DNA of 42,036 bases from Methanosarcina sp. DH2 (GTDB lineage Archaea > Halobacteriota > Methanosarcinia > Methanosarcinales > Methanosarcinaceae): assembly GCF_020804225.1 (NCBI RefSeq), contig NZ_WJBI01000001.1, positions 653,280 through 695,315 on the forward strand, written 5' to 3'. Shown here in pieces: positions 1 to 42,036 of this stretch; position 1 is the first letter of the stretch, and each line of letters opens with the position of its first letter. Both the position numbers and the translations under genes were made by a program. Below the pieces are notes generated by a model. The model was not told the origin of the DNA, did no database searches, and saw only the letters and a program-made list of their open reading frames with translations.

Positions 1-914
1 TCATCCCATTCCATCCTGTTTTTGATATGAACCGCAAAGTAACAGACAGTAGCTCCGATGATGCCCATTAATGCAGCCACATGTAAGGAAACAAGACCTG
101 CTGCAGGGGTAATGGTCGCAAGACCTGCAACAGCTCCTGTCATAAGCCCCACAAATTTTGGTTTTGCTTCCCTTAACCATTCTATTATCATCCAGGTAAT
201 AGCCGCAAAAGAAGCTGCTATATCGCTGTTGAGGAATGCAAGTGCGGTAATTCCATCCACATTGAGTTCACTGCCAGCATTAAATCCGTACCAGCCAAAC
301 CATAACAGTGCAGTTCCGATAGCCATTAAGGGAATGTTGTTTGGCTTCGAATCTTTATACTTCCTTGAGCCTACGAAAAAGACTGAGGCAAGAGCTGCGA
401 ATCCTGCTGTCGCATGAACCACGATCCCGCCTGCAAAGTCAATAACTCCCATTTCTGCGAGCAGGCCGCCTCCCCAGATCATATGGACAAAAGGATAGTA
501 AACAAAGAGCTGCCAGACGACAAGGAAAATAATGTAGGCCTTAAAAGTAATCCTGTTTGCAAATGCTCCTGTAATCAGAGCCGGGGTAATGATTGCAAAC
601 ATCATCTGGTAAGCCACGAAAACGAGTTCAGGGAATCCCGCATTTCCAAACATATCAGTAGGAGCAATCCCATTCAAGAACATTTTGTCCAGGTTTCCTA
701 AAATTGCACCTTCTCCTCCACTGAAACACAGAGAATACCCGACAAAAAACCATAAAACAGTTGTCAGCCCGAGAGAAACAAAACTCTGCATCATAATTCC
801 TAAAATATTTCGTTTACAGGCAAGCCCTCCGTAAAAGAATGCCAGACCAGGGGTCATAAGCATCACAAGACTTGTCGCAAGCAGCATAAAACCTGTTGAA
901 CCAGTATTTAACAT
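1..914 (-). CDS. amt: Ammonium transporter (Amt), cut by left window edge
   Basis: This is an Amt/Mep/Rh family ammonium channel in the cytoplasmic membrane. Translating the minus strand from the ATG at 914-912 gives about 304 codons without a stop, running off the left edge. Visible family features are the N-terminal stretch MTPGLAFFYGGL, the helix with MMFAIITPALITGAF, the DFAGGIVVHATAG segment carrying the first pore histidine, and WFGWYGFNAGS. The second pore histidine would lie beyond the edge. It is a paralogue of the amt gene at 1406-2599 and points the same way, but has its own roughly 490-bp upstream region. No glnK precedes it; a partner could lie further left. No strong ribosome site is visible at the start. 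Identity is secure; which paralogue it is cannot be told. Confidence 0.93.
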   Translation of the reverse strand, partial: MLNTGSTGFMLLATSLVMLMTPGLAFFYGGLACKRNILGIMMQSFVSLGLTTVLWFFVGYSLCFSGGEGAILGNLDKMFLNGIAPTDMFGNAGFPELVFVAYQMMFAIITPALITGAFANRITFKAYIIFLVVWQLFVYYPFVHMIWGGGLLAEMGVIDFAGGIVVHATAGFAALASVFFVGSRKYKDSKPNNIPLMAIGTALLWFGWYGFNAGSELNVDGITALAFLNSDIAASFAAITWMIIEWLREAKPKFVGLMTGAVAGLATITPAAGLVSLHVAALMGIIGATVCYFAVHIKNRMEWD

Positions 915-946
915 CTTTTCATCCCATCTTTTTTATATGATAACTA

Positions 947-953
947 GGAAGCC
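947..953. promoter_or_regulatory. Weak NrpR-like half palindrome upstream of partial amt
   Basis: GGAAGCC here matches the core of the clear palindrome upstream of nifH (ACCGGAAGCCGGT); 7 of 13 positions agree and the arms are degenerate. It lies about 35 bp before the amt start, a plausible place for nitrogen control, but a match this short can arise by chance. Confidence 0.22.
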
Positions 954-1140
954 TCAAATCTCTTACCTTCTTCCGACTTTATTCTACTTAATATTTTCTA
1001 CTTTTACAAATAAAAATAAAAGTATTAAAATAAATCTCAAAGAATAACTGACCCCGAAAGAGCTGAACAATACTGAAAAGACAGAAAAAGACCGGGTGAA
1101 ATTCGGGAAAAAATTGACTGTAAAGAATATATCAATTTCA

Positions 1141-1280
1141 GGAAAGATGTGTTCGTTTTAGAGAAAAAGTATTCGTTTCAGAGAAAAAGTATTCTTTTCT
1201 GAAAAGATGTATTAGTTTCAGAAAAGATGTATTAATTTCAGAAAAGATGTATTAGTTTCAGAAAGATGTATTAGTTTTCC
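1141..1280. repeat. Seven 20-bp tandem repeats between the two amt genes
   Basis: The unit GAAAAGATGTATTAGTTTCA is repeated in register every 20 bp. Copies at 1201-1260 are nearly identical, and those before and after are more diverged. The rest of the 915-1405 gap is AT-rich and holds no gene I can support; it must contain the promoter of the partial amt gene. Confidence 0.85.
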
Positions 1281-1405
1281 ATGGTGAATGTATTATTTTC
1301 AGAGAAGGCGTGTTAGTTTGGAAAGTTGATCTCTTTCTATCCGTAGCACAGAATAAATTAGAAAGGTACAGGTGGGTTTACCTGCACTCAAATATTTACC
1401 TGTAC

Positions 1406-2599
1406 TTAAATGTTATATGCTGCTTCACCATGCTGTGTCCGGTCAAGCCCGATATTTTCCTCACTTTCAGTAACTTTGAGGCCTATCGTCTTATGGAGTA
1501 CAAACCCGATGATAAGGGTGCAGACACTTGCGTAGAGAAGTGTGATGACAACGCCTTCTATCTGGAGCAGCAGCTGCTCGGAGTTACCGAGGAGGAGCCC
1601 GGTAGACCCGACACTTGCAAATACGCCTGTTAAAATCGCTCCCGTTATTCCACCTACTCCGTGAACCCCAAAAGCATCAAGGGAGTCATCATAACCGAAT
1701 CTTGCTTTGAGCATTACGGCCTGGTAGCAGATGAAGCTTGTAACCGCACCTATCGGGATTGCTGCCATAGGGGTAACAAAACCTGCAGCCGGTGTTATTG
1801 CAACGAGCCCTGCCAGGATGCCTGTTGCAAACCCGAGGGCAGTAGGACGCCCTAAATGGCTCCATTCCAGTGCCATCCAGACAAACCCTGCAGCTGCAGG
1901 AGCTATGAGTGTTGTGATGAATGCAAGGGCTGCGATCTCATTTGCAGCAAGGGACGAGCCAGCATTGAACCCAAACCATCCGAACCAGAGAAGCCCGGTC
2001 CCTAGGAGAGTAAGAGTAACATTATGCGGTTTTATCGAGTCTATTCCGTAACCTCTCCTTTTGCCAAGGAAAAGCAAAATTGCAAGGGAGGAAATGCCTG
2101 ATATTACATGGACAACTGTACCGCCTGCAAAGTCAAGAGCTTCCCCTGTAAGGAATCCGCCGCCCCAGACCCAGTGGCAGACAGGTGCATAGACAATAAG
2201 TCCCCAGAGTGCAATGAACGCGATATATGACTTAAACTTGACACGCCCTACAATGGCCCCTGAAATTAGGGCAGGCGTGATTATTGCAAACATTCCCTGA
2301 AATGCAACAAATGCATATGTGGGGATTGTACCTGTTACCGAGTAAGGGTCAATTCCCCGCAGGAATATGTGATCGAGGCCGCCTATAAACCCGTTGCCTT
2401 CTCCAAAAGCAAGCGAGTAGCCTATTATCACCCATTCGAGAGCCATTACGCCCATTGCAACAAATGAGTGCATCATACTGCTCAGGACATTCTTACGCTG
2501 AACCAGCCCGCCGTAAAATAGTGCGAGCCCTGGAAGCATTAATAAAACGAGTGCAGATGAAATCAACACCCATACGGTATCTGCTGCTACAATAGTCAT
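1406..2599 (-). CDS. amt: Ammonium transporter, paired with glnK
   Basis: Full-length Amt-family ammonium channel of about 397 residues. Family marks are the N-terminal MLPGLALFYGGL, the DFAGGTVVHVISG segment with the first pore histidine, WFGWFGFNAGSS, and DAFGVHGVGGITGAILTG with the second pore histidine. I place the start at the ATG at 2599-2597 because AGGTGG lies just upstream; an in-frame TTG at 2614 would overlap the end of glnK and has no such site. The glnK stop is only 11 bp away, so the two form an operon. By family knowledge GlnK binds the cytoplasmic face of Amt and blocks it when ammonium is plentiful. Expression is probably nitrogen-controlled. Confidence 0.95.
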   Translation of the reverse strand: MTIVAADTVWVLISSALVLLMLPGLALFYGGLVQRKNVLSSMMHSFVAMGVMALEWVIIGYSLAFGEGNGFIGGLDHIFLRGIDPYSVTGTIPTYAFVAFQGMFAIITPALISGAIVGRVKFKSYIAFIALWGLIVYAPVCHWVWGGGFLTGEALDFAGGTVVHVISGISSLAILLFLGKRRGYGIDSIKPHNVTLTLLGTGLLWFGWFGFNAGSSLAANEIAALAFITTLIAPAAAGFVWMALEWSHLGRPTALGFATGILAGLVAITPAAGFVTPMAAIPIGAVTSFICYQAVMLKARFGYDDSLDAFGVHGVGGITGAILTGVFASVGSTGLLLGNSEQLLLQIEGVVITLLYASVCTLIIGFVLHKTIGLKVTESEENIGLDRTQHGEAAYNI

Positions 2600-2610
2600 T
2601 CTTGTCCACC

Positions 2611-2955
2611 TCAAATAGCAGCAGATCCGCTTTCGTCTGTGCGGATTCTTATAACATCCTCAAGTGGGAGCACGAATATCTTGCCGCTTCCGATATACCC
2701 GTCATTGCCCTTTGCTCCCGTTTTAATTGCTTCAATCGTTGGCTGAAGGAATTCATCATTTACTGCAATTTCGAGCTTGATTTTCTCAAGAAGATTTGCT
2801 TCAAACTCCATTGCTCTGTAGATTTCCAGATGCCCCTTTTGAGCACCATAACCGGAAACGGACGATACTGTCAATCTGTTGACTTCAACTCTCTGAAGCT
2901 CTCGTTTGACAGCATCAAGCCTTTCAGGCCTTATTATTGCAATTACATATTTCAT
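2611..2955 (-). CDS. glnK: GlnK, PII nitrogen signal protein (Phe at position 51)
   Basis: PII-family trimeric signal protein of 114 residues that reads 2-oxoglutarate and ATP/ADP and regulates the Amt channel encoded directly downstream. The ATG at 2955 is preceded by GGTGGT, so I prefer it over an upstream in-frame TTG. The N-terminus MKYVIAIIRPERLDAVK and the C-terminal GKIFVLPLEDVIRIRTDE are typical. In the T-loop the residue equivalent to the uridylylated Tyr51 of enterobacterial PII is Phe (in YRAMEFEANL), so Tyr uridylylation at that site is impossible. The B-loop reads GNDGYIGSGK, with Ser where Asp is usual. Its glnK-amt order is the common one. Confidence 0.95.
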   Translation of the reverse strand: MKYVIAIIRPERLDAVKRELQRVEVNRLTVSSVSGYGAQKGHLEIYRAMEFEANLLEKIKLEIAVNDEFLQPTIEAIKTGAKGNDGYIGSGKIFVLPLEDVIRIRTDESGSAAI

Positions 2956-2969
2956 CGCGACCACCAACA

Positions 2970-2995
2970 GGTATCTTTTATCCGGTTTGATACTA
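2970..2995. promoter_or_regulatory. Possible nitrogen operator upstream of glnK
   Basis: An imperfect inverted repeat, GGTATC ... GATACT, brackets a CCGGT half-site at 2982-2986, 15 to 40 bp before the glnK ATG. CCGGT is also an arm of the nifH palindrome. AT-rich TATA-like sequence lies just further upstream (about 2996-3025). This is a candidate NrpR site by position and partial similarity only. Confidence 0.35.
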
Positions 2996-3145
2996 TTTAA
3001 CTATGTCGTAATTGATATTAAATATTTACATAGTTTGGAGAAGGAACTTTCAAAGTATGTAGAATTAAACTCTATTAATCTCGATTAAACCAGGTTATAA
3101 ATTGAATAAACTCGAAATAAATCTGAAAAAAGACAGGCCCGATAC

Positions 3146-4108
3146 ATGTTCCTCGCCTGCAACATGCCGTTTTCTTATCAGCTTCCCATAAGAGAGCTTT
3201 TATTCTCTGAAAACAAATTCAGGGATATGTTTGGAGAAATCGGAAGCGTAAGAAATGAAGCAGATGAAACTGCCCTGCAAATTCTCGCCCTTTTCAGGGA
3301 AAGCATAAGCGAAATCCGCCTTAACGAACCCGAGTCCGTATCAGCATATTTCAGCCCGGACTATTCACATTATATTGTAGTGCACACGCCCCTGAATATC
3401 CGATTTCCTGAAAAAAGGGAAGAGTGGAACCTGCGCTTTTGCAGGGATGTCGGAGTTTCCGTTGTAGAACTGGTCATAGCTGAGACCTGCGGTGCTTATG
3501 TGCGGGGCTTGATGGCTGTTAACGGCTCTAAAGTCTATGCTATCCTTCCTTTTATATCAATAGACGCAGAAAAGGCAAAAAAGGCGGAATTCCCTGAAGA
3601 CCGCATGGCTCGTGTAAGAGCACAGGTGCTTCCTGCCGTGCTCCCGGGAATAAAGGGAGATACCCTCCTTGATATCGGCAGCGGTTTCGGGAGCCTTACT
3701 CTGGAGATTGCAAAGAATAACCCGGATTCACAGGTTTATGGCATTGACCTCCATGATTCACTCACAGGTCAGGCACAGATGAATGCCGAAGTCCTCGGCA
3801 TTGAAAATGTTGAGTTCAGGACAGGGAGTGCATATGCCCTTCCCTTTGAAAGGGGATCGGTGGATGCTGCTAGCTGCTTTTTCATGCTTCACCACCTTGA
3901 AGATATTAAGTTCGCGCTTTTTGAGATTAAGAGAGTGCTGAAAAAAGGCGGGTCATTAACTGCAGTTGAGCCGCTGGCACATCAACACCATCACGGGCCG
4001 CAACTCTCGGAAGCTGAATGGAAAGAGCTTTTTGAGGACGTAGGTTTTAGTGTGGAAACGGAAAATCTGGAAGGAGCAGTTGTCCTGAAAGCCGTAAAAA
4101 GAGACTAA
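3146..4108 (+). CDS. Class I SAM-dependent methyltransferase, substrate unknown
   Basis: Protein of about 320 residues with a C-terminal Rossmann-type methyltransferase domain. Motif I is LLDIGSGFGSLTLEIA (about residues 173-188), followed by an acidic residue in VYGIDLHD, then ENVEFRTGSAYALPF and the post-motif CFFMLHHLEDIKFALFEIKRVLKKGG seen in UbiE/arsenite-type enzymes (shown here in parts). The first 150 residues do not match a family I recognise. No cysteine pair typical of ArsM is evident. A second in-frame ATG at 3164 is possible; neither has a clear ribosome site. It diverges from glnK and stands alone, so the neighbourhood does not reveal the substrate. Confidence 0.8.
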   Translation: MFLACNMPFSYQLPIRELLFSENKFRDMFGEIGSVRNEADETALQILALFRESISEIRLNEPESVSAYFSPDYSHYIVVHTPLNIRFPEKREEWNLRFCRDVGVSVVELVIAETCGAYVRGLMAVNGSKVYAILPFISIDAEKAKKAEFPEDRMARVRAQVLPAVLPGIKGDTLLDIGSGFGSLTLEIAKNNPDSQVYGIDLHDSLTGQAQMNAEVLGIENVEFRTGSAYALPFERGSVDAASCFFMLHHLEDIKFALFEIKRVLKKGGSLTAVEPLAHQHHHGPQLSEAEWKELFEDVGFSVETENLEGAVVLKAVKRD

Positions 4109-4215
4109 AACCGTGTAAAAGAAGATAAATCAGGAAAAATAATCTAAAAAATGGATCTAAAGACTGTCAGACAAATGAATATGGCGCTGACTTTCCTTCA
4201 ATCCATCTCAAAAGT

Positions 4216-4779
4216 TTAGTTTTTCCTGCGCTGGAATATAAACATCATACCAATCACTGCAGCAATCGGAAATGCAACAGTAGGAAATTCAGGGATCTGG
4301 TTATAACGCAGGTTATCGAATTTGATCAAATTTATACATTGACTGCCGTCTGAGATTTCGATTTTCTGTATGTTTTCAGTCTTACTTTCAATTCTTAGTG
4401 TATTTGTTGTGATAAGCCAATTCCATTTAGATGTGGAAAGTTTTTCTCCATTTACAAGAAGTGCGTCCATATTACCTATAATCGCGTCCTCAAACTCTAT
4501 TGAAACCGACTTTACAGCAGGTGAAAAATATATTGTAGTAATATGATTATTTGGATTCCAGAATCCTAAGTCTTCTCCTGACCCAAATTTGGTATCAATA
4601 ATTTTTGCTCCCGGTGAGAATATTACTCCCAGGTCCGAATAAGTACTACCGATTTCGTCGCCTGCATCTAACCGACCTTCATCGAAGGTTATGGTTACCT
4701 CTCCTGCACTTGCTGGTATGGCTATTATTGTAATGGTGGCAACAAGCATTAGTAGAATAGATAAAAAATTCGTTTTCAT
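4216..4779 (-). CDS. Secreted PEF-CTERM surface protein
   Basis: Exported protein of 187 residues. I start at the ATG at 4779-4777, which follows AAGAGG and gives a clean signal peptide (MKTNFLSILLMLVATITIIA, then IPASAG). The C-terminus carries PEFPTVAFPIAAVIGMMF followed by QRRKN, the PEF motif, hydrophobic helix and basic tail of archaeal PEF-CTERM proteins, which are thought to be processed by an archaeosortase. The region between is rich in beta-type sequence with ITFDEG near the start, as in other cell-surface PEF-CTERM proteins. The biological role is unknown. No archaeosortase gene lies in this window. Confidence 0.85.
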   Translation of the reverse strand: MKTNFLSILLMLVATITIIAIPASAGEVTITFDEGRLDAGDEIGSTYSDLGVIFSPGAKIIDTKFGSGEDLGFWNPNNHITTIYFSPAVKSVSIEFEDAIIGNMDALLVNGEKLSTSKWNWLITTNTLRIESKTENIQKIEISDGSQCINLIKFDNLRYNQIPEFPTVAFPIAAVIGMMFIFQRRKN

Positions 4780-5412
4780 GTTTTTTCCTCTTACTCTTCC
4801 TTTATTATTTGCCAACTGTGATAAATGAACCAACTTGATTATTTATGGGGGGATACGGCGGCTGAATAATATATATTTATAGAAACTTTGTTTCTTGAAA
4901 TGTCAGAGTGTTATTTTTAAAAGTCTGGCTTCAAGAGTAAACCTATTGCATTACACGAGCTGCCGGTTTCGATAAACTCTATTTGATCAGGACTATTCTC
5001 CCTTACTCCGAAATCTCATTTCAATCTGCATTTATATCAGCACACACGCCAATTTTTTAGCTCTGTTTTCTCTTTTTTTAATGGGAAATACTGCGAGTAT
5101 GGGATGTAACAAAACCGATTTAGTAACACGAATAAGGTTGTAAGAGTCAGAATAAAGAGACCTTTTATGCAGTTAAAAATAGATATTTAAACATGCTCAA
5201 CTTTCCCTGAGAAACATTTTCTTTGAACCATTATTTTGAAACCGAAAACTGATCTCAGATACATGGATTACATAAATGTCCCCGTCAGCTTATCTGGTGG
5301 TCATTCCCAAAAAGAAGGAAGAAATATGGAAGAAAAAGTTGAAGGAGAAAAGAAGTAAAAAGAAGAGAAAAGGCTTAAAAAACAGTAATAAGAGAGCAGT
5401 AATAAGGAGCTC

Positions 5413-5530
5413 ATCCCAAAACCAGGTTTACTCTAAATCAATAAGAATCTCAGAACTGTTTTTCGCGATCAAAAACTCGATTGATTACTCTAAATTCGCA
5501 ATTTAGAGAAATGGTTCTGAGTTTTGGGAT
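5413..5530. repeat. Nested inverted repeats (potential large hairpin)
   Basis: ATCCCAAAAC (5413-5422) pairs perfectly with GTTTTGGGAT (5521-5530). Inside it CTCAGAAC (5449-5456) pairs with GTTCTGAG (5514-5521), and CTCTAAAT (5431-5438) with ATTTAGAG (5501-5508). The last also sits in a local palindrome CTCTAAATT-CGC-AATTTAGAG (5488-5508), so alternative folds compete. No real protein is visible in this 1.1-kb gap (4780-5954). The reading frame at 5276-5506 is Lys-rich low-complexity sequence and I do not call it. Confidence 0.6.
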
Positions 5531-5586
5531 CGGCTCAGAAATAATTCTTATTTTCCTCTTCTCTTTTTCTTTTTTGAGGGGAAGGC

Positions 5587-5624
5587 CGCTCTCCTTCGTC
5601 GAGCGTGATAAGAACGACCCGATA
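5587..5624. repeat. Copy of a dispersed repeat shared with 30855-30892
   Basis: GCTCTCCTTCGTCGAGCGTG and the following bases to about 5624 closely resemble 30855-30892 (GCTTTCCTGCGTCAAGCGTA onward, both reaching AACGACC). Both copies follow a pyrimidine-rich CTCTTCTTTTT-like tract. This is a non-coding dispersed repeat of unknown function. Confidence 0.6.
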
Positions 5625-5688
5625 TGGTGAATAAATGGATGATCCGATATGGTGAATAAATGGATGACCCGATATGGTAAATAAATTT
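5617..5688. repeat. Three 25-bp tandem repeats
   Basis: A 25-bp unit containing CCGATATGGTGAATAAATG occurs three times in a row with one or two differences per copy, directly after the dispersed repeat at 5587-5624. There is no coding signal. Confidence 0.75.
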
Positions 5689-5954
5689 ACGGATTAGAAT
5701 TGTTTTCATGCGTCTTCGGTTAAGTGAGGAATCATAATAGATTGCATCCATTCACAGGATAAATGTCCAAAATTTAAAGGGTGTTTGAACTGGAGCAGGA
5801 TATCGATTTCAGGTAAATATGTTAAAATTTGAGGCCAATTTCTGCCATAAAATCGATTTTATAAAGGTGATAAAATATCTTAACCAATGATCAATGGAAT
5901 TGTTTTTAATCTATCTTCTTTTTGTCCTCTTAAGATCCTTTCACTCTATAACTT

Positions 5955-6263
5955 TCAAATTTCCGAGCTCCTATCATATCCCCGCTGCCACTCGATCATC
6001 AGCTCTGGCGGCATTCCGGTCAGGGTCTCCGTACTTATCGTACCCCATTTCCCTACTTCAAGCAGGAGCTTTACCATTGCTTCTTCCGATGGGAGGTCAA
6101 TGATGATCACAAAATCGTACCGGCCAAGTGTATAATAATTGGCAAGAAACTTGCTGCCCAATGCCCGGATGATCTCCTCCCCCCTGGCGTTCCGCTCGGC
6201 AAAGCCTTTCGTCTGCTCAATCGCTTTTTACATCAGTTTTCCAAGGATAATATCGATTGACAT
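5955..6263 (-). pseudogene. GYD-domain protein with an in-frame stop
   Basis: On the minus strand an ATG at 6263-6261 opens a frame reading MSIDIILGKLM, then a TAA at 6230-6228 (codon 12), then continues KAIEQTKGFAERNARGEEII ... LANYYTLGRYDFVIIIDLP ... WGTISTETLTGMPPE to a stop at 5955. GRYDFV, the PSEEAM segment and TISTETL are the marks of the small GYD-domain family (about 100 residues, function poorly known). One nonsense codon breaks it. Because the codon is TAA, pyrrolysine insertion cannot explain it. Its base use is richer in GC than the surrounding gap and resembles that of the lipoprotein gene at 6446. Confidence 0.72.
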
Positions 6264-6412
6264 GCCAAAATACATAAGCCCGAATGTATATAATATGATA
6301 GATATTTAAAAAAGAGTGCCTGTTCGCGGGATATTGCACACTCCAATCTTAGCCATGTATCCCCTCAAAAGGGCGTTCTTTTGCAAATGGTGATGAGTAT
6401 CAGTATTTAGTA

Positions 6413-6424
6413 TCGGTATTTATA
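6413..6424 (+). promoter_or_regulatory. TATA-type promoter of the SBP/Cache lipoprotein gene
   Basis: GGTATTTATATG lies 22 to 33 bp before the ATG at 6446. Archaeal transcription starts about 25 bp after the TATA box, so the mRNA would begin almost at the start codon. No ribosome-binding sequence is seen. A leaderless message is the simplest reading. Confidence 0.5.
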
Positions 6425-6445
6425 TGTTGATAGTAGACTTTTCTC

Positions 6446-9274
6446 ATGTCGCTATCTTTACGATATATGTATCTTGTTCTTATTACAGTGATGCTTGGAG
6501 CGCTGCTTTCAGCTACCGGATGCCTTGAGGAATCTGAAGCTGCATCTGCAGACATGAACAACACCACAATGTCGGCCGACCTGACATACTATACAGAACA
6601 GCTACCGCCCTATAACTACATGGAAAACGGTACGCTGAAAGGTATCTCAGTTGATCTCCTTGAAGCGGTCACCGAAAAGATGGGGAAGAAAGTAGCACGG
6701 GAGGAGATAAACCTTGTTCCCTGGAATGAGGGATATCAGGCTGCTCTCACCCGGAATAATACGGTTCTCTTCGTTACAGCAAGGACTCCCGAACGGGAGC
6801 AGTTATTCAAGTGGGTTGGACCTGTTTATTCTGATAGATACGTTCTGTTTGCAAAGCGAGACCGTGGGATCACAATAGAGAGCCCTGAACATCTGAAGGA
6901 GTACCGCATCGGAGTGATCGCCAATGATGTAGCGACTCAGCAACTGCTCAATATTGGGGTGAACCAGAGTCAGATCATTCCCGAAAGTAACGTGTCCGCA
7001 AACATCGCCGGACTAGAGAACGGTGAGATCGACCTCTGGGCATGTCCTGAGGATGCAGGCAGGTATTTCACCGAAGAGGTAACAGGGAACTATTACTCCT
7101 ACACTGTTGTGTATCAATTAGAGAACCAGGACCTCTACTATGCCTTTAATAAAGACGTTCCCGATTCAGTCATCCAGTCCTTCCAGCGGGCACTCGATGC
7201 CGCCAAACAGGAAAAAGATGCAGCGGGCATCAGCACGCATGAGCGGATCCTCGGGAAGCATATTCCATCTGTCGGCCTTGCCCAGCTCAATTACCTGACC
7301 GAAGAATGGGCTCCCTTCAATTACCAGGAGGACGGGAACGTCACCGGTATCTCTGTCGAGGTACTCGAAGCAGTCTTCAAAAACATCGGTGTGAACCGCT
7401 CACGGGCAGATGTTCGCATTGTCCCCCTGGCAGAAGGTTTCCAGACAGCGCAAAACAATACCAGTACGGTGCTTTTCTCCATTGTCCGCACACCAGAACG
7501 TGAGCTCCTCTATAAGTGGGCAGGACCTTTTACCAGTGCCAGTTTCGTTATCTATGCGCCGATGAGCAGTAATATTACAATATCCTCTCCTGAGGATCTC
7601 AATCAGTACAGGATCGGTGTGGTACAGGCCTCCATCGAAAATGACCTTCTCACCAGCCATGGCGTGAATGCACCGCAAATCGTCAACGGCCAGAAACCCG
7701 AAGACCTCCTCAGGATGCTGGAAGAAGGTCAGATCGACATGTGGGCAACGGGAGATCTCGCCGGAAGGCATCAGATGCTGCAGACTGCAGCGGATCCCAA
7801 TGCCTATGAGATCGTGTATACTCTGAGTGAGAGTGACTTCTACTATATTTTCAGTAAGGATGTCCCGGACACAATGGTCGGCGCTTTCCAGCAGGCACTC
7901 GAGACGGTGAGAGGTCAGAAGGACGAGCAGGAAGTCAGCGATTATGAGCGGATTATCTACCGGAATCTCGGGGTTGGATGCACAGGGCAGACATTCACTG
8001 ATGACGCGGTGGTAGAGCTTGTAAACACAACCGCCGCAGCAATCGAGAATAATACCTCCGATACGTTCCGGCGCATCAACGCAGGCGAAGCGCCGTATAG
8101 GGATCATGAGGATCCGAGTCTCTACGTCTTCGTATACGATGTGAATTTGACCATAGTTGCTCATGCAGACAACATTCAGGTTGTCGGTAAGAACTTCAAG
8201 GGCAAGACAGATGTTACTGGTAAACCGTTCCGTGACGAAATTTTAGAAGGAGCGCTGAAGAATGGGACTGGCTGGGTGGATTACATCTATATGCATCCTG
8301 TCCAGACGAATCTGTACTATAAGACCACTTACTACAGGTTAACCCAGGGAAGCGATGGGAACTCCTACATTGTATGCAGCGGCAATTACAAGAGATGCCA
8401 GAACCAGTCTGAAGTAACACTGGCTAACAATTCCACTGCATCTCCTGAGGAGCTCGTTGCATTCGTCGAGAAAGCCTTCGAATATGCGCACGTAAACGGA
8501 CAGGAAGCTGCTCTTCGTGAGTTCAACAACCAGACCGGCCAGTTTGTCGACGGCGAACTCTATATCTTCGCATACGACATAAACGGCACCACGCTGGCTC
8601 TGCCCTTCCAGTCCGAGACTCTCGGGACAAATCGGTGGAACGCCACCGACGCGAATGGCACCTCATACATCCAGAACCTGGTCACCACTGCACAGTCCGG
8701 TGGAGGCTTCGTCCGGTATCTCTATGCAGATCCTGCAGATAATTTCACAGTCAAACAGAAACTCAGCTATGTAATGATGGTGAACCAGAGCTGGATCCTC
8801 GGGGCTGGCATCTACGATTCGCAGGAGGACTCGCCTATCGTTAGAGTAGGGATGGATCCCGAAGTTAGAGAGAGCCTGAAATCCTTTGTCGGGGAGGCGA
8901 TTGAGTATGCCAATACGAGTGGAAAGGACACGTCGATTGCGGAATTCAATGACCTGAACGGGACTTTCGTCCGTGGCAATCTCTATGTCTATGCCTTCGA
9001 TTATAACGGAACGACTCTGGCGCTCCCCTATCAGCCCCAGCTGATTGGAACTGACCTTTCCGGTCTCCAGGATCCCTACGGTGTTAATTATACAAAGGTC
9101 GAGATTTTCCTCGCGCAGCAGGGAGGAGGTTTCCTCTTCTACCATTACTACAACCCTGCCCGCAACATGACCCTTGAACCAAAAATGAGCTACGTCCAGA
9201 AAGTAGACGAGACCTGGTGGCTCGGGGCAGGAACCTACATTGAAGACCTGAACCAGACCACTCAACAATATTGA
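6446..9274 (+). CDS. Lipoprotein with two SBP_bac_3 and three Cache-like domains
   Basis: A 942-residue exported protein. The N-terminus is hydrophobic and ends in a lipobox-like SATGC (Cys26), suggesting a lipid anchor. Residues about 45-275 and 275-510 are two similar periplasmic-binding-protein (SBP_bac_3) modules: compare PPYNYMENGTLKGISVDLLE with APFNYQEDGNVTGISVEVLE, and TARTPEREQLFKWVGP with IVRTPERELLYKWAGP. Residues about 515-655, 670-800 and 810-935 are Cache-type ligand-sensing modules; the last two are near repeats (GELYIFAYDINGTTLALPFQ, NLYVYAFDYNGTTLALPYQ, both followed by a GGGF and WxLGAG pattern). No transmembrane helix, histidine kinase or chemotaxis domain follows. It probably binds small solutes outside the cell, but any signalling or transport partner is not adjacent. 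Base use is more GC-rich than its neighbours. Confidence 0.85.
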   Translation: MSLSLRYMYLVLITVMLGALLSATGCLEESEAASADMNNTTMSADLTYYTEQLPPYNYMENGTLKGISVDLLEAVTEKMGKKVAREEINLVPWNEGYQAALTRNNTVLFVTARTPEREQLFKWVGPVYSDRYVLFAKRDRGITIESPEHLKEYRIGVIANDVATQQLLNIGVNQSQIIPESNVSANIAGLENGEIDLWACPEDAGRYFTEEVTGNYYSYTVVYQLENQDLYYAFNKDVPDSVIQSFQRALDAAKQEKDAAGISTHERILGKHIPSVGLAQLNYLTEEWAPFNYQEDGNVTGISVEVLEAVFKNIGVNRSRADVRIVPLAEGFQTAQNNTSTVLFSIVRTPERELLYKWAGPFTSASFVIYAPMSSNITISSPEDLNQYRIGVVQASIENDLLTSHGVNAPQIVNGQKPEDLLRMLEEGQIDMWATGDLAGRHQMLQTAADPNAYEIVYTLSESDFYYIFSKDVPDTMVGAFQQALETVRGQKDEQEVSDYERIIYRNLGVGCTGQTFTDDAVVELVNTTAAAIENNTSDTFRRINAGEAPYRDHEDPSLYVFVYDVNLTIVAHADNIQVVGKNFKGKTDVTGKPFRDEILEGALKNGTGWVDYIYMHPVQTNLYYKTTYYRLTQGSDGNSYIVCSGNYKRCQNQSEVTLANNSTASPEELVAFVEKAFEYAHVNGQEAALREFNNQTGQFVDGELYIFAYDINGTTLALPFQSETLGTNRWNATDANGTSYIQNLVTTAQSGGGFVRYLYADPADNFTVKQKLSYVMMVNQSWILGAGIYDSQEDSPIVRVGMDPEVRESLKSFVGEAIEYANTSGKDTSIAEFNDLNGTFVRGNLYVYAFDYNGTTLALPYQPQLIGTDLSGLQDPYGVNYTKVEIFLAQQGGGFLFYHYYNPARNMTLEPKMSYVQKVDETWWLGAGTYIEDLNQTTQQY

Positions 9275-9556
9275 CCAGCAGAAATTACCCCTGGGCATCT
9301 TGTCTGTCTGGGGAATTTATTTTTTAACCTTAACTCCGATGAGTTAGGGAATAAGTATTGAATATTGGCCTCATATTCCGAATCGAGAGACATATTGCAA
9401 TTCATTTTTTTCAAAATGATATATTCCCTATTAGAGAATGTAAATAATAAACCAAAGTTTTCATATTAGAGGCGATTGACATTGGAAATTTATGAATTGG
9501 AATTACTTATTCCCTATAGATGGCGGAGTTATGGTTTTTAATTAATTCTTCCATAA

Positions 9557-9674
9557 TAGGACTTACGCGGTTGAAACGAGAAATCAATAGCTTTAAACCT
9601 TTAACTGTCTAAATACTAGAGTTAACTACAATGTCTATTGTGTTTGATTTCGGATCTCAAGTGCGTAAGTCCTA
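9557..9674. mobile_element. 118-bp MITE-like element with inverted ends
   Basis: TAGGACTTACGC (9557-9568) is exactly complementary to GCGTAAGTCCTA (9663-9674). The same five bases CATAA lie just outside each end (9552-9556 and 9675-9679), as expected for a target duplication. The inside is AT-rich and non-coding. Similar TAGGACTTACGC ends are known from insertion sequences, so this is probably a non-autonomous relative or a collapsed copy. No transposase is present in the window to mobilise it. The rest of the 9275-9556 gap shows nothing I recognise. Confidence 0.65.
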
Positions 9675-9692
9675 CATAAATTAGTCCTCTTG

Positions 9693-9863
9693 AGCGAAGC
9701 GAAAAGGACGCGTACTCCCGAGGCGCAATTCGGGGAGCGAAGCGAAAAGGACGCGTACTCCCGAGGCGCAATTCGGGGAGCGAAGCGAAAAGGACGCGTA
9801 CTCCCGAGGCGCAATTCGGGGAGCGAAGCGAAAAGGACGCGTACTCCCGAGGCGCAATTCGGG
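9693..9863. repeat. Four 43-bp tandem repeats abutting the modC stop
   Basis: The unit begins AGCGAAGCGAAAAGGACGCG and ends GAGGCGCAATTCGGGG. Copies start at 9693, 9736, 9779 and 9822 and are essentially identical. The last ends one base before the modC stop codon (9864-9866). Each unit holds a CTCCCGA/TCGGGGAG inverted repeat and could fold as a hairpin. The block is preceded by ATTAGTCCTCTTGAGCGAAG, also seen in related form near 23215-23265 and 30970-31000. Confidence 0.9.
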
Positions 9864-10991
9864 TTAGAAAACAATCATATCCGAAGTCCTTAGCCTGACC
9901 ATGCACTCGTCTCCGGTCTCTATTTTTAATGAGTCAAAGACGTGGTTTGCAACCTCTACTTTCAGGACATCTTCGCTTTCCTTAAGTATGAGAGACATGA
10001 TCCGGCTGGTGCCTTTGTTTACCACGTTCATTATCACGCCGTCGAACAGGTTTTTCCGGTCTTCCTTCTGAATGTTATGTACATTCCTTCTGTCCACAAG
10101 CTCGATATTTTCGGGCCTGATGCCCCAGCTAACTTTGTCTCCTGCCATGCGTTCTATATAAGGGGCGGTAATCTCAGTGCCAAGAGTCCAGAGGAAAGTG
10201 CATTCGTCTCCCTTGCCGTGACCTTCTACCACAGCATCATCAAAGAGGTTTGAAAAGCCAACGAGTTCTGCAACGTAACGGCTTTTCGGATGATAAAACA
10301 CATCCTCAGGGGAACCCATCTGCTGCACCCTGCCACAATCAAAAACAACCATCCCGTCAGCCATGGTAAAGGCTTCTACAGGGTCATGCGTAATGAAAAT
10401 TACAGGAATTCCAAGCCTTTTCCGGATCGTACGCAGTTCTTTTCTCAGTTTCAGGCGAACAACGGTATCCAGGGATGAGAATGGCTCGTCCAGAAGCAGG
10501 ATCTCCGGGTCGGGTGCAAGAGCCCGGGCAAGAGCAACTTTCTGTTTCTGGCCTCCAGAGAGTTCGTCCGGATAGGCAAACTCAAACTCTTCAATTCCAA
10601 CAAGGTCCAGCATCTCGTTAACTCTCTCCTTCTTTTCCATGGAGCTCAGGCCTTTTAACCCGAATTCAATGTTTTGCCGTACATTCATGTGTGGAAATAG
10701 GGCGTTTTCCTGGAACATGTACCCGATTTTTCTTTTTTGGGGAGGCAGATTTATCTTTTTCTTGCTGTCGAAGTAGATGGTACCGTTAATCCTGATAGAT
10801 CCTGAATCAGGGTTCTCAAGTCCTGCAATGCAGCGGAGAGCTGTGGTTTTTCCTGACCCCGAACAACCGAAAAGGACCATAAAATCGGAACTGGCATCAA
10901 AGCTGCAGTGCATTGAAAAGCTGGGATTTTCCGCCTTTTTCCCATGTTTTCTTCCATAGAATTTCTTTTCAATATCAACTTCAACAGTCAT
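9864..10991 (-). CDS. modC: Molybdate ABC transporter ATP-binding protein ModC
   Basis: ATPase subunit of the molybdate/tungstate importer, 375 residues. Walker A is GCSGSGKTT, the signature is LSGGQKQKVALARALA, Walker B is EILLLDEPFSSLD and the switch His is in VIFITHDP. The C-terminal part (about 240-375) is a TOBE/MOP-like regulatory domain that in ModC proteins can bind the oxyanion. The start is the ATG at 10991, with GGTGA upstream; an in-frame GTG at 11003 is less likely. It lies 96 bp after modB and ends exactly where the 43-bp repeat block begins. It is probably the last gene of the nif-mod unit. Confidence 0.9.
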   Translation of the reverse strand: MTVEVDIEKKFYGRKHGKKAENPSFSMHCSFDASSDFMVLFGCSGSGKTTALRCIAGLENPDSGSIRINGTIYFDSKKKINLPPQKRKIGYMFQENALFPHMNVRQNIEFGLKGLSSMEKKERVNEMLDLVGIEEFEFAYPDELSGGQKQKVALARALAPDPEILLLDEPFSSLDTVVRLKLRKELRTIRKRLGIPVIFITHDPVEAFTMADGMVVFDCGRVQQMGSPEDVFYHPKSRYVAELVGFSNLFDDAVVEGHGKGDECTFLWTLGTEITAPYIERMAGDKVSWGIRPENIELVDRRNVHNIQKEDRKNLFDGVIMNVVNKGTSRIMSLILKESEDVLKVEVANHVFDSLKIETGDECMVRLRTSDMIVF

Positions 10992-11087
10992 TCCTGATCT
11001 CACCTGCTTTTATCCTTTTTCTGTTCTATTCCCGTTACATGCTCTCGCTTTCACGCTCTCTTTTACTTTTGTTTTCACTCTCGACTT

Positions 11088-11753
11088 TTATCGTTCACCT
11101 AACCTGCTCGTAACCGCAATCGTACCGAGGGAAATCACAACCAGGATAATTACCAGCAGATCCGCAAGTTCACTGTTCCCGGTCTGGTACGCCCCATATA
11201 TGGAAAGAGGCATTGTACTCGTTTTTCCCGGTATATTCCCCGCAACCATAAGGGTTGCTCCGAATTCCCCTACTGCTCTTGCAAAACTCAGGACGCAGCC
11301 TGCAACAATTCCTTTTTTTGCAAGGGGGAGGGTTATGAAGAGTGCGGTTTCGAGTTCACTCCTGCCGAGGATACAGGCAGCTTCCTCGACGCTTCTATCC
11401 ACTGCTCCTATTGAAGACGAAGCAGTCTTCACCATCAGGGGTAAGGATACGATAAAAGCTGCAATAACTGCTGCCTGCCATGTAAAAAGTATCCCACTGC
11501 CCGTGAGTTTGGTAAAGACACTTCCAAGGATCCCTTTTTTTCCAAGCAAAATAACCAGGATATACCCGGTCACGGTTGGAGGCAGAACCAGGGGAAGGGT
11601 AACAAGCACGTCAGCCAGCCATTTTCCGGTAAACTCTTTTTTTGCCAGCACGTAGGCGATCAGAATTCCCAGAAATGCCACAAAGAAAGTTGAAACTGCA
11701 GCAATTTTGAGAGTAAGCATAAGCGGGCTCATGACCACCTGAAGCGTTTCCAT
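11088..11753 (-). CDS. modB: Molybdate ABC transporter permease ModB
   Basis: Integral membrane permease of 221 residues with about five or six helices. The ABC-permease EAA loop reads EEAACILGRSELETALFITL. The stretch LPLVLPPTVTGYILVILLGKKG is typical of ModB/CysT-type permeases, and SFARAVGEFGATLMVAG is the conserved late segment. The ATG at 11753 follows AAGGGA, which I prefer over the in-frame TTG at 11768. It sits between modA and modC as in bacterial modABC operons. Inference: it imports molybdate for FeMo-cofactor, given its place after nifN. Confidence 0.92.
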   Translation of the reverse strand: METLQVVMSPLMLTLKIAAVSTFFVAFLGILIAYVLAKKEFTGKWLADVLVTLPLVLPPTVTGYILVILLGKKGILGSVFTKLTGSGILFTWQAAVIAAFIVSLPLMVKTASSSIGAVDRSVEEAACILGRSELETALFITLPLAKKGIVAGCVLSFARAVGEFGATLMVAGNIPGKTSTMPLSIYGAYQTGNSELADLLVIILVVISLGTIAVTSRLGER

Positions 11754-11885
11754 CAAATCCCTTCCCAATTTTCTGGTTTTGTTCTGTTGAAAATCTGAAT
11801 ATGATCCTTTCCTTTTTCATCCTTCCGGGAATCTTCAGCCTATGATTTTCTTAAACCTATGATTCTGATTTTCTAATTTCTGTAT

Positions 11886-12686
11886 TTATGGCTCTTTGAA
11901 GCCGTACTCTGCCAGAATCTCCTGTCCTCTGGCTCCGGTAACGAAATCAACGAATTCCTGGGCTTTTTCTTTATTCTTTGAGTCTTTTATCACTGCTACG
12001 GGATAGGAAATCGGTTCACTGACCGGAACTGTAAATGCTATCTCGTAAAGCTTTTTCTTCCCGTTTTCAGCATCTGTCTCGTATACGAAACCTGCATCGG
12101 CTTCTCCGGTTTCTACATATGTCAGCACCTGTTTCACTGTATCTGCAAAGATGGCTTTACTTTCAACTTCATCCCAGACTCCTGCTGTTTGCAGTGCCTG
12201 TTTCGTATACTTCCCTATCGGTGCAGTTTCAGGGTTTCCTATCGCGATTTTTTCTATGTTCCCTGCAGCCAGATCTTCTAAAGTCTTCGGAATTTCAGAG
12301 CCGGTTTTTTCAGGCATAACTATTACAAGAGTATTTGCTGCAAAGTCTTTTCTTGAGCTTTCTTCAATTAGACCTTTCTCAGAGAGGAGGTTCATGTCAC
12401 TCTCAGAAGCCGAAGCAAATATATCAACAGGAGCTCCGGATTCGATTTGCGTCCTAAGCGTTCCCGAACCTGCAAGGTTCAGTTCTACCTTTGTACCCGG
12501 ATGATCTGCTTCAAACTCTCTGGCAATGTCAGTAAAAGCTTCAGTGAGGCTTGCAGCAGCCGAAACAGTAATTGTTGTCGGCTGATCTTCTGCTCCGGGG
12601 GAAACTGCAATTAAGGCAAATATGAAGAGACAGAGAATTGCTGCAAGAGCCGGAAGTACCAGTTTTTTTGCTTTACTTTCGCTCAT
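11886..12686 (-). CDS. modA: Molybdate-binding protein ModA
   Basis: Extracytoplasmic molybdate-binding protein of 266 residues. An N-terminal hydrophobic segment (about residues 8-30) serves as signal or anchor; no clear lipobox Cys follows it. The mature part has the ModA marks TVSAAASLTEAFTDIAREFE, LAGSGTLRTQIESGAPVDIF and ASASESDMN. It is the bacterial-style ModA rather than the WtpA type. The start ATG at 12686-12684 overlaps the nifN stop codon as ATGA, with GAGGGAG upstream, so translation is likely coupled to nifN. This overlap is the best evidence that nif and mod are one operon. Confidence 0.93.
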   Translation of the reverse strand: MSESKAKKLVLPALAAILCLFIFALIAVSPGAEDQPTTITVSAAASLTEAFTDIAREFEADHPGTKVELNLAGSGTLRTQIESGAPVDIFASASESDMNLLSEKGLIEESSRKDFAANTLVIVMPEKTGSEIPKTLEDLAAGNIEKIAIGNPETAPIGKYTKQALQTAGVWDEVESKAIFADTVKQVLTYVETGEADAGFVYETDAENGKKKLYEIAFTVPVSEPISYPVAVIKDSKNKEKAQEFVDFVTGARGQEILAEYGFKEP

Positions 12687-14251
12687 TGAGCTCCCTCTAT
12701 ACATTCATCTTTTTCTCCCTGGCCTGCATATGCCGCTGGCTCTACCTGTACAGGTACGGTGAAAGTATCCGTAGCTTCAAGGATGGTGTTGGTGATCCTG
12801 TCCAGAAGTTCCAGGGCTCCCCTGTATCCGACAGTAAGGATGCGCTGTGCGCCTATCCTGTCGTGGATTGGCAGGCCAACCCTTACAAGGGGGATGTCGC
12901 GTGCCTTGGCAATGTATCTCCCGTTTGAGTTTCCTATAAGGATTTCAGGGCTGCATTCGCTGACTGCATCGTTGAGGCTGTCAAAGTCAATCCCGTCCAG
13001 AATCACAGGTTGTAGTTCCGGCCTGATCTCTTCGAAGATTTGCTTTATTCTCTTTCCAAAGTCCCGGCTTTTACTTCCCGTTGCTACAAGCACCGGGTTC
13101 ATTCCGAGTTCCAGCATGAAAGTAGTCAGGCTAAATACAGTGTCGGGGTCTCCGTAGACAGCCGCTTTTACCCCGTAAAGGTACTTGTGCATATCCACCA
13201 TGGCATCAAGGAGCCTGCCCCTTTCTTTCTGGTATTTCTCAGGGATTGGACAGCCAATGATGCCGATCAGTTCCGTAAAGAATCTGTCAGTGTTCAGAAG
13301 CCCAATCGGGATTGGAACACTGTGCCCTGGAACGCAGTGAGATTCCTCCAGATATTTCAGTGCCAGATTCGTGCTGACAACACCCAGGCCAAGAGTTGCC
13401 CGGCTGTTCGGCATATCTGCAATCTCGGAAAGCCTGGTGCCACCGGGGGCAATTTTAGGGAGCTCTTCTCTCAGGGGTGCATCAAAAGTCTCGGAAATGT
13501 CTGGCAGGATAATGTAATCTCCTGCAGTTTCTGCAAGGATTTCTTTCAGTTCCCTCACGTCAGCCGGGGAAATGCTCTCGACAGGGATAAGGTTGAGTTT
13601 CCTATTCAGAATTTCTTTCATATCAGGATTTTTTGCTTCCTGGGAGTTTTCCTCTGCCTTTTCTTTTTCCAGGATTTCCGTATACTCTATAATTTCCATG
13701 TTTTCCATGTAATCCATGATTTCGATGTCTTCAGGGATTTTCGGTTTTTCCGGACCTTCCGGACTTTCCGGACTTTCCGCAAATTTCCTGACAACTGCAT
13801 CAAGGGCTTTTATGTACCCGCTTACATGGCTTTCCCCATAACTGGGAGTGGAAACCGGAACGATTATAATATCTTTTTCAAGATCATCTCCGATCCCTTC
13901 CTCTTCTTTAAATTCCCTTATAATCGCAGGGACATCATCCCCAATTGTTTCGGCAAGGCAGGTGGTTGCAATACCTATTACCTTCGGGCTATACCTGTTG
14001 ATAACGTTTCTCAGTCCTTTTTTCAGGTTTTCCCTGCCTCCGTAGACAGCCCCTTTTTCACTGAGAGAGCTTGATGCAATGTCCACAGGTTCCCTGAAGT
14101 GGTGGGCGAGGTGCAGGCGCATGTAGGTGCTGCAGCCCTGGGAGCCGTGGTAGAGGACCATGGTATTTTCAATTCCCTTGAAAGCAAGAGCACTTCCCAT
14201 GGGCTGGCACATGACACAGGGGTTCACAGTAGCATAGTTTCTTTTCGTCAT
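12683..14251 (-). CDS. nifN: NifN, FeMo-cofactor assembly scaffold subunit
   Basis: Beta-type subunit of the NifEN scaffold on which FeMo-cofactor is completed, 522 residues. It resembles NifK: NPCVMCQPMGSALAFKG, LYHGSQGCSTYMRLHLAHHF and IATTCLAETIGDD retain the three cluster-type cysteines. Residues about 160-225 form an unusual acidic, Pro/Glu-rich insertion (SPESPEGPEKPKIPEDIEIM and beyond) with low complexity; the usual NifN is about 450 residues. The ATG follows GAGGAGG. It begins 12 bp after the nifE stop and its own stop overlaps modA. There is no nifX, nifB or nifV in the window. Confidence 0.93.
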   Translation of the reverse strand: MTKRNYATVNPCVMCQPMGSALAFKGIENTMVLYHGSQGCSTYMRLHLAHHFREPVDIASSSLSEKGAVYGGRENLKKGLRNVINRYSPKVIGIATTCLAETIGDDVPAIIREFKEEEGIGDDLEKDIIIVPVSTPSYGESHVSGYIKALDAVVRKFAESPESPEGPEKPKIPEDIEIMDYMENMEIIEYTEILEKEKAEENSQEAKNPDMKEILNRKLNLIPVESISPADVRELKEILAETAGDYIILPDISETFDAPLREELPKIAPGGTRLSEIADMPNSRATLGLGVVSTNLALKYLEESHCVPGHSVPIPIGLLNTDRFFTELIGIIGCPIPEKYQKERGRLLDAMVDMHKYLYGVKAAVYGDPDTVFSLTTFMLELGMNPVLVATGSKSRDFGKRIKQIFEEIRPELQPVILDGIDFDSLNDAVSECSPEILIGNSNGRYIAKARDIPLVRVGLPIHDRIGAQRILTVGYRGALELLDRITNTILEATDTFTVPVQVEPAAYAGQGEKDECIEGAQ

Positions 14252-14263
14252 TTCAATGCCTCC

Positions 14264-15811
14264 TCATACCTGACTCTCAACTGCAGTATCCTCATTCTGG
14301 CGCAAAAACTCAGGGTCCACAGCCATGTCTTTACATTCTTTTGCGCATGGCTCTCCGAAAATATTTTTTATATTTTCTTTTCCTGCTGACCTTTCTGATT
14401 TCACTGCTTCGGGTTTCAAAATCCGCTGCCTGACAGCTTTCCATACGGGGCTGTTGATAGAGGCATCCACTTCCTTCGCGAAGTTTACAAAGCCGTCAAA
14501 GCCTTCGAACTCCACCACTCTGTCGTGGTTGAAGTCGCAGAAAGCAACACCCAACTTGTACGCGATAAACCTCTCTTTTACACCTGCAACCATCAGGTCG
14601 GTTTTCTGTTTCACGAGCAGTTCGGCAAGTTCCAGGGGGTTTGCGTCATCTACAATGACCGTTCCGTCCCGGACAGAATAACTGATCTGCTCGTAGTCTT
14701 CCTTTTTCCCGGTCTGGGTCCCGATGATAACCACTTCCATGCCAAGCTCTGCAAAGCCTTTGATAAGTGTGAGGGCTTTTGCAGGTCCTCCCATGTAGAT
14801 GGCTGCCTTTTTCCCTTTGACTCTCTCTCGAACCCGGGAAATTTCAGGCATTATCCGGTTCGTTTCGGTCTCCAGCATTTCTCCTGCTGTCTTTTTCATT
14901 TCTTCTGAACCAAAGTATTCCGCAGTCTTTCGCAGGGCTATGGAGATGTCTTCGATTCCGAAGAAACTCACGGTTAAATATGGAATCCCATACTCTTGCT
15001 GCATCCATTTTGCAAGGTAAGTCATTGACCCGCTGCACTGTACCAGGTTAAGGTCAGCTTCTGCAGCTCTTGAGATGGATTTTGCAGTCGAATCTCCGGT
15101 CATGGAAACTATGACTTCGATTCCCATCTGCTCAAAGAGAGGTTTTACGAGCCAGACATCTCCTGCAACATTGAAGTCCCCGAGGATGTTGATCCTCGGT
15201 TTTTTTAATCCAGGGTTTACTCCGGGTTTCTTTTCTGCAGCCTTATCTTTCTCAGGTCTTTTGATTAGTTGCTTTAAAGCGTCGCAGGCGGCTTTGTATC
15301 CGTCGGATTTGTTGCCTTTGAATCCTTCGGATTTTACTGGGAGTACCGGGATATTATGCTTCTTGCTTGCTATTTTGCATACGGAATCAAGGTCATCTCC
15401 GATAATTCCTACAATGCATGTGGAATACACGAAGATCACCGGGGGGCAGTAGATGCCCACCAGTTCGTCGATCGCGTTTGAGAGTTTTTTCTCTCCTCCG
15501 AATATGATATCGATCTCTTTCATGTCCGTGCTGAAACTGCTGCGGTTCGTTTCAATCCCGCTGGACTTTGCGCCCCGGATATCCCAGGTATAACCTGCGC
15601 AGCCAATAGGGCCGTGGACCAGATGGACGGCGTCGGTTACGGGGTTTAAGACAACCCTGGCTCCAGAATAAACACAGGCCCTCTGGCTTATGGCTCCTGC
15701 AAGGGAGTTATTGTCACAGGCAAGGGGGATTATCTGTCCCTTTTCCTGCTTTCTGGTAATGTATGGTTGCCTTTCTTCGAGAGTATCCACTATCCCGGTT
15801 TTCTCAATCAT
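14264..15811 (-). CDS. nifE: NifE, FeMo-cofactor assembly scaffold subunit
   Basis: Alpha-type subunit of the NifEN scaffold, about 515 residues. Cysteine contexts are SQRACVYSGARVV, VHGPIGCAGYTWDIRG and YSTCIVGIIGDDLDS; YMGGPAKALTLIKGFAELGM matches the MGG region of NifE. The ATG at 15811 lies 9 bp after AGGGGA. A GTG at 15820 is in frame but directly abuts that ribosome site. A short linker rich in Lys/Pro lies at about 200-220. A 180-bp spacer with short repeats separates it from nifK, the only sizeable break between nifH and modA. Confidence 0.94.
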   Translation of the reverse strand: MIEKTGIVDTLEERQPYITRKQEKGQIIPLACDNNSLAGAISQRACVYSGARVVLNPVTDAVHLVHGPIGCAGYTWDIRGAKSSGIETNRSSFSTDMKEIDIIFGGEKKLSNAIDELVGIYCPPVIFVYSTCIVGIIGDDLDSVCKIASKKHNIPVLPVKSEGFKGNKSDGYKAACDALKQLIKRPEKDKAAEKKPGVNPGLKKPRINILGDFNVAGDVWLVKPLFEQMGIEVIVSMTGDSTAKSISRAAEADLNLVQCSGSMTYLAKWMQQEYGIPYLTVSFFGIEDISIALRKTAEYFGSEEMKKTAGEMLETETNRIMPEISRVRERVKGKKAAIYMGGPAKALTLIKGFAELGMEVVIIGTQTGKKEDYEQISYSVRDGTVIVDDANPLELAELLVKQKTDLMVAGVKERFIAYKLGVAFCDFNHDRVVEFEGFDGFVNFAKEVDASINSPVWKAVRQRILKPEAVKSERSAGKENIKNIFGEPCAKECKDMAVDPEFLRQNEDTAVESQV

Positions 15812-15873
15812 CTCTTTCACTCCCCTCTGCTTCTGTTTCCAGGTTTGCAGCGGCGGTTTTCCACTTCTCCCGT

Positions 15874-15953
15874 TTTTAAATTATCAGTTTTAACTTTCAG
15901 GTTTTAATTTCCAGGTTTTAACTTCCCAGTCTTACTTTTCAGCTTAAACTTCT
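15874..15953. repeat. Imperfect 14-bp repeats in the nifK-nifE spacer
   Basis: A unit close to TTTTAACTTTCAGG (plus strand) recurs about five or six times with substitutions inside the spacer between nifK and nifE. No hairpin typical of a terminator is obvious. In the mRNA it would be an A-rich, weakly structured stretch that could serve for processing or for loading ribosomes on nifE. Confidence 0.6.
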
Positions 15954-15991
15954 TGTTTTTCCGGGAATCAGTTATCTTAAAGCCAGGCTCC

Positions 15992-17362
15992 TTACTGAAT
16001 GGTCTCGAGTAGCCAGTCTGGCGCATCTCTGTCTTTCCTGTCAAGCAAGGTATTTCCTATGCGCTCCACCAGTCGTGCAGCTCCGGCGTACCCCATGATC
16101 GGGAAATAATGCAGGTTTGCCCGGTCCATGATCGGGAAGCCTACCCTGACCAGGGGCACATCCTCTGCCCTTGATATGAATTTCCCATATGTGTTGCCGA
16201 TTAGGAGGTCCACGGGCTTTCGCTTGATGATCTGGTGGAGCATGAAGAGGTCCCCTCCCGAAATAATATCGGCGTCCGGGTACTCGGAACCTATTAGTCC
16301 TTCTACTTCTTTTTCAAACTCTGAATTCTGGGTCCCGGTGAGGACAACACCCGGCTCCATACCCATTTCCAGCACAAGGCTCGTAAGCCCTGAGATTATG
16401 TCCGGGTCCCCGTAAATGGCTACCTTTTTTCCATGGTAGTGGGGGTGGGCATCAGTCATCATGTCAACCAATCTTCCCCTCTCGTCTTCAAGTTCGGGGG
16501 GAATCGCCACACTGGCAAGTTTTGCTGCATTCATGATGAAACGGTCAGTGTTTCTTATCCCTATTGGGGTGGGCCCTATTTTTGCCGGGACTTTGTAGCG
16601 GCTTTCCAGGACCTTTGCTGCAGACCCTCCTGCCATCCTGCAGGGAGCGATTGTTCCCACGGAGTTTGCGGAATCTTCTATATCCCCTATCGGAGTCCCA
16701 CCTTTCGGGTACATGCCCTGTTCTCCGGTGAGAGGAGCGTCAAAGACATCAGTCGTGTCCGGGAAGACTATACCTGAGATCCCCATGATTGAGAGTATGC
16801 GTTTCATTTCCCGGATATCAGCAGGTTCCACAAAGCCAGGGATGATATTGAGTTTCCCGTTCGGCTTGCTTTTTCTGGCAAAAGTAGTCACAAAGGACTT
16901 TACCATGTTGTCATAGCCAGTAATATGGGTGCCCACATAACTTGGAGTGGAGGCTGCACAGATCTTTATGGACGGGTCTATAAGCTCTTCCATCCGGACG
17001 TCTTCTACGATGGTGTTTACGTCGTCGCCTATGGTTTCTGCTACACAGGTGGTGTGGATAGCAATTACTTCGGGTTTGTAGATTGTAGTCAGGTTTTCGA
17101 GGGCTTCCTTGAGGTTTGCTGCTCCTCCGAAAACAGCGGTTCCTTCAGAGAAACTGCTGGTCGTTCCAACCGAGTTTTCACGGTAGTGCCTGCTCAGGCA
17201 CATGCGCAGGTATGAGAGGCAGCCCTGTGATCCGTGACTGTGCGGCATGCAGTTGTGCACACCAAGGGCAGCATAGACTGCGCCGATTGGCTGGCAGATT
17301 TTTGCAGGGTTGATAGTTACTGCTTCTCTAGTTACTTCTTCACATGGGGTGTAATCTAACAT
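15992..17362 (-). CDS. nifK: Nitrogenase molybdenum-iron protein beta chain NifK
   Basis: Beta subunit of dinitrogenase, 456 residues, part of the alpha2-beta2 MoFe protein. The P-cluster cysteines lie in AKICQPIGAVYAALGVHNC, SHGSQGCLSYLRMCLSRHY and HTTCVAETIGDD. TPSYVGTHITGYDNM is also conserved. The start is the ATG at 17362 because AAGGAGGGAG lies 6 bp upstream. A longer frame reaching 17401 would overlap nifD and lacks a site. It is shorter at the N-terminus than proteobacterial NifK, as in clostridial and methanogen forms. The gap to nifD is 14 bp. Confidence 0.97.
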   Translation of the reverse strand: MLDYTPCEEVTREAVTINPAKICQPIGAVYAALGVHNCMPHSHGSQGCLSYLRMCLSRHYRENSVGTTSSFSEGTAVFGGAANLKEALENLTTIYKPEVIAIHTTCVAETIGDDVNTIVEDVRMEELIDPSIKICAASTPSYVGTHITGYDNMVKSFVTTFARKSKPNGKLNIIPGFVEPADIREMKRILSIMGISGIVFPDTTDVFDAPLTGEQGMYPKGGTPIGDIEDSANSVGTIAPCRMAGGSAAKVLESRYKVPAKIGPTPIGIRNTDRFIMNAAKLASVAIPPELEDERGRLVDMMTDAHPHYHGKKVAIYGDPDIISGLTSLVLEMGMEPGVVLTGTQNSEFEKEVEGLIGSEYPDADIISGGDLFMLHQIIKRKPVDLLIGNTYGKFISRAEDVPLVRVGFPIMDRANLHYFPIMGYAGAARLVERIGNTLLDRKDRDAPDWLLETIQ

Positions 17363-17376
17363 TTTTTTCTCCCTCC

Positions 17377-18975
17377 TTACTCTGCTTCTTCTCCTTTCCA
17401 TGGCGGACGTATGAATCTCCAGGTGGGACTGTGCATAGCCATATCTATGTCCCGTGCGAAGTTCACAACCCCGGAAAAGCCAGTGTAGCGGCCGCTGTAG
17501 TCATACGAATGGATCTGCCTTGAGGGGACCCCGAGTTTCTGGGCCCAGTACTTGTCCTTGATCCCTGAACAGAAGATGTCGGGTTTAAGGGTTCTTAAGA
17601 GGAATTCGGTTTCGTGGTGGTTGAGGTCGTCAATGACAATGGTTCCATCTTTCATTTCGGGGAATAGCCCCTCATATTCCATAAGTCCAAGCTTCTGTTT
17701 CAGCTCTTCAATCCGTTCCGGGCTGATTGCGGGCTCGACATTTTCGTCCCTTTCGTAGTGCACATCTTCGAGAATTGATCCAAGAGCGTTTCCCTTCATC
17801 TGAGGGATGATCTGCCTGCCCTCGTAGTCGTCTCTGTGGGCGAACTGGTAGCCTGCAACAACTACTTTCATGCCCAGTTCTTCGAAGAGATTAGTATAGT
17901 GATGGCTCCTGGAACCTCCGGAGTAGATGAAAGCGGTTTTCCCCTTCAGTTTCTTTTTGTACCTCTCGATCTCATCCGCATAATTTGCGGTTTCTTCGGC
18001 AATGATTTCCTCAGTCTTCCGGGTAAGATCCGGGTTCTCAAAGAACTGTGCCATTTTCCGGAGGGATTTGGCGGTCATCTTCGTGCCTACGTAATTGACC
18101 TTCAACCAGGGAATCCCGTATTTTTCTTCCATCATCTGGTTCGTGTAGTTGATGGAACGGTGGCAGAGCAGGATACTGAGCTTTGCCCTGTGAGCCTGTG
18201 CAATTTTATGGAACGAGCCGTCTCCTGTCAGGCTTGAAACGATCCGGTACCCGATTTTTTCAAGGATTGGCTGGATTTCCCAGAGATCTCCGCCTATGTT
18301 GTATTCCCCGAAGATATTAATGTCAAAGGGAGTAGGGTTTTCCAGTTCCTCGGTTCCTATCAGGTTTTCCATCAGAGCATTGCTGGCAATGTGGTGTCCT
18401 GCTGACTGGCTTACTCCTCTGTATCCTTCACATCTGGAAGGGATAATTTTGATTCCATACTCTTTTTCGGCTTCCCTGGCAACAGCTTCGATGTCGTCTC
18501 CTATAAGTCCTACAGGGCAGGTGGCAGAGATACTGATTGCTTTGGGCTTGAAGATTTTCATAACTTCGTCAATGGCTTTTTTGAGCTTCTTTTCTCCTCC
18601 AAAGACGATATCGGTTTCCTTCATGTCCGTGCATACGCAGTAGTTCATGAAGTTATCTCCACCCTCCTCTGCTTTTGCAAAGTTTCTCCTGGTTCCCCAG
18701 GTAAAGTATGCGCAGCCTATCGGGCCGTGGACGAGGTGTACCATATCTTTGATCGGTCCGAAAACCACACCTTTTGAACCGGCAAAAGCGCACCCGCGGT
18801 TTGTAATGATTCCCGGGATTACCTTGTCATCGGCTTCGATGTGCTGTTCGGCGGAACAGTCCCTGACAACTATATGTTTTCTCCTGTTCCTCGCAGCCTT
18901 TTCCGGGAGCACCTTCAGCATGTCATCGATAAGCTGCTGTTTGTCTTCAATTCCCGAACCTATTTCCGCTCCCAT
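17377..18975 (-). CDS. nifD: Nitrogenase molybdenum-iron protein alpha chain NifD
   Basis: Alpha subunit of dinitrogenase, 532 residues, holding the FeMo-cofactor. Cofactor ligands are present: the Cys275 equivalent in LLCHRSINY and the His442 equivalent in IHSYDYSG. P-cluster cysteines are in NRGCAFAGSKG, VHGPIGCAYFTW and SATCPVGLIGDD. Gln191 and His195 equivalents sit in SQSAGHHIASNA and Arg359 in GGSRSHHYTN. The position of Azotobacter His451 is Thr (SGRYTGFSG). An insertion of about 50 residues (about 385-435) marks the clostridial/methanogen type. The ATG immediately follows the nifI2 stop and AAGGAG lies 9 bp upstream. Confidence 0.97.
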   Translation of the reverse strand: MGAEIGSGIEDKQQLIDDMLKVLPEKAARNRRKHIVVRDCSAEQHIEADDKVIPGIITNRGCAFAGSKGVVFGPIKDMVHLVHGPIGCAYFTWGTRRNFAKAEEGGDNFMNYCVCTDMKETDIVFGGEKKLKKAIDEVMKIFKPKAISISATCPVGLIGDDIEAVAREAEKEYGIKIIPSRCEGYRGVSQSAGHHIASNALMENLIGTEELENPTPFDINIFGEYNIGGDLWEIQPILEKIGYRIVSSLTGDGSFHKIAQAHRAKLSILLCHRSINYTNQMMEEKYGIPWLKVNYVGTKMTAKSLRKMAQFFENPDLTRKTEEIIAEETANYADEIERYKKKLKGKTAFIYSGGSRSHHYTNLFEELGMKVVVAGYQFAHRDDYEGRQIIPQMKGNALGSILEDVHYERDENVEPAISPERIEELKQKLGLMEYEGLFPEMKDGTIVIDDLNHHETEFLLRTLKPDIFCSGIKDKYWAQKLGVPSRQIHSYDYSGRYTGFSGVVNFARDIDMAMHSPTWRFIRPPWKGEEAE

Positions 18976-19353
18976 TTATACCAGCTCCTTGTTAACGGTC
19001 ACATCTCCGCTTTCTCCGGTCCGGATGCGGAGAGCTTCGCCAATGTTTGTCACGAAAATCTTTCCGTCTCCTACATGCCCGGTCTGGTTTACCTCAATGA
19101 TTTTTTGAACTACTTCGTTTACACTTGAGTCGTCGACAACGATTGTGAACATGCGTTTTGGAATGAAACGGATGCAGGTTTCAGCTTCCTTTTCCGGGTC
19201 AGGCAGGGGCGGGTTAAACTCAAAGCAAAGCCCTTTTTGCTTTCCGCGGCCCATGACTCTTCTTACGGTAAAAGAAGGAAAGCCGCACTCCAGCAGGACA
19301 TCTTTGGTTTTCTGAACCCTGTTCATCCTGATTATTGCCGTAATCTCTTTCAC
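18976..19353 (-). CDS. nifI2: NifI2, PII-like nitrogenase switch-off protein
   Basis: PII-family protein of 125 residues encoded between nifH and nifD, the position typical of archaeal and some anaerobic bacterial nif operons. With NifI1 it forms a complex that inhibits dinitrogenase when ammonium is added and is relieved by 2-oxoglutarate (known from Methanococcus). The frame starts at GTG 19353 with GGAGG 9 bp upstream. The PII core is visible ([33 protein letters not shown]), and the T-loop is longer and Pro/Glu-rich ([14 protein letters not shown]), unlike GlnK. It ends directly against the nifD ATG. Confidence 0.95.
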
Positions 19354-19378
19354 GGAATTTTTCCTCCGAAAATCCGGT

Positions 19379-19696
19379 TTAAAGTCCGGGCTTTCCAGTC
19401 CTTATGGTGTAGGCTTCTTCGACCGGGTTTACGAAGATCCTTCCGTCCCCATACTTCCCGGTCCTGGCAGATTCCATTATGGTCTGTATGACTTTGTCCT
19501 TGTGTTCGTCTTCGACTACCATCAGGAGCAGGGTCTTCTGCAGTTCGTCGTAGTGCACATCCGCAATGTGGATCCCTTTCTGTTTCCCTCGCCCGAAGAC
19601 TTCCATTTTTGTAAGGGAAATGCAGCCCTCTTTTTCAAGGCTCTCTACAACCTTTGACTCCATTCCCGGCCTGATGATTGCTCTTATCATTTGCAT
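19379..19696 (-). CDS. nifI1: NifI1, PII-like nitrogenase switch-off protein
   Basis: PII-family protein of 105 residues and partner of NifI2. The sequence shows [38 protein letters not shown] and [20 protein letters not shown], the last being the PII B-loop. The T-loop lacks the uridylylated Tyr context of GlnK. The ATG at 19696 has GAGGAG upstream. It sits 45 bp after nifH and 25 bp before nifI2, all on the minus strand, so it is co-transcribed with nifHDK. Confidence 0.95.
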
Positions 19697-19741
19697 CTTT
19701 TTCAGCTCCTCTATTTGTTTCAGCAGTTACCATTTTGACAG

Positions 19742-20620
<879 letters not shown>

Positions 20621-20631
20621 CTATCTTATAA

Positions 20632-20645
20632 TATTTAAATTTTTC
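20632..20645 (-). promoter_or_regulatory. BRE/TATA box of the nif operon
   Basis: On the minus strand the sequence reads GGAAAAATTTAAATATT. The purine-rich part is a BRE and TTTAAATA a TATA box, centred near 20636. Transcription would start near 20610, giving a leader of about 45 bases before nifH. Confidence 0.75.
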
Positions 20646-20760
20646 CATAAATCGAATATTTCCTGTAATTATCTTTATAATTCTTGGATTCAGGAAAGGA
20701 TTAATAAACAATTCCTCAGTAAATTGCAGAGGCAAAAATAAACAACAGGAAGACCCTTTC

Positions 20761-21951
20761 ATGATTCCAGAAGCCTCTTATGACCTCATAGTGGTGGGCG
20801 CAGGCCCTGCAGGTTCCACTGCTGCCCTGTATGCTGCAAGGGGTGGAGCCTCCGTCCTTCTCCTTGACAAAAAAAGGGAAATCGGAAACCCGATTCAGTG
20901 TGCAGGTTTTCTCCCGGACGCCTCGGAGGTTAAGGCTCTTTTACCCGATGCTGACCTGCCTGAAGCGCTTATAATATATCCTGACTCCTGTATGCTGCAG
21001 ACGATCAAGACCCAGCGCATTATTCCTCCAAACTGCAATGTAAAAGAATTTGCTGTAAAAGGGGCTGTTCTTGACCGGCGCAGGTATGATCAGTTCCTTG
21101 CTGAGCAGGCGGCAGGGGCAGGGGCTGAACTTATGATAAAAACGCGTGTGACAAAAGTGGAGGGCACAACTGTTGAGACCTCGGGAATTTTCGGGAAGCA
21201 CAAAATCAAGGCAAAAGCAGTTATCGGAGCTGACGGCCCAAACTCCCTGGTCGCAAAATCAAAAGGTCTTGCCATGAAACCCGAATTAAAGGAAACCTCT
21301 GTTGCCATTGAATACCAGGTCAGGAACGTTGATATCGACCCTGATGCCCTTGAGATGTATTTCGGAAAAGATTATGTCCCAGGTGGTTATGCATGGATTT
21401 TTCCCGAGGGCGGGGACCGGGCAAATGTAGGAATCGGAATCAGAAACGGAATGGCTGAAAAAGGGGTTTCTGCAAAAGAGTATCTGCACCGTTTCATGAA
21501 GGATCATCCTATGGCAAGTTCAAAACTGAAAAACAGCGTCATCATGAATGTTATTGCAGGAATCATCCCTGTCAACGGAGCCCCTGCAAAAACTGCAACT
21601 GAAGATTCTCTTATTGTAGGGGACGCTGCCGGGCACATTATCGCAACAAACGGAGGGGGAATCCCTCCTGCCATGATTGCCGGAAAAATTGCAGGGGAAA
21701 CTGCAGCTGAATTTGCAGCCGGAAAATGCAAGCTTGAAGAATATGACAGGCGCTGGAGAGCTCAGTTCGGTTCAGCTCTTGAAACTTCGGTACAGGCAAG
21801 GCAGATAATGGACGGCATTATGAAATCCGATGCCCTCATGAATGCTGCTTTCAAGTTTATTTCCCCTGAACAGATGAAAGTCATGCAGTGCGGAAAACTT
21901 CCCGGACCTGTAAAACTCGGGCTTCAGGCCTTGAGCCGTGGGAAGAAATAG
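20761..21951 (+). CDS. Geranylgeranyl reductase family FAD-dependent oxidoreductase
   Basis: Flavoprotein of 396 residues, similar to archaeal digeranylgeranylglycerophospholipid reductase, which saturates the isoprenoid chains of membrane lipids. The N-terminal FAD site is DLIVVGAGPAGSTAALYAA, followed by an acidic LLLDKKREIGNP. IQCAGFLPDASE matches the conserved QCAGF region, VIGADGPNSLVAK is the GD-type motif, and SLIVGDAAGHIIATNGGGI is the second FAD motif. AGGAAGA precedes the ATG. It diverges from nifH across a 197-bp region and shows no link to nitrogen fixation. Related enzymes act on other polyprenyl substrates, so the substrate is inferred. Confidence 0.85.
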   Translation: MIPEASYDLIVVGAGPAGSTAALYAARGGASVLLLDKKREIGNPIQCAGFLPDASEVKALLPDADLPEALIIYPDSCMLQTIKTQRIIPPNCNVKEFAVKGAVLDRRRYDQFLAEQAAGAGAELMIKTRVTKVEGTTVETSGIFGKHKIKAKAVIGADGPNSLVAKSKGLAMKPELKETSVAIEYQVRNVDIDPDALEMYFGKDYVPGGYAWIFPEGGDRANVGIGIRNGMAEKGVSAKEYLHRFMKDHPMASSKLKNSVIMNVIAGIIPVNGAPAKTATEDSLIVGDAAGHIIATNGGGIPPAMIAGKIAGETAAEFAAGKCKLEEYDRRWRAQFGSALETSVQARQIMDGIMKSDALMNAAFKFISPEQMKVMQCGKLPGPVKLGLQALSRGKK

Positions 21952-22049
21952 ATGTGTTTTCTCGCAAATACGTGGTCCCGGCGGTCAGGCAAAATTTACC
22001 TGTCCGAATCTCTTTTTGTTTTTAACTTTCTGCCCATTCTCCTTTTGTT

Positions 22050-22162
22050 TCTTCTTCCTTTTGTTCCCTTTCCTTTTGTTCCCTTTCTTTTTGTTCCCTT
22101 TCTTTTTGTTCCCTTTCTTTTTGTTCCCTTTCCTTTTGTTCCCTTTCCTTTTGTTTTTTTCT
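22050..22162. repeat. 15-bp tandem repeats after the GGR gene
   Basis: The unit CTTTTGTTCCCTTTC recurs about seven times with C/T changes. Its period of 15 keeps frames open on both strands, which creates artificial repetitive reading frames. It lies between the GGR-like gene and the 3' end of the convergent TPR gene. Confidence 0.85.
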
Positions 22163-22173
22163 TCCTTGCCCTT

Positions 22174-22530
22174 TTATGTCTCTGATGATCCTTCTTTATT
22201 TTCTTCAACCGGATTTTCTGCTGCCCTGATCTTTCTTAATTCGGTTTCGGCATCTTCTTTATTGTACCTTGCTTCCGGATAGCCGGGCCTTATTTCAAGG
22301 GCTTTGTCAAAAGAGGCAATGGCTTCTTCATACCTTTTCAGAACCACAAATTCAAGCCCTCTGAGGTTCCAGGCTCCTGCAAAGTCAGGTTTTAACGCAA
22401 GGACCTTATCGAAATACTCGATTTTCTTTTCCGGGTCAGTTTCTGCTACTGCAAGCCCGTACCACTCTTCTACTGTTTTTCCTTCGATTTTCTTCTTGAA
22501 CAGTTTATCCAGAAAAGCCAATGGCATCAC
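22174..22530 (-). CDS. Small TPR-repeat protein
   Basis: Protein of about 118 residues made of tetratricopeptide-type helices, likely a soluble protein-interaction module. The second and third repeats are clearest: KPDFAGAWNLRGLEFVVLKR and YEEAIASFDKALEIRPGYPE. The N-terminus MPLAFLDKLFKKKIEGK is shared with the neighbouring paralogue at 22762-23085, of which it is a tandem duplicate. Two adjacent ATGs are possible (22530 or 22527). The acidic tail ends next to the 15-bp repeat tract. No partner is apparent. Confidence 0.8.
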   Translation of the reverse strand: MMPLAFLDKLFKKKIEGKTVEEWYGLAVAETDPEKKIEYFDKVLALKPDFAGAWNLRGLEFVVLKRYEEAIASFDKALEIRPGYPEARYNKEDAETELRKIRAAENPVEENKEGSSET

Positions 22531-22761
22531 TTCCCATTGAATATACGCCGGGTCGATAGAAATATGTAGTGATGTTAATTGATGTAGTGATGTTCATTGT
22601 TTCCCTGTTTGAAAAAAACAGAAACAATCATACTGAAAAAAGAGTTTTTTTCCTGCCGTTTTACTGTGGAAATTGCAAATAAGCTGGTCTTTGATTTTTC
22701 ATTTTCAGTTCATCTTATCGCTTCCTCATGGAGGCTGATTTTTCTGGATTTCGTGCCTCTT

Positions 22762-23085
22762 TTATGTTCCTGTTTTTAACGCGGCTTCTCCCATTTTTTT
22801 CTCCAGATTCTTCTTGTTATACTTTGCTTCTCTATATCGCGGGCAGATCGAAAGGGCATGGTTGTAACATTCCATAGCCTTTTCATAGTCTCCCATATCG
22901 GCATAAGCATTCCCAAGCACGGTCCAGCCGCCTACGAACTCCGGTTTTAGCTTTACGGTATTTCTGAAGTATTTTACCTTTTTTGGAGGGTCTTTTTCTT
23001 TTGCCCCCTGCTCAAACCAGTCATGGGAGTTCTTGCCATCTATCTTTTTCAGGAAAATCCTTTCAAGTAAGCTGGAAAGTCCCAG
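22762..23085 (-). CDS. TPR-repeat paralogue lacking a normal start codon
   Basis: The minus strand encodes about 107 residues homologous along its length to the TPR protein at 22174-22530: ERIFLKKIDGKNSHDWFEQG, KYFRNTVKLKPEFVGGWTVL, YEKAMECYNHALSICPRYRE. The frame is open from a TGA at 23097-23095 to the TAA at 22764-22762, but between that stop and the conserved part there is no ATG, GTG or TTG. A CTG at 23085 lies where the paralogue's Met would be, with GAGGTGAGG just upstream. Either CTG starts translation or the start codon has been lost. I give the CTG-based span. Confidence 0.6.
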   Translation of the reverse strand: MGLSSLLERIFLKKIDGKNSHDWFEQGAKEKDPPKKVKYFRNTVKLKPEFVGGWTVLGNAYADMGDYEKAMECYNHALSICPRYREAKYNKKNLEKKMGEAALKTGT

Positions 23086-23160
23086 AGCCTCACCTCATTT
23101 TTCACTTTTATTTAATCACGTTCTCTTTCTATATTTATTCAACCTACTTTTGCTGTCCTT

Positions 23161-23265
23161 CCCGAATTGCACCTCGCCCGAATTGCACCTCGCCCGAATT
23201 GCGCCTCGGGAGTACGCGTCCTTTTCGCTCCACTCCGTTTCGCTCAAGAGGACTAATTTTTAAAT
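23161..23265 (-). repeat. Inverted copy of the 43-bp repeat family
   Basis: Three direct 16-bp copies of CCCGAATTGCACCTCG (23161-23208) lead into sequence whose reverse complement matches the repeat block at 9680-9863: TTAGTCCTCTTGAGCGAA, then GAGCGAAAAGGACGCGTACT and CCGAGGCGCAATTCGGG. One unit is expanded by an extra ACGGAGTGG. The remaining gap to 23503 shows no gene. Confidence 0.8.
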
Positions 23266-23503
23266 ATTGGTACAGTTGCTCAATCAAGGAGAGCGATCTT
23301 CCCAAAAGTCCTCTAAACGCGGATCAAAAAAATAGTCTCCTAGTGAAGGAGGTGTTTCTCAGCCTGGGAATATTCTTTCCATGATTTTTGGTATCCCTTA
23401 GTCGCAGGCCGGTTTCAATCCTGTATGTGCGGAAAAGAAAGCCTGAGGATGCCAGAAAAAATAGAAAATAAAAATAAAAAATTAAAGAAGAAAGTTTACC
23501 TGC

Positions 23504-24421
23504 TTATATTGAAAGCAGGATACTTTCATTGTACAGGCTCTCGAAGTCTGAGCTTATTACCAGTTTGGTAATATTATCCAGGGTAGTTACGTTGTAGGTA
23601 ACCCCACGTTCACTCGAGTTTGTTTGGTAAGCTGTGATTTTTTCATTTACTTCAGGATCCGGGTTAAGGTAGACAGATGTCTGCGTGTAACTTCCGTCAT
23701 CCAGCTTTTTGAGGTCTCTGTAGTATTGTTCGGCGGGCATATCAGTAGTGGAATTTGTTCTTTTGGCTACTTCCTGATAGATGCTTCCTTCAGGGTCCGC
23801 CTGGCTCAGAATCTGGTCATATTCGTTAGTAGATGTTTCATTTCCTTCAAGAATACCGATTACGCTCACCACACTCTGGATGGGACCTATTATTGCAGGG
23901 CTTCCGACAACGTTCCAGATGTTGTAGGTACTGTTTGTTCGGTCAAGGATCTGATATCCCTGATATGGCATTACCTGCGTATCAAGGGGCATGCTAATTT
24001 TTTGCTCCGGAATCTGGTGCAGCTCAAAGCCGCTTTCATTGCCATAACTTGCACCGTATCTCTTCGTGACATCAGCGCCGTAAGAGAAGGAAACATTCAT
24101 AGTCTGCCTGTTTCCGAAGACTGTTTCTAAGGGGGTTCCTTCTGTTTTTTGGAGGTCAACATAAACTGCACTCGTTACTCCGTCAGGCGACATTTCCAAT
24201 CCGTCAATAATAGAGTTAAACTCGTGCTGGACATGTTTGCCCTGGACCTGGGAAAACGGGACTGTAATAAGTTCTTCTCCAGTTTCTGAAGTGGGGACGT
24301 CATTGTTATCTGTTTTCGAATCGGCCGTGAAAAATATCAAAAAGGCAGAGAGAAACATTGTTACGGCCAGGAAGATAGCCAGATACTTCTGATTTTTTGT
24401 TGCTGGATCCTTTCGTTTCAT
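23504..24421 (-). CDS. Membrane-anchored extracytoplasmic protein, unknown function
   Basis: Protein of 305 residues. A basic N-terminus is followed by one hydrophobic helix (YLAIFLAVTMFLSAFLIFF, about residues 13-31), then a hydrophilic domain of about 270 residues, so it is probably anchored with the bulk outside. Asn-Xaa-Ser/Thr sites are frequent (for example NRTNSTYN is replaced here by DRTNSTYN, and NETSTNE), as in archaeal surface proteins. I recognise no domain. GAGGTTTC precedes the ATG. It is flanked by the dispersed repeat and by pyruvate kinase on the same strand, 235 bp away, with no sign of a shared function. Confidence 0.75.
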   Translation of the reverse strand: MKRKDPATKNQKYLAIFLAVTMFLSAFLIFFTADSKTDNNDVPTSETGEELITVPFSQVQGKHVQHEFNSIIDGLEMSPDGVTSAVYVDLQKTEGTPLETVFGNRQTMNVSFSYGADVTKRYGASYGNESGFELHQIPEQKISMPLDTQVMPYQGYQILDRTNSTYNIWNVVGSPAIIGPIQSVVSVIGILEGNETSTNEYDQILSQADPEGSIYQEVAKRTNSTTDMPAEQYYRDLKKLDDGSYTQTSVYLNPDPEVNEKITAYQTNSSERGVTYNVTTLDNITKLVISSDFESLYNESILLSI

Positions 24422-24656
24422 AAATGAAACCTCATAACATAAGGTAAATTATTCTGAATGTAAAAAACACACATGGTATCTAAATCTATTGCCATTATAT
24501 TTGTATTGTTATTATATTATAAAAATAGTGTTCACATCCGTTTTCTAATACAGGAAAGAATTTTCCGGATAATTGCAGTTTTTAAGCCTGATTTCAGTTT
24601 TTTGAAGTTATCTGCCCGATCATAAATTCAGTCAAGGTTAGTCAGGATCTTGAGCA

Positions 24657-26090
24657 TCAGTCAAGGGTGAGAATCTTGAGCATATTTGTGCCTCCGGCTT
24701 TTCCGGAAGCGGGCCCCTGGGTTAAAATTACAATATCTCCGCTTTCTGCAAATCCCAGTTCTTTTGTTTTTTCGATGGTCTCATTTTCCCAGCTTTCAAT
24801 TGTTTCCTTCACAATAACCGGATAAACGCCGTAGGATAGGGAAAGGAACCTGCAGGTTTTGGGGACACGGCTGAAAGCCAGGATCCATGGGTCGGGGTTA
24901 AAGCGTGAGATCCTGCGGGGGGTTGCCCCACTCCTTGTAGGGGTCAGTACGGCTGCTACAGGCAGTTTCTGCAGAGCTTCATAGACCTGGAGGGTGATCA
25001 CTTCGTCAACTGACATTTTTCTGGAAGTTATGGCTTTGATCATTGTATCGATCCCCCATTTCGTCCGGGAACGCCAGTTTTCAGTGGTCTTTGCAATCTT
25101 TGCCATCATCTCAACGGCTTCCACAGGATAATTCCCAACTGCGGTTTCTTCCGAGAGCATGACAGCATCCGTCCCATCAAGGATGGCATTTGCAACATCT
25201 GTGGCTTCGGCTCGTGTAGGCCTTATATTGTCGGTCATGGAAGCCAGCATATGGGTTGCGGTAATTACAGGAACTCCCAGGAGCTTTGACCCCTGGATAA
25301 GTTCTTTCTGGACTGAAGGGACTTCCTGGATGGGAATCTCGACTCCCAGGTCTCCTCTTGCGACCATAAGGGCATCGGTTTCTTCAAGAATTTCCTCAAT
25401 ATTTTCTACAGCCTGCCTGCGTTCTATTTTTGAGACTATGTATACCTGCTTTCCCCTGGACGCAGCAAAATTCCTGACCTTTCGGATATCTTCGGCACTT
25501 TCTACAAAAGAGATGCTGAACATATCTATTTCCTCATCAAGGGCAAACTCAAGGATTTTGAAGTCCTTTTCGGTCACTGGGTCAAGGAAAATTTTCGCTC
25601 CTGGCAGGTTTAACCCTTTATGGGAATAGAGCTCTCCCCCTATCATAATTTCGCAAAGAACATCGTTTCCCGAGATCTCCAAGCAGCGGAGCTGGATGAA
25701 CCCGTCACTCAGGTAAATGAGGCTTCCGGGAGATACGCTTTCAGGGAGCTGTTTGTAGTTGACAGGAATACGCTCCTCGTTTCCCGGTGAGTCGTCAACA
25801 GTAAGGGTTATCAGATTTCCCTTATGGAGCATAATAGGTTCTTTCTCTAGCTTGCCTATACGGATCTTCGGGCCAGGCAGGTCGGCAAGGATTGCAATTG
25901 TCCTGTCCAGTTCTTCTGCGACCTTACGTACGCTTCGGATAACCCTGGCATGGCTCTCGAAGTCTCCATGGGAAAAGTTTATCCTTGCCACGTTCATGCC
26001 CGCAAGCATAAGCTGCCTGAGAATCTCCTCCGAAGAGGAGGCAGGCCCTATTGTGCAGACGATCTTCGTCTTATGGTCCGGGATTTGCAT
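24657..26090 (-). CDS. pyk: Pyruvate kinase
   Basis: Glycolytic enzyme of 477 residues converting phosphoenolpyruvate and ADP to pyruvate and ATP. The N-terminal barrel begins TKIVCTIGPASSS and has GMNVARINFSHGD. The B domain spans about 70-170. The active-site Lys lies in VSKIERRQAVENI, and the metal and substrate region is ALMVARGDLGVEIPIQEVP. TATHMLASMTDNIRPTRAEA and AVMLSEETAVGNYPVEAV are the remaining signature blocks. The C-domain is complete. No strong ribosome site is seen. The aldolase gene upstream on the same strand, 184 bp away, also belongs to sugar-phosphate metabolism, so they may be co-regulated. Confidence 0.97.
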   Translation of the reverse strand: MQIPDHKTKIVCTIGPASSSEEILRQLMLAGMNVARINFSHGDFESHARVIRSVRKVAEELDRTIAILADLPGPKIRIGKLEKEPIMLHKGNLITLTVDDSPGNEERIPVNYKQLPESVSPGSLIYLSDGFIQLRCLEISGNDVLCEIMIGGELYSHKGLNLPGAKIFLDPVTEKDFKILEFALDEEIDMFSISFVESAEDIRKVRNFAASRGKQVYIVSKIERRQAVENIEEILEETDALMVARGDLGVEIPIQEVPSVQKELIQGSKLLGVPVITATHMLASMTDNIRPTRAEATDVANAILDGTDAVMLSEETAVGNYPVEAVEMMAKIAKTTENWRSRTKWGIDTMIKAITSRKMSVDEVITLQVYEALQKLPVAAVLTPTRSGATPRRISRFNPDPWILAFSRVPKTCRFLSLSYGVYPVIVKETIESWENETIEKTKELGFAESGDIVILTQGPASGKAGGTNMLKILTLD

Positions 26091-26274
26091 ATTTACACTG
26101 CCTTGATATTTGATTCTTTATTCGATGCCGCTTTTATTTTTTCTTGGTTATTCTCTGAGCGCTCCGGTTGCCCCCTTTTATCGGTCCCGGATGGAAGAGT
26201 TTTATTCCTGTTGCCTGTCCGTGTTACAGGATTCTTTAGTTTTTGCGTACAGTTTTGTAGGTCTCTACGCCTGC

Positions 26275-27198
26275 TTATTCACCTTTATAAATTTTCAGGG
26301 CTTCCTCAACGCTTGAGTCTTCAACGGTTATGGCGTAGACAGCGTTACACATGCGAACAGCTTCAGCCAGGGGTTTCTGGTGGATATTTCTTCCGGTTGC
26401 GTTCCCCTCGGCTCCGGAGATATGAATCTGGTCATAGAGCTTTTTAAGGAAGGTTTCGGCTTCGTCACTCGTACCGCCAGCGCAAACTACTCTGGTGCGT
26501 CCGGCTGCTTTGACGGCTTCCTTGAAAATCTCTGCAGATTTTGCCCCTTCCTTTTTCGGGTAATTAACCTTTACAAAGTCAGTCCCGAGGCAGGCTCCTA
26601 CTCCTGTTGCCCCTGCAATCAGGTGAGGGTCTTTTTCATCTTTTACGGCAGTTCCGCGGGGGTAGATCCAGAGTACAGATAACATTCCATGCTGGTGGGC
26701 ATCATAAATTACCTGGGCAGCCTGCACGAGCATCTCGGCTTCAAACTCGCTGCCAAGGTAGATTGTATACCCAACGCCAAGTATATTGAGCCCGCTGTTT
26801 TCCTTAAACTCAGCTACCTGGTCAACATCATACCAGAGGTTGCTAAAAGGATCAGCCTGCGCGGTCTCAACCAGGTGGGTTTTGGAGTTTACTTTTATAA
26901 GGTAGGGTATATCCCTGTAGTCCATACCGTAGCGGGCAATCAGCCCGAGCTGGGTTGCAAAAACCCCTATTTTTGACTGAGACGCAATCCTGAACAGGTG
27001 TTCAGGGTCTGCGTCATCTTCAGGGACTCCCTCTCCGAAAAAGTCGTCATTTAAATGTTCAACTTTCTGGTCTCCAGCAAAAAGCATCAGCCTTCCGCTG
27101 CCCTTTGTAATTTCCATGTAGTTTTTCGTGTATGTCTCGCGCATTGTTTTCGGGACATCTAAAGGTACGATTACGTCCTCTTTGTTAATTGAAACCAT
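26275..27198 (-). CDS. Archaeal class I (DhnA-type) aldolase, probably fructose-bisphosphate aldolase
   Basis: Protein of 307 residues with a DeoC/LacD/DhnA-type TIM barrel. The Schiff-base lysine is probably Lys210 in GTDFVKVNYPKK. Other conserved blocks are LMLFAGDQKVEHLNDDFFG near the N-terminus, VLWIYPRGTAVKD and VVCAGGTSDEAETFL, the last typical of phosphate binding. ISGAEGNATGRNIHQKPLAE matches the GRN/Q-type C-terminal phosphate loop. GAGGTT lies before the ATG. In archaea such enzymes cleave or form fructose 1,6-bisphosphate, though relatives act on other sugar phosphates or in aromatic amino acid synthesis. The neighbour pyk supports a central-carbon role. Confidence 0.85.
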   Translation of the reverse strand: MVSINKEDVIVPLDVPKTMRETYTKNYMEITKGSGRLMLFAGDQKVEHLNDDFFGEGVPEDDADPEHLFRIASQSKIGVFATQLGLIARYGMDYRDIPYLIKVNSKTHLVETAQADPFSNLWYDVDQVAEFKENSGLNILGVGYTIYLGSEFEAEMLVQAAQVIYDAHQHGMLSVLWIYPRGTAVKDEKDPHLIAGATGVGACLGTDFVKVNYPKKEGAKSAEIFKEAVKAAGRTRVVCAGGTSDEAETFLKKLYDQIHISGAEGNATGRNIHQKPLAEAVRMCNAVYAITVEDSSVEEALKIYKGE

Positions 27199-27281
27199 GT
27201 GTATAAACCTCAGTCTGATTGAGTAGCAGTCAACTGGATGTTAGAGTAGTATCAGAATAATTTAGTTAGAAGATAGTAGTA

Positions 27282-27453
27282 ATGCCAGAAGTGATTTATT
27301 TACTTTATTCATCAGAAGTCATTCATTTACTTTATTCACCGGAAATGATTTATTTACTTTATTCACCGGAAATGATTTATTTACTTTATTCATCAGAAGT
27401 CATTCATTTACTTTATTCACCGGAAATGATTTATTTACTTTATTCTTTCCCAC
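27282..27453. repeat. 27-bp tandem repeats upstream of the aldolase gene
   Basis: Units of 27 bp containing GATTTATTTACTTTATTCA and either CCGGAAAT or TCAGAAGT recur about six times. Because 27 is a multiple of three, a repetitive frame is open here, but it looks like an artefact. The rest of the 27199-27747 gap is AT-rich with no gene. Confidence 0.88.
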
Positions 27454-27747
27454 TATATTTAATAATTTTCTCAGTTAGACTAATGGCATGTTACATCAGG
27501 AATTCTCCCCTGTTCAAAACTTCCTGATATCTCCCAATCCTTACTGCTTAGTATGAAAAAACTATTCGATTATGGATTATTAAGCATTTCGGAAAAATTA
27601 AAAATCCAGACAATCACCGGTTTGAGTATGAAGAAATAGAATCCAAAGCTCCAGATATAATAATGAAAGAACAACTAATGAAAGAATTATAATATTCAAG
27701 GAAATAGATATTAAAAACAAAATATTAAAAAAAAGTCCGATTTTCTA

Positions 27748-27820
27748 CGCCGCTTGCAGGGCTCGAACCTACGACATTCTGGTTAACAGCCAGACACTCT
27801 ACCAACTGAGTTAAAGCGGC
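27748..27820 (-). tRNA. tRNA-Asn (GTT)
   Basis: A 73-base cloverleaf on the minus strand: acceptor GCCGCTT/AAGCGGC, D-arm with AGTTGGTAGAG, anticodon stem TCTGG/CCAGA with loop CTGTTAA, and T-arm GGTTCGAGCC. The discriminator base is G and CCA is not encoded. It is identical in sequence to the gene at 28100-28172. Confidence 0.95.
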
Positions 27821-27915
27821 TTTCTGATTGGAATAATGTTCCATTTTCGATTTTTTACCTTTGAACCTTCTCATACAGGAGATTCTTAGGATATAAATTT
27901 TATGGGTAAATTTTA

Positions 27916-27990
27916 TGGGCCTGACCGGATTTGAACCGGTGACCGCTCGGTTATGAGCCGAGCGCTCTAACCTGACTGAGCTACAGGCCC
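27916..27990 (-). tRNA. tRNA with CAT anticodon (elongator Met or Ile2)
   Basis: A 75-base cloverleaf on the minus strand: acceptor GGGCCTG/CAGGCCC, D-arm TAGCTCAGTCAGGTTAGAG, anticodon stem CTCGG/CCGAG with loop CTCATAA, and T-arm with GGTTCAAATCC. The discriminator is A. The anticodon CAT may read Met, or Ile (AUA) if the C is modified to agmatidine. It does not look like an archaeal initiator tRNA. Sequence alone does not decide. Confidence 0.93.
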
Positions 27991-28099
27991 GTTCTGGTTT
28001 CTATAACGCTTAGTAGTTTTAGTACGGCTTTAATAATAAACTTTTTGCAAGTGTTTCTATTTTTCCTGAAAAAACGCTGTGAAATATGCAAAAGTCTTA

Positions 28100-28172
28100 C
28101 GCCGCTTGCAGGGCTCGAACCTACGACATTCTGGTTAACAGCCAGACACTCTACCAACTGAGTTAAAGCGGC
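28100..28172 (-). tRNA. tRNA-Asn (GTT), second copy
   Basis: Same 73-base sequence as at 27748-27820, with anticodon GTT in loop CTGTTAA. The flanks differ apart from a few bases, so the identity is confined to the tRNA itself. Confidence 0.95.
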
Positions 28173-28370
28173 TTATATGATCGGGTGTGTTCTTTTTTAC
28201 TTACCCTGTCGCGAACATTCCTAAAGCGATAATGGTATTTATATATTTCGCTTGAAACTCTTTTTATAGGCAGCCTTATGGATATTTATAAAGGGTCCTG
28301 TGACGCAAATCTTCATTACACCGGTAGCCGCTCTTTTTCATCAGCATCTTTATCTGTTCCAGATCAGTTT

Positions 28371-28535
28371 AGTTAATATTCATTTCACTAATATTGCTTT
28401 CACTAATATTGCTTTCACTAATATTGCTTTCACTAATATTGCTTTCACTAATATTGATTTCACTAACATTGATTTCACTAACATTGATTTCACTAACATT
28501 GATTTCACTAATATCGATTTCACTAACCATTAAAC
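28371..28535. repeat. 15-bp tandem repeats, about eleven copies
   Basis: The unit TTCACTAATATTGCT (later copies TTCACTAACATTGAT) is repeated at a 15-bp period. The open frame through it encodes only a five-residue repeat and is not credible as a gene. The 28536-29169 gap after it holds no tRNA or protein gene I can see; its last 300 bases are less AT-rich and may be a leader of the zinc-ribbon genes. Confidence 0.88.
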
Positions 28536-29169
28536 CGACATCTTTGTCCTGTTAACTTAATATTTTTATTAATCTCTTCCAGTTGATGCCCGATCAAAAT
28601 CTTTCTTTATTTAATCATATTCTTTCAGTGATTATTCGACAGATATCTTAATTCGATAACTATTGAATTTAACATACGTTTAACTGAAGTTTTTTATCCA
28701 ATCAACATTGGATTTATCATTCATTCAACCAGTGTAAGCAGTTCAGTACTTGCCTTCTTTTCTCTATCTGTTTCTGCTCTCTTTTTATAGTATTTCTTCT
28801 AATGGCATCCTTTTGCCTTCTAATCACATATAACAATAATTGTTTTCGAGCCAAAACTTATATCCTTTCAGGAATAATATATTTGATTACTTGTTGTAGC
28901 ATTGATGCAGCGAGATCGGGCAGATCTAATTTTTAAGCAGTACATGTTCAGTTAGCTTAAAACGCCTTTATCTGAGGCTCTGTCCGGGGGAATTCGATTA
29001 ATTTCAGTATAAAGGTCGAAAAAGGCTTTTAAATTGTTAACTTCAGGGGTTAGAGGTCGACTGCTTTCTCTGTATTGCGGGGTATCCTATATCAGGTCGT
29101 TTTAAGGTACTGTCAGGGAAACTCATCGGTTTTGTCGGGCTTTTTACCACTTAAAACTGAGGTTTAAAA

Positions 29170-29334
29170 ATGGATATTCAAGGGGGTTTATTCACGAAAC
29201 ATCTAAAAATATGTCCAAAATGCCATGCCAAACTAAAATTGAGCTTAGACGGCAAGACCCAGTATTGTAATATTTGTAAGTACTGGACAAAAATAGGCAC
29301 TGCAAGGCTCGATTCAATCATGATTTATGGATGA
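29170..29334 (+). CDS. 54-residue zinc-ribbon protein
   Basis: A very small protein of 54 residues: the N-terminus is MDIQGGLFTKHLKI, followed by CPKC and, 18 residues later, CNIC. These two Cys pairs form a zinc-ribbon knuckle pattern as in transcription or translation accessory proteins. GAGG lies 8 bases before the ATG (CTGAGGTTTAAAAATGG). The stop at 29332 lies 9 bases before the next small zinc-ribbon gene, so the two are co-transcribed. The function is unknown; a nucleic-acid or protein-binding role is only suggested by the fold. Confidence 0.75.
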   Translation: MDIQGGLFTKHLKICPKCHAKLKLSLDGKTQYCNICKYWTKIGTARLDSIMIYG

Positions 29335-29343
29335 GGAGTTTCA

Positions 29344-29583
29344 ATGGAAAATTCCAGTATTCATAAGTTTTGCAGTGTATGTGAGACCAGGCTAAAACGC
29401 CAGGTAATGGGTTCGAATGTTTTCTACTATTGCCGGAGTTGTGGGCGTGTGAGTTCGGAAGCATGTTTGTCAGGGGGAGTTGATGTGCTTCATGTCCAGA
29501 AATCGCTGTCTGCCCACAGGGTATCTTCCACCACTGATCTTAAGCTTTCTGAAGACACCCGAAATGCTATAGTAGGGACTTAA
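29344..29583 (+). CDS. 79-residue zinc-ribbon protein
   Basis: Small protein of 79 residues with CSVC near residue 10 and CRSC near residue 30, a second zinc-ribbon pattern, then a Ser/Leu-rich tail (SLSAHRVSSTTDLKLSEDTR). GAGGAG precedes the ATG by five bases and overlaps the end of the 54-residue gene. The two ribbons are not close copies. A hairpin terminator follows at 29643. No neighbour suggests a partner; both could be regulators or subunits of a larger complex. Confidence 0.78.
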   Translation: MENSSIHKFCSVCETRLKRQVMGSNVFYYCRSCGRVSSEACLSGGVDVLHVQKSLSAHRVSSTTDLKLSEDTRNAIVGT

Positions 29584-29642
29584 TCTGGAGACAAAGGAGT
29601 TTAACTTTAGAGAATCGGGAAAAAAATTGCTCTTTTAAAAAT

Positions 29643-29675
29643 GAGCCTGAAAAGGCTCTTACTTTCTCTTTTTAA
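29643..29675 (+). terminator. Hairpin terminator after the zinc-ribbon pair
   Basis: GAGCCT-GAAA-AGGCTC (29643-29658) is a perfect six-pair stem with a tetraloop, followed by a T-rich run to about 29675. Position and shape fit an end of transcription. Confidence 0.65.
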
Positions 29676-29744
29676 TTTTATCTTTTTTTGTTTTTAATTT
29701 TTTCTTTTTTGTTTTTAACTATAAGGCGGGAAGTTCCCTTCCTC

Positions 29745-30181
29745 GACACTTCCGGTTTACCGGAAGTGGCAGGTGGGGGATGAAAGCCGTCAACTTCCAC
29801 ACCTTCTGTTTTTATTGAATCTGATAAATTTATTCTTCCTTGAAACCATATAGTTCTTGTTGCATTGTCACCCCAATCTGAAGCGAGAACCAAGCTAGGA
29901 AGTGGGCAAACAGGATGTGACAACTCCCGAAGGGATCGGGAACAAGGCGGGGAAAGCCGCAAGCCGTTGTGCATCTCAAGCATCATCACACTCATATCTT
30001 CCACTTTGATTTTTCTTCACCTGCGGAACGCAGGGTAGAGCCTCTGGACTCGCTCTCATTAGAGAGGGGGATGAAGGAAGAGGATCGCTCAGATATTGTT
30101 TTTAGGCTGAGTAGTCTCAAGGAAGCCCCTCCCTCAGACGATCCGGTTTGCCGGATTGGACAGGGAGGAGTAGTTCACTAG
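29745..30181. mobile_element. Probable IS200/IS605-type right-end remnant
   Basis: The stretch at 30134-30176 reads GAAGCCCCTCCCT, a loop with hairpin ATCCGG-TTTG-CCGGAT, AGGGAG and then GTAGTTCAC, a layout typical of IS605/IS1341 right ends. A similar hairpin CTTCCGG-TTTA-CCGGAAG lies at 29748-29765 in a GC-richer block. No intact TnpA or TnpB is present; the weak minus-strand frame at 29678-30004 has no motif I recognise. It may be one decayed element or two. Between 30182 and 31169 I see only AT-rich sequence, small hairpins (for example GCCAGTTTGTCTGGC near 30677) and repeats. Confidence 0.42.
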
Positions 30182-30854
30182 ACATGAGATCTTTCCAGTT
30201 GTGAGATAATTTAAGTTACAAGATGGTTTAAGTTATGAAGTAGTTCCGGGGTAAAAGAGTTTTTCGAAGGCTGTTTTCGGCCTATTTTCTAAGTCTTTAG
30301 CCTGATTCTATTTTAAGGCTTGCAATTATGTTTTGTCCGATATTTCAAAAAGCTTACTCAATATAGTTTCAAAAAATTCAAAGGCTGTATGAAAGGAAAA
30401 AAAATTGTTCTTCAAGCTTTCTTCACATTGATGATCCTTGATTAGCTATTTGATCTCTTCCTGAATCCAGAAGAAAATCTATCTTTTTTCTCTCCCTGCA
30501 CCGCACCGGCTCTGGGCCGGCCTGCCAGTCTGGTAAAAAACAATCTGCAAACCAATACCGAAATTAAGAGAAACAATATGCTGAATAAATGCCCCTAAGA
30601 TCAGAGGATGCTTTTCTTAACACCGAAAACCAGCTCTTAATTTCAGGCACTCTTAATTTCAGGTATGTATCAACGCCTCCGCCAGTTTGTCTGGCAGTCC
30701 TGCAAAAAAAGAAAGAAAAACATATTTGAAAGAGAGATGAGACCGAAATTTATGTCTTCTTGATCTGTTTTTCTTTCTTTCTAACTCAAAAGCGTTCTCA
30801 TCGTTTTTACTTTCAGGGTTTTTCTCTTCTTTTTTTCTTCTCTTTGAAAAGACA

Positions 30855-31006
30855 GCTTTCCTGCGTCAAGCGTAACAAAAACGACCTGGTACAGTGTAAC
30901 GTTGTACGGGTAAAAAAAATCTATAATTTGATTCTTGAGCGAAGAGAAAAATAACGTTAATTGTCCATAATTAGTCTCCTCGAGCGAGCGAAGCGAGTGA
31001 AACTAA
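30855..31006. repeat. Dispersed repeat cluster before the first MarR gene
   Basis: 30855-30892 matches the repeat at 5587-5624. It is followed by TTGAGCGAAGAGAAAAATAA and then ATTAGTCTCCTCGAGCGAGC with GAAGCGAG, relatives of the leader of the 43-bp repeats at 9680 and 23261. The two repeat types therefore occur together here. Confidence 0.6.
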
Positions 31007-31169
31007 CTGCGGTAGAATTTTCAGAAAACTTTTCAATTTCAGGATAAATTCCGGAATAAGCAGGCAAATTTTGTTGACGGATATTTTTAAATAGTATTGC
31101 ATCATCTCGAATACCATACGTTTGTTGATTTTGCATCAGTCAGAATTCTAACTGTCTGTATCTTTACAA

Positions 31170-31193
31170 TTGAAATTTCATTTATACTAAATT
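31170..31193. promoter_or_regulatory. 24-bp site shared by both MarR promoters (copy 1)
   Basis: The reverse complement of this 24-bp stretch matches 35154-35177 at 22 of 24 positions. Both end exactly 36 bp before the MarR-type coding start (31230 and 35214). Here it reads TTGAAATTTCATTTATACTA followed by AATT, and overlaps the likely TATA box (TTATACTA). A shared operator for autoregulation is the natural inference. Confidence 0.55.
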
Positions 31194-31229
31194 ATCACCA
31201 GTTCTTGCTCGTAAATCCCTGGAGGAAAC

Positions 31230-31715
31230 ATGGACCCTGAATGCGCTAAAAAAGTGAGGCTAATGGATCTTGAATTCCGAACGCTTCACAATAAATTATT
31301 TGAAGATCGGTTTTTTCAAAAAGTAGCCGCCTCTCAAAACTCCGAACTCAAGGAACTTAACAAAAACCAGCCTCTCGTTATCATGATAATTGGATTGGTA
31401 AAGGAAATCATGCCTTCTACTATCGGAACGTATGTGGGAATGGACAGGAGTAGCCTTTCACGAATGGTGGATTCCCTGGAAGAGAAAGGATTTGTCAGGA
31501 GAAAAAACGATCCTGAAGACCGGAGAAAAGTCCTTATTTCCCTGACCGAAAAAGGAGAGCGGTGTTATGATTTCCTTAATAGAAAATCTGAGGAGATGGC
31601 TACCGAAATCCTTGGGTTGGTTGAAGAGCAGGATTTGAGGGATTTCGAAAAAGGTCTTGAAACAATGCTGCGAGTCCTGAGAAAAATCGATTCTGTAATG
31701 GAAAGTAGAAAATAA
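31230..31715 (+). CDS. MarR-family winged-helix regulator, first cassette
   Basis: Transcription regulator of 161 residues. The winged helix-turn-helix reads MPSTIGTYVGMDRSSLSRMVDSLEEKGFVRR (in parts), with the wing KNDPEDRRKVLISLTEKGE typical of MarR. Flanking helices should form the dimer. GGAGG lies four bases before the ATG. It is paralogous to the protein at 35214 (NKNQP, EIMPST, DRRKVL and ETMLRVLRKID segments match). A short TrmB-like gene and an RND permease follow, so it probably controls efflux and its own promoter through the 24-bp site. The ligand is unknown. Confidence 0.88.
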   Translation: MDPECAKKVRLMDLEFRTLHNKLFEDRFFQKVAASQNSELKELNKNQPLVIMIIGLVKEIMPSTIGTYVGMDRSSLSRMVDSLEEKGFVRRKNDPEDRRKVLISLTEKGERCYDFLNRKSEEMATEILGLVEEQDLRDFEKGLETMLRVLRKIDSVMESRK

Positions 31716-31819
31716 GCAGGGAGCCGGAAGTCTCGAAGCCCCGGAGTCAATAATAACCGGAATTAACGTCGAATCAATATAGGACTTTCATTTTTAGCTT
31801 TTTTTCCTGAGGAAAAAGC

Positions 31820-32170
31820 ATGACCCTGAAATTGATCAATAACCTTCAGAAACTTGGCTTTACGGAAAATGAGGCCAAGATCTATGCCACCCTTGTTTGT
31901 ATGAAAACGGCAACTGCAAGGGAAATCTATGAAACAAGCGGGGTTCCCAGACCCAAGGTGTACAAAGTTTTGAGAGGGATGGAAGAGAAAGGATACGTAC
32001 AGATAACTGAAGGGGAACCGATTCATTTCAGTTGCATACGTCCGGAGGAACTGATCTCAAGAATCAGAGCTAATTTTTTGCTTTCTCTGGATGAAACCTT
32101 CTGTGGACTCCATGCTTTAAGCCTTAAAATGAAGCCCTGTCTTCAGGAGAATCTGCAGGACTGGGGATGA
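31820..32170 (+). CDS. Short TrmB-like winged-helix protein, first cassette
   Basis: DNA-binding protein of 116 residues with the TrmB/Sugar-specific-regulator type N-terminal winged helix: LQKLGFTENEAKIYATLVC, then REIYETSGVPRPKVYKVLRG and MEEKGYVQITEGEP. A full TrmB has a C-terminal sugar-binding domain of more than 150 residues, which is absent. GAGG precedes the ATG. It is 104 bp after the MarR gene and is a clear paralogue of the protein at 35879. It may act together with the MarR protein on the permease gene. Confidence 0.82.
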   Translation: MTLKLINNLQKLGFTENEAKIYATLVCMKTATAREIYETSGVPRPKVYKVLRGMEEKGYVQITEGEPIHFSCIRPEELISRIRANFLLSLDETFCGLHALSLKMKPCLQENLQDWG

Positions 32171-32378
32171 AGTGTTAAAAAGAATTCAGCGCATTTTTTC
32201 AGGTTCTGCTCAGGATATTTTGCAGCAAAACCAATGCCTGTTAGCTGCTGCTTTGGTAATGTTTGTCCCGTGGCTGTCCTGAGTAATATAAAATGAAGTG
32301 GATGAAAAACAAACTTGATTGAAAACTTGATTGAAAAACAGACTCAACTAAAAACAAGTCTCCTAAGGGGGATTCCTT

Positions 32379-34730
32379 ATAAAAAACATCTTTGAAAAAC
32401 TAGGACTTTTTGTTCTGAACAACCGTGCAGTCATACTGGCTGTCGTACTTATGCTGGTTCTGCTATCCTTGCAGGGAGCCCAATACATCGAAATGGCATC
32501 CGGAACCGAGACTCAGGTGTCGAAGGATTCGCAGCTGTATAAGGACTATAACCACCTTTTCCTGAACACCTTCAGTACAGAGAGCATCGTTTTGATGGTC
32601 GAGGGAAATGATGTGAAAACCGAAGCCCTCGCAAAAGCCTCCGACAGGCTGGAGCAGCAAGCTATGATGGTTCCCGGAGTCACCAAGGTTTCAAGCGCTG
32701 CATCCATCCTGAAGCAAATTAACTATGCTGAGTCCGGAAGGTCAAATGTTCCGGATTCTGACCGGGAGGTCCGGGAGATGATGGAGAGTTACCCGGAATA
32801 TTTCGAGAGCCTGGTGATTGATGAGACCCACATGCTCACAGTTATCCAGATCGAAGGAAGCAGTACGAGCCAGCAGCAGAAAGACATTATCAATAATATA
32901 GAAATCTCATTAAAAGAATCTGAATTTCCCCCTGGCTACAAATTGACTCTCACAGGCAGGCCTTCGCTGGTGCTTGACATTGAAAGTGAAATGGGAACAA
33001 GTATGGGCATGCTGCTCGGGATCGCCGGAATCCTTATGGTAGTCGTCCTTCTCCTTGTTTTCAAGCATGTCAGATGGGGACTGCTTCCGCTTCCTGTTGT
33101 GTTGCTTGGAGTCCTTTTTACTTTTGGGGTCATGGGATACCTCGACGTGCCAATGACAATGGTTTCCATGGCAGCTTTTCCGATACTGATCGGTCTCGGA
33201 ATTGATTATTCCATCCAGTTCCACAACCGAATGGAAGAGGAAATCCAGAGAGGCAATACTTCTTCGCAGGCCCTTGTCTCTACGATCAAGAACACCGCAC
33301 CTGCCGTACTGGTTGCCCTTATAATGACAGCGCTTGGTTTTGTTGCGCTTTTTACTTCAGTTGTCCCCATGATCCAGGACTTCGGAAAACTCCTGCTCAT
33401 CGGTGTTATCATGTGTTACCTTTCTTCGCTCTTTTTCGGGCTGGTTACTCTTTACAGTTTTGACTGGATCTCCAGAAAAAATCCTTATGGGCTGTTTAAG
33501 AAGAAAGGGGAAGAAAAGGGTAAAGCAGGTAAAAACGGCAAAAATGGACCCGGAGCAATTGAAAATATTCTGAAAAAACTCACAGGTCTTACCCTCAAAT
33601 ATTCTACCTTGATTCTTGTAATTTCCTTCTTGACCTGCTGTGCCGGGCTTTATGCTGATCAGTCAATTCCCATCCAGACTGATACTAACTCTATGATTCC
33701 ACAGGACATGCCTTCCCTTATCAACTACAAAAACATGCAGAGTCTCCTGTCGGGATCCGGAGACCACCTTAATATTATCCTGAAAGTCGATGATGCAAGT
33801 AATCCGGAACTGCTGGAATGGATGGATGAGTTTTCCCAGCATGAAGTTGAAAACAGAGGGCATATTTACAGTGCTTCAAGCATAGTGGACCTCGTAAAGG
33901 AACGAAACGGCGGGACAATCCCCGCGACCTCTGGAGAAATACAGGCAATATACAATGAAATTCCGGAAAGTCAAAAGCAGGAATACATCGAAGGAAACCA
34001 GTTGCTTCATATTAACCTGGACATCGGGACTGCTATGGCAGATCTTGAAATTACGGGAATTGAGGAGCTTCGAGATATTGTCCTGACAGACGTCCAGTGG
34101 ATGCAGCCGCCTCCTGGAGTTTCTGTTACGGTTACAGGCAGCTCGGTAGTTACCATTGATATGGTTTCCGGGCTTACAACAGGCCGAAGTCAGATGACCC
34201 TGCTCGGGGTTCTCCTTGTATTTGTGGGCCTCCTGATTGTTTACAGGGATATCGTAAAGGCTCTTTCTCCCATTATCCCCATGCTGGTCGTAATCGGCTG
34301 GTCAGGTCTTGTAATGTCGGCCCTGAATATTGCATACAACCCTATGACTGCAGTTATGGGCTCTCTGATTCTTGGAGTCGGGTCCGAATATTCAATTCTG
34401 ATGATGGAGCGTTATTTTGAGGAAAGGGATGCCGGAATGAGTCCTGTGAATGCCATATATCAGGCCTCGTCTACTACAGGCACAGCTCTTATTGCTTCGG
34501 GAGCTACAACTGTATTTGGGTTTTCAGCCCTGATCGCTTCGCCATTCCCGATGATGAGTAGTTTCGGACTGATTACGGTAATAGATGTCCTCCTCGCAAT
34601 GGTTGTAACCTTTGTGATCTTCCCGCCTCTTATCGTCCTGATGGACAGTTATCGGGGAAAGAAGCTGGGAATTTTTGAGAGATTACAGGATTTAAGGAAA
34701 AAGCATCTGACCGGACCTATCAATACATGA
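32379..34730 (+). CDS. RND-superfamily (HAE3/MMPL-type) permease, apparent AUA start
   Basis: Large membrane exporter of about 783 residues with two repeats of six helices and two extracytoplasmic loops. Marks are LPVVLLGVLFTFGVMGYL, ILIGLGIDYSIQFHNRMEEE in repeat one and LILGVGSEYSILMMERYFEE in repeat two, plus two short linkers. The first ATG is at 32451, inside the first helix. The conserved N-terminus (KNIFEKLGLFVLNNRAVILA) lies upstream in frame and no ATG, GTG or TTG exists between a TAA at 32364-32366 and 32451. AAGGGGGA at 32365-32372 stands six bases before an ATA at 32379. I therefore place the start there. It probably moves hydrophobic compounds or lipids and follows its two regulators. 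Confidence 0.85.
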   Translation: MKNIFEKLGLFVLNNRAVILAVVLMLVLLSLQGAQYIEMASGTETQVSKDSQLYKDYNHLFLNTFSTESIVLMVEGNDVKTEALAKASDRLEQQAMMVPGVTKVSSAASILKQINYAESGRSNVPDSDREVREMMESYPEYFESLVIDETHMLTVIQIEGSSTSQQQKDIINNIEISLKESEFPPGYKLTLTGRPSLVLDIESEMGTSMGMLLGIAGILMVVVLLLVFKHVRWGLLPLPVVLLGVLFTFGVMGYLDVPMTMVSMAAFPILIGLGIDYSIQFHNRMEEEIQRGNTSSQALVSTIKNTAPAVLVALIMTALGFVALFTSVVPMIQDFGKLLLIGVIMCYLSSLFFGLVTLYSFDWISRKNPYGLFKKKGEEKGKAGKNGKNGPGAIENILKKLTGLTLKYSTLILVISFLTCCAGLYADQSIPIQTDTNSMIPQDMPSLINYKNMQSLLSGSGDHLNIILKVDDASNPELLEWMDEFSQHEVENRGHIYSASSIVDLVKERNGGTIPATSGEIQAIYNEIPESQKQEYIEGNQLLHINLDIGTAMADLEITGIEELRDIVLTDVQWMQPPPGVSVTVTGSSVVTIDMVSGLTTGRSQMTLLGVLLVFVGLLIVYRDIVKALSPIIPMLVVIGWSGLVMSALNIAYNPMTAVMGSLILGVGSEYSILMMERYFEERDAGMSPVNAIYQASSTTGTALIASGATTVFGFSALIASPFPMMSSFGLITVIDVLLAMVVTFVIFPPLIVLMDSYRGKKLGIFERLQDLRKKHLTGPINT

Positions 34731-34779
34731 GTAAGCAGGATCTGGATAAAATTGTACGGTCTGGAGAGAGAAAAATAGC

Positions 34780-34953
34780 ATGAACTCAAGGTTACTTGAT
34801 CTATGGGACTTTACTAAGAGCACACAGGTCCCTGGAAAAAATACGACTCAGGCTCTCTCTCCCCTATTTCTCTTTTCCCTGAATGACATGTTTGGGAGCT
34901 GGGCAGATACAGATTCGTATCTCCAAATGAGATATAATTGCATCCGGTATTAA
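34780..34953 (+). CDS. Possible 57-residue unknown protein (weak)
   Basis: A frame of 57 residues (MNSRLLDLWDFTKSTQVPGK and on) starts 49 bp after the RND gene, with GGAGAGAG 10 bases before the ATG. It has no motif, helix or homologue I recognise, and may be chance. The remaining gap up to 35153 shows nothing else coding. Confidence 0.2.
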   Translation: MNSRLLDLWDFTKSTQVPGKNTTQALSPLFLFSLNDMFGSWADTDSYLQMRYNCIRY

Positions 34954-35153
34954 TCAGACAGGATTTCTTAATTAAGCCCAGGCTTACTCCCTTGCTCTTG
35001 TCATACTCGATGCAGGCGCAAGATCTTTTCCAGAAAGAGGAAGAAAGAACAAGAATAAAATATTATTTTTAAGCTTAGTTTGAGAAAGTATCGGAATATT
35101 TATATGCCATCAGATATTAGTTGAGTTATCAACCATACAAATGTCAATTATTC

Positions 35154-35177
35154 AATTTAGTATAATTGAAAATTCAA
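35154..35177. promoter_or_regulatory. 24-bp site shared by both MarR promoters (copy 2)
   Basis: Inverted relative to the copy at 31170-31193, with 22 of 24 positions matching. It overlaps an inverted repeat TTCAATT-TAGTAT-AATTGAA (35151-35170), as expected for a dimeric winged-helix protein. It ends 36 bp before the second MarR gene. Confidence 0.55.
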
Positions 35178-35213
35178 CGTATATCATGATAATTCATTAT
35201 AATTCTAAAAATT

Positions 35214-35750
35214 ATGGGCCAGTTTTTTAGGGAAAGGGCTCAGAAGGATCCGAAAGATCCGCAAAAAGGGATGATTAAAGAAATGGATGAGGCAACATTG
35301 AGTAAAATAATCCTTCTGTCAATGGAAAGAGATGCTCTCGATAACCTGATTTTTGAGCAGACCTTTCAGAAAAAAATTGCAGGCAAGTTCAGGGAACTGA
35401 GCAAGAACCAGCCAATGGTAATTAAAATCATAGGGACAGAAGGAGAAATTATGCCTTCTACTCTTGGAAAATACACAGGAATGGAAAAGAGCAGTTTAAC
35501 GAGGATGGTTGACGACCTTGAAAAGAAAGGGGTTGTGTTCAGGAAGACCGACCCTGGTGACAGGAGAAAGGTGCTCGTTTCCCTTACCGAAAAAGGGCTT
35601 GATTATTATAATTGTTTAAACCGGATTACCACTGAAATGGCTGATGAAATCCTTCAGTTTGTGGATAATAAGGACGTTGAGGATTATATGCATAGCCTCG
35701 AGACCATGGTAAAAATCCTGCGGAAAATTGATTTCAGCCGGACTGCCTGA
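35214..35750 (+). CDS. MarR-family winged-helix regulator, second cassette
   Basis: Paralogue of the MarR-type protein at 31230. The frame from 35214 gives 178 residues; a start at 35271 or 35283 would make the N-terminus match the first paralogue in length, and no ATG has a good ribosome site. The HTH reads MPSTLGKYTGMEKSSLTRMV and the wing KTDPGDRRKVLVSLTEKG. The C-terminal dimer helix ETMVKILRKIDF matches the first copy. A 24-bp site shared with the first copy lies 36 bp before 35214. It is followed by a TrmB-like gene and an AI-2E-type permease. Confidence 0.86.
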   Translation: MGQFFRERAQKDPKDPQKGMIKEMDEATLSKIILLSMERDALDNLIFEQTFQKKIAGKFRELSKNQPMVIKIIGTEGEIMPSTLGKYTGMEKSSLTRMVDDLEKKGVVFRKTDPGDRRKVLVSLTEKGLDYYNCLNRITTEMADEILQFVDNKDVEDYMHSLETMVKILRKIDFSRTA

Positions 35751-35878
35751 ATAAGGCGGCTGCGATCTGATTCTGGAAAATTACTGGCTATGTGAAATTA
35801 TTGGTCAATTAAGCCGTTAAATTATGAAGAATACCAGATAGATCACATTTTAGCGCGTGAAAGACGGAGGAAACCCTA

Positions 35879-36238
35879 ATGACTCTTAAGCTTGTTGAGA
35901 ACCTTCAGAAACTGGGTTTTACAGGCAACGAAGCCAAAATTTATGCATCACTTATCTGCCTGAGGCAGGCAAAAGCCAGTGAAATTGCTGAAAATGCTGG
36001 AGTTCCGAGACCCAAGATCTATGGAACCCTTAGAGGAATGGAGAAAAAAGGCTACATCAGGATAATCGAAGGCGAACCAACCCTTTTTTGCTGCATCCAG
36101 CCAGAAAAGCTAATTTTAAGGATAAGGGCAGACTTTATGCTTTCTTTAAGTGAAACCGCCAGTGAACTGAATTCCCTGACTCCTGGAAGTAATAACTTTG
36201 CTTCAGAACGTTTCTATGGGGAAAGGGTAAGGGCCTGA
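35879..36238 (+). CDS. Short TrmB-like winged-helix protein, second cassette
   Basis: DNA-binding protein of 119 residues, paralogous to the protein at 31820: MTLKLVENLQKLGFTGNEAK, then EIAENAGVPRPKIYGTLRGM and KKGYIRIIEGEP. Only the TrmB winged helix is present and the effector domain is missing, as in the first copy. GGAGG lies 7 bases before the ATG. It starts 128 bp after the second MarR gene. The cassette order MarR, TrmB-like, transporter repeats that at 31230-34730. Confidence 0.82.
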   Translation: MTLKLVENLQKLGFTGNEAKIYASLICLRQAKASEIAENAGVPRPKIYGTLRGMEKKGYIRIIEGEPTLFCCIQPEKLILRIRADFMLSLSETASELNSLTPGSNNFASERFYGERVRA

Positions 36239-36456
36239 AAATAGAGGAACGGAAAAGGGCCTGAAAATAGAGGAACGGAAGATATCAGACTCTTAAGATT
36301 CTTTTTTCCCTGTCGATGCAGAAGTAGTTCAGAATCTCTTATTTTTTCAATTTTAACGGACTGAAAGGAGCTACTATTTATATTTTTAAGGAACTATCTG
36401 GACACTAAAAACTTCTTATTGACAATAACCAGGTAAGATTTTAAAGGTAGGATTAC

Positions 36457-37505
36457 ATGCCTCTCAGTACCAACAGGAACATATGGCAGTTTCCGGCATT
36501 AACAACTATACTTTTCACGTTTTTTTTTGCAATACTTTTCTATTTTGAGGACATTTTCATAGTCCTCATAGCAGGTGCAATCCTTATCTTGATTACGGAA
36601 AAAGTTATAAAAGCATTCAACAGGTGCATGAACAGGTTTCCGAACTGCAATCGAAGGTAGTGAGTCTAATCCTGCTTACAGGTGCAGGGCTTGCTTTCCT
36701 GTTTCTTCTGGGCAGTCAGGTCCAGAGCCTTGGAGTCCTTATAGGGGATTTCAGCATACAGCAGGACTACGCAAGCGGAGCTTCAGCCCTTTTTTCAGAA
36801 CACGAGTCCGAGCTTTCAAAACTTGTGGATTCCGGAGTTATTAAACCTCAGGATCTGCAAAAAATAGGAAATACTATTTTTTCAGGGATTGCCGATCTTG
36901 TTTCGAAGGCATCTTATTATTTTTTTACCGGCATATTGATAATTCCTCTCATGTTTGGTGTATACTTCAAGCACCATAATAAAATAGGGAACTACATTCA
37001 GTACTACGCTCCTCCTGAACATGCGGATGGAATTGTCAGGGCCTTAAAAAGTATAGGCCGTGAGCTTGAGGATTTCTTCAGTGCTAAAATGCTTGAGTCT
37101 GCTATTATCGGTCTGATTTGCTGTATAGGGTTTTATCTGGCAGGTATTGACGGGTGGCTTTTCCTGGGCATCCTGGCAGGTTTTCTAAATATTATTCCTT
37201 ATATTGGCCCTCTTCTGGGGGCAATCCCTCCTGTTATCGTGGGTTATATCGCCAGTCCGATGACAGCTCTCCTTGCAGTGATAACGGTTATTATTGCCCA
37301 GCTAATTGACAACCTTTACCTCATTCCATTCATGATCTCGGAAAAAGTGAATATTAACCCGCTTTTAAGTGTGGTTTTAACACTTGCCGCCTCCAAGCTC
37401 CTGGGCCCCCTCGGCATGGTACTCGCAATCCCTATATACATTGTATACAAAATAATTATTAAAGAGTCTTATAGGGAACTAGTAAATATATATTATGAAG
37501 ATTAA
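36457..37505 (+). pseudogene. AI-2E/PerM-family permease split by a frameshift
   Basis: Two overlapping frames make up one AI-2E (PerM) family membrane protein. The first (36457-36660) starts after GGTAGGA and encodes the first two helices to CMNRFPNCNRR, where TAG and TGA follow. The second frame (-1 relative to the first) continues at about 36640 with SKVVSLILLTGAGLAFLFLL and carries the rest, including the family's LAGFLNIIPYIGPLLGAIPP and AQLIDNLYLIPFMISEKVNI. The natural join lies at about 36645-36660 (AATCGAAGGTAGTG). A one-base change, a sequencing error or a programmed shift are all possible. The second part alone would lack the first helices. Exported substrates in this family are diverse. 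Confidence 0.75.
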
Positions 37506-37619
37506 TATTCCTTTATGCCTGTATAGTTCAAACACTCTTATGAAATAAGGACTAAAATAAGGACTTTTGAGTACAGGATTAAAAATGCCGGGAGATTTCT
37601 CATAGTACTCCGGAACATA

Positions 37620-37645
37620 GAAAGGTTTAAAAATATATTAAGAGT
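37620..37645 (+). promoter_or_regulatory. TATA-type promoter of the ABC ATPase gene
   Basis: GAAAGGTTTAAAAATATATT is a BRE/TATA-like stretch about 85 bp before the ATG at 37725. It predicts a leader of about 65 bases. It is the best promoter candidate in the 37506-37724 gap. Confidence 0.4.
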
Positions 37646-37724
37646 ATTTGATAAGAGTTATTTGACTGTTGGAGCATTACGACTTTGAAGAACCTGAATT
37701 ACCACTTTGAAGGAGCCTGAAAAT

Positions 37725-38489
37725 ATGATTGAGGTAAAGGGTCTTTCTAAATCTTACGGACAAACGAAAGCAGTAGACGGCGTAGACCTTTCTATCGGGA
37801 AAGGTGAGCTTTTTGGTCTCCTGGGCCCAAATGGCTCCGGAAAAACAACTATGATCAAAATGCTTACAGGGCAAATAAAGCCAACCTCCGGTACCCTTAA
37901 AGTGCACGGCATAAATGTACTCGAAGATCCTCTGAGGGTCAGGGAGCTTGTAGGCGTTATTCCGGAACAGGAAACCCCCCCAAGTTTTCTGACTGCAGAA
38001 GAGTATCTGCATTTTGTTGCAAAGATTCGAAAAATGGAACATTATGAAAAAGTCTGCGAGAAATGGTTCGAATTCTTCGATTTTGGGGACCAGAAAAATT
38101 CACTATGCAAAGACCTTTCAAGGGGTACAAGGCAGAAACTCATGTTTGCCCAGGCTTTTTTACACGAGCCTGAACTTGCCATTATCGACGAGCCACTTAT
38201 CAATCTTGATCCTGTAATGCAAAGAAAGGTTAAGGACTTCTTGCAGGATTATGTGAGGAATGGGGGGACTGTTTTCATTTCCACGCATATCCTTGAAATT
38301 GCAAAAGAAATCTGTACAAGTATAGGAATAATTTACAGAGGAAAGCTGGTTTATAAAGGCCGCCTTGACGACCCCGTGCTTCAGGGTAAAAATTTTGAAG
38401 AGTTTTTCCTGGAGCTTGTCAGCAAACGAAAAGGAATTTCAAAAGATATGCTGGAGGGAACTTTAAAAAGAGTCTCGGCAATAGCCTGA
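37725..38489 (+). CDS. ABC transporter ATP-binding protein (ABC-2 type)
   Basis: ATPase subunit of 254 residues of a probable ABC exporter. Walker A is GLLGPNGSGKTTMIKML, the Q-loop lies in IPEQETPPSFLTAEE, the signature is LSRGTRQKLMFAQAFL, Walker B is LAIIDEPLINLDPV and the switch His is in VFISTHILEIAKEI. These short ATPases pair with ABC-2 permeases. The ATG at 37725 has AAGGAG upstream; an in-frame TTG at 37707 is less likely. The multi-helix protein at 38945 is the natural partner, though 455 bp away. Confidence 0.9.
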   Translation: MIEVKGLSKSYGQTKAVDGVDLSIGKGELFGLLGPNGSGKTTMIKMLTGQIKPTSGTLKVHGINVLEDPLRVRELVGVIPEQETPPSFLTAEEYLHFVAKIRKMEHYEKVCEKWFEFFDFGDQKNSLCKDLSRGTRQKLMFAQAFLHEPELAIIDEPLINLDPVMQRKVKDFLQDYVRNGGTVFISTHILEIAKEICTSIGIIYRGKLVYKGRLDDPVLQGKNFEEFFLELVSKRKGISKDMLEGTLKRVSAIA

Positions 38490-38504
38490 TAATACTTTAT
38501 ATAA

Positions 38505-38530
38505 TATTTTATTGGGAGGCCCATAAAATA
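38505..38530 (+). terminator. Hairpin after the ABC ATPase gene
   Basis: TATTTTATTGGG pairs with CCCATAAAATA across AGG, with one bulged T. It begins 15 bp after the stop at 38489, a good place for a transcription end. The remaining gap to 38944 is AT-rich and contains 12-bp tandem repeats near 38552-38600. Confidence 0.5.
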
Positions 38531-38551
38531 GTCATTTATATATTTATGTAA

Positions 38552-38600
38552 ATAATTATATGAATGATTATATGAATAATTATATGAATACTTATATGAC
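38552..38600. repeat. 12-bp AT-rich tandem repeats
   Basis: The unit TATATGAATAAT occurs about four times with single changes. It is followed by further (TTATTA)-like low-complexity sequence to about 38740. No gene is seen here. Confidence 0.7.
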
Positions 38601-38944
38601 CTAGCATATAAGTTATTATTACTATTATCGTTATTATTGTTATTATTATATAACTCGGTATGTAAATTGTAATTATTATTCTTATTACATGAACAATTAT
38701 GGTATTAATTATATAAATAGCAACTTAATTAAATTTTATAATATCCTGTAACATATTGTCTGTTCTCTAATACCTATCTGTTGCTACCTGTAATACTGCT
38801 CAGGGATGTAAGAACAGAATTTATTAGAAGACAGTCACCTGTGTGAGCAAAAACAGTTGTGGAAAAAGCAAGCATAAAAGTAAGCGTAAAAAATAGCAAG
38901 TAAGAAAAACGGTGAGTATAAAAACAATTGACTGAAGGGATTTT

Positions 38945-40360
38945 ATGTTTGACATTTTCAAAAGTATGATTAAAGAAGAGTGGCGGATGCATTCAAGTCT
39001 CTTCGGGCACAGTGGTTTTGCCTTATTTCCGGTCTTCATTTTCCTGTTTACATTTTTTGTAAGCCTGGTCCTGCCTGTGTTCAGGGAGATCATTACTGAT
39101 GCACAGATAGCTCTCGGGATGCATTACCTTTTCCTGCTTGTGGGGGGCATGGTGGGTGCTTTCGGGCTTATGGGCCGCGAATTAATGAACCGCCGCTTCG
39201 GGCAGGCAAGTCTGATTGCATATTCTTCAAGAGTGCTCCCTGTTTCTGAAAGGTTTATCTTTGCTAACTTCCTTGGAAAGGATATTGTGTACTATTTTGT
39301 CCTTTACATCCTGCCCTTTGTTGCAGGCTTTGCCCTTGCTGCAGTTTTTGTTCCTGCAGGTAATTTCGGTGTTCCTTCAACCATTCTAACTCTTCTTCTT
39401 ACTCTTTCTATTTCTTTTATGATAGGAATTTCTGCAGTATTCTTCCTGTCTACCATTTACGCTCACTCAGGAAAGATTTCTCTTTTCTGTCTGTTTGCTG
39501 CTTCTCTTCTCCTGCTCCATACTTCCGGAAACCTGAGCCAGGACACTCTTTATGCCCTGCCAAGCCTCTCCTTTTTCCTTGTCCCTTCCGAAAATCAGCT
39601 CCTGCTTTCCGGTGTTCTGATCCTTGCTCCTTCCGCTATGTCGCTTATTTTCCTGAAAATTGACTTCCCTCAGGCACAGAAGAGCTTTTCCAACTCCTTT
39701 TCAAAGCTTTGCAGGTATCTGGGTCCGTACAGGTACGCGGCCTTTGTTGCGAAAGATTCCCTTGACCTTAAAAGAAGTGAAGGAGGGATCGGGAAAGTTA
39801 TTTTCTCTTTCGTGCTGCCTCTTTTGCTAGTCTGGATACTGCTGTCCGCTCTCGGGAGGGTTATACCGGCTTTGAACACACTTACACTTTTTGCCCTGGT
39901 GCTGGGAGTGCTTTCATCTTCAATGTATAACTGGCTCACCGAGTATGATATTTTTGCTTCCTATGCCTTTCTCCCCCTGAAGGTCTCTGACATGATAAAG
40001 AGTAAATTGAACAGCTATCTTATCCTTAACCTGGTCCCACTGGTAATTCTTGCACTGCTCGCCCTTCAAAAAGACCCTCTGTCCCTGATCCCGTCCCTGT
40101 TGCTTTTCCTCACGATCTCACTTTACATGGTTTCGGTACTTGTTTACCTTACAGGGCTTTCCCCTTCAATTAACCTCTACAACGGAAAGAACTTTGCTCT
40201 TTATACGCTCTCAGTTATGCCGCTCCTTATGCTTAACATAATCCTGTCCATGTTTGGAACATACTATGCGCTTGTAGACCTGTTGCTGATTCCTGTTGCC
40301 CTGTATCTTCTCGGGAAAGGTTTCAGGAAGTGGGATCGCAATGATTGCCTGTGTTTTTAA
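38945..40360 (+). CDS. ABC-2-type multi-helix membrane permease
   Basis: Integral membrane protein of 471 residues with about 12 hydrophobic helices, for example FALFPVFIFLFTFFVSLVLP, YYFVLYILPFVAGFALAAVF and LFALVLGVLSSSMYNWLTEY. The amphipathic N-terminus DIFKSMIKEEWRMHS resembles the cytoplasmic entry of ABC-2 exporters. No soluble domain is visible. The ABC ATPase gene at 37725 is the likely partner, on the same strand but separated by a 455-bp gap. The substrate cannot be read from the sequence. Confidence 0.75.
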   Translation: MFDIFKSMIKEEWRMHSSLFGHSGFALFPVFIFLFTFFVSLVLPVFREIITDAQIALGMHYLFLLVGGMVGAFGLMGRELMNRRFGQASLIAYSSRVLPVSERFIFANFLGKDIVYYFVLYILPFVAGFALAAVFVPAGNFGVPSTILTLLLTLSISFMIGISAVFFLSTIYAHSGKISLFCLFAASLLLLHTSGNLSQDTLYALPSLSFFLVPSENQLLLSGVLILAPSAMSLIFLKIDFPQAQKSFSNSFSKLCRYLGPYRYAAFVAKDSLDLKRSEGGIGKVIFSFVLPLLLVWILLSALGRVIPALNTLTLFALVLGVLSSSMYNWLTEYDIFASYAFLPLKVSDMIKSKLNSYLILNLVPLVILALLALQKDPLSLIPSLLLFLTISLYMVSVLVYLTGLSPSINLYNGKNFALYTLSVMPLLMLNIILSMFGTYYALVDLLLIPVALYLLGKGFRKWDRNDCLCF

Positions 40361-40653
40361 GGGCCAGCAGTTTCGGATACCCATGATTTATTCTACAATG
40401 GAATAACTCATGGGTTTATTTCCTCAAACCATGAATCTATTACTTCAAACCATGTGTTTATTACCTTCAAGCTTGATTCTTTCCTATTAACACGGTTTTA
40501 TCTCCTTCATAGATGTCTTTTTAAGCCTTAAAGGAAACATATGAAGGAGAAAGGGTTCTACAACCTCTTTTATTTAGAATAAGGGGAAAGAGATTTAGGT
40601 AGTTTAAGCAGTCAGGGGGAAAGGCTACGATACCATTTCTTTTTACGATAGTA

Positions 40654-41040
40654 ATGCTTTTAAAGGCGTTAAGGACACTACTTAAGGACCCTAAGTTCCG
40701 ATCCCTACTGTATCTTGTTGTACTAACCCTTTCTACGGGCACTCTTTTCTATCATTCTGTTGAGGGCTGGGGCTGGCTTGATTCTTTCTATTTTTCAGTT
40801 ATTACGCTGGCAACTGTGGGATATGGAGACTTTACACCTAAAACCGATGTCGGAAAGCTTTTTACTGTAGTCTATATTTTTCTGGGGCTCGGAATTCTTG
40901 TTGGTTTTGTCACACCAATTGGAGAGTATTTAATCGATAGAAGGGTAGAAAAAGTTGAGAAAAAAACGCAGGAAAAAGAAAAATCTGAAACTGAACTTGA
41001 TTTCTCTGGAGTAGTTGGAAAGTTGGAAGGAAAAAGATAA
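40654..41040 (+). CDS. Two-helix potassium channel protein
   Basis: Small ion channel of 128 residues: a first helix (SLLYLVVLTLSTGTLFY, about 17-33), a pore helix and selectivity filter TLATVGYGDFTPKTD (about 52-66), and a second helix (LFTVVYIFLGLGILVGFVTP). The filter TVGYGD is that of K+-selective channels, and four subunits would form the pore. The tail is charged and Lys/Glu-rich (RRVEKVEKKTQEKEKSE), probably a coiled coil, with no RCK domain. The start is uncertain because no ribosome site is seen. The 40361-40653 gap contains imperfect 24-bp repeats. Confidence 0.9.
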   Translation: MLLKALRTLLKDPKFRSLLYLVVLTLSTGTLFYHSVEGWGWLDSFYFSVITLATVGYGDFTPKTDVGKLFTVVYIFLGLGILVGFVTPIGEYLIDRRVEKVEKKTQEKEKSETELDFSGVVGKLEGKR

Positions 41041-41408
41041 AGTTCACTCTTCACCAGGCTTCTTACATCAAATTAATTCAATGATTCATTAAAATACTTT
41101 GTTTTGTAAAGGCAGTGCTTATTACAGTAACATAGTTTGCTTCTGTTTGTTCTCAAATGCACCTGAAGAAGATATATGGACAGGGCCGAAGTAAAAGTGA
41201 CTGAAGAACCAACATTTTGGGATAAGATTATTTGAGTGTATAGTGTCACCATCGTAAATTGATTAGAGATTAGTAAGTTCAATTATAGTTTGATAGGTTG
41301 ATCATATACAAGTTTTTTGAATAAGTGAACATTTGGGTTAGAAACTAATATATATATTTAAAAGAGTATAATTGCTACTTATATAATATATTAAATCAGA
41401 GGTGTCTT

Positions 41409-41546
41409 ATGGCAAAAACAATCAGTGATACTCAAAAGTCAGGAGCTGCTTGTGGAAAAACACCAGCAAAAGCTTCAGCACCGGAAAAATCTGCAAAAAA
41501 GGACGCAAAAGCTGATAGCAAATCGTCCAAGGGTGTAAAGAAGTAA
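41409..41546 (+). CDS. 45-residue Lys/Ala/Ser-rich protein, copy 1
   Basis: A tiny basic protein: MAKTISDTQKSGAACGKTPA, then KASAPEKSAKKDAKADSKSS and GVKK. About a quarter of the residues are Lys, with many Ala and Ser, no hydrophobic core and one Cys. GAGGTG stands five bases before the ATG and a TATA-like TATATATTTAAAA lies at about 41347-41359. It is followed about 500 bp later by a near-identical second copy. The composition resembles histone H1-like tails and disordered nucleic-acid-binding peptides, but that is only an analogy. I recognise no family. Confidence 0.72.
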   Translation: MAKTISDTQKSGAACGKTPAKASAPEKSAKKDAKADSKSSKGVKK

Positions 41547-41661
41547 ATACAGACCAATCACTACCTGAAAGCCAACCCTCTCAGCAGCAACTTATCAAGA
41601 TTCAAGACTTCCAAAAACTGGGAAACTCAGTGAATTCGTAAAATTAAGAGCTCAATCGTGA

Positions 41662-41768
41662 CTGAAAAACGGAATAATAAATAAAAAACGGAATAATAAA
41701 TAAAAAACGGAATAATAAATAAAAAACGGAATAATAAATAAAAAACGGAATAATAAATAAAAAACGGG
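41662..41768. repeat. 19-bp tandem repeats between the small Lys-rich genes
   Basis: The unit CGGAATAATAAATAAAAAA is repeated about six times with almost no change. It separates copy 1 and copy 2 of the Lys-rich gene. Such clean copies suggest recent expansion. Confidence 0.88.
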
Positions 41769-41909
41769 ATAAGGAAATAATAAATTATAAGTTGCTGCTC
41801 TTAAATCCATCGTAAATAGACTATAGATTGGTAAGTTCAGTTATATTTGATAAATAATTCTATGAGATGAAACACTTATATAAAAATATAAGTAAAGAAG
41901 TGTTTATTT

Positions 41910-42036
41910 ATGGCAAAGACAATAAGTGATACTCAAAAATCAGGAGCCGCTAGTGGAAAAACCCAGGCAAAAGCTCCAGCACCGGAAAAATCTGCAAAAA
42001 AGGACGCAAAAGCTGATAGCAAATCGTCCAAGGGTG
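41910..42036 (+). CDS. Lys/Ala/Ser-rich protein, copy 2, cut by right edge
   Basis: The first 42 codons match copy 1 with few changes: AACGKTPAKAS becomes AASGKTQAKAP, so the single Cys is replaced by Ser. The ATG at 41910 has AAGTG upstream, weaker than in copy 1. Sequence before it (CATCGTAAATAGACTATAGA, then TTGGTAAGTTCAGTTATATT) repeats that before copy 1 at about 41250-41305, so the duplicated unit of 501 bp includes the control region. The gene continues past the window and more copies could follow. Confidence 0.72.
   Translation, partial: MAKTISDTQKSGAASGKTQAKAPAPEKSAKKDAKADSKSSKG

Follow-up and report, generated by a model that had tools for sequence, protein, structure and literature searches.

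A phased array of 12-bp dyads as the predicted autoregulatory operator of two marR genes in Methanosarcina

Operators have been described for few archaeal MarR regulators, and literature searches found no published study of the regulators described here in Methanosarcina. Of the closest described systems, the MarR family member SCO3205 of Streptomyces has operators with the consensus TTnAAnnnTCAA, which include TTGAACTCTCAA; it is reported to bind with a nanomolar KD and a 24-bp footprint (PMC3737563). MexR of Pseudomonas aeruginosa binds GTTGA-N5-TCAAC at the operators PI and PII (PMC9892617). Here, we analyzed a window of 42,036 nucleotides from Methanosarcina sp. DH2 (contig NZ_WJBI01000001.1, positions 653,280 to 695,315), in which the leaders of two marR genes share a 24-bp site.

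The two marR genes and their start codons

The gene marR1 (31230..31715, +) encodes a MarR-family regulator of 161 aa (Pfam MarR, 7.9e-13); its start is conserved in orthologues and preceded by a strong ribosome-binding site, GGAGG. It is followed by a TrmB-type HTH gene (31820..32170, +; Pfam TrmB, 5.5e-26) and by the gene of an MMPL/RND-type membrane exporter (32451..34730, +; Pfam MMPL, 1.5e-54), which probably belongs to the same operon. The exporter's coding region probably begins farther upstream than the ATG at 32451 (32370-32451), the N-terminus being 20–40 residues longer in relatives. The second regulator gene, marR2 (35283..35750, +; 155 aa), is also followed by a TrmB-type HTH gene (35879..36238, +; Pfam TrmB, 9.4e-24). 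After this comes an AI-2E family transporter gene (36457-37505) in two frames of 67 and 293 aa, about 4 nt short; relatives have an intact ORF of 350 aa, and the split appears to be a frameshift or an assembly error.

That the gene next to the predicted operator encodes a MarR-family protein according to Pfam is as expected of a MarR autoregulatory operator. Instead of MarR, the array could be bound by another regulator such as the TrmB-type HTH protein encoded alongside, a TrmB-type gene being found after each marR and adjoining it in the relatives examined. We consider this unlikely, as the dyad described below fits MarR operators for which footprint and crystal-structure evidence exists.

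The original prediction placed the ends of both 24-mer copies exactly 36 bp upstream of the coding starts, whereas the gaps are 36 bp for marR1 and 105 bp for marR2. In BLASTP, Met1 of the marR1 product pairs with residue 24 of the ORF that begins at 35214, which corresponds to the ATG at 35283. In nearly all orthologues, in-frame stops occur upstream of the MDEATL start, mostly at most 10 codons away, and the N-terminal extension from 35214 would therefore be non-coding. Judged from these alignments, marR2 almost certainly starts at 35283, with the ATG at 35214 most likely unused. The distances had seemed identical because the coding start of marR2 had been set at the first ATG of its ORF (35214). 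A site fixed relative to the start codon was rejected in view of the corrected marR2 start and the variable distance to the ATG in orthologues: measured from the last dyad of the marR2 leader, dyad C, this distance is 88–114 bp in nearly all of them and 222 bp in one, and the array of G012 lies much farther upstream of the ATG than in other genomes.

The shared 24-mer and the two leaders

The 24-mer match itself is real, with 22 of 24 bases identical between 31170-31193 (+) and 35154-35177 (−), and the second copy is indeed overlapped by a perfect inverted repeat, TTCAATT-N6-AATTGAA (35151-35170). Apart from the marR1/marR2 pair, no copy with up to three mismatches was found in the 4.6-Mb genome. 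A chance resemblance of AT-rich DNA is nevertheless conceivable in principle, single dyads being common (3 in the window versus 1.8 expected), and some of the bases shared in the right half of the 24-mer may agree by accident. As an explanation of the whole match, chance is scarcely credible and is contradicted for the dyad core: the pair is unique in the genome, the spacing is conserved, and the top 24-mer agreement between the two leaders is 22, while pairs of shuffled leaders (n = 60) reached at most 18.

The 24-bp unit was, on the other hand, ruled out as a conserved element, since, among marR1 orthologues, its right half is preserved only in the sister species G007. The left half, here called C', is kept before the marR1 orthologues. 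The flank TTATACTAAATT lies directly 3' of C' in this lineage; agreement with it is 9/12 in G007 and just 3–5/12 in the remaining marR1 orthologues, and the flank is absent from marR1 of G001, L069, L071, and G022. What makes the inverted match possible is the symmetry of the dyad, together with the presence of this flank 3' of C' in the lineage. The 24-mer match is only the conspicuous part of a larger element.

In the marR2 leader, this element comprises three dyads of the form TTGA-N4-TCAA, called A, B, and C, at offsets 0, 15, and 45. A putative TATA box, TTTATAT (35099..35105, +), is followed by the predicted operator dyad A (TTGAGTTATCAA; 35121..35132, +), which lies over the expected transcription start at an offset invariant in orthologues. 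Dyad B (TACAAATGTCAA; 35136..35147, +) is degenerate, most orthologues having TTGANNNNTCAA at +15. Lattice position +30, midway between B and C, holds a weak site with no clear dyad (TTCAATTTAGTA; 35151..35162, +), and the predicted dyad C (TTGAAAATTCAA; 35166..35177, +) lies 45 bp after A, within the second 24-mer. The comparison of marR2 leaders covered 21 orthologues and a closely related paralogue in G008 (about 22 sequences). The offsets 0/15/45 are kept throughout this set, although in some species one of the dyads is degenerate, and the A–C spacing is 45 in every intact orthologue. The TATA box is conserved as well, and dyad A starts about 20–23 bp after its start, which places the predicted operator at a near-fixed distance from the predicted TATA box. 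The array lies within the predicted 5' leader, as it would if the leader worked as RNA, through hairpins or a riboswitch. This is very improbable, as sequence conservation extends to both arms of A and C, with few signs of compensatory change; an Rfam search gave no match for the leader.

Two further observations concern the marR2 leaders. The 18-bp B–C segment is inverted in L016, L017, L021, and L024 relative to L015 and L018-L020, that of L016 being the exact reverse complement of that of L015, and the tree requires at least two changes. Perhaps these are hairpin-templated micro-inversions between inverted repeats. In addition, a contig filed under the Bacteroidales MAG Chersky.15_30 (L080) carries a Methanosarcina-type marR2 with a degenerate operator and is probably a contaminating contig.

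The two promoters had been described as otherwise unrelated, which was not borne out by a sequence-only profile built solely from marR2 leaders and searched against the own genome. The best match outside marR2 was the marR1 leader (31082-31180; 17.2–17.3 bits, with a modest E of 0.02), which is co-linear with the marR2 leaders, in the same orientation, and with the TATA box aligned. The natural alignment of both leaders is therefore direct. For comparison, the profile also gave 1e-4 for an unrelated coding repeat of another genome. No convincing additional site, as part of a wider regulon, was found with it in the own genome, and a stronger stray match in L104 was rejected as a regulon site because it lies inside a coding repeat.

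The putative TATA box of marR1, TTTAAATA (31086..31093, +), is identical in all marR1 orthologues but that of L070. It is followed by the predicted operator unit A' (TTGATTTTGCAT; 31125..31136, +), which is conserved in orthologues and pairs with dyad A in the profile search, and, 45 bp after A', by the predicted unit C' (TTGAAATTTCAT; 31170..31181, +), with 10–11 of its 12 bases preserved in marR1 orthologues. A degenerate unit D' (TACTAAATTATC; 31185..31196, +), 15 bp after C', stands in lattice register in orthologues, and in G001 the same position holds the dyad TTGAAATGTCAA. With TTTATACT about 40 bp upstream of the marR1 ATG, the first 24-mer could also be taken for a core promoter element with TTTATACTA as TATA box. 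We regard this as quite improbable, as the candidate box, unlike TTTAAATA at 31086, is not conserved in orthologues.

Array length, conservation, and specificity

Set out in rows of 15 letters, the leaders of the marR1 orthologues reveal a tandem structure with a degenerate unit of 15 bp. On average over the leaders of marR1 and marR2, lag 15 ranks first; in the marR1 leader of the window alone, the periodicity at this lag is borderline (p 0.05). The A'–C' distances in marR1 orthologues are 45, 45, 60, 60, and 150 bp, and 43 bp in G007, whose array is 2 bp off the lattice; between orthologues, the marR1 array changes in length mostly in 15-bp steps. The array of G009 is weak. The marR1 leader of Methanosarcina sp. 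KYL-1 (L036:2384-2524) contains 9.5 near-perfect copies of a 15-bp repeat, ATCTGTATACTAACT, within the A'–C' stretch and in register with the operator lattice.

Lack of conservation in front of orthologues or frequent occurrence elsewhere would have spoken against the original prediction, and both checks came out for it. The dyad array is conserved across about 22 Methanosarcina marR2 orthologues. Nor is the motif frequent at unrelated places: the genome has no further copy of the 24-mer with up to three mismatches, and among the 31 genomes of the genus zero-mismatch A–B or A–C patterns occur only before marR2 orthologues. The search for A–B with one mismatch in the same genomes found the marR1 leader of G001, alongside some unrelated places. 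Within the genus, intact arrays are restricted to these marR genes. Beyond it, zero-mismatch A–B matches were found in two genomes of genus g6, but they lie beside unrelated genes and were rejected. Downstream of their TATA boxes, the more distant MarR paralogues (45–49%) have other sites, TTGT...TCAA, of only loose similarity. In its sequence and spacing, the predicted operator is conserved before the orthologues and specific to marR leaders, with the exception of L070 marR1, whose leader is of another kind and lacks the array.

The shared element could exist for mutual regulation of marR1 and marR2. The same type of dyad stands before both genes, the recognition helices of their products are nearly identical, and the 22/24 match including the flank is found in a lineage that carries both genes. 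Such cross-talk is a real possibility, though short of an even one on the sequence evidence: about 18 genomes that have only marR2 of the two genes retain the array, as do genomes that have only marR1 (e.g., G022), and the flank behind the striking match is missing from the four marR1 leaders named above. As the array is kept in genomes with a single paralogue, autoregulation would suffice, and cross-regulation would be possible but optional.

The proposed mechanism and its known counterparts

We favor, at a probability of roughly 0.78, the phased dyad array as the operator through which each MarR would autorepress its own operon, with dimers over the start site. The evidence strongly supports the prediction that both paralogues are preceded by a conserved operator, but its unit is a 12-bp dyad, placed on a 15-bp lattice that is anchored to the TATA box, instead of a 24-mer fixed to the start codon. 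The TTGA-N4-TCAA dyads would extend on this lattice from about 20–24 bp after the TATA box into the 5' leader, the start of the lattice coinciding with the expected transcription start of each marR gene. A MarR dimer would bind each dyad as SCO3205 binds TTnAAnnnTCAA, and dimers on neighboring sites 15 bp apart would sit on roughly opposite faces of the helix. Jointly and perhaps cooperatively, they would shield the start site from RNA polymerase, and each MarR would thus repress its own putative operon, marR1-trmB-MMPL exporter or marR2-trmB-AI-2E/ABC transporters, until a ligand or stress signal releases the dimers.

The 15-bp step is smaller than the reported footprint of a MarR dimer and therefore makes a direct prediction on how several dimers share the helix: with footprints of 22–24 bp at a 15-bp spacing, the putative dimers would have to interleave. 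Between species, the copy number ranges from 4 lattice positions in marR2 to about 12 in KYL-1 marR1. It is a tentative and rather doubtful suggestion that the array grows and shrinks by 15-bp units, is bound by interleaved dimers or a filament, and tunes repression by its copy number. The operator prediction as such is precise and testable, with its near-fixed phasing to the TATA box, in the genetically tractable Methanosarcina.

A single-sequence PDB search with MarR2 gave one sequence below 1e-8, at 2e-9, that of the entries 2eb7 and 3gfi. These are presumably ST1710 of Sulfolobus tokodaii, an archaeal MarR with solved structures, which was compared with MarR2 by protein sequence. The dyad symmetry is of the MarR type, TTGA-N4-TCAA fitting the SCO3205 form and differing from that of MexR by one spacer base. 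Like the marR leaders, SCO3205 has a 12-bp TTGA-N4-TCAA dyad (TTGAACTCTCAA) before its own gene, and its operators, too, were discovered by comparison of orthologues; in contrast, the available portion of the publication describes two separate sites at a bacterial promoter and reports no 15-bp array (PMC3737563). MexR differs from the marR dyads in its spacer of 5 instead of 4 and in having no array, but its half-sites are nearly identical to theirs and it has two sites (PMC9892617). MexR controls itself and an RND pump (PMC9892617), and marR1, too, has an RND-type exporter gene nearby.
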